This document shows, in pieces, positions 1-64,000 of a DNA stretch of 64,000 nucleotides. Origin of the DNA: a virus; the IMG/VR virus record IMGVR_UViG_3300036827_000193, positions 17,388-81,387 of that record; one strand, written 5' to 3'. The position numbers and the translations under genes are program-made. The first letter of the stretch is position 1. Each line of letters starts with the position of its first letter. Below the pieces are notes generated by a model that was given only the letters and a program-made list of their open reading frames with translations, had not been told where the DNA came from and did not search any database.

Positions 1-1033
1 GGTTGGCCTTGTCGACCGCGCCCTGTGCGGTGTCGAGCAGGCCGAGACGCTCGGCGCCGGCGCCGGCGCCAAGGAGGCCGCCGAACCACATCTTGAGCTT
101 GCCGATGAGGCCGGCCTGGTCGGAGGCGGCGATGGTGCGCGATCCCGCGGCGCGCAGATCCTTCACGGTCGCCTGGGCGCGCTCCGGCGCGACCTCGCGC
201 GGGGCGGCGGTGTCCATGGCCTCGATCGTCGCCGGGTCGAGCTCGCCGTTGACCGGCAGCCCCTCATGGGCCTGGAATGCGGCCGTGGCGCCCTTGGCGC
301 GGGTGTCCATCTCGTCGGTCGGCATGCCGACCTCGGCGTAGCCGAGCTTGCGCAGCTTCTCCTGCGCCGCCGCAACGACCGGCTTGGGCTGGGCCGCCGG
401 CGCCGATGTCGGCGCCGTGGCCGCCGCCGCGAGCTTGCGGCTCCAGCGCGCCCATGCGGCGCGCAGCTTGACGTCGTACTGGTTGGCGGCATAGCCGGCG
501 CCATTGTACTTGCGTGCCGCCGTCGACCATTCGTGCTTGTTGAGCGCGTCGGCGACGCCGGAATGCTTGAGCTCGCGCACCATGCAGTCGATCTGCGCGG
601 CAACGCCGCCATCGACCATGTGGTCGATCATGGCGATGGCGTTGGCGAAGCCGAGTTCTTCGGCGAGGTTGCCCATGGTCTGCCCGATGCCCCACGAGCA
701 CGACCGATCGGCGCATTCCTCGTCGACGCCGCGCGCCCGGGCGATCAGGTCAAGGCGCATCGCGGAGGTGCGCTCGTCCTTGTACTGCGTCGCCTTCGAC
801 CAGTGCGGGATGGCGAGGCCCTTGGCGCAGGCAATGGCGAGCTTGGCCTTCGAGCGCTTTGATAATTCGCGGTAGAAGATATGCCGCTCGAACAGGAACG
901 CCGGCGTGCGGCCGTCCTGCTCGAAGGTCTTGCCGCCGGTTTCGACCTCGGCGATGGCAAGCAGCGCCGCCGGCTCGATCGCATTGGCGGTGGCCGCAGC
1001 CGTCAGGTCGCGGATCAGGCTTTCGGAAAACAT
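1..1033 (-). CDS. Endolysin: N-acetylmuramidase with C-terminal peptidoglycan-binding domain (3' end cut by window)
   Basis: The reading frame opens with ATG at 1033 and runs off the left edge without a stop, so the gene is partial. Residues 1-200 match the phage N-acetylmuramidase fold (DUF3380 family): a Glu at residue 31 in EVETGG, followed by the characteristic FLFERHIFY around residues 47-54. Residues 222-276 look like a PG_binding_1 three-helix domain (KLRKLGY, then AFQ and LPVNGELDPAT). A hydrophobic Gly/Ala-rich stretch follows near the cut end. It should cleave the glycan backbone of peptidoglycan during lysis. It lies 16 bp downstream of an exported small protein and an alpha/beta hydrolase, which suggests a lysis cassette. 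No signal peptide is visible, so holin-dependent release is likely; that is inference. Confidence 0.88.
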   Translation of the reverse strand, partial: MFSESLIRDLTAAATANAIEPAALLAIAEVETGGKTFEQDGRTPAFLFERHIFYRELSKRSKAKLAIACAKGLAIPHWSKATQYKDERTSAMRLDLIARARGVDEECADRSCSWGIGQTMGNLAEELGFANAIAMIDHMVDGGVAAQIDCMVRELKHSGVADALNKHEWSTAARKYNGAGYAANQYDVKLRAAWARWSRKLAAAATAPTSAPAAQPKPVVAAAQEKLRKLGYAEVGMPTDEMDTRAKGATAAFQAHEGLPVNGELDPATIEAMDTAAPREVAPERAQATVKDLRAAGSRTIAASDQAGLIGKLKMWFGGLLGAGAGAERLGLLDTAQGAVDKAN

Positions 1034-1049
1034 GGATACCCTCTTGTGT

Positions 1050-1355
1050 TCAGGATCGGTCGCCGTTGACGGCGCGCATCAGGTCTGGCGCCAGCTCGGC
1101 AGCGACCAGAACGGCCCGGCATATCTCGCCGCCGTCGCCCATCATGACGATGGCGCGCCGATCCATGAGGCGCACGATGACGACGGTGCGGTATTCAAAC
1201 TCGGTCGGTGGCGGCTGCGCATTGACCCAGGCGACGGCGCGCGCCGCCTCGATGGGCGAAAGCTGATCGAGCGTGTCGGCATGGCGGTCGTGCACGAACG
1301 GCAGCAGCGCCGACAGCAGCGGCACACACACGACTGCGGGCGGCGGCGGCGTCAT
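1050..1355 (-). CDS. Small exported or membrane-anchored protein in lysis cassette, unknown function
   Basis: This 101-residue protein starts with ATG overlapping the stop of the upstream hydrolase gene as ATGA, so the two are translationally coupled. The N-terminus is proline-rich and then hydrophobic (residues 8-20), compatible with a short signal or anchor. The rest is a small mixed alpha/beta protein with no family I recognise. Position between the hydrolase and the endolysin would fit a spanin-like or accessory lysis role, but no lipobox or long coiled coil is visible, so that is only a guess. Confidence 0.6.
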   Translation of the reverse strand: MTPPPPAVVCVPLLSALLPFVHDRHADTLDQLSPIEAARAVAWVNAQPPPTEFEYRTVVIVRLMDRRAIVMMGDGGEICRAVLVAAELAPDLMRAVNGDRS

Positions 1356-1867
1356 CGCCCGATCGCTGCGCCGACCACCCGCGCCTGCATGTGCGGATCG
1401 TTGGCGATCTGGATATGGCCGTAGCCGGGAGATGGGACGTTGCGGGCGCCGGTGATCTCGCCGCCAAGCACGCCGACGAAATTGGTTGACCGCACCCCGC
1501 GCGAGGCCACTGCGCCATTGCGCGGCGGATCGATGCTCACGGCGCGCACGTTGCGCACCCCGCAGGCGCGCGCGGCATCGGCGGCGCGTGTGGCGGCCGG
1601 GCCGCCCAGCGAATGGCCGATGAACACGATGGTGTCGTCGCGATGGCGGCAGGCGTCGGCCGCGAACGATCCTTCCTGCGTCCAGCTTCCGATGGTGACG
1701 ATGGCGCCGCGGGCGCGCAGCCGTGCGCCGAGGCTTGGCATTGCGGCCGGCGCGAACACCCAGCCGAGCAAACCATTCATCAGGTAGGCCCGGGTCGCGG
1801 CGTGGGCCTCGCTCGACAACAGCATGATGAGCACGGCGACGAGCGCCGCGCCGAGGCGCGTTCTCAT
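1352..1867 (-). CDS. Exported alpha/beta-hydrolase (lipase/esterase-like)
   Basis: This 171-residue protein starts with a clear signal peptide (residues 1-23, ending AHA). It carries the nucleophile elbow GHSLGG at 84-89, with Ser86 as probable nucleophile; Asp113 in SIDPP and His151 in GYGHIQ are plausible partners for a catalytic triad. It is short for a lipase, so it is a minimal hydrolase. It lies directly upstream of, and overlaps, the exported protein of the lysis cassette. By analogy with phage esterases that attack outer envelope lipids it may help disrupt the envelope, but the substrate cannot be read from sequence. A host-derived accessory (moron) gene is the alternative. Confidence 0.7.
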   Translation of the reverse strand: MRTRLGAALVAVLIMLLSSEAHAATRAYLMNGLLGWVFAPAAMPSLGARLRARGAIVTIGSWTQEGSFAADACRHRDDTIVFIGHSLGGPAATRAADAARACGVRNVRAVSIDPPRNGAVASRGVRSTNFVGVLGGEITGARNVPSPGYGHIQIANDPHMQARVVGAAIGR

Positions 1868-1898
1868 TTTGGGTTGTCCTGTTAGGGGATGGGCGCGC

Positions 1899-2294
1899 TT
1901 AGACGGCGCCGTTCTGCACGTAACAAAACGGCTGGTTGCTGTAGCTCAGGAAGATGATGATGTGCCCGGTCGGATTGCCCCGGTCGAATTTGATCTTGGC
2001 CTGCGGGACCGGGATGCGGGTGCCGATGTCGACGTGATGGCGATGCAACGGCTCGTCGGGCCGGTCATCGGTGACGACCGCGATCAGGCTGCCGTCGGGT
2101 GCGGTCTCGACCTGGTCGGCCCAGTAGCCGTCGGCCTCCCCGCAGCACGACACTGTCGGATTGTCCGGCTGCATCAGCGTCGCGTACCAGTCCCGCACGA
2201 TATCGGACTGATTGCTCCACTGCCCGTAATCGCGCGCCGATGCCGGCGCCAACGCGAACAGGCACAGCACCGCCATGGCGATCAGGTGTCGCAT
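1899..2294 (-). CDS. Conserved exported protein, unknown function
   Basis: About 131 residues starting with a signal peptide that ends at a PASA cleavage-like site. I chose ATG 2294 because GGAGA lies five bases upstream; an ATG at 2306 is in frame but lacks a good ribosome site. The mature part has paired cysteines (SCCGEADGY), many aromatic residues and an HRHH segment. Similar exported proteins are frequent in Bradyrhizobium and its phages, though no function is established. It lies just upstream of the hydrolase-lysis group and is read in the same direction. Confidence 0.65.
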   Translation of the reverse strand: MRHLIAMAVLCLFALAPASARDYGQWSNQSDIVRDWYATLMQPDNPTVSCCGEADGYWADQVETAPDGSLIAVVTDDRPDEPLHRHHVDIGTRIPVPQAKIKFDRGNPTGHIIIFLSYSNQPFCYVQNGAV

Positions 2295-2349
2295 TGTCGT
2301 CTCCATTGAAGATGATGCCGGGGACTGTTAGCGTCCCGGCTCGATCGAG

Positions 2350-2700
2350 GTGCCCATGGTCAAGACAGCGCTTGCGGCGTTCTTTGCCGCGCTCGTTTCA
2401 ACCGGCGCCCTGGCGCAGGACCAGGCCACGGCGTATTGCCGCGGCATCGGCGCGCGGCCGAACAGCGCCGATGACCGCGAATGCCGGCTGCTGGTGGCGC
2501 AGTTCTATTCCGGCGATCCGTTCTATGCCGCGCTGGCGCGCGCGCAACTGTGGCGGCTGCAACACCGCATGATCGAGCGGCAGCGCGAGCGCGAGGCGCC
2601 ACCCGACTTCTCGCAATACGGCACCACCGCCGCTCCTTCCGCGCAACAGCGCCCGGGGACGAGTTGCGTTGTGGTGGGCAACCTTATCGACTGCGATTGA
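2350..2700 (+). CDS. Small exported protein carrying a DFSQYG motif
   Basis: This is one of the few plus-strand genes in the structural half. It starts GTG at 2350 or ATG at 2356; the signal peptide is clear and ends near GALAQ. The mature protein has four cysteines and a C-terminal PPDFSQYG segment. The same short motif occurs in the N-terminus of the giant polyvalent protein and three times in the transglycosylase. Its stop abuts the stop of the convergent giant gene at 2701. Opposite orientation and an export signal suggest a moron-type gene, yet the shared motif ties it to the virion genes. Confidence 0.6.
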   Translation: MPMVKTALAAFFAALVSTGALAQDQATAYCRGIGARPNSADDRECRLLVAQFYSGDPFYAALARAQLWRLQHRMIERQREREAPPDFSQYGTTAAPSAQQRPGTSCVVVGNLIDCD

Positions 2701-5700
2701 TCACATCGCGCCGGCGGGAAGAGCACCGGCCGGAATTGCCGGCAGATGGACCTGCCGGTTGACCTCATTCTTCACCGTCTGGTGGGCTTTTGGCCAATAA
2801 CGGTTGCGCTCGTCCTTGCTGGCCTGGAGCAGGATTGCCTTCTGGTCCTCGTTCGGCAGCCGCGAGAACAGATAGATGTCGGTCGGAACGACGCCGACGT
2901 TTTGCATGTAGCCCGGCTTGAGGCCCAGCGCCTTGCCGCGCTGGTAGGCGTCCTGCAGGGCCTTGCTGTCGTGGTCGCGCTTGGCGATGAGGATGGCGCT
3001 GCGCACCGCCATCTTTTCTTCGGTGCCCTGGGCCTGCTCTTCCGGGCGGCTCGTCGGTGCGACATGCTCGCGGTACAGATAGCTGATGCGGTTCTGGATC
3101 GGCGACTTCTCGACATAGGCCGGTGCCGGGCCGAAGCCCAGCACGCTCATGCCGACGCCCTTGGCCTTGAGCGCATCGAGATATTGTTCCGGGTGCCGGA
3201 TTGCTTCGGCGGCGGACGGGAATGGCTTGCCGGACAACTCGGCCGCATGCTTGGCGCCCGACACCGACATCGGGTTGGTCTGGTCGCCGAAGAAGTGCTT
3301 CACGCCCTGCCAGACCTGCTGGTAGATCGGCGCGTTCTCGTCCCAGATGTTGTAGCCGTAATAATCGCGGTTGGTGAGGAGCTCGTGGAACGGCTCGAAC
3401 ATGAGCTTGTTCCACAGCATCTCGCCGGCGCCCGAGAGCCAGTTGCCGCCGCGCTCCTGCACGTGCTTGAGCAGCATCGGGACTTCGCGAAGGTAGAACA
3501 TGGTCGTGTAGCGGCGCGGCGAGCCATCCGGGTTTTCCCCGCCGGCTCTCGGAAACACATAATCGATACCCTCCGGCTGCTTGCCGGTGAAAAGGTTTGT
3601 CATTATCCCGGCAATGAGGGCGGCGGTGCCGACATAGGCCAGCACGAACGGGATCTTGTTGGTCGCATCACGCGTGACGGCGCGCCCGGCGCTCGGCTTG
3701 AAGGGCGGCAGAAGCCCCGCCGTTCGCGTGCCTGCTTCCAGCGTCGCGCCACCAAACTCGCGCACGAAGCCCAGGTTCCAGCCGAGCGAGAGGAACGAGC
3801 CGATCGCCGCGTCCTTCGTGGTCCGGTTCCAGAACAGCGTGCCGTAGCTCATCTCGCCATAGCGGTTGTCGATCGACTTTGCGATTGCGCGCAGCGCGAT
3901 GCGCCGATTGGTGTCGTCGGCCAAAAGTCCCGGGCGGCGCTTGAGCAGCGATGCCGCCTGATCGAGATAGGCCGCGGCCTTGAGCGCGGGGATCCATTTT
4001 TCGAACAGCGGGGCCTGCAGCACCTCGATCGGCCGGCGCATCGCCGCGGACACCGCCTTGCGCCAGTCCGAAGCGCCGGCCTCGCCACGCAGCACCTTGC
4101 GCCACGCGACCGCCAATTGACGCCTGGCGGCAATCTTCAATTGCTCGGACAGTTGCGGCACAAATCCGCCGTCCGTCATCAGCGCGACGACCGCCTTGTC
4201 CTGTGGCGTTTGCTGCGAGGGCCGCTTTGCCCAAGCCGCGCGGGCCTTGGCGCCCTTGCGGTAGTGGATCATGCCGAGCGTCGGGATCGTGCCGACGCCC
4301 TCTGCGGCAGCCTTGAGCGCCGCCGGCAGGTCGTGGCCCTTGGCGAGATCGTCCCATGCGCGCGCGAGCGAGTTTGCCTGGTCGATGTGCAGCACGTGCA
4401 GCGGGTGGAACGCCGAGAGCGCGAGCTTGATCGGCACCCAGGCATTCTTCAACGCCATCCATCCGCGGAACATCGAGCCGCCGACATGCTCGGCCTGCCA
4501 AAGCCCCTTGGCTTCGACGCCGTTCTGCCACAACTTCTGCACGTCGGGCACGATCACCCATTGCTGGCGATCGGGCGCATTGATGGCGCGCCAGCCGCGG
4601 CGCACCAATTGCTCGCCGCCCTGCTTGCCCTCCCAGGCAAGTCCCATGTCCTTGAGCTGGTAGAGCAGCTCCATGCGCTGGCGCATGTCGACGCCCGACA
4701 GCAGGCGGTGCACCACAATATCGACGGGGTTCGTGAAGCGAAGCTTGAGGCCCGCAGCCAGGCCTTCGGAAATGTAATCGTAGGTCCGCTTCTTCTGGAA
4801 CCAGGTCGGCCCGACCTGGGCGCTGCGCGTCTCCGAAAAAGCGCGCCACTCGTCGGGCTGTTCCCAGATGTGCGGGAAATAGTCGTCCACGAATGCTGCG
4901 CGCGAACCGTAGCGCTGCTCCTCGGCCCAGTTGGCATCGAGGATGCGCCGGTAGCGCCGCGCCATGTCGGCTTGCGTTGCGTCGGCCGGCGTATTGTTGC
5001 TCTCGACATCATCGAGAAAGCGGATGCGCTCGGCGTCGCCGCGCTTGTTCCAGTAATTCCACTGGCTCTCGCTTTGGCGGACGACGGCGTCTTTTTCCTG
5101 CGCCTGGCGCGCCTTGTAGCGGGCAAACAGCGGATCGGCCTCGAGCGCGCGGTCGCTGACAAGTTCGGGCTGGAATGCGGAGGTCCAGAAGTCCTTGAAC
5201 ACCTTGATGGTGCGGATCGGGTCGCCCATCGCGCCGAGTGTGTAGTGGCGGCCCTCTTCGGCAAGTCCTGTGCCGGCAAGTTCTGTGCCGGCAAGTTCTG
5301 CGTCGCCAAGCCCTACGCCGTGCGCGGCTCGCGCCGCTTGCGCTCGATCATCTGCTCCGCCGACGCGATCATGTCCTGGCGCAGCAACGTGTCCTGCGGC
5401 AACTTCCGCAGTTCGTGCAAATGATGCTCCCAGGTCGCCAGCGTGTCGAAGGCTCCCGGCGGATCGATCATCTGGAAGTTCGTCTGGGCCATGAACAGTC
5501 CCTCTCGCGGCATGGGCCGCCAATTCAATGTAGGCGCCGAGCCCAAGCTTCTCAATATCGTCGCCGAACGTGCTGTTCGAGCGGTAATCGATGATGCCGG
5601 CGCGGTGCAGCGCTACCGCGACGGCGTGCGGCAGCAGCGCGTTGGCGGTATCGCGATCGATTCGCCCCGACAACAACGCCGTGTTGATGATGTCGTAGAG

Positions 5701-8700
5701 CTTGTTCTGGACCGCCTCGTGGGCGGCGTAGAGGTATTTCGCCGCCGTAACCGGATCGAAGCGGCGCAGCGCTGCGCGTGCTGACGGTGTCAGTTCGGCG
5801 CGCGCGACATGGCCGCCATGGCCGTGCGCCCAGACCGCATGCAGGCCGGGCAGTCCGAGAAACCCGATATCGGGGCCGCTCAAGGTGCCATCGCGCGGGT
5901 GATTGTGGTGGATGACGATCGCGTTACGCGGATCGCTCGCGATCGCGAAGAGCTTGAGGTCTTGACCGGTGTTGCCAGGACCGCCGCGGGTGTGCGCCAC
6001 GACCTTGCCGTTCTGGTCGACCGCGACAAGATGTTCCAAGCCGGTAGCGATGCCCTGCCTGAGGACGTGGCGCTGTGCCCAGTCGCCGGCGAGCATGTGC
6101 TGGGGGATGGCGATCGGGCCGAGATCGTGCGCCGTGACCTTTGCGGGCTTGGTCTCGCCGGGCTGGAACAGGGCGAAGCCCTGCCCGGTTGCGGCCTGGC
6201 GCAGCGCTGGGGCGATGTCCAGGGTGTGGACGGTGTGCCCCGGATATTTGCTTTTATCCTGCTCCAGAACCAACCCGCGACTTAGATCATTTTGGAAATC
6301 GGCCGGTACTGTTGGCAATTTCCCTTGCCCGACTTTGCCGCCGTACTTCTTGACCAGCTTGTTCGCGGTCTTGGGCAGGATGTCGTCGTAGAAGCCGCGC
6401 ATGCCTTCGCCGCCGACCTTGAGGTCGAGGCCCGAGAGCGTCCTTCGGCCTTTGTCGGTGCCATAAAATCCCGAAGGCTTGCCCTCGCCGGCAGCGATGC
6501 GCGCCGCAACGTCCTTGCCGACGTGGTCGGGCAAGTCCTTTTCCGGAACGCCTTCTGCAATGCGGGTGTTGTCACTACGGCCCTTGAGACGAGCATCGAT
6601 CGTGTAGTGTCCGTCCGCGCCCTTGATGTAGTGCAGGTCGTCGATCTGCTTGCTCAGGTCGTAGCGATCCGCCTGCACATCTCCCGGCGTCCATGCAATC
6701 TTGTCGTAGCCGTGCTCTGCGGCGTAGCGGATGATCCGCTTCAGCGAGAGTTCGGGCCATGTGGTTTTGAACGGGGCGTCGGGGACGCGGGTTCCTTGTT
6801 CGTAGTCCCCATGGATTTTTGCGGAGCGCTGATAATTGTCGACAGCCTCTGCCCGCGCCACGTCTACCGTGTCGCCCCAGCCGGGCCGCTCCGAGCCGTC
6901 CGGCAATGCGAACCAGTGCTTGCCATGATCGCCGTCGGTGCGCACAAACTTGAAATCGCTGTCCGTAAACAGTTTTTGCGGCGGCTGCTTGTAGCCCTTT
7001 TTCTTCCCCGCCTGGTGCCAGTCGCTCTGCACTTCCTCGATGAACAGCGTTTTCTTGCCGTCGATGGTGCGGTCGTTGAAACGGATGTGGGCGAGGACGT
7101 TGGGCTCGTCGAAGTGGGGGGAACGGAAATCTTGATTGGCGGAAGGGGGGCGGTATTCGCGGTCAAACTGCGCGTACCTCTCACGCTCAGCGGGGGACAT
7201 GGCAGCCAGCGTATCATCAGTGCCGGTCGTGCCGTATTTACGGCGCATCTCCATCTCGAAGTCATGCCACGCATCGACTTGCGCGTTGCGCGACGCTTCT
7301 TCACCCGGCAACTTCTCCGGCAGCGTCAGCAGCAGCTCGCGGTAGTTCTCGCCGCCCGGCAGTGTGTACTGCCTGTATTGCGTACCGCCGATGTCGCCAC
7401 CGATTTCTCGCGCAAGATCGGCAACCGCGCCCTCAAAGGACTCGTGATCGCCAAGCATGGTGCCGCGGACAAACGCGGCGTATCCGGTCAGCTCTCCGTT
7501 CTTGTCGTGATAAACATCGATGCCCGTCCCCGTCGACCGGCCAGGCAAGGTCAGTTGCGTGGTCGTCCCGCCTTCATCGTTTTCGACTGGCTCGCCTTGT
7601 GTCCAGTCCTCGATGTCTGACGGCGGTTGCGCGTCGCTTTTCTCCACTTCGCGCACTTCGACCTGATGCGCGCGGACGTAATCGTGCACTTCGGCTTTCG
7701 TCACCGCGCCCTTGTGCTCGCGTAGCCAGTGCTCAAGGCCGAGCCATTCGATCTCCTCGGGCTTGACGCCCGGCGCATTCCTGATGGTGCCGAGCCAATG
7801 GTTCGGCGCCGCCTTGTCCTGCTTGACCGCGGCGACGGCGCGCTCCACTGCGGAGTAGAAGGCTGGCGCATGGCCGAAGGCGTCTTCGCTCTCGGCCAAG
7901 GCAAAGCCGTGTCCCGCCGGTCGCGCCTCTATCGTCTCGAACAAGTGGTCATAGGCCGCTCGGATGCCTTGGTCCCGCATCTCGTCGGCGGTTGGATAAG
8001 CACCACCGGCCGTGTCGATGTTGGCAAGGTAGTCGTTGGCTGCGCCTTTGTCGGCAAGCCGATCGACAATATATCGTTCAAATGAACGGGCGGCCTTCTC
8101 GATGGTCGTGTTCCAGTACGGCTTGGCACGAACCTTGTCGAATTTCGCCGCGCGATCCGCAAAGCCGCCTTTTTGCAGACTGGCCTCGACATTCTTCCAC
8201 GCTTGATAGACCTCGTGACGAACCGGGCCACCGTCGCGGCGGCGCTCGCTGATGTATCCGCTGGCCTGATCCTGCCGCGCGAAGTAGTTATCGAGCGCGT
8301 GCAGCCATTCGTGCGCGAGGGAGCCAGGGCCGCCGCCCTTTGTCAGATTGATGACGACTTGGCCCGGCTCGTAGTGGGCCGATGCCGCATCGCGTCCGCC
8401 ATGGCCGCGAGCGCCGAAGGCAAGCCCGAGCTCGCCGTTCAACGACAATGCCTGGGGCGGAACGCCGACGACATCGGCAAGGTCCATCAGCGCGTCAAAG
8501 GCGCGGTTAAGGTCGGCTTGTCGGCGTTGCCCTTCGACATAATTGCCGAACTGAACCCCGCGGAAGCCGAACGCGCCTGAGAACATTTCCGGGGTGACGT
8601 CGCCCTCGCGCAAGGCCTCGCCGCTGCGCGGTCGGTTTTCCGTGCCGCGCATGTTCGGACCCTTGCGCAGTGCGTCGATGGCCGCCTGCAGGTCGTCCCG

Positions 8701-11700
8701 GTTCTCTTGCAGATATTCTCGCGCAGCCTGCGGTGTTTCAAAGCCGGCCTTCAGCCTTATGACCGTGCTGCGTACCTTAAAACCGAGGAATGCGCCCTTG
8801 GTCTCTCGATCGCGATAAATGCCGACATCGGTATATTTGGACCGCTCCCCGGCCCCCTCGGTGGGCTTTTCTGCCAGGTCGTGAGCGATGATCTTTTTCG
8901 CCAGCGCAACCGCGTCCTCTGGATTGTCGCGATAGGTATACGGGTTGGCGGGGTCGTTACTAAATGGATCGCGCGCGCTGCGACGGTCTGGTGATTCCAA
9001 AAACCAGAACGACTTGGATGGCGAATATCGCTGTCCGTTGAGTATCGAATAGTGACCGGAGTTGACCCGGTAACGCGCGGCCCTTGGCAGATCGGCCGGC
9101 GCAATGTCCTCGATCGCTTTCGCCGTCAGCGGCAGAGTTTGCAGTGCGTAGTTTCCACGCGCTGCCTGCTCAAGCTTGGCGACATCGATCTCGCCGTCCA
9201 GGAGCTGGCGAGCGAAGGTGCGCAGCGTCTCCACCTGTTCAGCCCACCGTTTCGCCTTCCCGGCGACCCGCGGCCGGTTCGGGATCATGTCGCGCATGAT
9301 GGCGATGTGCGAAAGCACGCGCGCGTCGACACCGGCGGCGGCCAGCTTTTCGTAGTCTGGCTGCGGAAACGATTTTGACAGCGGCACCGCTGCGACATCG
9401 AACTTCTCGCGCAGCGAATCGCGAAAGCCCGCAAATGTTTCCTTGCGTGCGCCGCCGATCTTCTCGCCGAAATCCTCGACCTTGGCGACCTTCTCAGGGG
9501 CCGATGTTCTTGTTTCCGATTTGGCGCCGGGCGCGGAATCAGAAGGCCCGGCTGCCCGGGCCTGTGCTGCTTCCGTGTCTGCTGGTTTGTCCGCGGGCTC
9601 GGGCGGTTGCGATGTCAAAACGGGTGGCAGCGCCTTGGCGGGCTTTCGCGCCAGGTCGACAAGATCGGTTTGTTTGCTCTCATCGCCGAACAGCCCTTCA
9701 TCCGCCGGCTTCTGTACTGCCTTCGGCTTCAGGCTTCGGTCGGCGGCTCGCTGGGCGCGCTCGGCGTCTGAGATTTGCTCGGCACCAGGGAGGACGTGCT
9801 GCTGTCCTGCGGCTGTTCGCTCTGTGACAGGTTGAGTTCGTTCACCTGATCGCTTTCCGCCTTGGGCGCGTACTTCTCCGCGTCCCGGTCCTGCGCTCGC
9901 GCCAGCGCCAGATGCAACCCCGCCAGCTTGTGCGCGCTGTGCCGCTTCTTCAACGGCAGGTTCGGTGCGCTCTGGCGCAGGCTTTTCGCCATGCCTCGGT
10001 GGGTGTCGCTCGTCAAGCGCATTGAACACTTCCTCTCCGGCAAGGATACCCTCGACTTTGTCCCGGTGCAATTCATCCGCGATCATGTCCTCATCGCGGG
10101 CATATTGCATGATGACCGATTCGAGGGCGTCCAGCGGGTCCTCGCCGCGGTCGAGCATCCGCTCCATAGCGTCAAACCGCAGCGCCTCTGGCACACTATC
10201 GAGTGGGATTTTCTGTTCTTTCAGCGCGGCATCGAAGATCGGGCGCTGGGTTTCGATCTCTTGCTTGCGCCGTGCGTTGTCCTGCCGGACGCTGGTGCCT
10301 TGGGCGCGAAGTTTTTCTTCCGTGGTCTTGTAGGTCGGCCAAGGCGACCCGCGTCCCTCGTCGCGCATCCTTTGTGCGCGGGCGCGATAGGCCTCCTGAT
10401 TCGCGATCATGCCGCCAAATGGCTTGCCGCCGCTTACGGCATCTTTGGCAGCCCGGGCAGGCTTGTGTTCAACAGCGGCTTCGGCGCCGCCGCCAGTCCG
10501 CCCGTCATCGGCTTCGGCAGTGCGTTCCCCGCCGGCGGTGTCACCCCCAGCGCCGGCCCCTGTCGCGGGATGACCGGTTGCGGCGGCTTGAGGCTCGCGC
10601 CCGGTGCCTTCACCGCGAGCGGGCTCTTGGGGCCGAGCAGGTTCTTCAGGCCGTGCAGCTTCAACGCCGCCTTGATCGACAGCTTGCGCGCCCGCGGCAG
10701 TCGCCCGATCAGTTGTGGCGCCTGATGCCGCAGCGCCCAGCCCGCGTTCAGACCCGTCGCGGGCTTCCAGTAGCTCGGTTGTTGCTTCATCGCCGATGTC
10801 CTTCGCGATCTCGTCGCGGCTCATGTGACCGTCTTCGACCAGCGAGCGCACCACGGCCGTGGTGAAGGCATCATCCGGTGGCGCGCCTTCGTTGGCGTGG
10901 ATCTCGGCGGCGCGAACTATATCGGCTGGCCGTACGGTGTCCGGGTCGACGCCGGCGGCGCGCAGCGTGTCCTCGATGGCCTGGTGGTGCTCGGGGCCCG
11001 CTTCGGGGGCGGCTCCAGCCCGTTCGCCGGAAATTGGAGTAGTCTTGGCGGTGGGTTCCGGCTCCGCCCTTACATTATTAGTAGGCGAGCCATGCGCGGT
11101 TCCCGCTTCGGTCCCGGCCGCTTGCATGGCGGGTGCGGTTTCCGGCGGGGTTTCCGGCGGGTTTTCCGCCGCCATCGCCTCGGAGGCCGCAGCCTTGGTG
11201 TTGCCGGTCTTGAGCCAGTCCTTGAACTCGCCGACCGGCATCGCCCGCATGCCGCCGATGTGCTGGGGCTTCTTCGAGCTGGTGCCGAGATAGGCCTGGA
11301 TGGCTTCGGAGGGGCCATCGAACCCGATCATCGCCTTGTGCTGGCGGAACGCGCCGGTCGCCTCGTCCTTCTCGTCGAGCACATAGACGGTCGGACGCTG
11401 CGGGTTTGGTCCCATGAAGACGTCGACGTGCATGCCGTCGGCGCCTTCGGTGCCTTTTACATAGCCATAAGGTACCGAGTGGGTGGTCTGCCACGCCTCA
11501 CCGGTTTCCGGATTGGTACCGCGGCGCACGCCGCCGGCCGGCGCCTCGATCGTGATGTCGAGACCGTTCCAGCGCATGTGGCCGCGTTGGACATTGTTGG
11601 CTTCACCTTGCTCCGGTGAGTGATCCTGGTCGGCGACGGATGCGGCGCGCGCGACGTCATCGGCGGTCTTGACCTCGACCGGCGCCTCGCGCGTGCCTTC

Positions 11701-13539
11701 CTGCGGCGCTTCGGCGCCGGCATGCACGCCGTTCTTCAACGCCTCATCGACCGCGTCGGCCTTCTCATCCGGCTTCATGCCGGCGACGTCGTCCTTGGAG
11801 TAGCCGTAGCGGCGCAGCACCTCGTCATCGTCGGCGCGCTGTGAGCCGTAGCCGAACTTGGTGTTGACGTAATCCTTGAGGTCGTCGTCGTTCCACGAGC
11901 GGATCGTGTCGCGATCGAATTCCTTGTAGTAGGCCGCGGCCTCCTCGAGCTTGAAGCGCGCGCGCGCGCCCATCTTGGTCTCGAACGGTTGCGGTTTTTC
12001 GCCCGGCTGCTGTTGCTGCGCGCCGGATCCCGGCGCTGATCCCGAACCGCCGCCGGTTTGCTGCTGTTGGTCACCGCCCGCCTGATGGTCCCACTCCCCA
12101 TTCATCGGGTTGTAGTACCAGCGCCCCCCGGCGGCATCGTCGCGATACCACGTGCCATTGAAGCCGCGGCCGCTGGTGCCCCATTGGTAATCGGGATCGT
12201 AGGGATCATCGCGGCGTGGCGACCCGGTCGGGCGCGCGCCCGCGCCGGCAGCACCGGCGCCGCCGGGCGATTCACCCGGGCGAGGACCGCCGCCCGAACC
12301 CGCTGCCGCGCCAGGCGCTTCGCTTCCCGGCAGTGCGCCCGACACCGCGGCTGCCGGCTGATCCGCTGTGGCGGCCGGCTCGGCGGCATTGCGATTGCCG
12401 AATGTCGAAAGCCCGTGCGTGCCGCCACCGACCGCGAGACCGGTGATGTAGCTCGCCAGCATGCGCTTGAAGTCGGGCGTGTAGGCCGCGTTCTTGTCGT
12501 AGTAGGCCGCGGCGATCTTCTGGTTGAGGTAGTCCTGCGCCTCGCCGATGCCGGTAAAGACGACACCGTCACGCAGCGCGTGTTCGAGGGTTGCCGCTGC
12601 CCAGCCGGCGAGGCCAGGTGCAACCTGCTTGACCGGCGCGAGCACGGAGCCGAGCGGGATCATGCCGAGGCCGCCGCCGACAAGCCCGGAGAGCCCGGCC
12701 GCCTTCGCGGCATCGTCGTCGCTCGCGCCCTTTTGCTTGGCGGCGTCGAAAGTTTCCCCCGCAGACGACAGCCCCATGCCGAGTCCGCCCATGGCGAGAC
12801 CGGTGAGCGGGCCGGCTGCGAGACCGCCAGCGACGTACGGCGCTATGCCGCCGATGCCACCCGCCACCTTGCTGGTGAGCGTTTCCTTCTCGGCTGGCGA
12901 CAGCGGCGCGGCTGCCTCGCCGAATTGCTTGACCGATCGTCCGGCCCGGTAGAGCGCGTTGTCCTCGATCGGCGTGGCGCCGACGGTTGCGGTGCCGGTG
13001 ATGTCGCCGCTGTTGGGGTCGACGGTGTCCTGAATATCGGACGGAGCGGTGTTGCCCGATGCTCCGGTGACGGCACGGCCAAGCCGGTCAAGGCCGACGG
13101 CTGCGCCCTGCATGATATCGCCGGTCTGCCCGGTGATGCCCTGCACCGCCGATTTTGCCGCGACGCCAGGCAACGACGACCACGGCACATCCTCGGGCTT
13201 TGCAGCTTTCGCCGACTGGCCGCCGACCGTCGCGGTGCCGGTGATCGGCGGCTCGTCGCTTGGTGCTTCGCCGTACTGCGAGAAGTCGATGGCCGGCGCC
13301 TTGTCGACTTCATCCTGCGTCTTGCCGAACGCGCCGAAATCGGGCTGCGCCTTCTGCGCATCCTGGTGCTGCTGCAGTTGCTGCTGCTGGCGCTTATCGA
13401 GTGTCTTGCGGATGAGGCGGTTGAGCACCGCCTGCGGGTCGACGGCATTGTTCTGGACAAGCTCGGGCGCGCGCTCGGTGATGAGATCGTTGACGATGCC
13501 TTGCGGGTCGACCGCCCCAAGCGCGTCGGCGAGGCTCAT
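2701..13539 (-). CDS. Giant polyvalent virion/ejection protein (3612 codons), possibly a fusion of separate genes
   Basis: Start ATG overlaps the upstream stop as TAATG. Domains, from motifs: Pro/Gln-rich start with DFGAFG (67-72) and DFSQYG (85-90); glycine-rich hydrophobic segment about 210-320; inorganic-pyrophosphatase-like polyvalent domain about 655-770; an LPD5-like region from about 1350; an LPD1-like domain with zinc-protease motif HEWLH (His1743, Glu1744, His1747); a region with FIEEVQSDWHQ near 2165; a JAB/RadC-like HHNHP motif (His2545, His2547) with downstream Asp; and a C-terminal third (from about 2771) with a transmembrane helix near 3298-3320. Polyvalent proteins of this sort are packaged and delivered into the host with phage DNA. 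Around 5313-5492 the codon bias switches to another frame, so this may be two genes joined across a nested one. Confidence 0.85.
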   Translation of the reverse strand: MSLADALGAVDPQGIVNDLITERAPELVQNNAVDPQAVLNRLIRKTLDKRQQQQLQQHQDAQKAQPDFGAFGKTQDEVDKAPAIDFSQYGEAPSDEPPITGTATVGGQSAKAAKPEDVPWSSLPGVAAKSAVQGITGQTGDIMQGAAVGLDRLGRAVTGASGNTAPSDIQDTVDPNSGDITGTATVGATPIEDNALYRAGRSVKQFGEAAAPLSPAEKETLTSKVAGGIGGIAPYVAGGLAAGPLTGLAMGGLGMGLSSAGETFDAAKQKGASDDDAAKAAGLSGLVGGGLGMIPLGSVLAPVKQVAPGLAGWAAATLEHALRDGVVFTGIGEAQDYLNQKIAAAYYDKNAAYTPDFKRMLASYITGLAVGGGTHGLSTFGNRNAAEPAATADQPAAAVSGALPGSEAPGAAAGSGGGPRPGESPGGAGAAGAGARPTGSPRRDDPYDPDYQWGTSGRGFNGTWYRDDAAGGRWYYNPMNGEWDHQAGGDQQQQTGGGSGSAPGSGAQQQQPGEKPQPFETKMGARARFKLEEAAAYYKEFDRDTIRSWNDDDLKDYVNTKFGYGSQRADDDEVLRRYGYSKDDVAGMKPDEKADAVDEALKNGVHAGAEAPQEGTREAPVEVKTADDVARAASVADQDHSPEQGEANNVQRGHMRWNGLDITIEAPAGGVRRGTNPETGEAWQTTHSVPYGYVKGTEGADGMHVDVFMGPNPQRPTVYVLDEKDEATGAFRQHKAMIGFDGPSEAIQAYLGTSSKKPQHIGGMRAMPVGEFKDWLKTGNTKAAASEAMAAENPPETPPETAPAMQAAGTEAGTAHGSPTNNVRAEPEPTAKTTPISGERAGAAPEAGPEHHQAIEDTLRAAGVDPDTVRPADIVRAAEIHANEGAPPDDAFTTAVVRSLVEDGHMSRDEIAKDIGDEATTELLEARDGSERGLGAAASGATTDRATAAGAQAVDQGGVEAARPEEPARPQEPARGEGTGREPQAAATGHPATGAGAGGDTAGGERTAEADDGRTGGGAEAAVEHKPARAAKDAVSGGKPFGGMIANQEAYRARAQRMRDEGRGSPWPTYKTTEEKLRAQGTSVRQDNARRKQEIETQRPIFDAALKEQKIPLDSVPEALRFDAMERMLDRGEDPLDALESVIMQYARDEDMIADELHRDKVEGILAGEEVFNALDERHPPRHGEKPAPERTEPAVEEAAQRAQAGGVASGAGASAGPGRGEVRAQGGKRSGERTQPVTERTAAGQQHVLPGAEQISDAERAQRAADRSLKPKAVQKPADEGLFGDESKQTDLVDLARKPAKALPPVLTSQPPEPADKPADTEAAQARAAGPSDSAPGAKSETRTSAPEKVAKVEDFGEKIGGARKETFAGFRDSLREKFDVAAVPLSKSFPQPDYEKLAAAGVDARVLSHIAIMRDMIPNRPRVAGKAKRWAEQVETLRTFARQLLDGEIDVAKLEQAARGNYALQTLPLTAKAIEDIAPADLPRAARYRVNSGHYSILNGQRYSPSKSFWFLESPDRRSARDPFSNDPANPYTYRDNPEDAVALAKKIIAHDLAEKPTEGAGERSKYTDVGIYRDRETKGAFLGFKVRSTVIRLKAGFETPQAAREYLQENRDDLQAAIDALRKGPNMRGTENRPRSGEALREGDVTPEMFSGAFGFRGVQFGNYVEGQRRQADLNRAFDALMDLADVVGVPPQALSLNGELGLAFGARGHGGRDAASAHYEPGQVVINLTKGGGPGSLAHEWLHALDNYFARQDQASGYISERRRDGGPVRHEVYQAWKNVEASLQKGGFADRAAKFDKVRAKPYWNTTIEKAARSFERYIVDRLADKGAANDYLANIDTAGGAYPTADEMRDQGIRAAYDHLFETIEARPAGHGFALAESEDAFGHAPAFYSAVERAVAAVKQDKAAPNHWLGTIRNAPGVKPEEIEWLGLEHWLREHKGAVTKAEVHDYVRAHQVEVREVEKSDAQPPSDIEDWTQGEPVENDEGGTTTQLTLPGRSTGTGIDVYHDKNGELTGYAAFVRGTMLGDHESFEGAVADLAREIGGDIGGTQYRQYTLPGGENYRELLLTLPEKLPGEEASRNAQVDAWHDFEMEMRRKYGTTGTDDTLAAMSPAERERYAQFDREYRPPSANQDFRSPHFDEPNVLAHIRFNDRTIDGKKTLFIEEVQSDWHQAGKKKGYKQPPQKLFTDSDFKFVRTDGDHGKHWFALPDGSERPGWGDTVDVARAEAVDNYQRSAKIHGDYEQGTRVPDAPFKTTWPELSLKRIIRYAAEHGYDKIAWTPGDVQADRYDLSKQIDDLHYIKGADGHYTIDARLKGRSDNTRIAEGVPEKDLPDHVGKDVAARIAAGEGKPSGFYGTDKGRRTLSGLDLKVGGEGMRGFYDDILPKTANKLVKKYGGKVGQGKLPTVPADFQNDLSRGLVLEQDKSKYPGHTVHTLDIAPALRQAATGQGFALFQPGETKPAKVTAHDLGPIAIPQHMLAGDWAQRHVLRQGIATGLEHLVAVDQNGKVVAHTRGGPGNTGQDLKLFAIASDPRNAIVIHHNHPRDGTLSGPDIGFLGLPGLHAVWAHGHGGHVARAELTPSARAALRRFDPVTAAKYLYAAHEAVQNKLYDIINTALLSGRIDRDTANALLPHAVAVALHRAGIIDYRSNSTFGDDIEKLGLGAYIELAAHAARGTVHGPDELPDDRSAGSLRHAGDLGASFARTAEVAAGHVAAPGHDRVGGADDRAQAARAAHGVGLGDAELAGTELAGTGLAEEGRHYTLGAMGDPIRTIKVFKDFWTSAFQPELVSDRALEADPLFARYKARQAQEKDAVVRQSESQWNYWNKRGDAERIRFLDDVESNNTPADATQADMARRYRRILDANWAEEQRYGSRAAFVDDYFPHIWEQPDEWRAFSETRSAQVGPTWFQKKRTYDYISEGLAAGLKLRFTNPVDIVVHRLLSGVDMRQRMELLYQLKDMGLAWEGKQGGEQLVRRGWRAINAPDRQQWVIVPDVQKLWQNGVEAKGLWQAEHVGGSMFRGWMALKNAWVPIKLALSAFHPLHVLHIDQANSLARAWDDLAKGHDLPAALKAAAEGVGTIPTLGMIHYRKGAKARAAWAKRPSQQTPQDKAVVALMTDGGFVPQLSEQLKIAARRQLAVAWRKVLRGEAGASDWRKAVSAAMRRPIEVLQAPLFEKWIPALKAAAYLDQAASLLKRRPGLLADDTNRRIALRAIAKSIDNRYGEMSYGTLFWNRTTKDAAIGSFLSLGWNLGFVREFGGATLEAGTRTAGLLPPFKPSAGRAVTRDATNKIPFVLAYVGTAALIAGIMTNLFTGKQPEGIDYVFPRAGGENPDGSPRRYTTMFYLREVPMLLKHVQERGGNWLSGAGEMLWNKLMFEPFHELLTNRDYYGYNIWDENAPIYQQVWQGVKHFFGDQTNPMSVSGAKHAAELSGKPFPSAAEAIRHPEQYLDALKAKGVGMSVLGFGPAPAYVEKSPIQNRISYLYREHVAPTSRPEEQAQGTEEKMAVRSAILIAKRDHDSKALQDAYQRGKALGLKPGYMQNVGVVPTDIYLFSRLPNEDQKAILLQASKDERNRYWPKAHQTVKNEVNRQVHLPAIPAGALPAGAM
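5259..5303 (-). repeat. Three tandem 15-bp units
   Basis: Three consecutive 15-bp copies (5259-5273, 5274-5288, 5289-5303) differ at one to three positions. In the giant frame they encode a repeated ELAGT/GLAEE segment; in the nested-gene frame they encode repeated NLPAQ. They sit just after the stop of the nested gene, at the proposed junction between the two halves of the giant ORF. Confidence 0.75.
5313..5492 (-). CDS. Nested small gene (59 aa) in another frame inside the giant ORF
   Basis: ATG 5492 is preceded by GAGGGA with six bases of spacing, a good ribosome site. The 59-residue product looks like a natural helical protein: an N-terminal MAQTNFQMIDPPGAFDTL, then a TWEHHLHELRKLP segment and a basic C-terminus ending at TAG 5313. 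In this frame 54 of 59 codons end in G or C. In the overlapping frame of the giant ORF only about 24 of the same 59 third positions are G or C, and that translation is Ala/Gly/His/Arg-rich like a non-coding frame. I therefore regard this frame as the real one here. The family is not recognised. Confidence 0.7.
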   Translation of the reverse strand: MAQTNFQMIDPPGAFDTLATWEHHLHELRKLPQDTLLRQDMIASAEQMIERKRREPRTA

Positions 13540-14801
13540 TAGGTTCCGGTCATCGCGAGATAGTCGTCATTGTTGGATGCGGTCGGCGCCGTCGTGGTGG
13601 CCGGCGCCGCACTCTGGCCGCCCGGTGGTTTGGTGCGCTGGCGCGCCACGCCATTCTGGTCCTTGAACCACGCGCCCATCGGCACCTGCGTATTGAAGTC
13701 GTCGAGCGTCATGCCCTTCGTTTCGAAGGGATTGTCGGCCGCGGTGCCCATGTCCTTGATCTTGTCGGCCTGCTTGGGATCAACGCCGGCGGATTTGTAG
13801 AGCCGGCCGCGGTAGGCCTCGACGTTCTTCGACAGCCGGTCGAGATCCTGCTGCTGCTGCTCGGGCGTCGCGCCATTGAGCGCCCAGCGCTTCTGCAGCA
13901 CGATCTGCTGGCCCTTCTCATATTTCTGGGCTTCGTTCTCGACCGAGATCACCTTGCCGTAGGGTGTGTTCTGCCAGGCGCCCGAGCCGCCCTTGCCGGT
14001 CTGGCCAAGCTCCAGGCTTTTTGCGCGTGCTGCGAGATAGTTGCCTTGCGCGGCGCGGTAGGCCGACTTGTCGTCGGCGTCCTGCGCCGACAGCATGTCC
14101 TTGAATGCGCCCGACGACTGCGTGAACAGGTCGTTCTTGGCCTGGCGCAACTGCGCCTGCTGCTTGCCCTCCTGATCGAGACCGCCTTCGAGGCCGCCGC
14201 CAAAGCCAGCGGCGAATGCCGTGCCGGCCGAGGCGCCCGGCGCCGTCTTGCCGACCGCGCTCATGCCCTTGCCGAGCGCGGCGAGCGAGTTCTGCCATGG
14301 ATTGGTGTTGGTGAGCCCGAGTGCGCCGGCGAGGTTTCCGGTCGAGGTCGGCGGCGGCGCGCCCATCGCGGATGACGGCGGCGGCGCAACCGGCATCGTG
14401 TTCACGCCAAGCGTCGGCCTGGCGTTGGGGGGCAGCGCTGCACCACCGGACGTGATGGCGCCTGCTGGCGTCGGGCCTGACGCAAGGTCTGGCCGCGTTA
14501 TGGCGCTGTCGGGAGTGGGGCCGGAGGCGAGGTCGGGCGTTGCCGACAATGGCCGCGGCTGTGGCAGGGGAATGTCAGGCAGCGCATTCGGCGGTGCCGG
14601 TGGCGGCCCAGGTGGCGGCCCAGATGGCGCCCCAGGCGGCGGCCCAGGTGGCGGAGCTGCTGCCGCGCCCGGCGCCGGCGCAACTGGCGGCGACATCGAC
14701 GGTGGCGTCAGCGGTGTCGACGACAGCGCGCCGCTTGCACCGGGAATACCGAGCAGCGCGCGCATCGCGTCTGCATCGTCAAAAAGGTCTAAAAACCCCA
14801 A
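13539..14801 (-). CDS. Proline-rich virion-type protein, unknown function
   Basis: A 420-residue protein whose first 180 residues are very rich in Pro, Ala and Gly after an acidic/hydrophobic start (MGFLDLFDDADAMRALLG). Residues about 190-370 are predicted helical with Gln-rich coiled-coil character, then a Thr/Ala-rich tail. The gene ends in TAATG with the start of the giant polyvalent gene, so the two are coupled. Place and composition fit an internal virion (ejection) protein of a podovirus, an inference from context. Confidence 0.65.
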   Translation of the reverse strand: MGFLDLFDDADAMRALLGIPGASGALSSTPLTPPSMSPPVAPAPGAAAAPPPGPPPGAPSGPPPGPPPAPPNALPDIPLPQPRPLSATPDLASGPTPDSAITRPDLASGPTPAGAITSGGAALPPNARPTLGVNTMPVAPPPSSAMGAPPPTSTGNLAGALGLTNTNPWQNSLAALGKGMSAVGKTAPGASAGTAFAAGFGGGLEGGLDQEGKQQAQLRQAKNDLFTQSSGAFKDMLSAQDADDKSAYRAAQGNYLAARAKSLELGQTGKGGSGAWQNTPYGKVISVENEAQKYEKGQQIVLQKRWALNGATPEQQQQDLDRLSKNVEAYRGRLYKSAGVDPKQADKIKDMGTAADNPFETKGMTLDDFNTQVPMGAWFKDQNGVARQRTKPPGGQSAAPATTTAPTASNNDDYLAMTGT

Positions 14802-14816
14802 GGCCGCCTCCTGTTG

Positions 14817-16082
14817 TTAAGCGGCGATGCCGAGCTGGCGCGCGAGGCCGGATGTCTCGGGCTTGATCGCGGCGCGCTTGGCGAGCGCCGCGCGCAGCAC
14901 TTCGTACGGCACGACGGTGCCGGCCTCGTGCGGCACGAACAATTCCGGACCGCGCTCGCCGACGATGGCGGGCTTACCCGGCTCCGGCGTGCCGCCATCG
15001 GCGTACATCGGATAGGAGTAACCATTGCCGTACGAACCTGCCCCGGTCGCCGGGCTCATCGTCAGCGGCGCGCCGGAGCCGGTCTGCTGCGACGAACTCA
15101 GCATGCCCGGGATCGCCATCAGCGAAGTGCCGCCGGTCATCGGCGCGAGCGCTGCGGCACCGAGCGAGCCGACAATGCCCCAGCCGGAATTGTCGGGCGC
15201 AGAGGCGACCTGCGTGCCGTTGGTGGTGCCGTTGGTCGACGTCGTGGTCGGCGCCGCACCCTTGGCGGCGGTGAGATCGGCATTGACGAGCTGCGAGGTC
15301 TGGAACGGATACTGCTGCGCCAGCAGCCATTGATTGTAGGCCGCATTCAAGCCGGCCTGGCTCTGCGCAGTCTGCTGGCCGCCGAACGTATTGTTCAAGG
15401 TCGCGGCGCCGGTATTGGCGGCAAGAATGGCGTTGGCGCCGGTGAGATTGCGATTGAGCGCGGTCTCGTTGAGGTTGGCGTTGGTGGTCGAGGCATTGAG
15501 GCTGTTTGCCACGTCCTGCGCACCAGCGCCGATTGCCGTGTTGAAGGCGGCGTTGTAGGCGTTGCCGACAAGACCCTGCCGCGCGATGTCCTGCTGGTTG
15601 GTCAAGTTACCCTTGCCGAGCGCCCAGCTTGTGTCGCCGAACGCACCGGCGCCGGTCGCGCCGGCATCGAAGCCCTTGTTCTGCGTCGCGAACTGCTGGT
15701 TCTGCGCCTCGAGCTGCGGCTGCAAGGCCTGCGAGACGTACTGGTTCATGTACGGCGACATCGCCGAGTAGATTGGATTTGCCGACACCGAGGAGGCCGG
15801 CGCCGTGGTGTAGTTGAGAAGCGCGCTCGGCACCGCGGAGAGCGCCGGCGAGGTGGCGCCGGCGACGTCGGTGGCAAGGCCAAACGAGGAATTCTGCTGC
15901 GGGCTGAAGCTTGCGACCTGCGGGCCGGAGTATGGCGTGAAGCCGTTCGCCTGCAGGCCAGAGGCGAAATTGACGTTGTTTTGCGCCGCCGTCGTCAGCC
16001 ACGGCGCCGGCGTCGCGGTCGAGGTCGAGGCCGTGCTCGAATTGCTGTTGGTTGTCTTCTGGGTCTCGTTACCGAAGCACAT
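14817..16082 (-). CDS. Virion structural/internal protein, Asn/Thr/Ala-rich, with tape-measure-like C-terminal motif
   Basis: A 421-residue protein, low in charge and rich in Asn, Thr, Gln and Ala, with a helical central region and a Gly-rich hydrophobic segment near 310-345. Near the C-terminus it has GERGPELFVPHEAGTVVP, a motif often seen at the end of phage tape-measure or tail-tip proteins. It overlaps the upstream GNAT gene by 14 bp. In a podovirus this position fits an internal core or ejection protein. No catalytic motif is seen. Confidence 0.7.
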   Translation of the reverse strand: MCFGNETQKTTNSNSSTASTSTATPAPWLTTAAQNNVNFASGLQANGFTPYSGPQVASFSPQQNSSFGLATDVAGATSPALSAVPSALLNYTTAPASSVSANPIYSAMSPYMNQYVSQALQPQLEAQNQQFATQNKGFDAGATGAGAFGDTSWALGKGNLTNQQDIARQGLVGNAYNAAFNTAIGAGAQDVANSLNASTTNANLNETALNRNLTGANAILAANTGAATLNNTFGGQQTAQSQAGLNAAYNQWLLAQQYPFQTSQLVNADLTAAKGAAPTTTSTNGTTNGTQVASAPDNSGWGIVGSLGAAALAPMTGGTSLMAIPGMLSSSQQTGSGAPLTMSPATGAGSYGNGYSYPMYADGGTPEPGKPAIVGERGPELFVPHEAGTVVPYEVLRAALAKRAAIKPETSGLARQLGIAA

Positions 16083-16506
16083 GGGGCGCCTCCTCGCGCG
16101 GTTGCGCGCGAACCTGTCGGTTGTTGCTCTTGTTGAAGATCGTCACCGAGCCGCGGGCCTCTGAAATGACGTGCAGCTCGAGGCCGGAGGCAACCGCGAT
16201 TGCGGTCGCCTCGCGCAGCATCGGCTTCCAGGCCCGCGAGCCCGGCAGCGCGAACGCCCAGCGGTTGGCGAGAAAGGGAAGCTTCGCGTTCCACCAGAAC
16301 GTCGGCCGGATCAGGCCGATGGTGCCGACGAGGCGCTCCTCGGAAATCGCCATGATCGCCACGCTCTCGCGCGCGACGCGCCAGATTTCCGTGGCGCTGT
16401 CCTTGTGGTCGATCGGACCGGGCAATGTCGGCCCGGCGACGACACAGAGGAATTCGTGGATGGCAATGACGTCGGCGTCGGTTTCGGCGTAACGGATACT
16501 GATCAC
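16069..16506 (-). CDS. GNAT-like protein (internal virion acetyltransferase-like)
   Basis: A 145-residue protein whose start (ISIRYAETDADVIAIHEFL) is typical of the first strand and helix of GNAT folds. A central MAISEERLVGTIGL strand-turn-strand resembles the beta4 region. The acetyl-CoA-binding Q/RxxGxG/A signature is not clear, so activity is uncertain. T7-group phages carry a similar GNAT-like protein (gp13) in a comparable place, and non-catalytic virion roles are known there. It overlaps both neighbours (start 16506 over stop 16503, and 14 bp downstream). Confidence 0.55.
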   Translation of the reverse strand: MISIRYAETDADVIAIHEFLCVVAGPTLPGPIDHKDSATEIWRVARESVAIMAISEERLVGTIGLIRPTFWWNAKLPFLANRWAFALPGSRAWKPMLREATAIAVASGLELHVISEARGSVTIFNKSNNRQVRAQPREEAPHVLR

Positions 16507-16733
16507 GTGGTGCGATTGAGCCCGCCGCGTTGCAGGATCTGCAACAGCGTCGCGAGCACCGCGTTGGTGTTGGCAAGCGTCGGGGAGGCGACCAGGAGCT
16601 CAAGCGTCTGCGTCACCGCGGCATCGAACATGATGTTCTGCGCCATCTCGACGATGTCTGCCTCGTGGCTGGCGCGTTCGACTTCGCGCAGCGACGACAC
16701 CGGGTCGTGCGGATTGAGGGTGACAGGACGCAT
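16503..16733 (-). CDS. Small conserved podoviral structural-region protein
   Basis: A 76-residue protein starting MRPVTLNPHDP at ATG 16733, which follows the upstream stop at 16735 and is preferred over an in-frame upstream start. The ERASHEADIVEMAQ segment and the hydrophobic, Thr/Leu-rich helix after it recur in small proteins next to podoviral tail genes; they are thought to be structural or chaperone-like. No catalytic motif is present. Confidence 0.7.
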   Translation of the reverse strand: MRPVTLNPHDPVSSLREVERASHEADIVEMAQNIMFDAAVTQTLELLVASPTLANTNAVLATLLQILQRGGLNRTT

Positions 16734-16734
16734 G

Positions 16735-18576
16735 CTACCGCCGTGTTGCCGAGGCGCGCGCGAACGCCGCCGGTTTGCCAAGCCGCATGTAGTTGCCGAG
16801 GTCGGAACAGGTCAGCGACAGCGAGATGTAGCGGCCGGACACGCGATAATCGGTAATGCCGGCAGCGACGTCCGGGACGTCCTCGGTTTCCGTATCCATC
16901 GGCACCGTGTCGGTCAGGCGGTCATACGTCGTGACCGTCATCGCGATGGTGCCGCTCTGCTGGAAGAAGTCGGGGACGATGCCCTCGATGTCGAGGTTCT
17001 GCTGCCCTTCCTTGAGGGCGTACGGCGACAGCGACAACGTCCAGGTCAGCGGATTGCCGTTGTCGTCGAAAGTGTCGCCGATCGGGTCGTGGTTATAAAG
17101 GAAGCCATCATTGCCCGCCATGATCGGCGAAGTGTCGCCCTGCGTGAAGTGGCCGCCGCTCGCGCGCCCGGCGGTGACGCCGACGCTGGAATAGAAATTG
17201 GCAAGCCCGACCGACCAGACCTGGTCGTTGATGTGGAAGATGACGTAATTGGTCGGGTTGACGCTGCCGGTGGTCGGGTAGAAGAACCAGATTTCGTGGT
17301 ACTTCGGCACATAGATGGCCGAACACTGGAACGCCAGCGTATCGGGCAGCGCGTCGAACACGTATTTGCGGATGTCCTCGACGTTGGGCATCGGCGACAC
17401 AGCGCCGTTGTAGACATAGAAATTATCCGGCCCCTGCCAGTAGGCGAGGCCGTCGACCGTCACCGCGGCATTGGGCGAGATCAGGCCGCAGTCGCGGCCG
17501 GCAAGGCTCGAATTGTAGACGAATTGCGAGCCGGTATATTGGAACAGGTAGGCCGCGCTGTCGCTCCACACCATGGAGATGAAGGGCGCGAGCGCGCGCC
17601 CGCCGACAAGCTTCGAGCCTTCCTGCAAGGTTCGCGAAAACGCGGTGTTGGCGGTTGCCGGCGTCCAGGTCGTGGGATCGTTCTGGCTGCAGACATTGAC
17701 CACCATGGAATCGCACAGGCCGAAGATGAAGCGCTCCGGCGTGACGAACATGGCGCGGAAGTTGGTCGGCGCACCGTCGACCGGATTGCCGCCGAAGGTC
17801 GCGACCGCGCGCGGCCATGGCTCGGCCTGGGTCGGATCGAAGAACCACAGCGAGCCGCCGTTGTAGGTCGCAATCGCGACCTGCCCGAAGCGATCGAGCG
17901 ACCACACGCGCGGTTCATAGAAGATGGTGGACGAGCCGCGTGCCGTGCCCCAGGTCCCGAGCCCCCACGGCCCCGAGCCCCAGCCCTGGCCGAACGAGCC
18001 GAGCTCGGTGCCGACCGGGATCTCGTATTCGTAGGCGACCGCGGCACCGCCGCCGGCGCCGCTGCCGCTCGCCGTCGTCGTCGCGGTGACGGTGTAATTG
18101 TTGAGGTCGATCACGGTCGCGACGATGAAGGTGCCGTTCATCGTCACGTTGTTGAACGTGGTCGCGCCCGAATAGATCGCGGTGTCGCCGACGTTGAGGC
18201 CGTGGGAGACGTGATGCACCTCGACAGAAGCCGAGCCCGACGCGGTGGTGAACGGATTGGTGCCGAGCGTCCCGGTGGCCCGGAACGGCGTGATGTCGGT
18301 CAATGTGAAGCTTGAGTCGAAGGCATAGAGCTTGCGATAGGTGCCGCAGGCGACGTAGCCGTTCTGCAGGAAGTCCTGCCAGCACATGGTCGCGCGCGGC
18401 GTGCCAGACATCGCGCTCGAGCTGATGCGGATATTGCCGCCGATCTTCTGCGGCCGGCCGTGCACGAAGCGGATCTTGTCGAACGGCAGGATCCAGCGGC
18501 CCTCGGCGACGCGGTCGGATTCCGTGACCACGACACCCGGCGGCGGGTTGATCGGGATCGGCACCAGCGCAGACAT
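16735..18576 (-). CDS. Tail nozzle / tail-hub protein (beta-propeller type)
   Basis: A 613-residue protein with repeated strand-rich blocks containing Trp/Phe-Asp motifs (VWSLDRFGQVAIATYNGG, LWFFDPTQAEPW, PERFIFGL), typical of the beta-propeller nozzle or packaged-DNA-stabilisation proteins of podoviruses (P22 gp10-like in role). The N-terminal RWILPFDKIRF is also characteristic. Residues about 102-188 form an inserted beta module rich in Thr/Gly/Ala that is shared, also at DNA level, with the adaptor protein encoded two genes upstream. It likely closes the tail tube below the adaptor. The stop lies 2 bp before the next start. Confidence 0.75.
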   Translation of the reverse strand: MSALVPIPINPPPGVVVTESDRVAEGRWILPFDKIRFVHGRPQKIGGNIRISSSAMSGTPRATMCWQDFLQNGYVACGTYRKLYAFDSSFTLTDITPFRATGTLGTNPFTTASGSASVEVHHVSHGLNVGDTAIYSGATTFNNVTMNGTFIVATVIDLNNYTVTATTTASGSGAGGGAAVAYEYEIPVGTELGSFGQGWGSGPWGLGTWGTARGSSTIFYEPRVWSLDRFGQVAIATYNGGSLWFFDPTQAEPWPRAVATFGGNPVDGAPTNFRAMFVTPERFIFGLCDSMVVNVCSQNDPTTWTPATANTAFSRTLQEGSKLVGGRALAPFISMVWSDSAAYLFQYTGSQFVYNSSLAGRDCGLISPNAAVTVDGLAYWQGPDNFYVYNGAVSPMPNVEDIRKYVFDALPDTLAFQCSAIYVPKYHEIWFFYPTTGSVNPTNYVIFHINDQVWSVGLANFYSSVGVTAGRASGGHFTQGDTSPIMAGNDGFLYNHDPIGDTFDDNGNPLTWTLSLSPYALKEGQQNLDIEGIVPDFFQQSGTIAMTVTTYDRLTDTVPMDTETEDVPDVAAGITDYRVSGRYISLSLTCSDLGNYMRLGKPAAFARASATRR

Positions 18577-18578
18577 CG

Positions 18579-20045
18579 TCAGAACTTGATGATGAAATTG
18601 GTGACGCTGGTCGGCTGGGTGTTCTGGTGGGCCTGGTCGGAGCCGGCCGAGGCGGTGCTGCCGCTCAGCGTGCCGCTGGCGCTGCTGTTGGCGCTGATGC
18701 CGGTCAGGGCGGTGTTGGTCGCAACGTTGATGACCGATCCGCCGTTGCCGGAGTTGTTGAAGCCGGAAAAGCCGCTCGAGCCGCCGCCGGACGCATAAAT
18801 GGCAACGGCGTTGTGCTGGTGGCCCGGGTCATTGATGCTGGTGCCGACGGCGATGCCGACGCTCAAGCCGACATTGCTGTGAACGTGCGCGGCCAACTGC
18901 GCGGTGACCAGCGTGACGGTCTGCGAGCCGCCCGAGGCATTGAGCGCGATGCCGTTGATGCCGGCGCCCGCTGTCGTCAGGCGGCCGGCTGCCGCGGAGC
19001 CGGCGACACCCATGTTGTCACGCCCGGCGAGCGTGCGGCCCTTGCCATCGCCGAGCTGGAACGTGGTCGCGCCATCGCCATTGCCGTAGGGATAGGCGAG
19101 GAAGCTCTGCGCCGAGCCCGAGGAGGTCGCGTTGCCGCTGAGCGCCATCGAGGTCGCCGCGATCGAGGTGATGGTCAGCGCGTTGACGCCGGTGCCTTCG
19201 AGCACCGCGCCTTCGAGCCCGAGGTTGCGCAGGTCGACGGGGATGCTGGTGATGGTGTTGACGCCGAGCGCCACAGTGCCGGTGAAGGCGGCGCGCAGGG
19301 CTGCGAGCAGGTTCGGATATGTCGCGCGTGACACGATCTGGCCGTTGCGCCAGAGAAAGCCCGCCGGCAGCGCGACGCCGTCATAGGGCAGCACGGTTCC
19401 GGGCGGGATCAGCGCCACGCCGGCCTGCTGGAGCTGGTTGGGCGCCAGGATATTGACGATGCTCGGTGCGCTCGCGCCGGGCCCGGTGACCTGCAGCACG
19501 TCGCTGCCGTTGATCGAGAGCCGGTAGTCCTGGGTGCCGTTGCGGTACCAGCCGGTGCCGGTCTCGTTGACGTTCGAATAGGCCGGCGCAGCGGCGCTGC
19601 CGTCCGGCATCTGCACCTGCTGGCTGTTGAACGGCGACACCACGATGGCGTCGGCGCCGTCGCACTGCACCAGTTGCCAGCCTGAATTCTGCGGGATGAG
19701 CACGCTCGCGCCAGATGGCGTCTTCATCGTCAGCGTGAAGGCGCCCGACGTTGCGTTGTTGACCCACCACCATTTGGTGAGGTTGGGCACCTTGACGATC
19801 TGGTTCGAGCCGAGCGCGCCGTTAAAGATCAGCGCCGCGTAGCGCGCCTGCGATGCCGCTGCCGGCGGCGGCGTGCCGGAGAGGTCGAGCGTGCCGCCGG
19901 TGATGCTTGAGGTCAGCGCATTGGCAATCGCGTCCTCGAAAATCTGGAACACGGCGCTGTTGGCGTTGGCGCCCCACGAATTATTATCATTGCCGGTGCC
20001 CATCAGCAGGACACCGATCGTGCTGGAGAAGGTGTCTGCGGTCAT
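18579..20045 (-). CDS. Tail fibre with phage tail collar domain (receptor-binding candidate)
   Basis: A 488-residue protein. The N-terminal 200 residues probably attach to the tail. A Phage_Collar-type domain starts near residue 213 with PPGTVLPYDG and GFLWRNGQIVSR. The C-terminal region is Ser/Gly/Asn-rich and has HVHSN and GHQHN motifs; HxH motifs of this kind bind metal ions in trimeric fibre tips such as T4 gp37. It overlaps the adaptor gene by 4 bp. It is the best candidate for host recognition in the window. Confidence 0.8.
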   Translation of the reverse strand: MTADTFSSTIGVLLMGTGNDNNSWGANANSAVFQIFEDAIANALTSSITGGTLDLSGTPPPAAASQARYAALIFNGALGSNQIVKVPNLTKWWWVNNATSGAFTLTMKTPSGASVLIPQNSGWQLVQCDGADAIVVSPFNSQQVQMPDGSAAAPAYSNVNETGTGWYRNGTQDYRLSINGSDVLQVTGPGASAPSIVNILAPNQLQQAGVALIPPGTVLPYDGVALPAGFLWRNGQIVSRATYPNLLAALRAAFTGTVALGVNTITSIPVDLRNLGLEGAVLEGTGVNALTITSIAATSMALSGNATSSGSAQSFLAYPYGNGDGATTFQLGDGKGRTLAGRDNMGVAGSAAAGRLTTAGAGINGIALNASGGSQTVTLVTAQLAAHVHSNVGLSVGIAVGTSINDPGHQHNAVAIYASGGGSSGFSGFNNSGNGGSVINVATNTALTGISANSSASGTLSGSTASAGSDQAHQNTQPTSVTNFIIKF

Positions 20046-20944
20046 GGGATTTCCGGATCAAGCTCGAGGCCGCGGTACTGCATGTCGTTCTCGGCGCTGA
20101 TCTTCTCGATCATCGCGACAAGCCGCGTGAATTGTTTCTGGTATTCCTCGCTGTCCTTCATGAAGTCGGCGGCTGCCGCGACGCAGGCGACGCGCATCAG
20201 GTTGGGATAGCGATCGGTCAGGAAATTGCTCTCGTTCGAGGCCGAGAGCAGCGGCAGGCTCTGGTAGTATTGCAGCCGGCACAGCGAGGCCTGGAAGAAC
20301 GCGGCATCGAAATAAAGCCGCTCGTTCCAGATCCCGAAGTAGACCGGCGAGCCCGCCGTGAGCACGTCGCAGATGTAATTGACCGCAGCGCCGCCGCCGG
20401 TGCCCGAGCCGCTCGGCGCGCTGCCAAGGCTCGCGACGTCGATCGTGAAGGTGCTGGCGTCGAGGATTGCGGTAACCGGAAACGTGCCGGCTATGGTGAC
20501 GCCGTTGAAGGCAGACGCGCCGCTGGTGTTGAACACCGAGTCCTGGGTGAAGCCATGCGCGGTGAGCGCCACCGTGACGGTGTACGAGCCGCTCGCCGTG
20601 GTGAACGGATCGGTGCCGAGCGTGCCCGAGGTCTCCGCATAGCTGCGGCTGTTCTGCAGCAGGCCTGAATCCTTGTGGCGGATGAAAGTGTTGAAACTCG
20701 ACACGAAGATGCGGCCGATCGGATCGAGAAAGCGCGGCGGCAATGGCGTGTAGGAGCCGTTGACCGCCATCGCAAACTGCGTCGCCGTCATCATCTCGCG
20801 GCAGCGCATGCGGCCTTCGCCGTAGATCAGCGCCTGCGCCTCATCGACGATCACGGTGGGTTGCAGCTTGGAATAGTTGACCCATGACGCGATCGAGCCC
20901 GTCACGGACTTGTCCGCGACGAGGCTGGTGTATGTCATCGCCAT
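20042..20944 (-). CDS. Tail adaptor (head-tail connector) protein with inserted beta module
   Basis: A 300-residue protein. The N- and C-terminal parts are helical and fit podoviral adaptor proteins that dock on the portal: VADKSVTGSIASWVNY at the start, and ADFMKDSEEYQKQFTRLV near the end. Residues about 107-190 are a Thr/Gly/Val-rich beta insert closely like residues 102-188 of the nozzle protein. It precedes the fibre and nozzle genes, as expected for tail assembly genes. Confidence 0.7.
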   Translation of the reverse strand: MAMTYTSLVADKSVTGSIASWVNYSKLQPTVIVDEAQALIYGEGRMRCREMMTATQFAMAVNGSYTPLPPRFLDPIGRIFVSSFNTFIRHKDSGLLQNSRSYAETSGTLGTDPFTTASGSYTVTVALTAHGFTQDSVFNTSGASAFNGVTIAGTFPVTAILDASTFTIDVASLGSAPSGSGTGGGAAVNYICDVLTAGSPVYFGIWNERLYFDAAFFQASLCRLQYYQSLPLLSASNESNFLTDRYPNLMRVACVAAAADFMKDSEEYQKQFTRLVAMIEKISAENDMQYRGLELDPEIP

Positions 20945-20980
20945 GGCTCAACCTCCGCCGCGCGCGGCGCCGCAAACGGC

Positions 20981-21550
20981 TTACGACTGCGGCAGCAACC
21001 GCTTGAACTGCGGGCAGAGCTCGTCTTCGGGGATCAGCTTTTCGTCGCGCACCAGGTCCTCGATCAACGAGCGCATGAACTGGTCGCCGGCCGAATAGTT
21101 CTTGTGGTAGCGCTTCTTCGCCGCCATGCGCAGTTGGAACGGCTGGTATCTGACTTCGCCACGCAGAAAGGATTCGAAATTGACATCGTCCTCGGCGCTG
21201 CCGCCGCTGCCTTCGACCGGCTCGGCGAGCCCGTCATCCTCGACCGGCGCAAGGCTCGTTGCCGTGGCAAGACGGCTGCGCTTGGCGGCGAGATAGGCGC
21301 GCATCGATGTGTTGTAGAGCGGGTGATACTCGATCGGCTTGCCTTCGGGGCCCATGCCGATGAACTTGACGTCCTTGCCGTCGTCGGCGACGAGCTCGCC
21401 ATTGCTGTCGAACGGCAGCAGCACGGTGTCACGGCCGACCTTGCCGCCCTGCCAGAAATGCACGCGATAAAGCGGATCGTCCGGTGTGCGCTCGCCGCGG
21501 CATTCCCCGAATGGCCTGCTGCGATCAAGACGGATCAGGGTTTCACTCAT
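20981..21550 (-). CDS. Phage structural-region protein, unknown function
   Basis: A 189-residue protein starting MSETLIRLDRSRPFGECRGER at ATG 21550. An in-frame extension to 22021 is rejected because it would run antisense through the HNH gene. The middle contains HFWQGGKVGRDTVLLPFDSNGEL and KDVKFIGMGPEGKPIEYHPLYN. An acidic linker is followed by a basic helical C-terminus. Similar proteins sit near capsid genes in podoviruses; I do not recognise a specific function. Confidence 0.65.
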   Translation of the reverse strand: MSETLIRLDRSRPFGECRGERTPDDPLYRVHFWQGGKVGRDTVLLPFDSNGELVADDGKDVKFIGMGPEGKPIEYHPLYNTSMRAYLAAKRSRLATATSLAPVEDDGLAEPVEGSGGSAEDDVNFESFLRGEVRYQPFQLRMAAKKRYHKNYSAGDQFMRSLIEDLVRDEKLIPEDELCPQFKRLLPQS

Positions 21551-21652
21551 GAAGACTCCACTCTTTTCGGTTTGTGGTGTATGAAAAACATGCGGCCCCC
21601 AACGGCGCTTCAACGCCGATGAGGGCCTAACCTCGGTGCACGGAGCTAACCC

Positions 21653-22201
21653 ATGACCAAGGCTGACACAGCCTACATTAGATTCATTGACGCAGGGCGG
21701 CGGTTTAACCGCCTTACCGCCATCGAATTTGTCGGCTACGAAGCGACGCCGCGCAGAAAGCCGCTCTGGCGTTTTCGGTGTGACTGCGGGAACGAGTGCA
21801 TCAGCCGCACCGAGAGCGTCAGAAGCGGGAATACAAAAAGCTGCGGATGTCAAAAGGTCGACAGCACTCGGAGGGTTGGCCATGCCAATTTTGTGCACGG
21901 CCAGAGCGACACGAGGATTTACCGAATCTGGCACGCCATGCTGCATCGCTGCAGCAACCCGAAGAATGAAAAATTTGAATACTATGGCGGTCGCGGAATT
22001 TCGGTTTGCCGCGAATGGCACTCAATCCACGATTTCAGAGATTGGGCGCTGGCCAATGGTTACGCCAAGAACCTCACGATCGACCGGTATCCCGACAAAG
22101 ACGGAAACTACGAGCCCCGCAATTGCCGGTGGGTGACGATAGAAGAGCAGCAGACGAACCGCCGCCCGCGCCGCTGGTTGAAACGACCCCCCGTCGCGTG
22201 A
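21653..22201 (+). CDS. HNH-type homing-endonuclease-like protein (freestanding)
   Basis: A 182-residue plus-strand protein with the layout of phage HNH-like endonucleases: an N-terminal Cys cluster (CDCGNEC, later CGC), HGQSDTRIYRIWHAMLHRC, YYGGRGISVC and a C-terminal LTIDRYPDKDGNYEPRNCRW. GGAG lies upstream of ATG 21653. It is inserted between two minus-strand structural genes and disrupts neither, so it is a freestanding mobile endonuclease gene. Its target is unknown. Confidence 0.75.
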   Translation: MTKADTAYIRFIDAGRRFNRLTAIEFVGYEATPRRKPLWRFRCDCGNECISRTESVRSGNTKSCGCQKVDSTRRVGHANFVHGQSDTRIYRIWHAMLHRCSNPKNEKFEYYGGRGISVCREWHSIHDFRDWALANGYAKNLTIDRYPDKDGNYEPRNCRWVTIEEQQTNRRPRRWLKRPPVA

Positions 22202-22211
22202 CGAGGGGTCG
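22184..22211. terminator. Bidirectional hairpin at the end of the HNH gene
   Basis: An inverted repeat pairs CGACCCC with GGGGTCG, and CCGTC with GACG inside it. It covers the HNH stop codon and lies 19 bp past the stop of the minus-strand 103-residue gene. The following tract is only weakly T-rich on either strand, so termination is plausible but not certain. Confidence 0.4.
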
Positions 22212-22229
22212 CATTCGCATTCACCCAAA

Positions 22230-22541
22230 TCAATGATTCGGGATGATCACATGGCGGACCTTGCCAGCAGCACCGACTTCCTCATTCACCGCCGAGGAGC
22301 CGGTCAGCGAGTGCTTGAGGTTGTCGACGCTGCCGCCGAAGCCGCCCTCGTCCTGCAGCGAGGTCTCGATGTCCATCGCCAGCTTGACGTTGTCCATCGC
22401 AAAGGCGGTCATGATCGACTGGTCCGGACGATCGATCTTCTTGGAGACGATCTCGTTCGAGGGACCGCTGCCGCCGGTGAGCGCGTGGGAGATGAAGCCC
22501 TCCGCACCCTTCGCCGGACGGTCCTTGCCGTATTTGGCCAT
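22230..22541 (-). CDS. Small head-region protein, unknown function
   Basis: A 103-residue protein rich in charged residues and glycine, starting MAKYGKDRPAKGAEGFISH. It contains DRPDQSIMTAFAMDNVKLAMDIETSLQDEGG. Such small proteins are common downstream of phage capsid genes. No domain is recognised. Confidence 0.6.
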   Translation of the reverse strand: MAKYGKDRPAKGAEGFISHALTGGSGPSNEIVSKKIDRPDQSIMTAFAMDNVKLAMDIETSLQDEGGFGGSVDNLKHSLTGSSAVNEEVGAAGKVRHVIIPNH

Positions 22542-22552
22542 GGTTGGCCTCC

Positions 22553-22783
22553 TTATTGTTCGAAGCTTTGGTCAGGCCCCTGATAGGCGTACCCATCGGT
22601 GCCGGCGACCAGCGGGGGATTGCCCTGCGCTTGCGGGTTGGCCTTCGACAGCAAACTGAAGCCATCGCGCCCGGCATCGCCGGATTCGATGTCGTTCTCG
22701 CCGTAGTTCGTGAGCGGACGCGGATCGACCAGTTTGACCGGATCGTTCCGTCGTGCCGTGCCAAAGAAAAAGCCACCGCGCAT
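22553..22783 (-). CDS. Small head-region protein, unknown function
   Basis: A 76-residue protein starting MRGGFFFGTARRNDP. It is read from just after the terminator at 22811-22838 and ends 11 bp before the next start. Composition is Gly/Asp/Pro-rich without hydrophobic helices. Position suggests a minor head protein; nothing more can be said. Confidence 0.5.
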   Translation of the reverse strand: MRGGFFFGTARRNDPVKLVDPRPLTNYGENDIESGDAGRDGFSLLSKANPQAQGNPPLVAGTDGYAYQGPDQSFEQ

Positions 22784-22810
22784 GACGCAGTTCTCCCTTG
22801 CTGGAAAATG

Positions 22811-22838
22811 AAAACGGAGAGGCGCTCAGGCCTCTCCG
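22811..22838 (-). terminator. Rho-independent terminator after the gene downstream of the capsid
   Basis: On the minus strand CGGAGAGG pairs with CCTCTCCG across an 8-base loop, followed by TTTT. It lies 17 bp after the stop of the 252-residue gene, so it could limit transcription beyond the capsid pair. Confidence 0.75.
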
Positions 22839-22855
22839 CCGTATGCGAGCGGGGC

Positions 22856-23614
22856 TTAGACCGTTTCCGGCCCGACCCACTGGACCTTGACGCGCGGGAT
22901 GCCGCCGCCAGCGCCGGAGCCGGCGCCATTCGCCGCCAGCGTCACCACGACGACGAGCCACATGATGCCGCCGTTGGTGTAGGTGCCGGTGAAGGTCTTG
23001 GCGACCTCGATGTACTGGAAGTTGGTATCGATCGCCGTGATGGCCATCAGGTTGGCGTTGGCGTTGGTGCCGCCGCCGACGATGCCCTGGGCCGAGACGA
23101 GTTGGCCCGTGACAAGGTCCTTGAACGGCTGCTGGCCAGCCGCAAAGATGCGGCAGTGGCTGGAGTCGACACCCTGGACCACGGATGTGATCACCCAGCC
23201 GCTCGCCGGGATGCGGCCCGCCGGCACAACCGTGCCATAGGAGCCGCCGGCGATGCCCTTCGACGTCAGCGGTCCGCCGTCGAGGACGACGTGACCGGCG
23301 AAGTCGCTGAGCGCGCGCGGGGGATTACCCGTGATCGCTTCGGCGCTGGCGCGGTAGGGACCAACGCCATAGCCCGTTGCGGTCGCGGTGCCGAGCCGGT
23401 AGCGCCCGTAGGTGAAGTCACCCGACGAGATGCCAACCATGAGCTCGGGCACCGTGGTGGTGCCGACCATCGAGGTCGTGACATCGACCATCAGGTCGCG
23501 CACGAACCCGACTTTGCCGCGTGGGCCGACGATGTAGTGGACCACGCTTGCCGCAGCCCAGCCGGTCGATTCGGCCCACTGCTGCAGTTCGACGTCGGAG
23601 TTTTCGTATGCCAT
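22856..23614 (-). CDS. Structural protein encoded immediately after the major capsid gene (possible head decoration)
   Basis: A 252-residue protein, rich in Gly, Thr and Val with strand-like alternation and no enzyme motif. Its ATG at 23614 is preceded by a strong GGAGGAAA ribosome site 16 bp after the capsid stop, so high expression with the capsid is expected. Place and composition fit a head decoration or accessory capsid protein; that is inference. Confidence 0.6.
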   Translation of the reverse strand: MAYENSDVELQQWAESTGWAAASVVHYIVGPRGKVGFVRDLMVDVTTSMVGTTTVPELMVGISSGDFTYGRYRLGTATATGYGVGPYRASAEAITGNPPRALSDFAGHVVLDGGPLTSKGIAGGSYGTVVPAGRIPASGWVITSVVQGVDSSHCRIFAAGQQPFKDLVTGQLVSAQGIVGGGTNANANLMAITAIDTNFQYIEVAKTFTGTYTNGGIMWLVVVVTLAANGAGSGAGGGIPRVKVQWVGPETV

Positions 23615-23629
23615 GTTCTGTTTCCTCCG

Positions 23630-26323
23630 TTACGCCGCGCTGTCCCACATCACGACCCGCGAGTTGAGCGAGTCGGTGTGGACCAAACCAAAACCGCCGA
23701 GGTAATTGATTGTGTTCACCCGTCGTCGCTAACGACGGGCCGAGACGACCTTTTTGTAGGTCAACTCTGCTGGCTCTTTCGAACCAGTCCAGACCATATC
23801 TTCAGTGACGCAAGTTGCTTTTTTGCGTTACTGCTGGGGGCTTCGGTGCGCTTGCACCTACGAGCTTTCGCTCTGGTCGTTGAAGCTTCCTCTGCGTGAG
23901 AGGCTCGCCTGCTGATTATCCAATCTCAGAACTTTTCAGGCCGTCACGCCTGCGGTCGCCCGCTACGTTGTGGCGTTCTGAGCTTTAGGAACTTCCAGCA
24001 ATTCTCCCAGTTTTTACGCCTAGCATTATTCTCTACCAGGCGATGCCCCGGCTGCGACCGTAGTCGCCCGGGATCTTCGCGCGGACTTCCTCGGGTACGC
24101 ACACGGCTTCAGTGACCGTGTCACCGCCGCAGAAGAACGCCCAGGAAGACAGGCCATTCGTCCACGGTTGCGCAACGCCGCTCCACGGATCGTACGACGT
24201 GGCATTCGCCGCGCCGCCCTTGGGAACGAACGTCTGCTCGATGAAGCGGCAGGACTCGTACCTGCCGATTTCGCCGTTGAAGATGTGCGCGAGACCGGTC
24301 TCGGTGTACTGGTGGATGGTCTCGAGCGAATTCTTGAAGTTGCGATACGTGGTCGGATGCGACACCGCCACGTAGTCATCCGCCGTGAACGGCGGAATGT
24401 TTCGCTCCTTCATGGTGTCGACGATCGCCTTGACGTGCCCGGTACCGAGCGCGACGTTGTTCGTCACGGTTGCGGTGCCGTTGGTGTCGAGGTTGATGGC
24501 GGTCGTCGAAGTGCTGGAAGACGGCTCGGCGCGCAGCAGAGTGTTCTTGAACTGCAAGAACGACTCGATGTCGAAGTATTTGCGCGCGTCGTCCTTCAGC
24601 GTTTTGTCGATGATCGCGGCGACCTGATGCTTCGCCAGCGCGACCAGCTTGCCGGTGTAGGGAACGCTATTCCCAGCTTCAAAGCAGAATTGTTCTTTGC
24701 CGCGGCTCTTTATCCGCAGCCTCAACCGCTCGCGCGATTGCTCAGACTATCTCTTGCAGATTACTGTGATCTGCCCGGGCGCTCGTGGTCGGATTATTCT
24801 TTCGTCACCGACTAGTCGTTACGCCTTCCGCGCCCCTGGGGCTCTCGCCTTACATGCGCGACTTGGCTCGGGATTGTCTCTGAGAGAGGTTCCCCGAATT
24901 CACCCGGTGTTTCACCTTACGCGGCGAGCGCGAAGGTGCGGCCTGTGTTGACCGTAAGCTGGTGTTGCAGCATGACGAACCCGGTCTCCGGGATCGGGGC
25001 GCTTTCGTCCAGCCGGCGGCCTTGCGTGCCGAGGTTGGAATAAACGTCCCAGTTGAACTTGTCGCCGCGGTTGAGGCCTTTCTTGGTGCCATCCTCGGCG
25101 TCGCAGAGCTGCCGCATCTTGGTCAGCGGCTGCACCTGCTGGCGGAGCACGTCCGACAATTCGTCGGAGTACATGAATCCGCCCTCAGTGGGGACTGCCT
25201 TTTGTTCGCACGATCCCGTTTGTGGATCGTTCCTGCATCTTTCAATGCAGAGCAGACTATATCTTGAAATCTTCTGCCGGTATCCCACATACATCCCTAG
25301 CGGGGAAACACATGCGCATCACCAAATCACAACTCGTCGCCCTCTACGCAAAGAGGACTGACGATCAAATCGGCAAGCTGTTCGGCGTAACCGGCCATTC
25401 AGTTGGCGATTGGCGACGGCATTATGGCATCCAGCGCAAACCAAGAGAGACTTACAACAAGTATACCCTTGATCGCGATTTTTTCGCGAAGATTGACACC
25501 GAAGAGAAGGCGTACGCGCTCGGTCTTATAGCGTCCGATGGATGGGTGGCCCGATCTGGAAAGCAAGTGAGCCTTGCTCTTCAGGTTCGAGACCGGCACA
25601 TCCTTTATGATCTTCGACGCGCCCTGAAGTCGGATGCTCGTGTCTTCGACAAGGCGAGAGGCGGCTTTGCCGGCTCTGGCCCGCGGAAACAGATTACCTT
25701 CGACAGCAAGAAGCTGGTCGCCGATCTGGCGCGCTGGGGTGTCATCCCCGGAAAATCAGTCACCCTCCGCTACCCCCGTATTCCGAAACATCTTGAGTGC
25801 CATTTTGCGCGAGGACTTTTTGACGGGGATGGGCACATTCGCGCCCACCCGAAAAAGCTCTTTTATTTTCTTGGCACTTCCGACCTGATCGACGGACTAC
25901 GAAAGTCGATCATCCGACATACGGGCGCGGCGCTCGCCAAGTACGAGGCCGTGGGCTGTTGGCGGATTTCTGGATACGGTGGCAGCGTCGCGGTGCTGCG
26001 GTGGATGTATGAAGATGCGACGATCTGCCTTCGCAGGAAGCATCGCGTCTTCTTGAGGTACTGGAAGTGATGTCCTGGGCGCTCGTGGGACCGATTATCG
26101 TCGGGGTCTCACAGTCCTAGTCGTTGAACCTTCCGAGCTACAGTTTCCCCTGCTCGGCTTGGCTGCTGATCGGCCAATCCCTGATCTTTTCGCGCATTCA
26201 CGCTCGCCCTCTCGGGCCACGTTGTAGCGATCAAGGCTCTAAGGCTGTTCCAGCAATTCACCCAGTGCGCACTCTGAACTCGCATTCAGAGGGGGGCTAA
26301 GTTACCCACAATTGTCCTGCCAT
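23630..26323 (-). CDS. Major capsid protein (N4-gp56-like), split into four exons by three group I introns
   Basis: Exons, 5' to 3': 26323-26304, 25181-24951, 24684-24035 and 23718-23630; joined they give 990 bp, about 329 residues. Exon 1 encodes MAGQLW and part of the next codon, exon 2 FMYSDELSDVLRQQVQP and onward, exon 3 EAGNSVPYTGKL to RSRGIAW, exon 4 GGFGLVHTD to VVMWDSAA. This matches N4-gp56-type capsid proteins. The internal stops between these blocks all fall in sequences with group I intron core elements. The scaffold gene lies just upstream and AAGGA precedes ATG 26323. The 5' splice sites are supported by P1 pairing; the 3' ends of introns 1 and 3 may be off by up to about 12 bases. 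Confidence 0.85.
23719..24034 (-). ncRNA. Group I intron 3 in the capsid gene (about 316 nt, no ORF)
   Basis: Core elements on the minus strand: P (AATTGCTGGAA, 24003-23993), Q (AATCAGCAGGC, 23917-23907), R (CTTCAACGACCAGA, 23885-23872) and S (AAGATATGGTCT, 23802-23791). P1 pairs exon GCCTGGT with intron GCTAGGC over seven base pairs ending in the U-G pair, fixing the 5' site after 24035. A P9-region hairpin CCCGTCGT/ACGACGGG precedes the 3' end. The in-frame site with a terminal G is 23719; a join 12 bases later would give IAW-YYLGG but leave a terminal A. Confidence 0.87.
24685..24950 (-). ncRNA. Group I intron 2 in the capsid gene (266 nt, no ORF)
   Basis: Core elements on the minus strand: P (AATTCGGGGAAC, 24900-24889), Q (AATCCCGAGCCAAG, 24875-24862), R (GTAACGACTAGTC, 24822-24810) and S (AAGAGATAGTCT, 24755-24744). 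P1 pairs exon CGGT with intron GCCG, with the terminal U-G pair; P2 is CACCTT/AAGGTG. The terminal G at 24685 restores the capsid frame, giving LTV-F-EAGNSVPYTGKL. Too short to carry an endonuclease. Confidence 0.88.
25182..26303 (-). ncRNA. Group I intron 1 in the capsid gene (carries an antisense endonuclease gene)
   Basis: Core elements on the minus strand: P (AATTGCTGGAA, 26258-26248), Q (GATCAGCAGCCA, 26172-26161), R (GTTCAACGACTAGGACT, 26129-26113) and S (AAGATATAGTCT, 25265-25254). P1 pairs exon GGGT with intron GCCC, giving the usual U-G pair at the splice site; a P2 hairpin CTCTGAA/TTCAGAG follows. The gap between R and S (P8 region) holds the LAGLIDADG gene on the other strand. A P9 hairpin (ACGATCC/GGATCGT) follows S. 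The 3' end shown is the in-frame site with a terminal G. Confidence 0.85.
25312..26070 (+). CDS. LAGLIDADG homing endonuclease, antisense within intron 1
   Basis: A 252-residue protein (ATG 25312). The N-terminus (about 1-45) has a helix-turn-helix-like DDQIGKLFGVTGHSVGDWRR. Two LAGLIDADG motifs follow: YALGLIASDGW (68-78) and FARGLFDGDGH (165-175), each with the acidic catalytic Asp, so a single-chain two-motif enzyme. It lies between the R and S elements of the intron, on the opposite strand to the intron and capsid mRNA, so it needs its own promoter. It probably spreads intron 1 into intron-less capsid genes. Confidence 0.88.
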   Translation: MRITKSQLVALYAKRTDDQIGKLFGVTGHSVGDWRRHYGIQRKPRETYNKYTLDRDFFAKIDTEEKAYALGLIASDGWVARSGKQVSLALQVRDRHILYDLRRALKSDARVFDKARGGFAGSGPRKQITFDSKKLVADLARWGVIPGKSVTLRYPRIPKHLECHFARGLFDGDGHIRAHPKKLFYFLGTSDLIDGLRKSIIRHTGAALAKYEAVGCWRISGYGGSVAVLRWMYEDATICLRRKHRVFLRYWK

Positions 26324-26357
26324 CTGACAGGGTCCTTTCTCATGAATGCCCGTGCCG

Positions 26358-27686
26358 TCACAGTCCGATGGCCTGGCCGCGCAACTTCGCTCGTCGCGCC
26401 TTTTCGGCGTTGACGATTGAGGAGCGATCCCGCGGTTGCGGGGTCGCTTGCGGGTCGGGCCGCGGAGCGGCGGTGCGGGCGGGTTGTTGCGGTATTGCGG
26501 CCCGGCGTTGGGTGCGGTCGACGGTGACGTCGATGCGCGGTGCCGCACGAGGCGGCGTCGCCGGGTCGTCTGGGGTTTGCGTCTTGACCCCTTTCCATTC
26601 CAGGAAATTGTCCCGCGCCTGCTCAAGCAGAGCCTGCGGCGTGAGGACGTTGAAGCCATTCGCCCGGTAGAACCGGTGGGCGTTGGCGATGTCGCCTGGT
26701 GTTGGCGGCAAGCCGTCTGGCCTGATCCTGGCGGGGTCGAGCCCGAGCGCCGTGATGTCAGCGAGCTGCAATTCGAACATCTTGGATTCGATTGCGGCGC
26801 GAGCCATCGGGTCTTTGGCGAGATCGGGGTGGCTGTCCTGGAAGTCCTTCAGCGTCTTCGCAGCCCGAGCGCCTTCGTCTCTGAGGCGTTGCTGCAAGAG
26901 TTCCTGCTGGACCGTGTGCGTGGTCGCTGTGTCGATGGTGTTTCGCAACAGCTCGCGCGCTTCCGAGGGATCGCCAAACTGGATCGTTTCAATCAGCTTG
27001 CCGTACGGGTCCTCCTGGTTTGGAGGCTCCGTCGTCGCAGCCGGTTGATCCGATCCTTGCGTCCTGGTGTCCGGCGTGGTGTTCGCCGGAAGGTCGGGAC
27101 GCGCGACCTTGTTACGGGCCTGTTCGAGGATGCCGTCGAACTCCTTGAGCTTCGACTTGGCCTCGTCGAGGATGTTTTCGGCCGCGAGAGATTTCTGCGC
27201 ATGCGCGACAATCTCTTCGAGCGGCAATTCCTGTTCCTTGCCGTGAACCTTGACCTTGATCCGCGGCGGCGCTGCGGGCGCGGGCTCGGGCGCGGGATCG
27301 ACGTCATCGGCCGGCGGCTGCAGGTCGTCCTGCGGCGCCTGCGGGGCGGGCGGCGGTGCGGCGATCTCGGGCGGCAGGCCGCTGCGCGCAAAGTCGCTGA
27401 CGTCGTCGCGATCGGCATCGGCGTCGGCGGTGCGCTCGGTGCGAAACCGCGCCGAGATGGCGTCGCGCTTGCGGTCGAAGGCGCTGACCGCGGGCGGCGT
27501 CTCGCGCGGTGCGGGCTCGGCTGCCGGTTGCGGTGCGAGTGGCGGGACGGCGGGCCCGGGATCCTGGGGCGCGCCATCGGCGACGACGTCGAGCGCGGCG
27601 GCGTTGGTCTCGCCCGGCTGAATTCCCGCCTGCTCGCGTGAAGCCGCTTCCACACGCTGCGCCTCATGGCTCGGTGTCGTGACCAT
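26358..27686 (-). CDS. Capsid scaffolding protein
   Basis: A 442-residue protein with a Pro/Ala/acid-rich first third. A short KVKVHGKEQELPLEEIVAHA segment, typical of podoviral scaffolds, follows. The rest is long and helical with coiled-coil pattern (roughly residues 165-370), then a basic C-terminal tail that would contact the capsid. It lies directly upstream of the major capsid gene with a 34-bp gap, the usual order. AAGGGGA precedes ATG 27686. It should direct procapsid assembly and leave the mature head. Confidence 0.8.
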   Translation of the reverse strand: MVTTPSHEAQRVEAASREQAGIQPGETNAAALDVVADGAPQDPGPAVPPLAPQPAAEPAPRETPPAVSAFDRKRDAISARFRTERTADADADRDDVSDFARSGLPPEIAAPPPAPQAPQDDLQPPADDVDPAPEPAPAAPPRIKVKVHGKEQELPLEEIVAHAQKSLAAENILDEAKSKLKEFDGILEQARNKVARPDLPANTTPDTRTQGSDQPAATTEPPNQEDPYGKLIETIQFGDPSEARELLRNTIDTATTHTVQQELLQQRLRDEGARAAKTLKDFQDSHPDLAKDPMARAAIESKMFELQLADITALGLDPARIRPDGLPPTPGDIANAHRFYRANGFNVLTPQALLEQARDNFLEWKGVKTQTPDDPATPPRAAPRIDVTVDRTQRRAAIPQQPARTAAPRPDPQATPQPRDRSSIVNAEKARRAKLRGQAIGL

Positions 27687-27711
27687 TCGTATGCTTTCCC
27701 CTTGAAATGCA

Positions 27712-27735
27712 GAAAGGCCGCCCGGTGGGGCGGCC
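27712..27735 (-). terminator. Intercistronic hairpin terminator upstream of the scaffold gene
   Basis: On the minus strand GGCCGCCC pairs with GGGCGGCC around a 4-base loop, followed by TTTCT. Nearly the same element, including the preceding ATGCA on the plus strand, occurs at 39915-39938. It lies between the 132-residue gene and the scaffold gene, so it may adjust transcription into the capsid genes. Confidence 0.7.
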
Positions 27736-27773
27736 TGCTGCCGAAAATTGAAGCTCTCGTTGTGTTGGCGCGA

Positions 27774-28172
27774 TCAGTCCTGCGGCGCGCCGTCGATCAG
27801 GCCGAGCTCGATGGCCTGGCGCTCGCCGTCGGGCTGTTGCGCCAACAGGTCGAGCATCTCGTCGCGCTCGGCGTCGCGCATTTCGCGGTCATAGGCGACG
27901 CCTTCGGCGATGATCGCGCGCAGCCAGGCGACCCATTCGTCGTAGCGCTTGACCTCGTTCTGCATGGTCGTGATCTTGATGCGGTCCTTGGGGTCGTGGA
28001 CGTTGAGATAGACGAGCGCCGCGAGCGATTCGGCGGCCGCCTCGCGCAGCCGGCGCAGGATCTCGATGGTCGGGCCGCCGCCGCTGCGCTCGCTGAGCTC
28101 GACTTCAAGGTCGGCGCTCGCCTTGATGATGCGCTGGCGCGCCAGCAGGACGGTCGGATCGGCTGACGACAT
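27774..28172 (-). CDS. Small helical structural-region protein, unknown function
   Basis: A 132-residue, strongly helical protein (KASADLEVELSERSGG, then REAAAESLAALVYLNVHDP and a charged C-terminus). It begins 4 bp after the stop of the repeat protein upstream and is followed by a terminator hairpin. No family is recognised; it lies in the head-gene block just before the scaffold. Confidence 0.6.
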   Translation of the reverse strand: MSSADPTVLLARQRIIKASADLEVELSERSGGGPTIEILRRLREAAAESLAALVYLNVHDPKDRIKITTMQNEVKRYDEWVAWLRAIIAEGVAYDREMRDAERDEMLDLLAQQPDGERQAIELGLIDGAPQD

Positions 28173-28175
28173 TCT

Positions 28176-29462
28176 TCACCCTTCGTCCTTGAACAATCCA
28201 AGCGCGCGCAGCACGGCGATGGCGTCGCTTTCGTCCTGTGCCTGCTGCAGGCGCTTCGCTGTCGCCATGGCGTCATGCGGGACGAATTCGTTGAACGTCG
28301 GCAATCCACTCGGCGACATCACCTGCATCGGCGCCGGCTGGCCGAAGATCGAGAGCGGCGGCAGCGGTGGCGGCCCGGCCGGGGCGACGACCGCGGGCTT
28401 CTCCGGCTCCTCGACCTTGCCGCCGCGGTCCCATATCGGCTTGAACGGCTTGCGCGGCTTTACGTCGTAGGGCGGCTCGGGGATGTAGGAGGGGAAGTCC
28501 TTGCGCCGGCCCGAGCCTGGCGGTTTGAACTCGGGGACTTCGCCTACGAGATCCCAGACCGAGAAGATCTGGCTCGCGACCGGGAACGGTTTGGCGAACT
28601 GGACCGGCGGCTCGGGGTAGAACTGGAATTCAATGCCGGTCGCGACCGGCCGCGGCGCCTTGATCTCATATTGCTGTTGCGAGACCGGAAACGGCTTGGC
28701 GAACTGGATGTCGAACTGGTAGCCCCAGAAACCCTGCGGGAACGCAGTGCGGATCGAACCGCGCGGCGTGAAGTTTGAATACTGCTGTGACGCGATCGGG
28801 AACGGCCTGGCGAAAGCGTGCTCAAGTTGCTCGCCGAACCAGCCCTCGACCTCGGCCGCTTCCGGGACATGCTCATCGGCGTGCGCGAGGAACTGCTGCG
28901 CGGTGACCGACAGCGGCACCGCAAAGGCATAGCTCCACTGGAAGCCGCTCCACCCATCCGGGAAACTGCTCCTGATCCTTCCGGCCGGCTGGAACGCCGT
29001 GTACTGCTGCGATGCGACCGGGAACGGCTTGGCGAAGACGTCCGGCGGCTGCGGATAGAAGCCCTCGCTGTCCTCGGCGACCCGGACATGCTCGGGGATG
29101 TGAGCGGCGTATTGCTGCGCCGCGACCGGGAACGGCTTGGCGAAGCGGCGCTCGAGCTGCTCGCCTTCCCAGCCGTGCGGCGTGATCGCGGTCGGGACCG
29201 GCTCGGGGCCGTGCGCAACATATTGCTGCAGGTGCGCCGGAAACGGGCGGGCAAAGACCTCCGGATTGAGCGGCTGCTGCTTCCAGGGCGAGGTGTTGGT
29301 TGCGCCAGACGTTGTCGCCAGAACCAGCGTCGAGAAGGCGGTGAGCGCGGCAACCGAGATCCGCCGCACGATCGGCGGATCGGAAAACCCGGATATTGCC
29401 GTCGCGGACCGCGATGGCAATTGCCCGAGCGCAAGCTGACCGAGTGCGCCGAAACCAAGCAT
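28176..29462 (-). CDS. Repeat protein with seven FAKPFP-type units, probable virion protein
   Basis: A 428-residue protein. The N-terminus (MLGFGALGQLALGQL) and a hydrophobic stretch (about 35-55) are followed by seven units of roughly 35-40 residues built on F-A-(K/R)-P-F-P-V-A-(S/A)-Q-Q-Y, with variable Pro/Gly linkers. A Pro-rich segment and a short helical tail close the protein. GAGGGG precedes ATG 29462. Regular Pro-rich repeats suggest an extended fibrous or surface element. I do not recognise a characterised family. Confidence 0.65.
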   Translation of the reverse strand: MLGFGALGQLALGQLPSRSATAISGFSDPPIVRRISVAALTAFSTLVLATTSGATNTSPWKQQPLNPEVFARPFPAHLQQYVAHGPEPVPTAITPHGWEGEQLERRFAKPFPVAAQQYAAHIPEHVRVAEDSEGFYPQPPDVFAKPFPVASQQYTAFQPAGRIRSSFPDGWSGFQWSYAFAVPLSVTAQQFLAHADEHVPEAAEVEGWFGEQLEHAFARPFPIASQQYSNFTPRGSIRTAFPQGFWGYQFDIQFAKPFPVSQQQYEIKAPRPVATGIEFQFYPEPPVQFAKPFPVASQIFSVWDLVGEVPEFKPPGSGRRKDFPSYIPEPPYDVKPRKPFKPIWDRGGKVEEPEKPAVVAPAGPPPLPPLSIFGQPAPMQVMSPSGLPTFNEFVPHDAMATAKRLQQAQDESDAIAVLRALGLFKDEG

Positions 29463-29508
29463 TTACGGCCCCTCGGAAATTCTCTTATTGATCGCCGTTG
29501 CCTTAGAG

Positions 29509-30273
29509 CTAGTCGTACCAGCCCTCTTCGGCGTAGCCGTATGAGTCGTGCGTGCCCGGCAGATAGTTCACGTTGCCGGTCTCGGTCGTGACCATACCGA
29601 GCTTATCTACGTTCCACTTTTGGCCGGTGAAGTTCTGGCAATTAACGAATGTAGCGCCCGCATAGACCTGACCGGCCCAAATGCCGACAGCAAATTGCTC
29701 GAATGTATAAGTGCCGCCGAGGCCGTCCACGGTGATTCCGTCGGCAAGAACATAGCTGCCGCTTTCGGCGTCGTAATGCGACTTCGCGCCGCCGCAGATC
29801 GTGTAATTATTCAGCAAAAAGATTCCACTGCCGCCGACTGCGCGATTGTGCTGTAGCGAGCATGGGCCGAAAAACAGTCCGTCAAGACCGGCAATTGTCG
29901 CGCCATTCGAGAAGATCGCACCGCCGTTGGCGCCGACAAACGTCGCGCGCCTCACGGCAAGCTGTATGCCCTGCGCGTTGACAGGGTCAGCGTCCGCATC
30001 CTGACCACCGCCCGATATGGCAAAGCGGCCGTTTGTCATGTTGATCGTCGAGCCGTTGAAGTCGATCAGCACGCTGCGCGCGCCGTTGGCGCCGACCATT
30101 CCCTGCCAAGTCCGCAGGCCGCCGTTCGTGTAGGTCAGCCCCGGCGCGGACAGGAAGGTGAGCTTGTGGCCGCGCAGATCGTAATTGTTGGCGTAGTTGT
30201 CCCACACCGATTGAAGGCTGGTGGTGGCGTCGAAGTTGACGACTGTGTCTGCTGTCAGGTCCGTGCGCGGCAT
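29509..30273 (-). CDS. Beta-helix-like virion/tail protein
   Basis: A 254-residue protein with short repeating strands and Gly/Asn turns (GGGQDADADP, GGAIFSNGATIAGLDGLFF, NNYTICGG), as in right-handed beta-helix or pectate-lyase-like phage proteins. No catalytic cluster is obvious. The start overlaps the upstream stop as TGATG (30273), so it is coupled to the 380-residue gene. A tail or surface role is inferred. Confidence 0.6.
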   Translation of the reverse strand: MPRTDLTADTVVNFDATTSLQSVWDNYANNYDLRGHKLTFLSAPGLTYTNGGLRTWQGMVGANGARSVLIDFNGSTINMTNGRFAISGGGQDADADPVNAQGIQLAVRRATFVGANGGAIFSNGATIAGLDGLFFGPCSLQHNRAVGGSGIFLLNNYTICGGAKSHYDAESGSYVLADGITVDGLGGTYTFEQFAVGIWAGQVYAGATFVNCQNFTGQKWNVDKLGMVTTETGNVNYLPGTHDSYGYAEEGWYD

Positions 30274-31415
30274 CAGGCGTTCCTCCCGCGATCATCGAAC
30301 CAGCCGTAACTAACGGTGTATGCGGTCATGCCACTGCCGGTCGTAGACCATCGCACCTGGGCGCTGGTGTTGGTCCTGACGATAAGATTGCCGAAGTTGC
30401 CGCTGGCACTCGGGGCGGTTACGTCGGCGTTGCCGAGCGTCGCATTGGCAATCGCGGAGGTTTCATCCGGCGACTGGACGAGCACGTGCTGCACGCTGGC
30501 GTTGAGCACAATGATCCGAAGCCGCGCACGCACCTTGACGCCACTTGGAATGCCCCCCAGCGACAGTAACGTCGCCGAAGTCGGAACCGTAGCGGCGCTG
30601 GTCTCCTGGATCACCGCGCCCCACAGGAATTCCTCGCCGAACTGGGAAAACGCGAGGATGTGCGCGGAGGCGTCGGTCTTGAACGATCCGATGCGCCGGA
30701 ACGCCGTCGTGCTCGCCGGCTTGTTCGCGGCTCCGGCGTCGGTGTCGAAGTAGACGTCCGCGCTGCCGGCGTTGATGATTGCAAAGACGTGGTACCAGGT
30801 GCTCACGGCAATCGTCAGCCCGGCGCCCATGCCGTTGCTGCCCGAACCCGCCGCCCATGCCCCGCCGGTGCTCTTGGTGAAAGCCGCGAGGACGATGTTG
30901 GTGGCGTCCGTGCCGTCGCGGCACGACCCGGCGCTGATATCCAGAATGGTGTTAGGTGTGCCGCCGTCGTTCGAGAGCGTCAGGCCAGCCAGATAGCTGC
31001 GCGGCAACGCAATGGTGTTAGCGGCATAGGTGTAGTCACCGGCTGTCGCGGTGATGGCAGGCCCCGAGCGCGCGAACACGCTGGTGACGATGTCCTCGGC
31101 CAGCGCGGTGATGGCGACCTGCGCCTGCGCCGAGCAGTTGATGGCGGCGTTGCTGTTGGTCGACTTGAGCACGGTGGTGCGCGCGAGCGTCGTGCCGCTT
31201 GCCGTATAGGTGCCGTGGCCGACTTCGCTGGCGCCCGGGCTTGCCGGATCGTTGATGGCGTAAGAAACGACGTCGCCATCCGAGACGCCGGCCTGCGCGA
31301 ACGTCAGGAACAGCGTGCCGTCAGGACCGCGCGCGGCCGAGCCGAGCGTAATGGTGCCTGAGCCCGGAGCCGACGCAACGGTCATCCGGGCGAGGTCATA
31401 GAGCTTCGCCGCCAT
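30273..31415 (-). CDS. Phage structural protein, probable tail or surface component
   Basis: A 380-residue protein, Thr/Ser/Ala-rich and strand-rich. The beginning (MAAKLYDLARMTVASAPG, then a GTYTASGTTLARTTVLKSTN segment) is a familiar phage structural pattern. A lectin-like middle contains NTILDISAGSCRDGTDATNI and a later FRRIGSFKTDASAHI segment. It is coupled to the beta-helix-like protein downstream. The exact role is unknown. Confidence 0.65.
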   Translation of the reverse strand: MAAKLYDLARMTVASAPGSGTITLGSAARGPDGTLFLTFAQAGVSDGDVVSYAINDPASPGASEVGHGTYTASGTTLARTTVLKSTNSNAAINCSAQAQVAITALAEDIVTSVFARSGPAITATAGDYTYAANTIALPRSYLAGLTLSNDGGTPNTILDISAGSCRDGTDATNIVLAAFTKSTGGAWAAGSGSNGMGAGLTIAVSTWYHVFAIINAGSADVYFDTDAGAANKPASTTAFRRIGSFKTDASAHILAFSQFGEEFLWGAVIQETSAATVPTSATLLSLGGIPSGVKVRARLRIIVLNASVQHVLVQSPDETSAIANATLGNADVTAPSASGNFGNLIVRTNTSAQVRWSTTGSGMTAYTVSYGWFDDRGRNA

Positions 31416-31448
31416 CAGATCGGTCCTGGAAAGGGGAAGTTCGGGGCG

Positions 31449-31748
31449 CTATCCGCCCAAAAGCTCGCGCCGGAAGCGGTCGTTTGCTTCCCAGCGCTCA
31501 AGCTTCTTCTCGATGACGTCGCACGTCATGGTGCGCGCGCGCTCGGTGTCGCAGGCAAGGCAGATGTGGCGACGACAGCCCCAGCACAGCGCGTAGGTCA
31601 TGTCCTGCGGCTTGCACATGGGCGGCACCAGCACGATGCGATTGCAGTGCCCGCAGGTGATCGAATCGCTCTCGACGACCGTGCTCTGGCCGCGGCTTTT
31701 GGTCGGGTCCGGGTCGGTCGAGACGAAGTATCCACCGGGCCGCAGCAT
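31449..31748 (-). CDS. Zinc-ribbon protein
   Basis: A 99-residue protein with paired cysteines: CGHC near residue 32, CWGC near 55 and CLAC further on, plus a final TCD, enough for two zinc knuckles. The C-terminus is a charged helix. Its ATG overlaps the preceding stop as TGATG. Small proteins with this cysteine pattern are common in phage head operons; their task is not established. Confidence 0.65.
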   Translation of the reverse strand: MLRPGGYFVSTDPDPTKSRGQSTVVESDSITCGHCNRIVLVPPMCKPQDMTYALCWGCRRHICLACDTERARTMTCDVIEKKLERWEANDRFRRELLGG

Positions 31749-32053
31749 CAGAATTCCATCATCGACAGTTGCGTGCCGCCGTCGCCCTCGATGTCATGGG
31801 AGAAGGTCACGTCGGACACGGCGTCGGCGCAGTTGACGATCAGCGAGCCTTTGTCGTTGACCTTGGCCTGGATGAATTCCGGCATCCATTCGTGATTGAT
31901 GGCCCTGGCGAGGCTCGCGGTTACGTCGCGGGCGGTTTCCTTGGCGGCGACGCGGTGCATCACATGGGTGCGCCCGCCGCGCGGCGCGCGATACTGCACG
32001 ATGACGAGGTCGCCCGCGGCCGGCGTCTTGATGTCCATCACCAGCGTTTTCAT
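31748..32053 (-). CDS. Small structural-region protein, unknown function
   Basis: A 101-residue protein starting MKTLVMDIKTPAAGDLVIV at ATG 32053, which overlaps the upstream stop as ATGA. An in-frame upstream extension is rejected because it overlaps the glycosyltransferase gene. It is mixed alpha/beta with no catalytic motif. Both flanking genes overlap it, so its dosage is probably tied to theirs. Confidence 0.6.
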   Translation of the reverse strand: MKTLVMDIKTPAAGDLVIVQYRAPRGGRTHVMHRVAAKETARDVTASLARAINHEWMPEFIQAKVNDKGSLIVNCADAVSDVTFSHDIEGDGGTQLSMMEF

Positions 32054-33435
32054 TGACGGCCTTCGGCTTTGGCTTTGAGCCATGCGGTTGCGCGGCCGAT
32101 CGGCTCCTGCCAGTCCGACAGGCGCTGCTGGCGCAGCAACCGCATGCTCGGATACCAGATCGAATGCTCCGCGCCTTGCGGCACCGCATCCGGCGCAAGC
32201 CATGGCCAGTAGCCGGAATGCCGCACGAAATTCCACACCGGCTTGCCGAGCGCACCGGCGAGGTGGGCAACGGACGTGTCGACCGAGATCACAAGATCAA
32301 GCCCGTCGACCAGCGCCGCGGTGTCGGCGAAGTCGTGGCAGTCGCCCATCCAGTCGGTGATCGGGATGTCAGGTAGAATCGGCTCGACCGGGTACTGCAG
32401 CGAGATCAGGTTGACGCCGGGCATTACCAGCGGCTTGAGCCAGGCGAGCGGGATCGATTTGGCCTGCTGCGCGGCGCGCGCGGTGTTGAGGTGGCCGCCC
32501 GATGACCAGCACAGGCCGACATTAAGACCCGCCGGCAGCGTGGCGAGGCGTCCTCTCCAATAGAGCGTATTGGAGAGGCGCGCATTAAGGTACTTGAGTG
32601 GCAGCCGCTGTATCGATGCCGGCTCCATGTTCATGACCATTGGAACGTCAAGCAGCGGGCAGGAGAAGTCCGCCTCCTGATCGACGTCGTCGTGCATCCC
32701 TGCCACGCGCAAGCGGCGACAACTCCACGACCATCGCGAGAGCGCGAGCATCGGCGCGCGCGCCAGCAGGATCACCGAGCAGTCATAGGCGCCGACAACC
32801 GTGTCGGCGAAACGTTGCGCCATGATCTCGTCGCCATAGCCCTGCTCCGGATAAAGCAGGATGGTCTTGCCGGTAAGGTCCTCGCCCTGCCACTTGGGAT
32901 AGTTGCGGTAAGCCCGCGGCGGATACGGCGTGTTCTGCCAGCGGCACTCGTATTCGCGGAAACCCTCCGCCCACTGCCCCATGCCAAGCAGCGTCACGCC
33001 GAGATTGAAGTGGGCGTCGGCATCGGCACCGCGCGCGATTGCGGCGCGATATTGCGCTGCCGCCTCCGGCAGCCGCAGCAGCGTGCAGTACATGTTGGCG
33101 AGCCCCATGTGGGGCTCGATCGCATCGCACTGCGCAATCGATTTGGCGAAACTGTCCTCGGCGGCTGCCCACATGCCGATGTCGGCAAAGGCGATGCCGC
33201 GGTTGTTCCAGGCGTCGTGCAGCCGCTCGTCGATGTTGAGCGCGCGGTCGTAGTGCAGGATGGCGTCGAAGTGGCGTTCGGTGGCGTGCAGCAGGTTGCC
33301 GCGCACCGTCCAGGCCTCGCAGAAATCCGGCTTGAGCTTGATGGCCTCGACCAGCAGCAGCATCGCGCGCTCGTAGTCGCGGCCCTTGACCGCACCGAGC
33401 GCTTTTTCGAAGTAGCGTTCGGCGAGCTCGCTCAT
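32050..33435 (-). CDS. TPR-repeat glycosyltransferase-like protein
   Basis: A 461-residue protein from ATG 33435, which overlaps the FkbM gene stop as ATGA. Residues 1-190 are tetratricopeptide repeats (for example AILHYDRALNIDERLHDAWN). Residues about 210-460 resemble the second half of GT-B enzymes: KTILLYPEQGYGDEIMAQRF, then LDLVISVDTSVAHLAGALGK, which would bind a nucleotide sugar. The same two-part layout is found in the gene at 34787-36319. It probably adds sugars to a phage or host protein; acceptor unknown. Confidence 0.75.
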   Translation of the reverse strand: MSELAERYFEKALGAVKGRDYERAMLLLVEAIKLKPDFCEAWTVRGNLLHATERHFDAILHYDRALNIDERLHDAWNNRGIAFADIGMWAAAEDSFAKSIAQCDAIEPHMGLANMYCTLLRLPEAAAQYRAAIARGADADAHFNLGVTLLGMGQWAEGFREYECRWQNTPYPPRAYRNYPKWQGEDLTGKTILLYPEQGYGDEIMAQRFADTVVGAYDCSVILLARAPMLALSRWSWSCRRLRVAGMHDDVDQEADFSCPLLDVPMVMNMEPASIQRLPLKYLNARLSNTLYWRGRLATLPAGLNVGLCWSSGGHLNTARAAQQAKSIPLAWLKPLVMPGVNLISLQYPVEPILPDIPITDWMGDCHDFADTAALVDGLDLVISVDTSVAHLAGALGKPVWNFVRHSGYWPWLAPDAVPQGAEHSIWYPSMRLLRQQRLSDWQEPIGRATAWLKAKAEGRQ

Positions 33436-34220
33436 CCACCCACGATCCGGATTTTTTCCAGCACCTTGTCGCTCTCGTGGATGGCGAGGATCGACATGCC
33501 GGCCGGGATGAAGCGATAGCCGGACAGGCGCTTCTTCACTTCCTCGGCACCGCACAGCGCAATCTCGGCAAAGATGATCGGGCGACAGCGCACGATGGTG
33601 GCGTAGGCGCCGTCAAGCGCCGCCGGTTCGGTGCCTTCGATGTCGAGCTTGAGAAGATCGAGCCGTGTCAGGTTCAGGCTGTCGATCGTGACTAGGCGGC
33701 AGGCCTCGTTGACGCCGAGCGGCTGGCCGATCGCGCCATTGAGATCGAACCGCAGCGACAGGCCGCCGAAGTTTGCGGGCTTTTCGTGGTCGAGCTTCAC
33801 AATCGGCGTTGTCCCGAGCACATCGGCAAGCGCCGCCATGGTGGCCTTGGCATTGAAGCAGTTGTTGAGCGCGATGTTGCCGGCGAGCGCATAGAACACC
33901 CGCTCCTGCGGCTCGAACGCCAGCACCGAGCCCCAGCCGGCCATGGCCTTGGCCCAGGCCAGCGTGTGGGTGCCGATATTGGCGCCGCCGTCGATGACGA
34001 CGACACCGTCGCCATAGGCCTCGCGATGTGCGACCAGCAGCCCGAACAGTTCTTCGATGTCGCCTTGTTCGTGGCTGCCGGTGCCGAGCAGGCTTGCGCC
34101 GACGCCGGCATAGCCACCCCCGGCGACCCGGCAATAGTCGAGTCGGTTCAGGATCATCGGGCCGTTTTCGGTCGCGGCCAGAACGAAGGCGACTTGCGGC
34201 AAATCGGGCTCCCCTCCCAA
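33432..34220 (-). CDS. FkbM-family SAM-dependent methyltransferase
   Basis: A 262-residue protein. The SAM-binding motif is VVVIDGGANIGTHTLAW (about 73-89), followed by an acidic FEPQERVFYALAGNI strand, and later LLKLDIEGTEPAAL, the signature of the FkbM group. Such enzymes usually O-methylate sugars. The gene is coupled by ATGA overlap to the TPR glycosyltransferase downstream, which supports joint work on a glycan. Confidence 0.8.
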   Translation of the reverse strand: MGGEPDLPQVAFVLAATENGPMILNRLDYCRVAGGGYAGVGASLLGTGSHEQGDIEELFGLLVAHREAYGDGVVVIDGGANIGTHTLAWAKAMAGWGSVLAFEPQERVFYALAGNIALNNCFNAKATMAALADVLGTTPIVKLDHEKPANFGGLSLRFDLNGAIGQPLGVNEACRLVTIDSLNLTRLDLLKLDIEGTEPAALDGAYATIVRCRPIIFAEIALCGAEEVKKRLSGYRFIPAGMSILAIHESDKVLEKIRIVGG

Positions 34221-34261
34221 CGCACTACGCCGAGAGGGTTACCGATTTGCTGCCATCGGCC

Positions 34262-34735
34262 TTATTCGTGGTAGCTGACCTGGCCGTCGAACGTCGAGTT
34301 GTAGGTCGAGGACTGCGCCCGCATGTAGAGACCGTTCACCGCGGTCGCCGGCGCAACCAGCGCAAACGACTCGTCGGCCGCGATCCAGCGGGTGGTGGCG
34401 CGCTGGTTAAGGCCGGTGTTGAACAGCGAGGTTGCGATCAGCGCGGCCGACGGCTCGGTGGTCTCGTTGGTGGCGGCGACGATCAGGGCGGCGCCGTCGG
34501 CGGGATCCAACGCATTGGGCGTCGCGGCGGTGCCGGCGAGCGACGTCGTCTGCGACAGCCGCGAAATGTCGACCTGGATGTAGGTGTCGGTGGCGTTCGG
34601 GTTGGCGGTCGCGCCGAGCACGAACTCGAACCACTTGTGGCGCTTGGTGTTGGAGGCCGGGCACCACGAGGCGACGACGCCCTTGTACGAGGAGGCGATC
34701 GAAGCCTGGTTGCCGCCGAGGGCATACTTAGCCAT
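34262..34735 (-). CDS. Structural protein, unknown function (probable virion surface)
   Basis: A 157-residue protein, Thr/Ala/Ser-rich with strand-like pattern. AAGGA lies eight bases before ATG 34735. No enzymatic motif is present. It lies between two glycosylation genes and may be a coat or decoration component, possibly even an acceptor; that is only an idea. Confidence 0.55.
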   Translation of the reverse strand: MAKYALGGNQASIASSYKGVVASWCPASNTKRHKWFEFVLGATANPNATDTYIQVDISRLSQTTSLAGTAATPNALDPADGAALIVAATNETTEPSAALIATSLFNTGLNQRATTRWIAADESFALVAPATAVNGLYMRAQSSTYNSTFDGQVSYHE

Positions 34736-34786
34736 GGGGGTAATCCTTTTGCTTGAGCGTTGAGAGGGTGCAGCGCGAGAGCTGCG

Positions 34787-36319
34787 TCAGGCAGCGGCGC
34801 GCTGCGCCGCCATTGCGTCCAGATCACGCGTGACGTGATCGAGAACCGTCTGCCAGTCGCCCACCTTGGGCTGCCGGTAGAGTGTTGCGCGCGGGTACCA
34901 CGGCGAGTCGGTGCGCCCGAGTTGCCAGCGCCAATCGGTTGAATAGGCCGGGATCAGGATCCAGGTCGGCACGCCGAGCGTTGCGGCGAGGTGCGCGACC
35001 GCAGTGTCGACGGTGACGACCAGGTCGAGCGCGGCGATCGCGGCTGCGGTATCGCGCAGGTCGTCAAGCCACAGCGCACTCAGGAACGGATGACGCCGCT
35101 GCAGCGCCGCGAATTCATTGGTCTCGCCGGCGCGCATCTGCTGGATCGAGACGAAGTTCGCCTTGGCCTCGAAGATGGCGCCGAATTTGGCGAGCGGGAT
35201 CGAGCGATGGGCGTCGTTCTTGTGCTGGAAGTTGCCGGCCCAGCACACCCCGACATTCAATTCGTTCGCCGGCGGGTCGAGACTGGCGCGCAGGCGCGCA
35301 ACACGCTCCGGCTCGATCGAGGGCTGCCACGGCGGCGGCAGGTCCTGCTCGGTGTCAATGCCGAGATAAAGCGGCAGCGACATCAGCGCGGCCCAGCGCT
35401 CGAAGCCTTCGACCGTATCGCCGGCGGCAAGCTCCAGCACCGTGACGCCGGGGATATCGCGCACCAGCGGCGTGAGCTTGTCATGGACGCGCAGCAGCAC
35501 ATTACCGGCGCGCTCGCGGATCAGCGGCACGAAGCGCAGGAACTGGATGGTGTCGCCGAGCCCCTGCTCGGCGTGGATCAGGATGGTCTTGCCGGTCAGC
35601 GCCTCGCCCTGCCACTTCTTGTCGGCCGGCAGATTGAGGTTGGGCGTATCGTTCTCGCTGCTGGTCAGCCGCGCCTCGTAGTCGGCAAAGCCGCGCAGGT
35701 CGCCGAGCAGGAGCCGCGCCATGGCGCGGTTGTAGCGCGCGTCGGCCTCATTGAGCCGGCTGACGCTGTCGGTTGCCGGTGCGCGCAGTTCGAGCGAGTG
35801 ATCGAGCGAGGCGATTGCCTCGCGATGGCGATTGAGGCGCAACAGCGCGATGCCGCGGTTGTAGTGCGGAAACGGGTCGCTCGGATCGAACGCGATGCCC
35901 TTGTCGAGCGCAACGAGCGCCGCCTCGTGGCGGCCAAGCCGTTCCAGCGTGTTGCCGAGATTGTTGTAGATCAGCGCCTTGGCGGCCGGTGACAGCGGCG
36001 TCTTGGCGGTGTGGTGGGCGGCGCGCTCAAGGTCGGCAAGGCCTTCCTCGGGATGGCCGAGCTGCGCGACGCACAGTCCGTAATGGCTCAGCGCAATCGG
36101 ATTGCGGCGGTTGATCTTGCGCCCGCGCCAGAACCAGTACAGCGCCTCGTGCAGCTTGCCGGTCTCAAACAGCGAGGTGCCGAGCCGCTCGATGGCCTCG
36201 AAGTTCTCGGGCTCGTGCACCAGGACGCCGCGAAACATCGCCATCGCGCTGGGATGGTCGCCGGCCATGGCGTAGCCGGCGCCGAGGTCGAGCGCTTCGC
36301 CGATCGAGAGGTCGCTCAT
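34787..36319 (-). CDS. TPR-repeat glycosyltransferase-like protein
   Basis: A 510-residue protein. Residues 1-200 are TPR units (ALIYNNLGNTLERLGRHEAA, PHYNRGIALLRLNRHREAIA). Residues about 240-500 resemble GT-B/OGT-like or GT9-like enzymes: KTILIHAEQGLGDTIQFLRF, LNVGVCWAGN, and LDLVVTVDTAVAHLAATLGV. The start overlaps the portal stop as ATGA, so this glycosylation gene is coupled to the portal gene. Likely sugar transfer to protein; acceptor unknown. Confidence 0.78.
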   Translation of the reverse strand: MSDLSIGEALDLGAGYAMAGDHPSAMAMFRGVLVHEPENFEAIERLGTSLFETGKLHEALYWFWRGRKINRRNPIALSHYGLCVAQLGHPEEGLADLERAAHHTAKTPLSPAAKALIYNNLGNTLERLGRHEAALVALDKGIAFDPSDPFPHYNRGIALLRLNRHREAIASLDHSLELRAPATDSVSRLNEADARYNRAMARLLLGDLRGFADYEARLTSSENDTPNLNLPADKKWQGEALTGKTILIHAEQGLGDTIQFLRFVPLIRERAGNVLLRVHDKLTPLVRDIPGVTVLELAAGDTVEGFERWAALMSLPLYLGIDTEQDLPPPWQPSIEPERVARLRASLDPPANELNVGVCWAGNFQHKNDAHRSIPLAKFGAIFEAKANFVSIQQMRAGETNEFAALQRRHPFLSALWLDDLRDTAAAIAALDLVVTVDTAVAHLAATLGVPTWILIPAYSTDWRWQLGRTDSPWYPRATLYRQPKVGDWQTVLDHVTRDLDAMAAQRAAA

Positions 36320-38859
36320 GCGGCGCGCGGTCCCTGCTGCGGCAGCCGCACACCGGAGATGCGCCCGGTCTTGGGATCCCGCGTGAAGTCGAGCTTGCCG
36401 TCCGTGAGCAACTGCATCAGCGCCTCATGCGGAGCCGGTGCGGGAGGAGCGGCCGGCGCAGCAGCGGGAGGCGAGGACGCGGAGGGCGGACCGCTTGGAC
36501 CCGTGCCGGAAGGCGCACCCTGCGGGGACGCAGGCGCGGCATCTTCCATCTCCGCGCCCTCGCCAGCTTGTGCCGTGGTATCGTTGGCGAGATCGCGGCG
36601 GTGCTTGGCGATGGCGAGGCCATGCCGGTGGCCGTGCTCGAGCGCGGCGAGGTGGGTCTGGTTGGTGCGATGGCCGTGGTCGAACCCGGTGCGCTTGGCC
36701 TCGACCTGGTGGCCGAGCATGCGGTCGATGATGTCGGCCTCGAGCTCGCGCTTGCCGAGCGCGACCTTGGCGAGCGCGGCCATGCCAGTGAAGTAGGCGG
36801 CTTCGCCGGTGCGGTTGTCCTTGGCGATCTTGGCCTGCAATTCCTGCGTCTTGAGGTCGGCCATCGGGTTGGCGCGGGGTTGCCCGTTGTCCTTGAAGAA
36901 GCGCGCGCCGCCGTCCTTGTAGCCGGCCGCGCCGAACACCTCCTCGATCACCGCCTCGCTGTTGATTTCTTTCTGCCCGGACTGGAACTCGGGCGCCTGC
37001 GCCAATAGCGGCGCGACGATCTGCGCAGCGGCCTGGAACTTGGCCAGCCGCTGCTGCGGGTCGCCGGCGCCGAGGCCGGCGCTGACGCGAATGGTGATCT
37101 GCTGCTCCAGCAAGTCGTCGTCGATCTTGCTGATGCCGTGCTTCTCGAACAACTGCGCGCGCTGGCCGCACAGGCCGAGCACGACCGGGTCGCTCTCGTA
37201 GTATTGCTCGCAGCGCACGATCTGCGCCAGCGCCGGCTCGACCCAGGTCTCGATCCAGACCCGGATATCGAATTCCTGCACCGCATTGGCAGCGCCGGCG
37301 GCGAGTTTGAGGCCGCCCAGCGTCTTGCCGAGCGCGTTGTTGTTCTCGACATTGCCGTAGTTCTGCTGGCCGGCGAGGTCGTCGAATTCGAGATCGAGCT
37401 CGCGGCCCATCAGGATCGGCCCCTGGCCCAACTGCGGCGGTGTCTCCCACACCACGTCGTCCTTGTCGTCGACGAAGATCGAGGAGCCGGACGAGCGGCG
37501 CTTGACCTGGTCCATGTCGATGCGCCGGCCGCGCTTGACCTTCGAGATCGGCATGACGTTTTGCTTGACGGCGTCGAGCGTGAGATTGCGCAGGTCGTTG
37601 GTTTCGACCTGCAGCGGCTGCCAGGATTCCACCGCCGACATCGGAAAGATGCGGTGCGATTCGAGGTTGCCGTAGCCCAGCACCAAAGGGCGCTCGCCGT
37701 ACTGCTCGGGATAGACCTCGCGCGTCGGCTTGGGATCAGTGAGGTAATACTTGTCGCCGACCGACCAGAACGTCCAGTCCTCGCCCGCCACCCGCATGAA
37801 GGTCTCGTACACCCACACGATCTGGAATTCGGTGCCGGTCTGGGTCTCGTCGAGCCGGTCGAGCCCCATCTCGCGGGCGCGGCGGATCGCCTCCATGTCC
37901 TGCTTGCCGAGGTTTGCGGCCTGGCGCAGCGCCTGCTCGGAGACCTGCTTCCACGGATTGACCGGGGCGTCCTGCTTGCCGAGGATTTCCTCGACCGTCA
38001 TCGGGTATTTGAGGATGACGAAGGCGGCATTCTGCGCCGGGTTGAGCCAGTTGGCGGCTGAATCGATGACGAAGTTTTCCGGCGGGAACAGCACCATGTC
38101 GGGGCGGTCGACGTCGAGCGTGTAGACCTCGCGCACGCCCTTGACGAGAGCGCCGTTGCCGTCGTCGACATCGGCGTCTTCCTCGCCGGTCTTGCGATGC
38201 TCCTGCTTCCAGCACTGCTTGGAGAGGCAGATGCCGGTGAGCAGCGTGTCTTCGCGCGCGCCCATCGAGATCAGGAACCAGGGCAGCGACGCCTTGCCGC
38301 TGGTGCGGTCGGTGCGGTAGTTGACCAGTTCCTCCATCACACCGGCGGCGGCGCGCTGTTTCGGATCGGCCTCGTTGCCGGGCAGGCAATTGATGGCGTC
38401 GACGTTGTTGAACAGGCTTGCGGCAACGGCAGCGAGATCCTTGCGCACCGCGGCGCGCGTCTTGGGCACGAACAGCCGCGAGCGGCCGCGCCATTCGGGC
38501 CGGGTGTACTTGGACCCGACGTAGTGCTCGTTGTGAAAGGCGCGCAGCGACTGCGACCAGGCGCGGCGGTTGACCTGCGCCATGTAGAGCTGCGACTGCT
38601 GCTCGGCCTCGCGCACCAGGCGCAGGAATTCGATTCCCGGACCGGGCTGGCCGTCGTCAACGCCTTCGGGATTGGCGGCCTCGTAGGCCGCGGTGTTCTC
38701 CAGCTCCGGACCACTCTGGCCACCACCTTGGCCGCCAGCTTCGCGCGCGCGCTCGATCGCATCCTCGCCCGGGGGCTGGCCCGGGCCGGTGAACGAGATC
38801 GGCCGCGCCCGGGTGTTGGCGAGATCGTCCTCGCCGGGCGGATAAGTGCGGAGCGCCAT
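36316..38859 (-). CDS. Portal protein
   Basis: An 847-residue protein with the features of large podoviral portals: a helical entry region (AEQQSQLYMAQVNRRAWSQS), RPEWRGRSRLFVPKTRAAVR, and a long helical wing and stem. A Gln/Ala/Pro-rich C-terminus follows. It forms the dodecameric vertex through which DNA is packaged and ejected. It lies between the terminase genes and the scaffold-capsid genes, as expected, and overlaps the next gene by ATGA. Confidence 0.85.
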   Translation of the reverse strand: MALRTYPPGEDDLANTRARPISFTGPGQPPGEDAIERAREAGGQGGGQSGPELENTAAYEAANPEGVDDGQPGPGIEFLRLVREAEQQSQLYMAQVNRRAWSQSLRAFHNEHYVGSKYTRPEWRGRSRLFVPKTRAAVRKDLAAVAASLFNNVDAINCLPGNEADPKQRAAAGVMEELVNYRTDRTSGKASLPWFLISMGAREDTLLTGICLSKQCWKQEHRKTGEEDADVDDGNGALVKGVREVYTLDVDRPDMVLFPPENFVIDSAANWLNPAQNAAFVILKYPMTVEEILGKQDAPVNPWKQVSEQALRQAANLGKQDMEAIRRAREMGLDRLDETQTGTEFQIVWVYETFMRVAGEDWTFWSVGDKYYLTDPKPTREVYPEQYGERPLVLGYGNLESHRIFPMSAVESWQPLQVETNDLRNLTLDAVKQNVMPISKVKRGRRIDMDQVKRRSSGSSIFVDDKDDVVWETPPQLGQGPILMGRELDLEFDDLAGQQNYGNVENNNALGKTLGGLKLAAGAANAVQEFDIRVWIETWVEPALAQIVRCEQYYESDPVVLGLCGQRAQLFEKHGISKIDDDLLEQQITIRVSAGLGAGDPQQRLAKFQAAAQIVAPLLAQAPEFQSGQKEINSEAVIEEVFGAAGYKDGGARFFKDNGQPRANPMADLKTQELQAKIAKDNRTGEAAYFTGMAALAKVALGKRELEADIIDRMLGHQVEAKRTGFDHGHRTNQTHLAALEHGHRHGLAIAKHRRDLANDTTAQAGEGAEMEDAAPASPQGAPSGTGPSGPPSASSPPAAAPAAPPAPAPHEALMQLLTDGKLDFTRDPKTGRISGVRLPQQGPRAA

Positions 38860-38864
38860 CGGAT

Positions 38865-39176
38865 TTACGTCGTAATCACTGCCGAAATCTTGTCGCCGGG
38901 CTTGACCAGGAAGTATTCGGTCTGCCCGGCCGTCATGCGCTGGTGCGAGGTGGTGGCGACCGGCGCCTTGGCGATGATGACGCAGCAGATCGAGTCGGTG
39001 TGCACGCGAACGAGCCGCGTGTTGGTGCCGAACGCCGCCGATTCAGCGTGCCCGCCGCTGTAGTCGATCGGCGCCTGCAGGATCGCGTCATCGGAGAAGA
39101 ACGCCAGCGGCGGAAACATGCCGCCCATGGCGTTCTGCGGCGCCTCGAACTCGGTGACGTAGAGCTTGGATGTCAT
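38865..39176 (-). CDS. Small structural-region protein
   Basis: A 103-residue protein starting MTSKLYVTEFEAPQNAMGG, strand-rich with a PIDYSGGHAESAAFG turn region. It lies 5 bp upstream of the portal start and 3 bp after the preceding stop. Similar small proteins accompany podoviral portals; function not known. Confidence 0.6.
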   Translation of the reverse strand: MTSKLYVTEFEAPQNAMGGMFPPLAFFSDDAILQAPIDYSGGHAESAAFGTNTRLVRVHTDSICCVIIAKAPVATTSHQRMTAGQTEYFLVKPGDKISAVITT

Positions 39177-39179
39177 GGT

Positions 39180-39449
39180 TCAGTCCTCAGCGCATGCGGC
39201 GCTCAGTGGCGAAGGCCACCGATCAAGCAAGTAGGTCATGACGTGGTTGGCAATGTCGTTTGGGACGCCGATGGCAAGCATCGTGTCGAAGACCGGCCGT
39301 ACGCGGCGCAGGTCGGCCTCGATGCTGGCGTGGCAGGCATCGCAGACCGTGACCGCGGTTACCTCACCGTCGCATTGCAGATCGAGCGGAGCGCCCGGAC
39401 CGCCGCACGCACCGCAGCGATGCAGCGGCACGACGTTGGCTGCATTCAC
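39180..39449 (-). CDS. Small Cys-rich (zinc-knuckle-like) protein
   Basis: An 89-residue protein with CGAC and CDAC pairs spaced for one zinc site, then a helical C-terminal half (FDTMLAIGVPNDIANHVMTY). Its ATG overlaps the upstream stop as ATGA. Role unknown. Confidence 0.6.
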   Translation of the reverse strand: MNAANVVPLHRCGACGGPGAPLDLQCDGEVTAVTVCDACHASIEADLRRVRPVFDTMLAIGVPNDIANHVMTYLLDRWPSPLSAACAED

Positions 39450-39895
39450 TCCGGCACCTTGCGCGAGGGCAGGACCAGCGCCGAGTGCTTGGCGCGCGCA
39501 TCGAGGAAGGATTCGAGATTGAAGCGGCCGCGCGAGACGCCGTAGCGTTCCAGCAACTGGCCACCGGCGCGGCGCAAGAGGCCGTCGCTCAATTCATCGG
39601 TGGTCAGGTTGATCGCCCAGAACTTGTTGATGCCCATCAGGATCGGCACCGAGACGTAGGCCATCTTCTGCGCGCCGTCGTAGATGCAGCGCCATGGGAT
39701 GCCCGGGTAGGTTTGCGTCAGGACCTCGTGCATCCACGTCGCGTTGGCGATGTCCATGCGCTCGAACGGATCGTCGAGCACTTCGCCGTTCGGCCCGGCC
39801 GGCGCGTCGTGCTTGGTCAGCACGACCATGTCGTGGCCGCCGTGGCTGACTTTTGGGATCACGTCCTGGCGGAGTGTGATGGCGTCGTGCGGCAT
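39446..39895 (-). CDS. Phage structural-region protein, unknown function
   Basis: A 149-residue protein from ATG 39895 (MPHDAITLRQDVIPKVSHGG). It is mixed alpha/beta and contains MGINKFWAINLTTDELSDG. It starts after the terminator at 39915-39938 and overlaps the next gene. No known domain is recognised. Confidence 0.6.
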   Translation of the reverse strand: MPHDAITLRQDVIPKVSHGGHDMVVLTKHDAPAGPNGEVLDDPFERMDIANATWMHEVLTQTYPGIPWRCIYDGAQKMAYVSVPILMGINKFWAINLTTDELSDGLLRRAGGQLLERYGVSRGRFNLESFLDARAKHSALVLPSRKVPE

Positions 39896-39914
39896 GGCGG
39901 GTGTCCACAAATGC

Positions 39915-39938
39915 AAAAGGCCGCCCGGTGGGGCGGCT
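39915..39938 (-). terminator. Intercistronic hairpin terminator
   Basis: On the minus strand AGCCGCCC pairs with GGGCGGCC around a 4-base loop, followed by TTTTGC. It is almost identical to the element at 27712-27735. It sits between the 304-residue gene and the 149-residue gene. Confidence 0.7.
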
Positions 39939-39967
39939 CGCGGCAGCGGATGGAGGTTGGGAGGCGT

Positions 39968-40882
39968 CTAGAAGGGCGGCGAACGCATGCAGAGCGCGAA
40001 TGCCGCGATGCGATTGGCAATCTTGAGCGCGGCCGGCTCGTCGGTCTCCAGCGTGATCTTCTGCGCCAGCATGATGTCGCCGATCGCCGGCGCATCGACC
40101 GGCTGCAGGCAGATGCGATCAACAACGTCGCCCTGCTGGTCCAAACATTCGACGTTGTAACTGCGCCCGGTTGTGATCCGATAGCGTCCGCCGGCGGAGC
40201 CTGTCACCGCGAAGCTCTTGGTTGCCTTGTACTGTTTGCGCTGTGCCGGCGAGAGCCAGCCGGTGAGCAAGGCGAGCGATCTGGCGTGGGCCTTGCGGTC
40301 GGCCTCGGAATTGACCGGCACGCTCAAATACAAATAGCCGCCGGTGGCAGGGGTCGTCCAGAATTGTAGGTCGCGCCGGTCGATCGAAAGGGTGTTGTTG
40401 TCTGGTTGAACGGTCACGCTGGGGTCGGTGTCGACGGCCAGCATCGGCGTCGCCACCCCGTACATCACGGCGTCGTTGACGCGGCGATTGACCTCGCGCT
40501 GCACCTCGTGGCGCGCTCTAAGGTCCTCGAACAGGCCGACATAGTCGCGATCGGCAACACGCTGCCAGTCGATGTCCTGGCGAAGCTCGTGCCTCGTCAC
40601 GATCCAGTGCTGGTCGCGATCATCGAAAAAATGCGCGGTGAATTCGACGGCGTCGTGGATGAGACGATCACGCCACCGCACCGAGCGGATATGCGGCAAT
40701 GGACGATCGCCGTAGGAATACAGAACGTGGCGAAACGCACGCTCAGCGGCGCGAAGCACAACGTCCTGGCCCCGCCGTCGCGGACGCGGCACCAGACGGC
40801 GCCAGCCGGTCACCTCATCGATTGTCGATCGAGCATCGTCGACGGTGGTAAAATAATCGCTCGACCACCATTGAGCCGCCAA
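39968..40882 (-). CDS. Conserved phage/bacterial protein of unknown function
   Basis: A 304-residue protein beginning with TTG at 40882, four bases after the preceding stop, with AGGGCGGG upstream. The N-terminal half is strongly basic, with many His/Arg residues. The C-terminal third has GGRYRITTGRSYNVECLDQ and IGDIMLAQKITLETDE, a block that recurs in uncharacterised phage and actinobacterial proteins. No catalytic motif is clear. Confidence 0.55.
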   Translation of the reverse strand: MAAQWWSSDYFTTVDDARSTIDEVTGWRRLVPRPRRRGQDVVLRAAERAFRHVLYSYGDRPLPHIRSVRWRDRLIHDAVEFTAHFFDDRDQHWIVTRHELRQDIDWQRVADRDYVGLFEDLRARHEVQREVNRRVNDAVMYGVATPMLAVDTDPSVTVQPDNNTLSIDRRDLQFWTTPATGGYLYLSVPVNSEADRKAHARSLALLTGWLSPAQRKQYKATKSFAVTGSAGGRYRITTGRSYNVECLDQQGDVVDRICLQPVDAPAIGDIMLAQKITLETDEPAALKIANRIAAFALCMRSPPF

Positions 40883-40885
40883 GTC

Positions 40886-41113
40886 TCACCCGCCCTGCAT
40901 CTGCGGCCGGAACAGGGTCTCGTCCTTGGTGTCCTTGAACGAGCGCGCCAGCGTGTAGTCGCTCTCGCCGGCGTTGCGCGTCACCGCGATGTGCTTGTCC
41001 TCGCCGACCAGTTTCTCGAACCGCGCCATCGCCTCCGTGACCTGCGCGTCGTTTTTCGGATCGAACGCGACGGTGCTGTGGCCGCTGTGGTCCATGATGA
41101 TGTGCGTTGCCAT
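40886..41113 (-). CDS. Small acidic protein, unknown function
   Basis: A 75-residue protein starting MATHIIMDHSGHSTVAFDP at ATG 41113, the start with the best conservation-like pattern; the upstream in-frame ATGs fall in non-coding-looking sequence. The pattern of charged residues and a RFEKLVGEDKHIAVTR segment suggest a small alpha/beta fold. No known family. Confidence 0.6.
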   Translation of the reverse strand: MATHIIMDHSGHSTVAFDPKNDAQVTEAMARFEKLVGEDKHIAVTRNAGESDYTLARSFKDTKDETLFRPQMQGG

Positions 41114-41176
41114 ATGGGGCTCCCTCATGAATGAGACGCGCACGGCATAGCCTGATTTGGTTAAGATCAACAAGAG

Positions 41177-41338
41177 TCAGGCGGCCTTGCCCACGCGTTT
41201 GGGCCGCAGCATACCCAGATGCCGCCCCGCCACCGTCATGATGGCAATCCAGTGCTCGCGCTCGATCGGCGCGCCGGCGCGCACGATCGCCGACACCGAA
41301 GTCGTGCGCATGGCAATGGCGCGGTAGAACGCGAGCAT
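41177..41338 (-). CDS. Small basic protein (53 aa)
   Basis: ATG 41338 follows the upstream stop with no gap and the frame ends at TGA 41177. The product (MLAFYRAIAMRTTSVSAIVR, then EREHWIAIMTVAG, ending KRVGKAA) is short, helical and basic. The tight fit between neighbours is the main evidence that it is real. Confidence 0.5.
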   Translation of the reverse strand: MLAFYRAIAMRTTSVSAIVRAGAPIEREHWIAIMTVAGRHLGMLRPKRVGKAA

Positions 41339-41572
41339 TCAGATCCCCGTCAGGCCGTCCGGATAGCGCCACGTTCCCGATACCGTGCCGGTCGGGTCGA
41401 ACGAAACATTCTGCTGGTCGGCGGTGGCGCCGCCCGGGGCAAACGTGGTGAGCCGCACCAGCCCGCTTGCCGCCGCGACCGCAATCACGATGGCCGGATA
41501 GGTGTTGGTCGCGGTCTCGGTGTAGATGACCGACTGGCACATCTGCGGGCCGGCAGCCTGGTTCTCGGCCAT
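41339..41572 (-). CDS. Small structural-region protein
   Basis: A 77-residue protein with two strand-rich halves (TATNTYPAIVIAVAAASGLV, then DPTGTVSGTWRYPDG). It begins 11 bp after the epimerase stop and touches the next start. Similar short proteins occur in head operons; no function is known. Confidence 0.55.
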   Translation of the reverse strand: MAENQAAGPQMCQSVIYTETATNTYPAIVIAVAAASGLVRLTTFAPGGATADQQNVSFDPTGTVSGTWRYPDGLTGI

Positions 41573-41583
41573 GCTCGAAACTT

Positions 41584-42603
41584 TCAGGCCGCGCGGCGAT
41601 GCTTCTGCCGCGCGATCCAGTTGAAGGTGCGCTCAAGCCCGACATCGAACGGCGTCGAGGCCTTCCAGCCGAGATGCTTCTCGGCAAGGTCGGTCGTCAT
41701 GTGCAGGGTCTGCTTGCCGATCGGGCCGGGCACGTTCTTGATGGTGAGCCGCTTGTTGGACAGCGCAATCGCCTTCTCGGCGATATCGTTGCAGGTCGTG
41801 AGCTCCTGCGTCGCGATGTTGACCGGGCCACTGAAATCGTTCGACCGCACCAGCGCCGTCATCGCCTCCAGCAGATCGTCGATGTAGACCAGCGGCCGGA
41901 TCTGGTTGCCGTCGCCCCAGACCTCGACCTCGCCGCCGTTTGGTGCATCGAGCACCTTGCGGCAGATCGCGGCCACTGCCTTTTCGCGGCCGTCGTCGAA
42001 CGCGGAGCCCGGGCCATAGATGGTCGAGAAGCGGGTGACACAGACGTTGAGGCCGTGGTTGCGTTTGTACGCGGCGTACAATTGCTCGCTGAACAGTTTC
42101 TCCCAGCCATAGGCGTTGCTGGGGTTGGCCGGATAGGCGTCTTCCTCGCAAATGGGGACCGTCCAAAGGTCGAAGCCAATTTTAACGGTCGCCCTAGCCC
42201 GGTAGGCATTAGACCCCATCTCGTCGTCGTAGACGCACGACGATGAGGTGTAGAGCAGCCGGCCGCAGCCGATCCGGCTGAAGGCTTCGGCGACGCGGGC
42301 GTTGATCAGCACGTTGTCGCGGATCACCTCGGCGTCGTGATGCCCGGTGAAGATGTAGCCGGCGCCGCCCATGTTGCAGGCGAGCTGGTAGACCTCGTCG
42401 AACGGTTGCCCGTTCGGCGCCGTCATCCGCATCACGTCATCGAGCCAGCGCAGGTCGAGCCCCGCAAAGTAGTCGGCGGCACTCGGCTCGAACGGCGGCC
42501 TCCTGATGTCTGCGGCCGCGACCCAGTAGCCCTCTTCCTTGAGCCGCCTTGTCAGCGCCATGCCGATGAAGCCGGCGCCGCCGAGCACCAGGGCGGTTTT
42601 CAT
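41584..42603 (-). CDS. NAD-dependent nucleotide-sugar epimerase/dehydratase
   Basis: A 339-residue short-chain dehydrogenase-type protein from ATG 42603, which overlaps the methyltransferase stop as ATGA. The dinucleotide-binding LGGAGFIG lies at residues 7-14; the catalytic Tyr165-xxx-Lys169 is in SNAYGWEK. The QLACNMGGAGYIFTGHHDA segment is typical of GDP-mannose 3,5-epimerase-like enzymes. It should supply a sugar nucleotide to the glycosyltransferases nearby. Exact substrate not determinable. Confidence 0.8.
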   Translation of the reverse strand: MKTALVLGGAGFIGMALTRRLKEEGYWVAAADIRRPPFEPSAADYFAGLDLRWLDDVMRMTAPNGQPFDEVYQLACNMGGAGYIFTGHHDAEVIRDNVLINARVAEAFSRIGCGRLLYTSSSCVYDDEMGSNAYRARATVKIGFDLWTVPICEEDAYPANPSNAYGWEKLFSEQLYAAYKRNHGLNVCVTRFSTIYGPGSAFDDGREKAVAAICRKVLDAPNGGEVEVWGDGNQIRPLVYIDDLLEAMTALVRSNDFSGPVNIATQELTTCNDIAEKAIALSNKRLTIKNVPGPIGKQTLHMTTDLAEKHLGWKASTPFDVGLERTFNWIARQKHRRAA

Positions 42604-43349
42604 TTCCGTGTTGCCCCGTTGATCGCCTGCAGGAAGGCCTGCGGTGTGTTCGGTATGATGTTGAGGAGTTTCATCTGCTCGTCCCAATCGGACTGAAACG
42701 GCATATGCGCGGCGCTGTACATTACGCCCAGCGGTGATCGAAAATTCCCGACAATGCCAAGCCCGGTCGGTGGGCAGGCGACGGTGAAGGCGACGAGGTC
42801 GGTCCGCTCGACGATGGCTGCCATCAGGCGCCAGACATCGCCGGTATGGAACGAGGACTGCGGCAACGGCGTCGCGGTGCGCTCATCCATCGGGATGACG
42901 TCATGGATGGCGATGATCGAGGAAGGCTTCGCCAGCCGTTCGAGGCTCTCAAAGTCGCGCAGCGCATGGTCGAAGCTGTGATCGCCGTCGATGAAGGCAA
43001 GGTCGAAGCCCGCGACAAGCTGGCTGTTATGCGGGTTGGCGAAGAAGGCGTCGCTGGTCGAGACGGAAAAGGCCGTGTTCGGCTTGCCCTTTTCAACGAG
43101 CGCCTGGCTCGGCGCCGGATCGATCGCGATGCACCGGGTATTGGCGTGCGCAAGCTCAAGGCTTTTGCCCTCGCGCACGCCGATCTCGACGTAAAGCTTC
43201 GGCCACAGCGTCATGTGCAGCGCGCGCAGCACCTGGAGATAGTTCGGCCCGGGCAGCTTGAGATAGGCCAGCGCCTCGTAGCCGAGGTGATCGTGGATCG
43301 GCGCCGTCGCCAGCGTGTGGGCGATGCGCTCGCAGAGTTCACGCTGCAT
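42600..43349 (-). CDS. Class I SAM-dependent methyltransferase (Methyltransf_24-like)
   Basis: A 249-residue protein with the SAM motif LYVEIGVREGKSLELA (about 52-67), an acidic loop (CIAIDPAPS) and LAFIDGDHSFDHALRDFE near residue 120, the signature of the Methyltransf_24 group. Such enzymes often act on cell-surface sugars. It is coupled to the epimerase downstream and lies one base after the stop of the 91-residue gene. Confidence 0.78.
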   Translation of the reverse strand: MQRELCERIAHTLATAPIHDHLGYEALAYLKLPGPNYLQVLRALHMTLWPKLYVEIGVREGKSLELAHANTRCIAIDPAPSQALVEKGKPNTAFSVSTSDAFFANPHNSQLVAGFDLAFIDGDHSFDHALRDFESLERLAKPSSIIAIHDVIPMDERTATPLPQSSFHTGDVWRLMAAIVERTDLVAFTVACPPTGLGIVGNFRSPLGVMYSAAHMPFQSDWDEQMKLLNIIPNTPQAFLQAINGATRK

Positions 43350-43625
43350 TCAATCCCACCGGTTTGTGAACGTCACTGGAGTGCGCAGCGGAATGAATTG
43401 CTTGACCATTTCCGCGTGCTTGAGGCCGTGCCAGACGTCGCCTAGTGCCGGGCCTCCGGTTCCTTCCAGGAACATGATGTTGTAATGCGCCGCCACCCCG
43501 AGACAGGCATCGCGCGCCACGATCACAAGCGGCCCGCTGACGATGTTGTACTGCCGCGCGAGGAACGGTGTGTCCGGCAGCGGCGAGGCGACATCGGTAG
43601 GCTCGTTGTGGATATCGATCTTCAT
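43350..43625 (-). CDS. Small conserved protein in the glycosylation cluster, unknown function
   Basis: A 91-residue protein starting MKIDIHNEPTDVASPLPD at ATG 43625, overlapping the upstream stop as ATGA. It contains PLVIVARDACLGVAAHYNI and ends TFTNRWD. Sandwiched and coupled between a glycosyltransferase and a methyltransferase, it may assist glycan synthesis, but no domain is recognised. Confidence 0.55.
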   Translation of the reverse strand: MKIDIHNEPTDVASPLPDTPFLARQYNIVSGPLVIVARDACLGVAAHYNIMFLEGTGGPALGDVWHGLKHAEMVKQFIPLRTPVTFTNRWD

Positions 43626-44974
43626 ACCGCCACCATGATGTCGCGTGGCTTGCCGGTGTACTCCTTGCGCCCGGCGTGGATCAGCGCGGCGTCCGGATCG
43701 ATCCAGATTTCACCGCCGATGTCGCGCCAGCGCTGGCAGAACGAGTAGTCCTCCGAGAGCCGCTCGCGGTCCATGCCGTCGCCTGAATAGATCACGTCGA
43801 GAAACAGCGCCCACTCCGGCGGCTTGTCCTTGGTGTTGTAGCGGAGCTCGGGGTAGCCCTCGATCATCTTGTCGATGACGGCGCGCTTCATCATCACGAA
43901 GGCCATGCCGACGTGGCGCGCGCCGAGGAATTTTGTCACCGGGTGCAGTTGCGGCGGCCCGGGCAGCGCGTTGAAGCACAACGCCAGCTCCTCGACCTTC
44001 TTGACGCCGGCGGCGGCGCAGAACTCGTGATCGGCGCAGACCAGCCGCGAGACGAGGCTCGCGTCCCAGCCCATGTCGTCGTCGATCCAGAGGAAATGCG
44101 TGCATTCCGGCTTGGCGTAGTACGCCATCCACAAGGCGCGCTCGCGGCCCTTGCCGATGTGCGAGCCGCCGGCGGTCTCGAACACCGAGACGTTGATGCC
44201 CTTCTGCTGGCAGTGTTTCATGGTCTCATGAAACGAGTGATGGAACGCCCAGTCGACCACCATGTCCTGCATCGGCACGCAGATGCCGATTCGCACCTTT
44301 GAGAAGTCGGTTGCGGTGATGGTGAGCCCGAGCAGGCTTGCGACGCGGTCGCATTGCGCGCGGCGCTCGTCGCTGTTGAGCCATTCGCGGTAGAGCGCGC
44401 GGTCGGCGTCGATGTCGGCGGAGCCGCGCCGGTAGGTTTCGTCCTTCTCGGCCTTGCCGAACAGGTGGTGATGGTGCTCGACGATGACGTCCTCGAGCGG
44501 GCGGTAGACGCCGAAGTCCTGGGCAAAGCGCGCCCAGGTATCGTCGCAGAAGTTGTGCCGCATCCGGCCTGGCGCCAGCGTGCCGATCGCGCGCGCCAGC
44601 GCCCCGCCCATGACGCGGCAGGTGTAGGGCGAGGGGAAGTTCTCGCGGTTGTTGGCGACCGCAACGCCGGTGCCGCCGGCCGCCGCGATCATGGTGTCGT
44701 ACCAGCCGGGTGTCACCGGCCAGTAGTCGTCGTCGATGATGCCGTAATAGGTGCGATCGGGGTACTGGTCGAACGCGAACCGGATCGCCTCGCAGAACCG
44801 CGACCCCGTCGGTGCCGTCAGCAGCCGCCACGGCGGCCCGATCTTGGCGAGATAGTCCTGGTAACAGGGGTCGTCGGCGTTGACGATCACCGTCACGTTT
44901 CCGGGCATACCGCCCGGGGCATCGAGAAGCTTGCGCGGGGCGTCCGGCCGCCCATAGCTTGGCATCAGCCACAT
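43622..44974 (-). CDS. Tandem-domain GT2/GT-A-like glycosyltransferase
   Basis: A 450-residue protein with two GT-A-like halves. The first has RTYYGIIDDDYWP (acidic triad at 81-83); the second begins near KVRIGICVPMQDMVVDW and has FLWIDDDMGWD near residues 293-303. DxD-type acids bind the metal and nucleotide-sugar phosphate. It is followed by overlapping genes for the 91-residue protein, a methyltransferase and an epimerase, so a coherent glycan pathway is encoded. Acceptor unknown. Confidence 0.75.
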   Translation of the reverse strand: MWLMPSYGRPDAPRKLLDAPGGMPGNVTVIVNADDPCYQDYLAKIGPPWRLLTAPTGSRFCEAIRFAFDQYPDRTYYGIIDDDYWPVTPGWYDTMIAAAGGTGVAVANNRENFPSPYTCRVMGGALARAIGTLAPGRMRHNFCDDTWARFAQDFGVYRPLEDVIVEHHHHLFGKAEKDETYRRGSADIDADRALYREWLNSDERRAQCDRVASLLGLTITATDFSKVRIGICVPMQDMVVDWAFHHSFHETMKHCQQKGINVSVFETAGGSHIGKGRERALWMAYYAKPECTHFLWIDDDMGWDASLVSRLVCADHEFCAAAGVKKVEELALCFNALPGPPQLHPVTKFLGARHVGMAFVMMKRAVIDKMIEGYPELRYNTKDKPPEWALFLDVIYSGDGMDRERLSEDYSFCQRWRDIGGEIWIDPDAALIHAGRKEYTGKPRDIMVAV

Positions 44975-45015
44975 GGGCGCCGGACTAGGCCCGTTTGGTT
45001 GATTCCCGGTTACCG

Positions 45016-45642
45016 TTAGCGGAAATATTCGACCGTAAAGCCGTCCAGGAACACGTTGGACTGGGCCGCGGAGGCATCCGCGCAGGTCACCGAGATGGCG
45101 ATCGTGCCGGTGTCGACCGAGGTATCGGTCTGGAATTTCTGCGTGACGATGCCACCCGAGGCAACGCCGGAGAAGAAGTTGGTCTGGGCATTGGCCGCGG
45201 TCTTGAGCGTGGTGCAGGTGAGCTCCCAGGCATAGCCGCTGCCGGTCTGGGTGCCGGTGGTGACGGCGGCACCGCCGACATTGAGCGCGACCGTCTTCGG
45301 CGCGGCATTGCCGGCGACGTGGCCCCAGGCGGTGATATTGAGCTCGCGGCCGGCGGCATCGAGCGTGTTGGCCGGCAGGGTGTAGCTGGTGAGCGTCTGC
45401 GTGGTGTTGGTCGCGCTCGATCCGACCTCGGTCGAGACCACCGTCAGGTTGCCGGCGGCCTTGTAGGTGCCGGTGCCGGTGCCGGCGGGAAACGAGACGC
45501 CGGAGCCGCTATAGAGATCGGTGAACATCGCGTTGAGCTTGGCGACGGCGGTGTCCCAGGTGTCGCCCTGGTCGGAGCCGACGCCCTGGTTGGGTCCGCC
45601 GAGCGGCTGGGTCGAATTCGAGTTGATGGTCTGCTGGGCCAC
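45016..45642 (-). CDS. Structural/surface protein, Thr/Ala/Gly-rich
   Basis: A 208-residue protein beginning with GTG at 45642, chosen because GGAGG lies six bases upstream (the in-frame TTG at 45654 lacks this). It is low in charge and strand-rich, with a C-terminus ending FTVEYFR. It resembles phage surface or head-fibre proteins. It directly precedes the tandem glycosyltransferase and so may be a candidate acceptor; that is speculative. Confidence 0.6.
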   Translation of the reverse strand: MAQQTINSNSTQPLGGPNQGVGSDQGDTWDTAVAKLNAMFTDLYSGSGVSFPAGTGTGTYKAAGNLTVVSTEVGSSATNTTQTLTSYTLPANTLDAAGRELNITAWGHVAGNAAPKTVALNVGGAAVTTGTQTGSGYAWELTCTTLKTAANAQTNFFSGVASGGIVTQKFQTDTSVDTGTIAISVTCADASAAQSNVFLDGFTVEYFR

Positions 45643-45653
45643 GGTAGCCTCCA

Positions 45654-45680
45654 AAACAAAAAGGCCGCCGAGCGGCGGCC
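45654..45680 (-). terminator. Rho-independent terminator
   Basis: On the minus strand GGCCGCCG pairs with CGGCGGCC across a 2-base gap, followed by TTTTTGTTTT. It lies between the 84-residue gene and the surface-protein gene at 45016-45642, whose ribosome site comes just after the T-run. Confidence 0.8.
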
Positions 45681-45726
45681 GGGGATCACGAGGCCTGTGG
45701 CCTCTTGAGCGGAGACGGCGCGACGG

Positions 45727-45981
45727 TCAGATGCCGTTCGCCTCGTCATAGGAGCGCAGGATGTCGTGCGCGAAGTCGTAGGCATCCTCGGGATCAAGCG
45801 CGAAGGCGCTCGAAGGTGCGCCGGGCTTGGCGACCTCGATGCAGATCGTGCGGAACGCGCCGCACTCGACATGCCATTCGATCAGCGTGGCGCGCACCGA
45901 TTGCGGAAACCGCTGCGCGCGGCTGTGCCGCATGCTGGCGCGCCCGCTGCGGCGGCGCCTGGCGCGAGCTTTTATGCCCAT
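45727..45981 (-). CDS. Small basic protein, unknown function
   Basis: An 84-residue protein with a basic N-terminus (MGIKARARRRRSGRA), a strand-rich core with two Cys, and an acidic tail (PEDAYDFAHDILRSYDEANG). It overlaps the upstream gene by 10 bp and precedes a terminator. No known domain. Confidence 0.55.
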   Translation of the reverse strand: MGIKARARRRRSGRASMRHSRAQRFPQSVRATLIEWHVECGAFRTICIEVAKPGAPSSAFALDPEDAYDFAHDILRSYDEANGI

Positions 45982-46274
45982 GCGCCGGTCGCGACGCCTT
46001 CATAGAGACCGGGCACGACGTTGCCGACAGTCGGAGCGAGTGCCGCCGCGATGAGCGGATCGGGGCCGCCTTGCTGCGCGCCGACCGGATAGGTGTTGCT
46101 CAGCCGGCTGTAGGCGCCCGAGGTGTAGGGATTGAAGATGAAGGAGCGGCGCTGGAAGTTGTATTCGACCTCGCGGTACTTGTAGCGCTGGAAGTCGGGG
46201 TCGGCCTTGCTCACCAGCGCCAGATAGGGCTGCTCGCAAGTCGTGACTTTCGTTGGCGGATTGTAGAGCGCCAT
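45972..46274 (-). CDS. Phage protein of unknown function
   Basis: A 100-residue protein from ATG 46274 (MALYNPPTKVTTCEQPYL). It contains DPDFQRYKYREVEYNFQRRS and a Gly/Pro/Ala-rich C-terminus. Its lead sequence resembles small proteins next to podoviral terminase genes. Function unknown. Confidence 0.6.
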   Translation of the reverse strand: MALYNPPTKVTTCEQPYLALVSKADPDFQRYKYREVEYNFQRRSFIFNPYTSGAYSRLSNTYPVGAQQGGPDPLIAAALAPTVGNVVPGLYEGVATGAWA

Positions 46275-46389
46275 GGGCTTCACTCCTGCTCGTCGATGTC
46301 CGGCGCATTGAAGCGGCGCGGCGGTGTAGTATTTGACAAACCAATACCCCCGGGGGGTAGGCCGCCCAGATGCGGTTAGCGTTCCAGTG

Positions 46390-46560
46390 TCACTTCCCCT
46401 GCAGGCGCTCGATCAAATCCGCCGCATCGCTGGCAAGCTTGGACAGCGCAGCGCCCCAATTGTTTGGTGCGTCAAGCCATTCAGGCAGCGGGCCGCCGAT
46501 CTGCAGCGCCGCCAGCTCGCGAAGCTTCCTGACGGTTTCGGTGGCGTCGCCAGAGGCCAT
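46390..46560 (-). CDS. Small helical protein (56 aa)
   Basis: ATG 46560 follows the upstream stop by five bases. The product (MASGDATETVRKLRELAALQ, then an LSKLASDAADLIERLQGK end) is amphipathic and helical. An in-frame extension upstream overlaps another gene and is rejected. No family is recognised. Confidence 0.55.
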   Translation of the reverse strand: MASGDATETVRKLRELAALQIGGPLPEWLDAPNNWGAALSKLASDAADLIERLQGK

Positions 46561-46565
46561 GGGCG

Positions 46566-46697
46566 TTACTCCGCTTTCTTGGGCTTGCGCTTCGCCGCCG
46601 CCTTGACCGTCGGCGCCTTGACTGCCGGCAGCCGCGCGAACTTGGCCTCGCGCAGCGCGCGCAGCGCGTCGGATTTCGGCGAGGCGTCCTTGGTCAT
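46566..46697 (-). CDS. Small Lys/Ala-rich basic protein (43 aa)
   Basis: ATG 46697 overlaps the stop of the KTSC gene as ATGA and the frame ends at TAA 46566. The product begins MTKDASPKSDALRALREAKF and ends in a run of Lys/Arg (AAKRKPKKAE), suggesting DNA or RNA binding. Tight coupling with neighbours supports it as a gene. Confidence 0.5.
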   Translation of the reverse strand: MTKDASPKSDALRALREAKFARLPAVKAPTVKAAAKRKPKKAE

Positions 46698-46900
46698 TCG
46701 ACCAGCCGCCCCTTGTGCCGGCCCTTGATATTCTGGTGGAAGTAGGAGCCTGCACTGTCGGCTGCCATCAGGCCCTGATGGTGATAGCCCGGCACGCCGT
46801 CATATTCCCAGGTCGAGCCGGAATGAAATGCGACCTTGAGCTTGCCGGTCGCGGGCTCGTAGTGCACCGCCTTGATGTTGGACGACTTGACCGGCGTCAC
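46694..46900 (-). CDS. KTSC-domain protein
   Basis: A 68-residue protein starting GTG 46900 (VTPVKSSNIKAVHYEP), which lies one base after the upstream stop. KSSNIKAVHYEPATG, FHSGSTWEYDGVP and DSAGSYFHQNIKG match the KTSC domain, a small fold found in bacteria and phages and often linked to RNA-binding or RNA-modifying proteins. It overlaps the 43-residue gene. Its task in the phage is unknown. Confidence 0.75.
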   Translation of the reverse strand: MTPVKSSNIKAVHYEPATGKLKVAFHSGSTWEYDGVPGYHHQGLMAADSAGSYFHQNIKGRHKGRLVE

Positions 46901-46901
46901 G

Positions 46902-47099
46902 TCACGCGCCGTCGATAATAAGGCGCTGGCCGGCTGGCAGGTCATACTCGCGCTTGTCGGCGGCCAGCGTGTCGATGCGCTGGTCGGCCCATGCCATCAC
47001 GGCATTGCCCTGCCCGTCATGGACCGGATGGTTCTTGGCCTGCACCCTGACATTGAGTTTCTCGCCGTCGGGCACGGTGATGGTGAATTTCATTTGCAT
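46902..47099 (-). CDS. Small strand-rich protein, unknown function
   Basis: A 65-residue protein (MQMKFTITVPDGEKLNVRVQ) located 8 bp after the large terminase stop and one base before the KTSC start. The strand pattern suggests a small beta fold. No specific family recognised. Confidence 0.55.
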   Translation of the reverse strand: MQMKFTITVPDGEKLNVRVQAKNHPVHDGQGNAVMAWADQRIDTLAADKREYDLPAGQRLIIDGA

Positions 47100-47107
47100 C
47101 GCTCCTG

Positions 47108-48958
47108 TCAGTCGATCACATCGTCGTTGGCCATGGCGTCGATGCCGTGGTCGTCGACGTCGAGGCCCTCCGCGCTCTGCGCCTCGAACGGCGCCGGCGG
47201 CTGCGGGTCGATGTCGTAGATGCGCGAGGCGGCATCGATCAGGTCGTCATGCGGCGCAAACGGGTGCCGGACCAGCTCCTCGATAAACACGCGCGTGAGG
47301 TCGTAGACATCCTGGTTCTCGTCACGGCGCTTGAGCGGGGTGACGATGCGGTATTTCTGCTCGGCGCACTCGCGCTGGCGGCGGGTGAGGCCTTTCATCT
47401 GCCGATAGATGATCTGCCCGACATGGTGCTCGGACTTGGCGCCCTTGTCCTCGACCGCCTTGGCGTCGGCCTCGGTCCATACCGACCAGAAGCACATGCC
47501 GGCGAACGGTCCGACCTTGGCGCCGAAGTCGGAGTGATGCACGGCGCAAGGCAAAAAGAACCGGCCGATGCGCACGTCGGGCTCAAGCCGCTCGATGCGA
47601 TCGTCCTTGGAGTGGCCGCCCTGGCGCGGCGTGTTCAATTCCTCGATCGGGAAGTAGTTGTTCTCGGTCTGCATGAGGCCTTCGATGACCTCGAGCTCGA
47701 CGTCCTTGCCGTAGCGCTCCCAGCCGACCCGCACCATCTGCACGCCGGGGACGGCTTCCCACTTGGCCTTGAACTGCTTGGTGTAGGCCCAGCGCTCGGT
47801 CAGCTTCATGCGATGGCGCACGCCGTCGAGCAGGTACTTGTTGCCGGCGACGTCGATCCCGATCACCGCGATGGCGGTGCGGTCGGAGCGCTCGCCCGAG
47901 CCTTTTGACGGATCGACCAGGATGTAGACGTTGAGGAGCCGCGGCACCACGTCGTAGGGCCGCAGCCACAGCGAGGAGAACGTCGCCTCGCCGGACGCGA
48001 GCGGATTGAGCAGCATCTGCGCCGACACGGTCGAGCGCTGGTCGTTCTTGATCTTGGCCCAGCGTTCCGCGGTGAGCAGCACCGGCTTGCCGTTGAGCGT
48101 GCCGTCATCGGTCGCCGGATAGATGCGCGGCTTGGCCGACTTGCGCTCGATGATGATGCCGTAGGTGTCGGCGAAGTGGTAGCGCGTGCCGGCAATCCAC
48201 TTGCGCACGCCGTCCTTGGTGCCGAGGTTGTCGGCCATCTCCCAGCGCAGCGTGGTCTTGCGGATCTGCTCGTCGGACAGATAGTCCTGCGTCACGATGT
48301 CGTCATAGATGTGCATCTTGAAGTGCCGGCCGGTCGGCTGGCCGTCGATCAGGCCGTGCGCCTCGATGGTGGCTTCCTTGGGCTTGCCCTTGCGCTTGAC
48401 GGTGATGCCGCGCGCCAGGCTCCACTTCGCCGGCCTGCCATCCTGGCCCTTGGTGCGCGGGTTGGCGTAGAGGACGTCGGGATAGGTCTCCTTGAGACGG
48501 TCGTTGGTCTCAAACTCGTTCTTGACCTGCGAGAGAAATTCGACCGCGGTCGGCTTGATGACCGAGAAGATCGCGATGGTGATCTCGGGGTCGCACAGCA
48601 CCTCCTGGATCGCGCCGGTCGTGGTGATCGACGTAGATTTGAAGTGGAAGCGTGCCCACAGGTCGATATATCCGTCCGGGTCGGCCTCGACCTCGCGGGT
48701 GCGATCGAACACCCAGGGGTGCATCGCATCGGCGCGGCCGAGCAGTCCGATCAGCAGGTAGAAGCGGTCATTGCAGCCGAGCAGCGCCTCGACGCGACGC
48801 AGGTTCTCGGCCGGCCCCTTCTTGAGATCGTTGAGGATGAAGGCGTACCACTCGATCGTCTCATTGAAATCGAGGTACGGCAGTTCCTCAACGATGAAGC
48901 GGCTGACCTCGTTGATCGCAGGCGTGTCGTAGCGGGCAGCGCGCAGGACCTTCGCCAT
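47108..48958 (-). CDS. terL: Terminase large subunit
   Basis: A 616-residue packaging motor protein. The ATPase half has a degenerate Walker A (RFHFKST, 103-109) and a Walker B (MHIYDD, 215-220) with the catalytic acid. The nuclease half begins near LLNVYILVDPSKG (first catalytic Asp at 349) and ends with a HDDLIDAAS segment that carries further metal-binding acids. It docks on the portal, pumps DNA and cuts it. A terminator-like hairpin precedes the gene and the small subunit lies a little upstream. Confidence 0.92.
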   Translation of the reverse strand: MAKVLRAARYDTPAINEVSRFIVEELPYLDFNETIEWYAFILNDLKKGPAENLRRVEALLGCNDRFYLLIGLLGRADAMHPWVFDRTREVEADPDGYIDLWARFHFKSTSITTTGAIQEVLCDPEITIAIFSVIKPTAVEFLSQVKNEFETNDRLKETYPDVLYANPRTKGQDGRPAKWSLARGITVKRKGKPKEATIEAHGLIDGQPTGRHFKMHIYDDIVTQDYLSDEQIRKTTLRWEMADNLGTKDGVRKWIAGTRYHFADTYGIIIERKSAKPRIYPATDDGTLNGKPVLLTAERWAKIKNDQRSTVSAQMLLNPLASGEATFSSLWLRPYDVVPRLLNVYILVDPSKGSGERSDRTAIAVIGIDVAGNKYLLDGVRHRMKLTERWAYTKQFKAKWEAVPGVQMVRVGWERYGKDVELEVIEGLMQTENNYFPIEELNTPRQGGHSKDDRIERLEPDVRIGRFFLPCAVHHSDFGAKVGPFAGMCFWSVWTEADAKAVEDKGAKSEHHVGQIIYRQMKGLTRRQRECAEQKYRIVTPLKRRDENQDVYDLTRVFIEELVRHPFAPHDDLIDAASRIYDIDPQPPAPFEAQSAEGLDVDDHGIDAMANDDVID

Positions 48959-48970
48959 TGCCGGCCTTCA

Positions 48971-48998
48971 AAAAGCAGAAGAGCCGCCCCTGCGGACG
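48971..48998 (-). terminator. Hairpin terminator upstream of the large terminase gene
   Basis: On the minus strand GGGCCGTCC can pair with GGGCGGCTC (with two G-U pairs) around a GCAG loop. TTCTGCTTTTT follows. It lies between the 29-residue gene and the large terminase start, like the other intercistronic hairpins in the operon. Confidence 0.6.
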
Positions 48999-49041
48999 GC
49001 CCTCCATGCCCAATTTCGGATGCAACGACGATCGGGCAGGC

Positions 49042-49131
49042 TTACTTGCGCTTGGCAGCCTTGCCGCGTGTCGTCTTGCGGATCGGGCGCCGTGTCGCGG
49101 CGCGCGTCGTTTTGCGTTTGGTCTTCGCCAT
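49042..49131 (-). CDS. Very small basic peptide (29 aa)
   Basis: ATG 49131 to TAA 49042 encodes MAKTKRKTTRAATRRPIRKT and a further basic tail. More than half the residues are Lys, Arg or Thr, like a histone-tail or DNA-condensing peptide. Short length limits confidence. Confidence 0.45.
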   Translation of the reverse strand: MAKTKRKTTRAATRRPIRKTTRGKAAKRK

Positions 49132-49231
49132 GGTGTGCCTCGTTGGCTCCTGTCGTCGCCTCATGGGCGACCGGCGCCGAGCACTATCTGATTTGCGCCA
49201 ATTCACCAAATCTCGGTGTGCGCGGTCGGGC

Positions 49232-49420
49232 TCAATGCTGGCGACTGAGTGGCGACGAAACCGGCGGTGACGATGCGCCTGGCGTCGCGGCGGCGGCACG
49301 CAGCATTTCGGCGTAGTCAAATGCAAACTGCGCGGCGTCCTCGCCTTCAAAAACAGCTACGATTTTATCACCCTCCCACACTAAAATAACGTCGCCCACC
49401 GCTTGAATTTTCACTGCCAC
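49232..49420 (-). CDS. Small protein, unknown function
   Basis: A 62-residue protein starting GTG 49420, which overlaps the upstream stop as TAGTG with GGAGG at a good distance. It contains GDVILVWEGDKIVAVFEGED and FAFDYAEMLRAAAAT, suggesting a small beta-alpha fold. The remaining 100 bp to the next gene hold nothing I can identify. Confidence 0.55.
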   Translation of the reverse strand: MAVKIQAVGDVILVWEGDKIVAVFEGEDAAQFAFDYAEMLRAAAATPGASSPPVSSPLSRQH

Positions 49421-49626
49421 TAGTCGCGCCTCCAGGTCCACGACCACCGGCGCTTGAAGCGGCCGCAGCGGACGGTCGGCATCAGCGGATACCAGCACTG
49501 GTATTCCGTTTTCACGGCATCATGGCGCAGCACCACCGCGGTCGGCGGATTGGCGCGGCAGAACTTGACGGCAAGGTCGGAAATCTTGCCATCGAACAGA
49601 TAGCGGCAGCCTTCGCAGGTTTTCAT
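49420..49626 (-). CDS. Small Cys-rich protein
   Basis: A 68-residue protein starting MKTCEGCRYLFDGK at ATG 49626, overlapping the terminase small subunit stop as ATGA. Five cysteines (CEGC, FCR, QCW, RCG) suggest a zinc or redox site. Aromatic, basic C-terminus. Role unknown. Confidence 0.6.
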   Translation of the reverse strand: MKTCEGCRYLFDGKISDLAVKFCRANPPTAVVLRHDAVKTEYQCWYPLMPTVRCGRFKRRWSWTWRRD

Positions 49627-50228
49627 GCCTTCTCCTTGGAGGCCCGCCACGCCTGGATCGCGGTGCAAAGCGGATGTTCTTCTGCCGGGGCGGCAGTGGC
49701 TTCGATCACCTTGGCGCCCTCACCCGCACCGGCGCCACTGGCGCCCGGGCTTTCCGCAGGTGGCGCCGGCAGCGCGGCCATGTCGGCGTACTTGCGCGGC
49801 AATTCCTTGGCCATCAGCCATTTTCGTATGTCCAGGCGCACGCGCGTACGCTCGATCGATTCCTTGTTGGGCTTGAGGATGGGAACGCCATCGTCACCGG
49901 CCTCGGCGGTGTTGTCCTGCGACGCGTCGTCGGCGATCTGGATCAGCTCCTCGCTCTTGGCGTCGAATTTGGCATAGAGCGCGCACTGATAGGCCAGCCG
50001 GAATTCCGCAATGCTGGCGATCCAGCGATAGACTGTCGCCGGCGACGGCATGTCAGGATCGGCGCAGATGGCATGCAGCTTCTCGCCGTTGCCCAGGCGC
50101 TCGCAGAGGGTGAAGGCTTTATCTTCGTTGTAGCTGCTCGGTCGATGCGGCGGCTTGGCCGGCAGATTGGCTGCAGGCTCGACCGGGATCGGCACCGCGC
50201 CGTGCAGGAAGGCGTCCGGCGACATCAT
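49623..50228 (-). CDS. terS: Terminase small subunit
   Basis: A 201-residue protein matching the Sf6-type small terminase layout: an entry helix with FTLCERLGNGEKLHAICADP, MPSPATVYRWIA (helix-turn-helix), EELIQIADDASQD, and RTRVRLDIRKWLMAKELPRKY. A Pro/Ala/Gly-rich tail follows. It recognises the packaging site and stimulates the large subunit. The start overlaps the preceding stop as ATGA. A ring-forming helical core is expected from the family. Confidence 0.9.
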   Translation of the reverse strand: MMSPDAFLHGAVPIPVEPAANLPAKPPHRPSSYNEDKAFTLCERLGNGEKLHAICADPDMPSPATVYRWIASIAEFRLAYQCALYAKFDAKSEELIQIADDASQDNTAEAGDDGVPILKPNKESIERTRVRLDIRKWLMAKELPRKYADMAALPAPPAESPGASGAGAGEGAKVIEATAAPAEEHPLCTAIQAWRASKEKA

Positions 50229-50422
50229 TCACCCGGAGCCCGCGCGAGGCCGAACTTGTCCTTGCGTTTAGCGACCGCGGCGTTGGCGATACGGATCGCC
50301 TTGCCATCGTCACCGCTGTCGTCGAGCACCTTGTTGGCGACGGTGCTCCACTGTTTCTTCGCCGCCGGCGTGTTTGCTTTCTTGGTGTGACGGGCGGGGC
50401 CGTCGTCGGGCGTGAATGGCAT
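50225..50422 (-). CDS. Small conserved phage protein upstream of the terminase gene
   Basis: A 65-residue protein (MPFTPDDGPARHTKKANTPA, then KQWSTVANKVLDDSGDDGKA). Similar short proteins, with an RHTKKA motif, precede terminase genes in many phages of proteobacteria; function is not established. Overlaps the small terminase start as ATGA. Confidence 0.65.
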   Translation of the reverse strand: MPFTPDDGPARHTKKANTPAAKKQWSTVANKVLDDSGDDGKAIRIANAAVAKRKDKFGLARAPGE

Positions 50423-50431
50423 GGCGCACTC

Positions 50432-50653
50432 CTACTTGAACCCCATCCCCTTGAGCGCTTCGTCGGTGCCGCTCTTGAGCGCCTTGCCGGCGAGTTCGAG
50501 CAAACACATCTTGGCGGTGCGCAACGAGAGCTGGCCCGGGATCTTCACCTCGAACGGCGGCGCGAGCTGCTTGCCGGCGGCATCCTCGAACTTGATGCGC
50601 AGCATAGGCATGGCCTCGGCGGGCCTCTGGTCGGCGGGCTTCTGGTCGGTCAT
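50432..50653 (-). CDS. Small protein, unknown function
   Basis: A 73-residue protein starting MTDQKPADQRPAEAMPMLR at ATG 50653, which overlaps the upstream stop as ATGA. It contains IKFEDAAGKQLAPPFEVKIP and a helical KMCLLELAGKALKSGTDEAL. No family recognised. Confidence 0.6.
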   Translation of the reverse strand: MTDQKPADQRPAEAMPMLRIKFEDAAGKQLAPPFEVKIPGQLSLRTAKMCLLELAGKALKSGTDEALKGMGFK

Positions 50654-50991
50654 TTGCACCGCGGTCCGTTGAGTGTTTCGATCGTCCACTCCTCGATGCG
50701 CTTGGCCAGCAGCCGATTGCGCACGAAGTCGGGGATCATGATGGTGGGGATCAGCCCGCTGTTGTTCTGGGCTTCGCAAACACTGCTGCCGTCGGTCGCC
50801 CAGACCATGAAGGCAAAGCCGGCGATGTTGCTGCTTTCCTTATCGCCGCGACGGTGAGCGTCGAGACAGGCGCGGACCCAGGCAAGAACGCTCTCGTAGT
50901 CGTCGCCGTCCTTGCGGTGCAGGACCTTGAGCGGTGCGCGGCCGTCCTTGAATCGGACCGAGCGCAACCGCAGGCGGCTCGGCTCGGTCAT
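50650..50991 (-). CDS. Protein of unknown function
   Basis: A 113-residue protein starting MTEPSRLRLRSVRFKDG, mixed alpha/beta, with AWVRACLDAHRRGDKESSN and MVWATDGSSVCEAQNNSG. It lies 2 bp after the upstream stop and overlaps the next gene. No domain is recognised. Confidence 0.6.
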   Translation of the reverse strand: MTEPSRLRLRSVRFKDGRAPLKVLHRKDGDDYESVLAWVRACLDAHRRGDKESSNIAGFAFMVWATDGSSVCEAQNNSGLIPTIMIPDFVRNRLLAKRIEEWTIETLNGPRCK

Positions 50992-50993
50992 TC

Positions 50994-51200
50994 CTACTGC
51001 TCGTCCGCCGCCCGCCGCGGCACCCGGGCGCTGGTGTAGAGCGCCTGCGAAGCCTGCGAGGCCATCTTCGTCGACGGCGAGAAACCAAATCCGTAACGCG
51101 AGGGCGTCATCTGGCTGGCGAGGTCGGCGCGCGCAGTGCGCATCGCCTTCTCCTCGTCAGCGGAAAACTCGGACGGCCCCGGCGTCGGATAGTCACCCAT
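50994..51200 (-). CDS. Small protein with SEFSA motif (paralogue 1)
   Basis: A 68-residue protein starting MGDYPTPGPSEFSADEEKAM. The segment P-G-x-S-E-F-S-A-x-E-E-K-x-M-R is shared with the adjacent gene 51200-51430 and with 61875-62081. The remainder is basic and Ser/Ala-rich. The start overlaps the stop of the adjacent paralogue. Function unknown. Confidence 0.65.
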   Translation of the reverse strand: MGDYPTPGPSEFSADEEKAMRTARADLASQMTPSRYGFGFSPSTKMASQASQALYTSARVPRRAADEQ

Positions 51201-51430
51201 TACATGCCGCCCATATCGTCGTCGTCGGGCTCGCCGCCGCCCATGCCGCCACCCATGCCACCCGGCATCGGCGCGCCATTCGGCGCCCCCATGTCCGGCG
51301 GCGGCATGCGTGAGGCGCGCACGCCGTGGCGCATCGCGCGCTCCTGCTCGGCCGAGAACTCGTGCGGGCCGGGCATCGGCGCTCCTGGCGCTGCGCCGCG
51401 GTGCTTATGGCCATGGTGTTTCTTCGCCAT
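51200..51430 (-). CDS. Small protein with EFSA motif (paralogue 2)
   Basis: A 76-residue protein starting MAKKHHGHKHRGAAPG, a His/Lys-rich lead, then PGPHEFSAEQERAMRHG, then Met/Pro/Gly-rich tail ending in an acidic GEPDDDDMGGM. It shares the EFSA-x-E-x-(K/R)-x-MR motif with its neighbour and a third copy in the distal transposon. Function unknown. Confidence 0.65.
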   Translation of the reverse strand: MAKKHHGHKHRGAAPGAPMPGPHEFSAEQERAMRHGVRASRMPPPDMGAPNGAPMPGGMGGGMGGGEPDDDDMGGM

Positions 51431-51443
51431 GATCGTTTCTCCT

Positions 51444-51677
51444 TCAGCCGCGAGAATTCACGGCACGGTAGTAGATGACGCGGCGCGGCCAGCGGCCACA
51501 GTCGTCGACCTCGACCTTGGGCCGGACCTGGCCGTGGCCGATCAGCCGATCGAGCGCGGTGTTGACGTCGTCGCTCGATGGCCGCGCCAGACCGCGCGAG
51601 GCGATGTGGTCCTGGATGGCATGGATGCTTGCCGTCGGGCTCAAGGCCGCGACGGCGCCGAGCACCAGGTCGTCCAT
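51444..51677 (-). CDS. Small winged-helix-like protein
   Basis: A 77-residue protein whose helix-helix-wing order (VAALSPTASIHAIQDHIAS, then DVNTALDRLIGHGQVRPKV and a YYRA strand) looks like a minimal winged helix. A small DNA-binding role is possible. It lies 2 bp after the upstream stop. Confidence 0.5.
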   Translation of the reverse strand: MDDLVLGAVAALSPTASIHAIQDHIASRGLARPSSDDVNTALDRLIGHGQVRPKVEVDDCGRWPRRVIYYRAVNSRG

Positions 51678-51679
51678 GG

Positions 51680-52324
51680 TCAGGTGGTCTTGGCTGCGTC
51701 GAACTTGGCTGCTGCGGCGGACTTGGCCGCGTCGGCCGCGATCTCGTCGGCGGAGGCCGTGCCATTGCCGCCGATCTGGCGCAGCGCGCTCTCGATCGCG
51801 GCGACGCCCTCCTCGGCTTTCGCCAGCACGTCGCCGTGGGCCGCGAGCGCATCGGTCGCCCGCTTTTCGAGGTCGCCGCGCTTGGCGATCAGCGCGTCGG
51901 CCTTGTCCTCGAGCGCCTTCGCCATGTCGGCGGTGCCGGTCGAGAGCAGTTTGAGCTTTTCGCCGAGGTGCATCGTGTTCCCCTGATGCTCGTGTGATTG
52001 CGCGATGGCGTCACGCGTGAGCGTGCCGGCCGCCGCGTCGGAGGTGGTCTTGGCGTCAGCGAGCAGGCTTGCGACGCTCGGCAAGGTGTCTCGCTCGGCC
52101 GCCATTGCGGTTTCGAGTGCGGCGAGACCGGCCTTCGGATCGGGTGGCGTCTCCGCCTCGTCCATGGTGACGACCTCGTTCGGCCGCACCTCGATGATGG
52201 TGCCGAGCGAGAAGCGCGGGCCATGCGCGCGCGCCTTCATCTTCCAGTTGCCGTTGGCGAGCTTCTCGATCGGCTCGGCGGCGAAGGTCGAGCCGTGCCA
52301 GGAGACTGTCGCCATGGGTGTCAT
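51680..52324 (-). CDS. Ala-rich helical protein
   Basis: A 214-residue protein from ATG 52324, which overlaps the upstream stop as ATGA. The N-terminus is strand-rich (WHGSTFAAEPIEKL); the rest is Ala/Asp/Lys-rich helix with coiled-coil character. Composition suggests an assembly or scaffold-like virion protein; no family recognised. Confidence 0.6.
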   Translation of the reverse strand: MTPMATVSWHGSTFAAEPIEKLANGNWKMKARAHGPRFSLGTIIEVRPNEVVTMDEAETPPDPKAGLAALETAMAAERDTLPSVASLLADAKTTSDAAAGTLTRDAIAQSHEHQGNTMHLGEKLKLLSTGTADMAKALEDKADALIAKRGDLEKRATDALAAHGDVLAKAEEGVAAIESALRQIGGNGTASADEIAADAAKSAAAAKFDAAKTT

Positions 52325-52560
52325 TCCGCCGCTCGCCATCCGTCACGGAGAAAGTTATACGGCCCGCCGAACCACGACGGCTTCCAGCCCCTATGTGCGC
52401 CGACAGGAAGCCGCTGGATCGGCACGGTCGAGGCGGCGATGGCGGCCTTCAGGTCGGCGTCGGTCGCGGGCATGCGTCTTGCGCGATTCAGCAGATGCCG
52501 GCGTTTGATCTCCAGCGCCGTCTTTTCGTCGGCGGTAAAGACGCGCATCACCTCAGTCAC
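52321..52560 (-). CDS. Small protein, unknown function
   Basis: A 79-residue protein starting GTG 52560, which overlaps the transglycosylase stop as GTGA. It has a TADEKTALEIKRRHLLNRAR helix and a Trp/Gly-rich end (HRGWKPSWFGGPYNF). Phage-specific; function unknown. Confidence 0.55.
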   Translation of the reverse strand: MTEVMRVFTADEKTALEIKRRHLLNRARRMPATDADLKAAIAASTVPIQRLPVGAHRGWKPSWFGGPYNFLRDGWRAAE

Positions 52561-53276
52561 AGTGGCGCCGGATTTGCTGGCGCAGGTGCAGGCGTCGCCG
52601 GCGCCGGTAGCCCGAACTGCGACAGGTCGACCTCGGTGCCGGGACGCGCGTCACTTTTTGCCGCCTCGTTCGAGGCGTCCGCCGCTGCGCCGTATTGGGC
52701 GAAGTCAACGGAATTGGTTGAGGTCGGCTGCGGCGCGTCGGTGTCCTGCGGCTCGCCGAACGCGGCAAAGTCGATGCCGCTCTTGCCGGCGCCGCCGAAC
52801 CTGCCTTCGCGCTGCGTGATGTCGCCGGTGATCCCTGCCATCAGGTTGCCGACGGTGCCGGCGCGATCGAAGTGCGGATTGATCGAGCGCTCGTAGGGCG
52901 TGAAGACGTCGGCGACATTGGTATCGGCGCCGATCTGGCCGCCGATCATGCGCGCGGCGCGACCTTCGCCGAAGTGGTGCGCGGCGTAGATCTCGGCGTC
53001 CGAGGGCTCGCGTCCAAGCCTTGCAGCCAGGCCAGCTTTGAGGTCTTGCGCAAACGCCGTCCACCCGCGGGCTTGCGTGAGCGGGTCGCTCGAGTCCCCA
53101 GCGCCGTATTTCTGGCGAAGCGGGCCAGACATCTGGAAGAGGCCATAGATGGTCTTTGAGTTGTGCGCGGTCGGGTTGCCCTGGCTCTCGCGATCGGCGA
53201 CCGCGAGCGCAAAGGCTGGATCGATGCCGGCTTCATCGGCCGCATGCGTGATGGCGTCGCGAACGGCTGGATCCAT
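52557..53276 (-). CDS. Lysozyme-like transglycosylase with DFSQYG-motif tail
   Basis: A 239-residue protein from ATG 53276; a longer in-frame start at 53333 has no better support. The SLT-like domain has the catalytic Glu30 in ADRESQGNP and GLFQ at 45-48. The C-terminal third has three copies of an (I/V)D(F/L)(A/S)(A/Q)(F/Y)G motif (169-174, 190-196, 216-222), also seen in the giant polyvalent protein and the small exported protein at 2350-2700. It likely opens peptidoglycan during DNA entry, being a virion enzyme rather than the lysis enzyme. Transposon 1 is inserted 97 bp upstream. Confidence 0.82.
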   Translation of the reverse strand: MDPAVRDAITHAADEAGIDPAFALAVADRESQGNPTAHNSKTIYGLFQMSGPLRQKYGAGDSSDPLTQARGWTAFAQDLKAGLAARLGREPSDAEIYAAHHFGEGRAARMIGGQIGADTNVADVFTPYERSINPHFDRAGTVGNLMAGITGDITQREGRFGGAGKSGIDFAAFGEPQDTDAPQPTSTNSVDFAQYGAAADASNEAAKSDARPGTEVDLSQFGLPAPATPAPAPANPAPL

Positions 53277-53362
53277 GGCGAAGCGCCCGAAATGGCTGTT
53301 TTCGACGAAACGACCGAAAATCGAGCCCCACAAATGGCCGCTGGTGCGTTAATTCGAGTCCC

Positions 53363-53372
53363 GGGCTATCTC
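53363..53372. repeat. Left target-site duplication of transposon 1
   Basis: GGGCTATCTC here is repeated exactly at 56711-56720, directly outside the right inverted repeat. The surrounding sequence is otherwise unrelated to the transposon. Confidence 0.8.
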
Positions 53373-53439
53373 GGTATTAGGGCGCAAACGCCGGAACGAA
53401 TTTGAAGCGGTCGAACATCGGACCTCCTAAATTCGGCGC

Positions 53440-53874
53440 ATGGCCGAGAGCAGAACGGCGGAGACGCTACGCAACAAGCGTGACGAGATTGCCCGCGCGA
53501 TTGACGACTACGAAAATAAGCTCGCCCAAGCACGCGCCGATCTTGCTCACCTTGACGCGGCGGTAGCGATATTCGCGACCAGCGGCGACGCCGTCGCGGT
53601 TGTGCCCTATCTGGACATTCATCGGCTGTTCAAGCGCGGAGAGATGGTTGCGATCTGCCGCGAGGCGTTGAAGTCGGGACCAAAGAACACGCGCCAGCTT
53701 TCCGCGCTGATCCTAGAGGCCAAGGGCTTGAACGCTGGCGACAAGGTTCTGGCCAAGGCCGTCTCGTACAAGCTCATTCATGCACTGCGGATTCAAGCGC
53801 GCACGGGCAAGCTCGTTGGCATGGGCAGAGAGAAAGCGGCGCGGGTTTGGCGTTTGCCGGGAACGCTAGTCTAG
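53440..53874 (+). CDS. Passenger gene of transposon 1: coiled-coil/winged-helix-like protein
   Basis: A 144-residue protein. Residues 1-45 are a charged coiled coil (RDEIARAIDDYENKLAQAR). The C-terminal half (NTRQLSALILEAKG, then LIHALRIQARTGKLVGM) looks like a winged helix. Its last four bases overlap the convergent 64-residue gene. Similar proteins occur beside IS elements in Bradyrhizobium. Probably DNA-binding; role unknown. Confidence 0.65.
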   Translation: MAESRTAETLRNKRDEIARAIDDYENKLAQARADLAHLDAAVAIFATSGDAVAVVPYLDIHRLFKRGEMVAICREALKSGPKNTRQLSALILEAKGLNAGDKVLAKAVSYKLIHALRIQARTGKLVGMGREKAARVWRLPGTLV

Positions 53875-54065
53875 GTGCGGGCGGATCGGCCCTTTTCCTC
53901 GATTGGATTACCGTTCTCGTCTTCGATCCAAACTTCGGAATATCCAGCCAAGTGAAGATCGTCGGCTTTGCTCCATGCCTCTTCAAGGCTATGGCAGAGG
54001 GTGCTGACGAAAGTATCGCCCACACGCCTTTTCACGAAGTATGGCGGGTCCGAAGGGTCATTCAT
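53871..54065 (-). CDS. Small passenger protein of transposon 1
   Basis: A 64-residue protein (MNDPSDPPYFVKRRVGDTFV, then a HSLEEAWSKADDLHLAGYSE helix). It overlaps the convergent plus-strand gene by 4 bp. The small alpha/beta pattern is unassigned. Confidence 0.55.
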   Translation of the reverse strand: MNDPSDPPYFVKRRVGDTFVSTLCHSLEEAWSKADDLHLAGYSEVWIEDENGNPIEEKGRSART

Positions 54066-54109
54066 CGGACCATTATGAGCGCCTTCCGAACTCGATTCTA
54101 GACCGCGCT

Positions 54110-55093
54110 CTAGGCGGCAACGTGCCGCTGCCAGTAGCCCGTGAAATCGACGCTCGGCTTGCTTTTCATGACCAGCGCCGCGAGGCGGTTCACTTGCTCG
54201 CCATTCGAGGAACGGCGGTTATCCTCGCGCCAGCTTGCCTCTTGCGCGTAGCGGAGCAGATAGGCGCCAGCGATATGGTGGTGATGTCCGATTTCAGCGC
54301 GGCGCATGCGGCTGAAAAATTCCTCTGCCCAGTTCGTACACGCACCATCGAGGCTGTAGGCCTCTTGATGGTTGATTGTTTTAATCTCGAAACGATCCTG
54401 CAAGCCTTCCCATGAACTGGCTTCGTCGGTGTTGATCGTCGTGCCCTTGGCGACGCGGGCGCGGATGAAAGAGGCGGCTTGCACTTCGCTCTTGAACACT
54501 GCCGGGACCGAATTGCCGTTGCGCTCACGGACGATCACGACCACCTTGCGCTTGCCGTTTTGATTGCGGAATAGGCGACGGTCGCGGCGATTTTCTCGCA
54601 GGTTCGAAGGCTTGACATAACCGCCGAAATATCCGCCGTCGACTTCCGCGACCTTGCCTTCGCCGCCGACAACGCGGGCTTTCAATTCCAGCGCCATCGC
54701 CTCGCGCAACTTGTGCAGCAACACGAAAGCGGTTTTGTACGACACGCCGAGATCGCGCGTGAGCGCCAGCGCGGACTTGCCCTTCACCTCGTTGCAGAAG
54801 ATCGCCATGGCCGCGAGATAGGACCGCAGCGGCAGCTTGTGTGAGGCAAACAGCGTGCCCGACGTGATGCTGAAGTCCTTACCGCACGCCTTGCATTCAA
54901 ACCGCGATGCGCCATTAGCACGGCGGCAATCGTAGGCATCCACCCCGCCGCAGTGCGGGCAAACCGGCTGACCGTCCGTGTCGGGCCAGCGAACCTTGCG
55001 GAACATCGTCTCGGCTTCCGCATCCGAAAGGCGAAGAACCTGAGCGAGGCTCAGGGTCTTGGCCGCTTTCGAGAGGAGGAAATGCTGTGACAC
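54110..55093 (-). CDS. IS1595-family transposase of transposon 1
   Basis: A 327-residue protein starting GTG 55093. An N-terminal zinc ribbon (CPHCGG, later CKAC) is followed by SGTLFASHKLPL and an RNase H-like DDE domain: VAEVDGGYFGG (first Asp), TINTDEASSWEG (second Asp) and the ACTNWAEEFFSRMRR block with the final Asn/Glu. The layout fits the IS1595 (ISXO2-like) family. An inverted repeat lies directly upstream of its start. It probably moves the whole element bounded by the inverted repeats. Confidence 0.88.
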   Translation of the reverse strand: MSQHFLLSKAAKTLSLAQVLRLSDAEAETMFRKVRWPDTDGQPVCPHCGGVDAYDCRRANGASRFECKACGKDFSITSGTLFASHKLPLRSYLAAMAIFCNEVKGKSALALTRDLGVSYKTAFVLLHKLREAMALELKARVVGGEGKVAEVDGGYFGGYVKPSNLRENRRDRRLFRNQNGKRKVVVIVRERNGNSVPAVFKSEVQAASFIRARVAKGTTINTDEASSWEGLQDRFEIKTINHQEAYSLDGACTNWAEEFFSRMRRAEIGHHHHIAGAYLLRYAQEASWREDNRRSSNGEQVNRLAALVMKSKPSVDFTGYWQRHVAA

Positions 55094-55095
55094 GA

Positions 55096-55166
55096 TGTTC
55101 TCGTTTCTGAGAACACCATATCGGATATAATATCGTTGTCAATACGAAAATATCGTATATGATAAC
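55096..55166. promoter_or_regulatory. Divergent promoter/operator region inside transposon 1
   Basis: Between the transposase (minus) and the DUF6471-like gene (plus) lie two inverted repeats: GTTCTC/GAGAAC (55097-55114) close to the transposase start, and ATACGA/TCGTAT (55142-55158). The second falls in the 16-bp spacer of a plus-strand promoter, TTGTCA (55136-55141) and TATGAT (55158-55163). A repressor bound there could control both directions. The TTGTCA block resembles the terminal repeat of transposon 2. Confidence 0.6.
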
Positions 55167-55196
55167 ATTCATTCGGAACCGATATGCGAGGAACGC

Positions 55197-55436
55197 ATGG
55201 CTTGGGCAAAGACGGAACGGGAATGGGCAGAACGGGCCGCTAGGCACCTGAAAGCCGAGCTGAAACGGGCCAATTTCACCTATGACGATCTAGCCGACAA
55301 ACTCAAAAAACACGGGTTTAAGGAGACGAAGGCGAGCATCGCGAACAAGCTGGCGAGGGCCACGATGTCCGCTCACTTTTTCTTGGCATCGCTCGCGGCA
55401 ATAGGACGCGAGCAGATCGCGCTACAGGACATTTAG
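55197..55436 (+). CDS. DUF6471-like small DNA-binding protein
   Basis: A 79-residue protein preceded by GAGGAA. ELKRANFTYDDLADKLKKHG, then ETKASIANKLARATMSAHF, matches the compact helix-turn-helix pattern of the DUF6471 group of Xre-like regulators. It lies opposite the transposase and 4 bp overlapping the convergent peptidase gene. It is the likely reader of the operators at 55096-55166, which is inference. Confidence 0.7.
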   Translation: MAWAKTEREWAERAARHLKAELKRANFTYDDLADKLKKHGFKETKASIANKLARATMSAHFFLASLAAIGREQIALQDI

Positions 55437-55942
55437 TCCAGCTTCAGCCTAATCCGCAGCGCTTGTTCCGAAACCTCTAGCAAGCGGGCCAGGTCTTTAA
55501 CGTCGCGCGGATTGGCAAAATCTAATTGTCGCTCTTCCTGCAAGCGCTGAATTAACGCAGATGGCATCAATACGATCGCCGCAAAACGATTTGCTTGCGT
55601 CTCGTGTTCCAGCAGAATTTTTGGATTCTTATAGCGGCCACCAACGTCCGTAGTCTTGTATGCGGGGTCATCAACAATGCCGTCGCCGATTAGCTCACGA
55701 TGATAAACATAGTGACCAAGCTCATGTGCAGCGGTAAATCTCCGCCGGACCAGCCCTTGGCTTGCGTTGACGACGATCCGATATCCATCACCATATTTCT
55801 CGATCAATCCAGAAATGGCCGCAGGCCGCAATTCCTCGGCATATTCGATGCCCAGGTCGCGGATGATACCCTGTATGTTGACCGGCGGACCTTTCGCCCA
55901 ATACCGCTCGGCAACGTCAAAAGCATTTGATGCGTCTGCCAT
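55433..55942 (-). CDS. ImmA/IrrE-family metallopeptidase (passenger of transposon 1)
   Basis: A 169-residue protein with the zinc motif HELGH (73-77) in FTAAHELGHYVYHRE and a downstream HETQANRFAAIVLMP whose Glu is the likely third ligand. The C-terminal helices resemble the domain that contacts regulators in the ImmA/IrrE group. Family members cleave phage-like repressors under stress. The nearby DUF6471-like regulator is a possible partner. The start overlaps the membrane protein stop as TAATG. Confidence 0.85.
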   Translation of the reverse strand: MADASNAFDVAERYWAKGPPVNIQGIIRDLGIEYAEELRPAAISGLIEKYGDGYRIVVNASQGLVRRRFTAAHELGHYVYHRELIGDGIVDDPAYKTTDVGGRYKNPKILLEHETQANRFAAIVLMPSALIQRLQEERQLDFANPRDVKDLARLLEVSEQALRIRLKLD

Positions 55943-56334
55943 TAGCGGTCGTCCTTACCGATTTCACGCGCTATCTGATTGGCTTCCGGCCCCGGAATTT
56001 CGCTGCCAAACCTAAGGGCCTTTTCCACCAAGCCAGGTACAACCTCATCAATTTTATCTGCGGCGGTTTGCGTTGCGGCAGCCGCCGCGATCTTTTTCAT
56101 TTCGTCTCGCAATAGACCAAAACCATAAATCGCAGCGAATGCCGCGGCGACCGCGCCGACCGCAATCATGACAGCCACGGCTGTCAGCAGGATCGAGACG
56201 TAGTCTTTGTATTCGATGACGACGTGTTCGCCGGATGATCTGCCGCCCGATAAGACAAAGGCAGCCATCAAAGCCGCAGCGATGACAAAGCACCATCCGA
56301 CGACTTGGAGGGCGCGAAGAAACATCGTCATCAC
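55942..56334 (-). CDS. Two-helix membrane protein (passenger of transposon 1)
   Basis: A 130-residue protein with hydrophobic segments at about 12-29 and 48-70, then a soluble tail with an AAAAATQTAADKIDEVVPGL helix. The stop overlaps the peptidase start as TAATG, so the two are co-expressed. No family recognised; it may anchor or sense for the peptidase. Confidence 0.65.
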   Translation of the reverse strand: MMTMFLRALQVVGWCFVIAAALMAAFVLSGGRSSGEHVVIEYKDYVSILLTAVAVMIAVGAVAAAFAAIYGFGLLRDEMKKIAAAAATQTAADKIDEVVPGLVEKALRFGSEIPGPEANQIAREIGKDDR

Positions 56335-56395
56335 ACTGGCCGCGTCACACTACCCATATAATGACACGAATCTTGATTCGCTACTATCCCTTGAG

Positions 56396-56605
56396 TCACG
56401 CATCGGCGAGCGCCCGCCCATCCCGCGACGGACCGCCGCGCCGAATGTCCCAATTCGCGAGTTGGAGGTGCTGGACGATGTTGAACGCGATCTGCTGGCG
56501 CTCAGCCTCGAACAGCGGCCGGAGCTTGCGCCCGATCTTGAAATTGAGCGCGAAGTGGATGTCCCATTGGACTTCCTTGGCAACGTCGTCGGGCCATTTG
56601 GGCAT
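56396..56605 (-). CDS. Small passenger protein of transposon 1
   Basis: A 69-residue protein starting MPKWPDDVAKEVQWDIHFAL at ATG 56605. It has a basic middle (KIGRKLRPLFEAERQQIAFN) and an HLQLANWDIRRGG end. An upstream in-frame ATG at 56638 adds eleven atypical residues. It lies 81 bp inside the right inverted repeat. Unassigned. Confidence 0.55.
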   Translation of the reverse strand: MPKWPDDVAKEVQWDIHFALNFKIGRKLRPLFEAERQQIAFNIVQHLQLANWDIRRGGPSRDGRALADA

Positions 56606-56710
56606 GGCCCAATGTAGAACGGACCATGAACATTGCAAGCCGCTAGAGATAGCGTCATCGCTCAGAAACCCCCGCTAACGCTGGGTTTCCGGCGTTTGCG
56701 CCAGAATACC

Positions 56711-56720
56711 GGGCTATCTC
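56711..56720. repeat. Right target-site duplication of transposon 1
   Basis: Exact copy of the 10 bp at 53363-53372, adjacent to the right inverted repeat end at 56710. Confidence 0.8.
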
Positions 56721-56784
56721 AGTACCCAGCATTTTGGCCACTTTGGCCTTGGGCGCCCATGCGCGGCCCGAAGCGTTTTAGCTT

Positions 56785-57207
56785 TTAGTTTTGCGGAATG
56801 TTCAACTGGTTGCCCGGCTCGACGCGCTTGAAATAGTCGCTGAGCTCCGGCGTCGAGAACATGTTTGTCGCGCCCGGTGTGAACGACCACGAACCGTTGT
56901 CGGCCTTGCCCCACTGGCCACCCTGCATCCCGTCAACGCCGCTATATTGGCTCTGATCCGAGAAGGTCGGGTGGTTGGGCTTCTTGAACTGGTCGGTCAG
57001 ATGGCCATCACCGAGCGAGACGCCAGGATTTGCCAGCCACCAACCGCGAAGATCGTAGTCATAGGCATCGGCACCCACATTGCGTCCGGTCGCCTGCGAC
57101 TGCTCATTGACCCATTGCTGGTAGGCCGCCTCGCCCTGGGGCGCGAGCTGAGTGTTGTATTTTCCCGTGAAGTCGAGCGTGTCGGGCTCGTTGTCGCCAG
57201 TTGGCAT
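56785..57207 (-). CDS. Conserved phage protein, probable virion component
   Basis: A 140-residue protein with YNTQLAPQGEAAYQQWVNEQ, YDYDLRGWWLANPG and DQFKKPNHPTFSDQSQYSG. This pattern is widespread in podoviruses and related prophages, but its role is not established. It overlaps the 286-residue gene upstream by about 100 bp, in another frame. Confidence 0.75.
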   Translation of the reverse strand: MPTGDNEPDTLDFTGKYNTQLAPQGEAAYQQWVNEQSQATGRNVGADAYDYDLRGWWLANPGVSLGDGHLTDQFKKPNHPTFSDQSQYSGVDGMQGGQWGKADNGSWSFTPGATNMFSTPELSDYFKRVEPGNQLNIPQN

Positions 57208-57964
57208 GGGCCATGTGATCCAGTGTGTGCGCGCCTTTGAACTCGTCGCACCAGCGATCGGGACGCACGAGCCCCTCGACCTTCTGGCACGGGCTCAGCG
57301 CGGTGCGATCCGCCGACAGCCAGCGTGCACAGCGCTGGCACTGGTCGTCACCGCTCGACTTGCCGTAATCGACCGATTCCTTCGCCGCCTTGAACGCATC
57401 GTCGACATCGAGCTTGCGTAGCGCCTTGAGGATGCGCGCGGTGCTGGCGTCGCCGTCGTCGAGCATCGGTGCGCAGGCAAGGTCGCGCGGCACGCTCTTG
57501 AGTGGCTTTGCCTCGCACCAGGCGATGATGGCCTTGAGGCCACGCTCGTAGCGCGCCGGTGTGCCGCCTTTCTGGCGGACCTTGTCGTGCTCGCCCGCGG
57601 TCGCGAACTCGTGCGCGGCAGCGTAGTCGTCGATTGGATTGTCGGCGTCGAGCAGCACCTTCTCGATCGCCTCGTGCCACAGCACGCATTCCAGCGTGTC
57701 GTCGGGCGTGAGGCCGGTGATGATCGGCTTGCCGATGATCTGCTCGGCGTAGGCGGGGTCGTACAGCGCGCGCACGAAGTCGCGATCGGCGTAGCGCGTG
57801 GTGCCCTCGACGTTGTAGCCGGCGAGGTAGGCCATGTCGTGATCGAGGTCGAGCTTCGACCAGCGCCGCATCAGCACCGGCGCGTCGCCGGTTTTCAGCA
57901 TGCGATTGAGCTCGCGGGTGTGCGCGAGCATGTTGGGCCTGGCGTGGTGATGCCCGGTGCTCAT
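57104..57964 (-). CDS. Phage protein with C-terminal Cys cluster, unknown function
   Basis: A 286-residue protein from ATG 57964 (MSTGHHHARPNMLAHTREL). Central conserved-looking blocks include DFVRALYDPAYAEQIIG and LECVLWHEAIEKVLLDADN. A CQRCARWLSADRTALSPC segment followed by a WCDEF gives four cysteines that could bind an iron-sulfur cluster or zinc. The last 100 bp overlap the next gene, and the C-terminal residues there look like an out-of-frame reading, so a stop codon may have been lost. Confidence 0.65.
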   Translation of the reverse strand: MSTGHHHARPNMLAHTRELNRMLKTGDAPVLMRRWSKLDLDHDMAYLAGYNVEGTTRYADRDFVRALYDPAYAEQIIGKPIITGLTPDDTLECVLWHEAIEKVLLDADNPIDDYAAAHEFATAGEHDKVRQKGGTPARYERGLKAIIAWCEAKPLKSVPRDLACAPMLDDGDASTARILKALRKLDVDDAFKAAKESVDYGKSSGDDQCQRCARWLSADRTALSPCQKVEGLVRPDRWCDEFKGAHTLDHMAHANWRQRARHARLHGKIQHSARAPGRGGLPAMGQ

Positions 57965-58152
57965 GGTGTCTCGCCGAGGAACGAATTCGCCGCCTCGGCC
58001 CGGCGCGCGGGGCTTCGCAACCACGCCGTTCTCGGCGAGCGAGCGCTGACTGCGCAAAGTTGGTGCCGGTTTTTACCGCGCTCCGTTGCCCTAACCCGTT
58101 GCGCGGCCAGCCCTGAGGCTGGAGGCTGCGGGCGGAGCGCGACCGGCAAACT

Positions 58153-58228
58153 TGGAAGCGGGGGTAGGAATCGAACCTACGACCTTGTGGTTATGAGCCA
58201 CACGAGCTGACCGCTGCTCCACCCCGCA
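58153..58228 (-). tRNA. tRNA-Met (anticodon CAT), possibly initiator-like
   Basis: The 76-nt sequence folds into a cloverleaf: acceptor TGCGGGG with CCCCGCT; D stem GAGC/GCTC; anticodon stem TGTGG/CCACA with loop CTCATAA; T arm GTAGG/CCTAC with TTCGATT; encoded CCA at 58155-58153. The first pair (T1-T72) is a mismatch, as in initiator tRNAs, but only two G-C pairs lie at the anticodon-stem end. A tRNA-Ile with modified CAT anticodon cannot be excluded. It lies at the end of a CDS. Confidence 0.88.
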
Positions 58229-58550
58229 CACAAACCTTATCGAGCCAGCACTCGAAACGGCCGAACCATCCTGGCCGCCGCGGCTGCGGAATGTAGACAA
58301 CCCGCTCCACGATCTGCCGCTTCACGATCTCTCTCGGCGGCATCGGCTTGTAGACCTTGCGCTCGACGTATCGGATGATCTGATCGGATCGGCGCTCGTA
58401 AATGGCAGGCAGTTCGGCCTCAAGGTCAAGTCGCCGCCGCCGCTCTTCCGCGGCCCGCTTCAACGCTGTGTGATATTGGCGAGACAACCAGCGTTGTTCG
58501 CGAATAGCCTCAGCAAGCCGGCGCCGCAGATCAGTCGGTGTGTGCTTCAC
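58191..58550 (-). CDS. Charged helical protein whose end runs into the tRNA
   Basis: A 119-residue protein starting MKHTPTDLRRRLAEAIREQR, mainly a long charged helix with a C-terminal VERVVYIPQPRRPGWFGRFE. The last 13 codons overlap the tRNA, and the TAA stop is the anticodon-loop TAA. The real end may have been lost when the tRNA arrived. No family recognised. Confidence 0.55.
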   Translation of the reverse strand: MKHTPTDLRRRLAEAIREQRWLSRQYHTALKRAAEERRRRLDLEAELPAIYERRSDQIIRYVERKVYKPMPPREIVKRQIVERVVYIPQPRRPGWFGRFECWLDKVCVRGGAAVSSCGS

Positions 58551-58813
58551 GGCGCGATGATCTCGATCTTGTTCTCAAGCCAGACGCTGAGAAGCTCGTT
58601 CAGCCGCGCCACCTTTTTCTCGAACCGGGCGCGCTCGTGCGCGATGTATTCAGTGGCCTTGACAGGATTTGGCGGATAGCGATGAGCGTTCATATCCGCA
58701 ATCTCGTCGCTGACGGCCTTCATCGCGACTGGGATCAATACGTTGACCTCGGCAAGCGTCAAACCGCTTTGGGCGACGGCCAGAGCCTCGTTGAAGGGCT
58801 TCACTTTCATCAT
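58547..58813 (-). CDS. Small helical protein, unknown function
   Basis: An 88-residue protein starting MMKVKPFNEALAVAQSGLTL at ATG 58813, overlapping the upstream stop as ATGA and the next gene as ATGA. It contains EYIAHERARFEKKVARLNEL, a coiled coil. An in-frame extension reaching 59206 overlaps two other genes and is rejected. Confidence 0.6.
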   Translation of the reverse strand: MMKVKPFNEALAVAQSGLTLAEVNVLIPVAMKAVSDEIADMNAHRYPPNPVKATEYIAHERARFEKKVARLNELLSVWLENKIEIIAP

Positions 58814-59094
58814 TCGGCGCGCTTCTCCAACTCCGCCTTCCTCGCCTTCCAGGCATTGAGGTAGGGCGTCAGCAGATCGCGATCCCAGAACGTGCGGGTC
58901 TGCCCGTTCTTGAGTACGATCTTGCCGCCTTCGCGGCCGTCCATCGTCGGTCCCCACGCGAGGCTCGCAATGGTTGGATCCCAGAGCTGGCCCTGCACGT
59001 GCGTGAGGTCGACGTGCATGCCGTGACGCTCCACCACCATGAACGGCAACGGCGGATCGTGGTCGCCGGCGGTGATGGTGAGGGTGAGCGGCAT
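58810..59094 (-). CDS. Small protein, unknown function
   Basis: A 94-residue protein starting MPLTLTITAGDHDPPLPF at ATG 59094. It has a strand-rich first half with VVERHGMHVDLTHVQGQLW and a charged helical C-terminus (PYLNAWKARKAELEKRAE). It starts 2 bp after the upstream stop. Unassigned. Confidence 0.6.
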   Translation of the reverse strand: MPLTLTITAGDHDPPLPFMVVERHGMHVDLTHVQGQLWDPTIASLAWGPTMDGREGGKIVLKNGQTRTFWDRDLLTPYLNAWKARKAELEKRAE

Positions 59095-59096
59095 GG

Positions 59097-59399
59097 TTAG
59101 GCCTTGATGCGCGTCGAGACCGGCCATCGCTTGTCCTGATCGTGTGACCAGGCCGCGCTGAGCCGCTCCACCTCGAATGTGCCGGACACCGTTTCACAAT
59201 CGGCAAACACCAGCAGCATCGCCGCCGGTGTCACGTTCTGCGGTACGGCGGGCAAGCTGGGGTGCTCAACACCGAGTAGAAGGAGGCCGTATTCATCGGC
59301 CCGACAACCGAGGATGCGAGAGCCTGTCGGCAAGCCGAGCAGTTCGCTGAGAAGTTCTGGCGTGAGGTGGACCACGCCGACGTGCCGGTCCTCGTTCAT
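59097..59399 (-). CDS. Protein of unknown function
   Basis: A 100-residue protein (MNEDRHVGVVHLTPELLSEL), strand-rich in the middle (SRILGCRADEYGLLLLGVEH). It follows the Ala/Pro-rich gene by 15 bp. No domain recognised. Confidence 0.55.
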   Translation of the reverse strand: MNEDRHVGVVHLTPELLSELLGLPTGSRILGCRADEYGLLLLGVEHPSLPAVPQNVTPAAMLLVFADCETVSGTFEVERLSAAWSHDQDKRWPVSTRIKA

Positions 59400-59414
59400 C
59401 CTGGGCCTGTGAGG

Positions 59415-60200
59415 TTACTGCGATGCGGGCGGCGTCGCCGGTCCTGCAGCGGGTGCAGCCGGTGCGGTTGCCGCGACAGGCTCGGCGGGGCTCGAAGGCG
59501 CGGGCGCGGGCGCGGGTGCTAGTGCACTCGGCGCCGTCGAGTGCACCTGTGGCGCGGCCGGTGCCGCAGGTGTCACCTCGGCCGGAGCCGCAGGAGCTTG
59601 CGGCGCCGCCGGCGGAACGACCGGCGCAGGTGCTGGCGCAGGTGCCGGCGCGGCCGCGGCCGCGGGTGCGAACGGCGCTGCGGCCGGCGCGACTGGCGCC
59701 GATTCAACCGGTGCCGGGGTCGGTGCTGCCGGTTGCGCGACCGGTGGCAACACAACCGGAGCAACCGGCGTAGGCGCGGGTGCCGGCGCGGCCGCGGGCG
59801 CCGGCTCGTCGTCCGGAAGCGCCTCGACCAGCGTCGCGATCTCGTTGAGGCGGCGCATCAGCGTCGACTTCGAAGGCTTGGCGGGGTGGGCCCGGGCGAA
59901 CTCGTTGCGGATGCCGGTAACGAGCGTCTCGATCAGGGAATGGGACATGGGCTCTCCGTTGATGTGTTCGCCGTAGGGGTCGTCGGCCCCGGCGAGTTTG
60001 GGTCCGTCCTCGGGCTCGGCGAGCTTGGGGCGGCGCAGCACGTGGACCTGACCGGCGCGCCAGCGCAGTTCGATGACCTGGTCCGGCAGCACCACCACCG
60101 CGTCGGTCCAGGCGCTGGAGGCGATCTTGATCTTGCCGTCCTTGGAGGCCTCGACCGCGAGCGTGGTCTTGTCGGTTTTCAGGAGCGTGTCTGGTCTCAT
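59415..60200 (-). CDS. Ala/Pro-rich protein with strand-rich N-terminal domain
   Basis: A 261-residue protein. The first 50 residues form a small strand-rich unit (TLAVEASKDGKIKIASSAW, DAVVVLPDQVIELRWRAG). Residues about 80-125 are helical (MSHSLIETLVTGIRNEFARA). From about 130 it is almost all Ala and Pro, with codon bias of a true gene. Its position fits a small virion or assembly protein with a long linker; function unknown. Confidence 0.55.
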   Translation of the reverse strand: MRPDTLLKTDKTTLAVEASKDGKIKIASSAWTDAVVVLPDQVIELRWRAGQVHVLRRPKLAEPEDGPKLAGADDPYGEHINGEPMSHSLIETLVTGIRNEFARAHPAKPSKSTLMRRLNEIATLVEALPDDEPAPAAAPAPAPTPVAPVVLPPVAQPAAPTPAPVESAPVAPAAAPFAPAAAAAPAPAPAPAPVVPPAAPQAPAAPAEVTPAAPAAPQVHSTAPSALAPAPAPAPSSPAEPVAATAPAAPAAGPATPPASQ

Positions 60201-60209
60201 AAGTCCCCC

Positions 60210-60515
60210 CTACCCCACGAAAACCGAAAATCCTGGCCGTGGCCGGCGCTCCTGCACCAGGACGCGGCGGCCTTTGATGGTGCGCGTGGTGGTGACCTGG
60301 CGGCCCCGGGCGCGCTCGACCTCGAGCTGTGCTCGCGCCGGCTCGCGCTCTTGCGCCGACCTCGGCCCCAGCCGATCGGCCTGCGTGACGATCTCGAAGG
60401 CGATCTCGGAGCGCTCCTCGTGGAAGCGTTCCGGGTCCGAGGACAATGGCGGCGACAGCCGGCGCACGCGGCTCGCCAACGCGCGCAATTGTGCTGCGAC
60501 GTCGGCCGTGCTCAT
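60210..60515 (-). CDS. Charged helical protein, unknown function
   Basis: A 101-residue protein starting MSTADVAAQLRALASRVRRL at ATG 60515, only 2 bp from the left terminal repeat of transposon 2, so its original upstream region has been displaced. It has an ERSEIAFEIVTQADRLGPRS helix and a basic C-terminus (GRRVLVQERRPRPGF). Confidence 0.55.
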   Translation of the reverse strand: MSTADVAAQLRALASRVRRLSPPLSSDPERFHEERSEIAFEIVTQADRLGPRSAQEREPARAQLEVERARGRQVTTTRTIKGRRVLVQERRPRPGFSVFVG

Positions 60516-60517
60516 CC

Positions 60518-60540
60518 CAATTATATCGTTGACATCACAA
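60518..60540 (+). repeat. Left terminal inverted repeat of transposon 2, containing a promoter -35
   Basis: It begins CAATTATATCG and is identical, in inverted orientation, to 63976-63998. TTGACA at 60529-60534 is followed after 17 bp by TGTATT (60552-60557), a good promoter reading into the 68-residue gene and the transposase. The element's own end thus probably drives its inner genes. Confidence 0.8.
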
Positions 60541-60581
60541 GCCCGATATGTTGTATTGGGCCGGTGATGAGGGGTTGGCTT

Positions 60582-60788
60582 ATGGCGGACGGCATCAAGC
60601 AAATTCCTTGGGTGACCGTGACGATGTCGGAGACGGTGACGCGGGAGGATGGTTCCAGCGCACTTTGTCTCCACACCAATGAAGCTGGTCCAGTGGCGTT
60701 TGCGGTAGATCAGCGAGCCATCGACGCCATTCGCGGGCATCTCGACAAAATAGAATTGGGGCTCCGTCAGCCGAGCGGACGGGCGTAG
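60582..60788 (+). CDS. Small passenger protein of transposon 2
   Basis: A 68-residue protein starting MADGIKQIPWVTVTMSET at ATG 60582, with GAGGGG upstream. Strand-rich N-terminus and an AIDAIRGHLDKIELGLRQ helix. It lies 11 bp before the transposase and is probably co-transcribed from the promoter in the left repeat. Unassigned. Confidence 0.6.
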   Translation: MADGIKQIPWVTVTMSETVTREDGSSALCLHTNEAGPVAFAVDQRAIDAIRGHLDKIELGLRQPSGRA

Positions 60789-60799
60789 GAGAGTTGGTC

Positions 60800-61762
60800 A
60801 TGGATACGTTCTCAGAAGCCAGGTTCACCGACGAAAACGCGGCGCGCGACTATCTCGAATCGCTGCGCTGGCCCGACGGCCCGGTGTGCCCGCACTGCGG
60901 CGTGGTCAATCACGCCTATGCGATCAAGCCAGAGGGCACCTACCGCTGTGCTGAAGCGGCGTGCCGCAGCAATTTCACTGTCACCATGAACTCGCCGATG
61001 GAGAGGTCGCACATCGCATTGCACAAATGGGTGCAGGCGTTCCATCTGCTGTGCTCGTCGAAAAAAGGCATGTCGTCCCATCAGCTTCACCGCACCCTCG
61101 GCATCACCTATCGGTCGGCTTGGTTCATGGCGCACCGCATTCGCGAGTGCATGCGCGACGGCGGCCTTACGCCGCTCGGTGGCAACGGCAAAATCGTCGA
61201 GGCCGACGAAACCTACCACGGCCCCGTCGAGACACCGCGCCCGCGCAACAAATATTCACCGCCGCCCACGAAGGGCGGCAAGGTTGGCCCCGGCCAGAAG
61301 CGCGCGATCGTGGCGCTGGTCGAACGCGGCGGCCGTGTCCGAACGTTTCATCCCGGCACGGCAGATGGTGCGACGGTTTCAGAAATCGTGCGCGACAACA
61401 TCGCCCGCGAGTCGCGACTGCACACCGACGAAAGCCGCCTCTACATCAAGGTCGGCGCGGAGTTCGCGGCCCATGAAACCGTGACGCATTCCGCCAAGGA
61501 ATACGTGCGGTATGCCAAAGCGAAGGACGGCACGGAGTACGCCATCCACACCAACACGCTGGAAGGCTACTTCTCAATCTTCAAACGCGGGATGCGCGGC
61601 AACTACCAGCACTGCAAAGAGAAGCATTTGCATCGTTATCTCGCGGAATTCGATTTCCGCTACAATCATCGCGTCCGGCTCGGCTACAACGATGGCGAAC
61701 GTGCGGCACTTGCTGTCAAGAATGCGACTGGCAAGCGTCTCACGTATCGTCAGCCTCACTAG
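60800..61762 (+). CDS. IS1595/ISXO2-family transposase of transposon 2
   Basis: A 320-residue protein starting MDTFSEARFTDENAARDYL at ATG 60800 with GGAG upstream. The zinc ribbon (CPHCG, later YRCAEAAC) is followed by NSPMERSHIALHKW and a DDE-type domain: KIVEADETYHGP (first Asp), LHTDESRLYIK (second Asp), and HTNTLEGYFSIFKRGMRG with the final Asn/Glu/Lys set. It is complete and of normal family length. The sequence differs strongly from the other transposase. Confidence 0.9.
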   Translation: MDTFSEARFTDENAARDYLESLRWPDGPVCPHCGVVNHAYAIKPEGTYRCAEAACRSNFTVTMNSPMERSHIALHKWVQAFHLLCSSKKGMSSHQLHRTLGITYRSAWFMAHRIRECMRDGGLTPLGGNGKIVEADETYHGPVETPRPRNKYSPPPTKGGKVGPGQKRAIVALVERGGRVRTFHPGTADGATVSEIVRDNIARESRLHTDESRLYIKVGAEFAAHETVTHSAKEYVRYAKAKDGTEYAIHTNTLEGYFSIFKRGMRGNYQHCKEKHLHRYLAEFDFRYNHRVRLGYNDGERAALAVKNATGKRLTYRQPH

Positions 61763-61793
61763 AGCCGATTATTCAAAACCAGCAGGCAGGTTC

Positions 61794-61871
61794 ATGCGCT
61801 GGCGCAGGAAGAACTGGAAGCCTCGCAAGCCGAAGCGCGTGCGCTATTGGCAGTCGCGGAAGCCGGTCTAA
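61794..61871 (+). CDS. Very small Arg/Lys/Trp-rich peptide
   Basis: ATG 61794 to TAA 61869-61871 encodes MRWRRKNWKPRKPKRVRYWQ and five further residues. AGG motifs lie upstream. The composition is strongly cationic. Short length makes it tentative, but it sits between two real genes in the transposon with matching codon use. Confidence 0.35.
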   Translation: MRWRRKNWKPRKPKRVRYWQSRKPV

Positions 61872-61874
61872 TCT

Positions 61875-62081
61875 TTATTGCTCGTCCGTCGCATCATCTG
61901 CTGGCACATCGCCTCCCATCGCCAAAAACTTGTCGAAGTTGGGGGCCGGCGCGATTGCGCGCTGTGGGGAGAGACCGCGCTCTCCCGGGCGCGCCATGGG
62001 CGAATCGCGCGATGTTTTCCGCATGTATTTTTCTTCGGCAGCGGAAAACTCACTTCGCCCCGGCATCGGGTAATCGGCCAT
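61875..62081 (-). CDS. Small protein with SEFSA motif (paralogue 3), inside transposon 2
   Basis: A 68-residue protein starting MADYPMPGRSEFSAAEEKYM, with GGGAGA upstream. The YP-x-PG-x-SEFSA-x-EEK-x-MR block matches the proteins at 50994-51200 and 51200-51430. It is the only minus-strand gene apart from 63107-63277 in the transposon. It suggests capture of a phage gene by the element, or the reverse. Confidence 0.65.
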   Translation of the reverse strand: MADYPMPGRSEFSAAEEKYMRKTSRDSPMARPGERGLSPQRAIAPAPNFDKFLAMGGDVPADDATDEQ

Positions 62082-62135
62082 GATCTTGTCTCCCGACAGG
62101 TAAAGCCATAGCCTTCGATGGGGCTGAGGCTTTCG

Positions 62136-63110
62136 ATGCCTGACATCAACGTCAAATCATATCTCGATCAGCTTCGACAGGCGCTCCCTCACGTGCCTCC
62201 GATTCCTGTGCGGGCGTTAAAGTCGCTGCACAAGGTGCGAGACTATGAAGGAATGGTGCGGCTGATTAGAAGCACCATGAATATCGAGGTGCGCCTGATT
62301 GTCGGCTGGGTGAACAGTGGCGCCCACAGTGGAATGGAACGCGCGCCCGCGTGGGTCCAAACCCCGGTTCCGATGCCCTACTACGGAACCGCGGCCTTCA
62401 AGGCGACAACCATCAGAGTGTTCATTCGAAAGTCATTCCTTGAGCAAAGCACGTACGACAAAGCGGCGATCGCCATCGCTCACGAATTATCGCACGTTGT
62501 TTTGGATTCGATCCGGCATCCGCTGCGGCGAGAAGAAAAAGCGGTCGATCTGACGGCCATGCTACTTGGTTTCAGCCGCTTATACGTATCGGCCTCTCAC
62601 ACAGAGGAGCGCCACGGAAACACCGTAACACGGCGCCAACTCGGCTATTTGAGCCCGCCCGAATTGCTCGCTGCAAGTCGAATCCTCATTCCGGCTCGGT
62701 GGCGCGCGGCGCGCCTCGCTGGGCAAATAGCAAAGCAATACATCGCCCTCTTCATTGTCGGTGGAATTGTTCTTGCGGTGGCGGGGTGGACAGCGATCTA
62801 CAGCAAATGGAAATTGCACCAGACGTTGCTGACAGAACAGATTGAAGTGCAGAGGCAGCTACCAAAGAGGCTCAACGAAAATACAACTATCGTCAGTACG
62901 CGCGTTGGAATCGCGTCCTTGACACGCATCTTGCGGGTGACGATGCCTCCTGAGAAAAAGGTAGACCTGTCAGCGTTCGAAAAAAATCTGCGTAAAGGTG
63001 TGTGTGCCGACAGACGAAAGAACATCATGGACGGCATATCATACGATTATGAGTACCGCGACGCCTCAGATAAACTGATCGCCAGATATGAAATTGCCTC
63101 CTGTCCCTAG
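62136..63110 (+). CDS. Membrane-anchored zinc metallopeptidase-like protein (passenger of transposon 2)
   Basis: A 324-residue protein; ATG 62136 is preferred because GAGG lies upstream. The zinc motif HELSH (116-120) in AIAHELSHVVLD is followed by EEKAVDLTAMLLGF with a third ligand. A transmembrane helix (about 202-221) and an extracytoplasmic or cytoplasmic C-terminal domain with two Cys follow. The overall GC is lower than that of the phage genes. No specific family is recognised. Confidence 0.7.
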   Translation: MPDINVKSYLDQLRQALPHVPPIPVRALKSLHKVRDYEGMVRLIRSTMNIEVRLIVGWVNSGAHSGMERAPAWVQTPVPMPYYGTAAFKATTIRVFIRKSFLEQSTYDKAAIAIAHELSHVVLDSIRHPLRREEKAVDLTAMLLGFSRLYVSASHTEERHGNTVTRRQLGYLSPPELLAASRILIPARWRAARLAGQIAKQYIALFIVGGIVLAVAGWTAIYSKWKLHQTLLTEQIEVQRQLPKRLNENTTIVSTRVGIASLTRILRVTMPPEKKVDLSAFEKNLRKGVCADRRKNIMDGISYDYEYRDASDKLIARYEIASCP

Positions 63111-63277
63111 TCCTTTGCCTTCTTTCTCCGGCCGGGACTCTTGCCCGCTTTCCCTCTAGGTTTGCCGAGTCGCATTTCGGATTGTGGCTTGGGTGGCTTG
63201 CTGAACGCGGCGTGCAACGCCGCCTCGGTGCGGAGTAGCGTTTCGCGATCGCTGTATTTCTCTTTTTGATCATCCAT
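63107..63277 (-). CDS. Small basic protein of transposon 2
   Basis: A 56-residue protein starting MDDQKEKYSDRETLLRTEAA at ATG 63277, with a basic tail (SEMRLGKPRGKAGKSPGRRK). Similar small proteins are found in alphaproteobacteria. It overlaps the convergent metallopeptidase gene by 4 bp. Confidence 0.6.
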   Translation of the reverse strand: MDDQKEKYSDRETLLRTEAALHAAFSKPPKPQSEMRLGKPRGKAGKSPGRRKKAKD

Positions 63278-63288
63278 CGGAGTGGTCC

Positions 63289-63891
63289 ATGGCAAAAAAG
63301 AAGCCGCACGCACCCGAACAGATTAGCATGTTTACCGCAGAACTTGAAAAACAGACAGACCGCGGAGCAGCGATCATAGCCGCTGCCGTGCTGGAGGATT
63401 TGCTGGCCGCCGTCGTCCAACGCCGGTTGATCGAACTATCTGGCAAGCGGACCGAGGCTCTGTTTGGCAGAATGGCACCATTGTCGACCTTCTCGGCCAA
63501 GATCGAAATGGGTTTTGCCCTCGGCATCTACGGCGATGACGGGCGCATTCACCTCGATACTATTCGCGACGTGCGAAACAAGTTCGCTCACAAATTTGAA
63601 AGCCTGTCGTTTGAGCACCACGATATAGCAGCGCTCCTGAAAAAGCGCATCAAACCCAAACTTTTCAACCCGGATAACGTGCGGCTATCATTCATGGCCA
63701 CGTTCACGATCATGGCCGCGCTGCTCTACGCGGAGACTGCTTTTGACATCAGAATCAAGTCGGTGGCTGAAGAACACCCCGATCAATTCGCTGAATTATA
63801 TTTGACACTGCATGAGCTGGGGCAGCGCACGCAAGCAGCGCACCCGCCAAATCCAAACCAGCCAAACTCGGCAAGACCCACGCGCAAATAG
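63289..63891 (+). CDS. MltR-like protein (passenger of transposon 2)
   Basis: A 200-residue protein whose blocks ETDRGAA-like (KQTDRGAAIIAAAVLEDLLA), LFGRMAPLSTFSAKIEMGFA and IRDVRNKFAHKF match the MltR (mannitol repressor-like)/DUF4145 region, a helical fold. In such proteins RNKFAH-type motifs also recall HEPN nucleases. The RNxxxH signature is nearly met (RNKFAH), so RNase activity is possible but not shown. Confidence 0.7.
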   Translation: MAKKKPHAPEQISMFTAELEKQTDRGAAIIAAAVLEDLLAAVVQRRLIELSGKRTEALFGRMAPLSTFSAKIEMGFALGIYGDDGRIHLDTIRDVRNKFAHKFESLSFEHHDIAALLKKRIKPKLFNPDNVRLSFMATFTIMAALLYAETAFDIRIKSVAEEHPDQFAELYLTLHELGQRTQAAHPPNPNQPNSARPTRK

Positions 63892-63975
63892 CCTCGGGGT
63901 CGAGGCTTGAAGTCCGCAATCCGGGCGCGCCAGCCGTCGCAACCTCGACGGCCTCGCCACTACCACATTTCGTCA

Positions 63976-63998
63976 TTGTGATGTCAACGATATAATTG
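63976..63998 (-). repeat. Right terminal inverted repeat of transposon 2
   Basis: Exact inverted copy of 60518-60540. Read inward, it also has TTGACA, but the matching -10 is weak. The window ends 2 bp past it. Confidence 0.8.
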
Positions 63999-64000
63999 TG

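What the first reader, a model, noticed from the sequence alone, without database searches (positions are those of the whole stretch)
23630..26323. Major capsid gene split by three group I introns
Four blocks of one N4-gp56-type capsid protein are interrupted by three segments, each with P, Q, R and S core elements in order and P1 pairings that end exon sequences in a U-G pair. In-frame stops occur at each boundary. Three self-splicing introns in one phage capsid gene is unusual and means capsid supply depends on RNA splicing.
Basis: partly seen in the sequence, partly recalled or inferred. Interest (0 to 1): 0.85.

Follow-up and report, generated by a model that had tools for sequence, protein, structure and literature searches.

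The report
Phage capsid gene with three introns
The gene for a phage's main shell protein is cut by three ribozyme-type (group I) introns, one of which carries a DNA-cutting homing enzyme gene on the opposite strand; each ingredient is already known, but this capsid gene family turns out to be an unusually busy landing site for such introns.

Summary
On the minus strand of a metagenomic phage contig, an N4-gp56-like major capsid gene (26323 to 23630) lies in four exons split by three segments. All three match the Rfam group I intron model (68, 51 and 42 bits; the last is below the curated cut-off of 50, E = 1.5e-8). Joined exons give a 330-residue protein, the length of uninterrupted relatives, under strong purifying selection (dN/dS 0.04). 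P3 and P7 helices covary across 12 introns from this gene family.

Corrections: intron 2 is canonical. Intron 3 has a perfect 5' site but ends in A, not the expected G. Intron 1 makes the expected U-G pair, yet joins in frame only one base away, and a second phage (L005) shares this. So splicing of introns 1 and 3 is likely but not secured.

Relatives show at least eleven insertion sites, and an unrelated HNH family sits antisense in 7 of 7 cases. A capsid intron with a bottom-strand LAGLIDADG gene is already published and shown to splice (mycobacteriophage LittleE), and three-intron phage genes are known. New member of a known kind.

The parts
26305..26323 (-). Exon 1 of the major capsid gene (MAGQLW + first base of codon 7; base 26304, a T, would belong to the exon under the U-G rule)
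   Evidence: Homology to uninterrupted genes, only synonymous differences from L005 and L007
25198..26304 (-). Group I intron 1 (site A), 1106-1107 bases, with antisense endonuclease gene in the P8 loop
   Evidence: RF00028 50.7 bits; P1, P3, P7, P9.0 read from sequence; sister intron in L005; one-base frame conflict
25312..26070 (+). LAGLIDADG homing endonuclease gene, 252 aa, antisense to capsid and intron
   Evidence: PF14528 E 4.4e-7, PHROG 4645 endonuclease E 7.4e-46; dN 0.21, dS 1.89 against L005 copy
24951..25197 (-). Exon 2 of the capsid gene (..AVPTEGG to HQLTV)
   Evidence: Homology and in-frame join
24685..24950 (-). Group I intron 2 (site B), 266 bases, no endonuclease gene
   Evidence: RF00028 42.4 bits, E 1.5e-8; U at 5' exon end, terminal G, in-frame join; sister intron in L172
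24035..24684 (-). Exon 3 of the capsid gene (FEAGNSVPYTG to SRGIAW)
   Evidence: Homology and in-frame join
23707..24034 (-). Group I intron 3 (site D), 328 bases, no endonuclease gene; last base A
   Evidence: RF00028 68.1 bits; z -6.2; same site as introns in L060 and Vibrio phage 1.232.O
23630..23706 (-). Exon 4 of the capsid gene (YLGGFG to stop)
   Evidence: Homology and in-frame join

Best explanation
A major capsid gene of a phage related to PTXU04 has been invaded at three positions by group I introns, probably of the IA2 type common in phages. The introns are removed from the late transcript so that a normal 330-aa capsid protein is made. Intron 1 is, or recently was, mobile: its LAGLIDADG endonuclease, encoded on the opposite strand, would cut intron-less capsid alleles at the insertion site and repair would copy the intron in. 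Introns 2 and 3 have no endonuclease gene and are passive or relics; related introns at the same two sites in other phages do carry one. Shown: the split gene, three group I cores, the joined frame, selection on the exons and on the antisense gene, recurrence of introns at the same sites. Inferred: splicing in the cell, homing, endonuclease activity, IA2 type.
For: RF00028 matches on the coding strand of all three segments. P3/P7 covariation. Joined 330-aa protein colinear with uninterrupted capsid genes, 87-91% identical to the nearest, dN/dS 0.04-0.11. Introns group by insertion site across different phages, as homing predicts. Relatives in L005, L172, L060 and Vibrio phage 1.232.O at the same sites. 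Antisense endonuclease has clear family matches and is under purifying selection. Precedent with proven splicing: LittleE capsid intron with bottom-strand LAGLIDADG gene (PMC3706429).
Against: Intron 3 ends in A where L060 and L089 end in G. Intron 1 joins in frame only with a 5' site one base before the U-G pair or a 3' site one base after the terminal G. Intron 2 scores below Rfam's curated cut-off. No RNA data. No sigma-70-like promoter found for the antisense gene.
Confidence: 0.85

Rival explanations
1. The segments are group I introns, but introns 3 and perhaps 1 no longer splice exactly in this genome: a damaged or poorly splicing variant, or a base error in the assembly at the end of intron 3.
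For: Terminal A of intron 3 and the frame conflict of intron 1; 16 of 16 other introns examined (window intron 2 among them) follow U/G rules in frame.
Against: Exons remain under strong purifying selection, so the lineage makes working capsid; the intron 1 conflict is shared with L005, so it is neither a random error nor recent decay.
Confidence: 0.2
2. The gene is a decaying pseudogene and capsid protein comes from another copy.
For: Stops at each boundary.
Against: dN/dS 0.04-0.11 over all exons, full-length joined frame; portal-like and terminase genes lie on the same strand. A second capsid copy was not searched for in the other 17 kb of the contig.
Confidence: 0.03
3. The insertions are inteins or plain endonuclease gene insertions, not ribozymes.
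For: They interrupt a conserved gene and one carries an endonuclease.
Against: In-frame stops in each segment; group I core on the coding strand of all three; the endonuclease frame is on the other strand, so it cannot be part of an intein.
Confidence: 0.01

Closest known systems
Capsid-gene intron of mycobacteriophage LittleE (PMC3706429)
   Same: Group I-like intron in a major capsid gene, with a LAGLIDADG endonuclease frame on the bottom strand; splicing shown by RT-PCR and protein sequencing
   Different: One intron only, in an HK97-like capsid gene of an unrelated phage
Phage genes with two or three group I introns (Bastillevirinae DNA polymerase and terminase, PMC11878797; Twort, cited there)
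   Same: Several group I introns in one phage gene
   Different: Other genes; no antisense endonuclease mentioned in the Bastillevirinae paper
Capsid genes of PTXU04, Pondi and Vibrio phage 1.232.O
   Same: 45-48% identical over nearly the whole capsid protein; 1.232.O has a group I intron at the site of intron 3
   Different: PTXU04 and Pondi genes are uninterrupted; 1.232.O shows one intron, ending in G
Antisense endonuclease genes in nuclear rDNA group I introns (Didymium, PMC9548176)
   Same: Endonuclease gene on the strand opposite the ribozyme
   Different: His-Cys family, eukaryotic rDNA, own RNA polymerase II transcript

Membership tests
Group I intron (RF00028) | Match to the covariance model of the catalytic core | tested here: met
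   68.1, 50.7 and 42.4 bits; the third is under the gathering score of 50 but has E 1.5e-8 and a sister intron in L172
Group I intron (RF00028) | P3 and P7 helices conserved by compensating changes | tested here: met
   introns; helices chosen by hand
Group I intron (RF00028) | 5' exon ends in U paired with G, compatible with the frame | tested here: inconclusive
   Met for introns 2 and 3; intron 1 has the U-G pair but the canonical join is out of frame by one base
Group I intron (RF00028) | Terminal G at the 3' end | tested here: inconclusive
   Met for introns 1 and 2, not met for intron 3, which ends in A
Group I intron (RF00028) | Self-splicing RNA | not testable with these tools
   Needs in vitro transcription or RNA data
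Group I subgroup IA2 | P7.1/P7.2 between P7 and P3 and extra P9 hairpins | tested here: inconclusive
   Two hairpins at that place in intron 3 and P9.1/P9.2-like hairpins read from sequence and fold; no subgroup model was run
N4-gp56 major capsid family (TIGR04387) | Score at or above the curated cut-off | tested here: not met
   44.4 bits against 60, E 1.3e-11: a distant relative
PTXU04-type major capsid protein | Full-length homology and gene neighbourhood | tested here: met
   47.5% over 99%, PHROG 1357, portal-like and terminase genes nearby; weak fold match to capsids
LAGLIDADG homing endonuclease | Family domain with two motif copies | tested here: met
   PF14528 above its cut-off, two stretches; motifs YALGLIASDG and FARGLFDGDG visible in the sequence
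LAGLIDADG homing endonuclease | Cuts the intron-less allele at the insertion site | not testable with these tools
   Needs purified enzyme and target DNA

The most novel reading that the evidence does not exclude
The antisense orientation is functional: in this capsid gene family two unrelated endonuclease families sit opposite to the ribozyme in at least 11 introns, and in the HNH cases read closely the end of the endonuclease frame runs antisense through the intron's guide sequence. Transcribing the endonuclease could mask the intron and hold back capsid splicing, tying homing (early) to capsid production (late). The site-A introns would in addition splice one base away from the U-G rule.
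Probability: 0.08. Interest if true: 0.75.

Novelty: new member of a known kind. Interest (0 to 1): 0.45.

Why it matters
A highly expressed structural gene can apparently carry several ribozyme introns at once, and one capsid gene family is a recurrent landing site: relatives show at least eleven insertion positions, introns shared between distant phages at the same positions, and a 21-base exon squeezed between two introns in L172. It also gives a comparative set for a neglected question: how endonuclease genes placed antisense to their intron are expressed without harming splicing. Practically, such capsid genes are misannotated: the deposited capsid protein of cultured Vibrio phage 1.232.O stops inside its intron.

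Tried and rejected
(1) Intron 1 with a 5' splice at other U positions (TTGT|, CAAT|): no guide sequence able to pair; rejected by reading the sequence. (2) Intron 1 with a 3' splice further upstream, to keep the frame: gives different positions in the window and in L005, which share the 3' motif GCGAACA..AG; rejected. (3) A start codon in another frame upstream of exon 1: an ATG exists in the window but none in L005; rejected. (4) More site-A introns by DNA patterns in IMG/VR: only L005 found; the scan did show intron-less relatives with TGGGTN (valine 7), so a TGGGU exon end is tolerated in the family. (5) Sigma-70-like promoters for the antisense gene: none, shuffles give 1.0; uninformative, since the phage may use other promoters. 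(6) Relatives of the LAGLIDADG protein outside capsid genes: of 15 loci scanned, one had an intron above cut-off (L109, same strand as the endonuclease); not pursued. (7) Structure prediction of the capsid gave a weak model (pLDDT 60), so the fold comparison is only supporting. (8) A search for published exceptions to the terminal-G rule failed on a search-term error and was not repeated.

Full report
What was checked. The finding places a capsid gene with three group I introns at 23630-26323. The gene is on the minus strand; the start codon begins at 26323 and the stop ends at 23630. The window is part of an 81,387-base IMG/VR virus record.

The introns are real by covariance model. Rfam's Intron_gpI (RF00028) matches, on the coding strand, 24106-23770 (68.1 bits), 26313-25233 (50.7 bits) and 24936-24723 (42.4 bits, below the gathering score of 50 but E = 1.5e-8 in 5 kb). 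All matches in the whole contig fall within this gene. Intron 3 folds far better than shuffles (z = -6.2), intron 2 moderately (z = -2.4). Across 12 introns of this gene family the P3 helix is perfectly paired in eight sequence versions, and P7 in two main versions plus one with a G-U pair. On the two helices together 16 cells carry two-sided changes against 4.0 +/- 1.7 in shuffles, and slid partners pair at 20-53%. I chose the helices by hand from the core motifs, so this confirms rather than discovers them.

The host gene is a capsid gene. A provisional joined protein (335 aa, before the junctions were fixed) matches the PTXU04/Pondi capsid protein at 47.5% over 99%. The final joined protein is 330 aa, the length of relatives, and 87-91% identical to L006, L007 and L011, with dN/dS 0.04-0.11. 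It is a distant relative of the N4-gp56 family: TIGR04387 44.4 bits against a cut-off of 60, PHROG 1357 major head protein. Portal-like and terminase genes lie on the same strand. Among the loci fetched by then, 142 hold the gene uninterrupted (99 distinct sequences), including copies in Bradyrhizobium and other proteobacterial genomes.

Exact anatomy. Exon 1 26323-26305, intron 1 26304-25198, exon 2 25197-24951, intron 2 24950-24685, exon 3 24684-24035, intron 3 24034-23707, exon 4 23706-23630. Exon 2 ends at HQLTV; the open block runs on 31 bases into intron 2 before its TAA.

Junctions. In 16 of 16 introns examined (window intron 2 among them, the cases below apart) the 5' exon ends in U, the intron ends in G and the join is in frame (in one search three rows, L254, L256 and L257, were entered one base off, and the 3' flanks printed show G before TCC). 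Intron 3 has a seven-pair P1 (GCCUGGU/GCUAGGC), a possible P10 (AUUA/UAAU) and P9.0 (GA/UC), but its last base is A; at the same site L060 and Vibrio phage 1.232.O (L089) end in G. Intron 1 has P1 GGGU/GCCC and, by P9.0 (CU/AG; in L005 UG/CA), a proper terminal G, but the canonical join adds one base. It is in frame, and identical in length to relatives, only if the exon ends TGGG rather than TGGGU, or if the 3' exon starts one base later. L005 shows the same conflict, so it is not a random error. These two points are unexplained.

Intron 1 contains a 252-aa LAGLIDADG endonuclease gene on the plus strand (25312-26070), antisense to capsid and ribozyme, in the P8 loop. It is under purifying selection against the L005 copy (dN 0.21, dS 1.89; codon-position differences 55/40/133). 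The same family sits antisense at site B in L172 and at site C in L010. An unrelated HNH family is antisense at site C or an adjacent site in 7 of 7 loci found in IMG/VR (L251-L257; L251 is the L005 contig and L255 the L043 contig); four of them have an Rfam group I match on the opposite strand beside it. In L005, L043 and L252 the last codons of the HNH frame run antisense through the guide sequence (read). That makes at least 11 antisense cases in this gene family. Sense-strand endonucleases also occur (L010, L043, L056, L060, L064, L071, L172), and some of those insertions gave no Rfam match, so they are called introns here only by position and junction.

Distribution. Interrupted capsid genes define at least eleven insertion positions (about residues 6, 35, 52, 89, 93, 96, 187, 227, 297, 306 and 310). 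Introns group by site rather than by phage: site A window + L005; site B window + L172; site C L005 + L172 + L043 (L010 apart); site D window + L060 + L089, with one short fragment falling among them. That is the pattern homing leaves. L172 has introns at sites B and C with a 21-base exon between them. The B and C introns form one clade (support 1.0), which suggests a short-range move between two sites with the same CGGU exon end.

How it likely works. The late transcript is spliced at three places to make capsid protein; the antisense endonuclease of intron 1 spreads that intron to intron-less alleles; introns 2 and 3 have lost, or never had, an endonuclease gene. Splicing and homing are inferred.

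What is known. Capsid-gene introns are reported in mycobacteriophage LittleE and lactococcal phage Tuc2009 (PMC3706429). LittleE is very close in design: its capsid intron has a bottom-strand LAGLIDADG frame, and splicing was shown by RT-PCR and protein sequencing. Two or three introns in one phage gene are reported in Bastillevirinae polymerase and terminase genes (PMC11878797) and in Twort (title cited there). Antisense endonucleases are known in nuclear rDNA introns (PMC9548176). In the open papers searched I found no report of three introns in one phage capsid gene or of antisense HNH genes in phage introns; subscription papers are largely missing from the library, so this absence is weak.

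Verdict. Observation confirmed; interpretation partly supported; a rich new member of a known kind. Interest 0.45.

Noticed in passing
L089 (Vibrio phage 1.232.O._10N.261.51.E11), 2001-3264: The deposited major capsid protein ends inside a group I intron (83 bits); the last 24 or so residues are in a second exon at about 3176-3264, so the annotation looks wrong.
   Followed up: partly
L172, 4225-5669: Two group I introns 21 bases apart (sites B and C) with a micro-exon between them; the capsid gene there starts with GTG.
   Followed up: partly
window 21653-22201, + strand: HNH endonuclease gene (PHROG 374, E 7.8e-61) on the strand opposite to the structural genes, apparently between genes; no intron found there by Rfam.
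   Followed up: no
window 2701-13539, - strand: A 3612-aa open reading frame, possibly a giant virion protein; not identified.
   Followed up: no
window 58156-58228, - strand: A tRNA gene (62.8 bits, Rfam).
   Followed up: no
L245-L250: Uninterrupted capsid homologs (55-72% identical) in Bradyrhizobium, Rhodobacteraceae, Pseudothauera, Polaromonas and Methylophaga genome contigs, hinting at proteobacterial hosts.
   Followed up: no
L010, 3737-4999: The site-C intron has a 3' end like the B/C family but a core closer to site-A and site-D introns, as if recombined.
   Followed up: no
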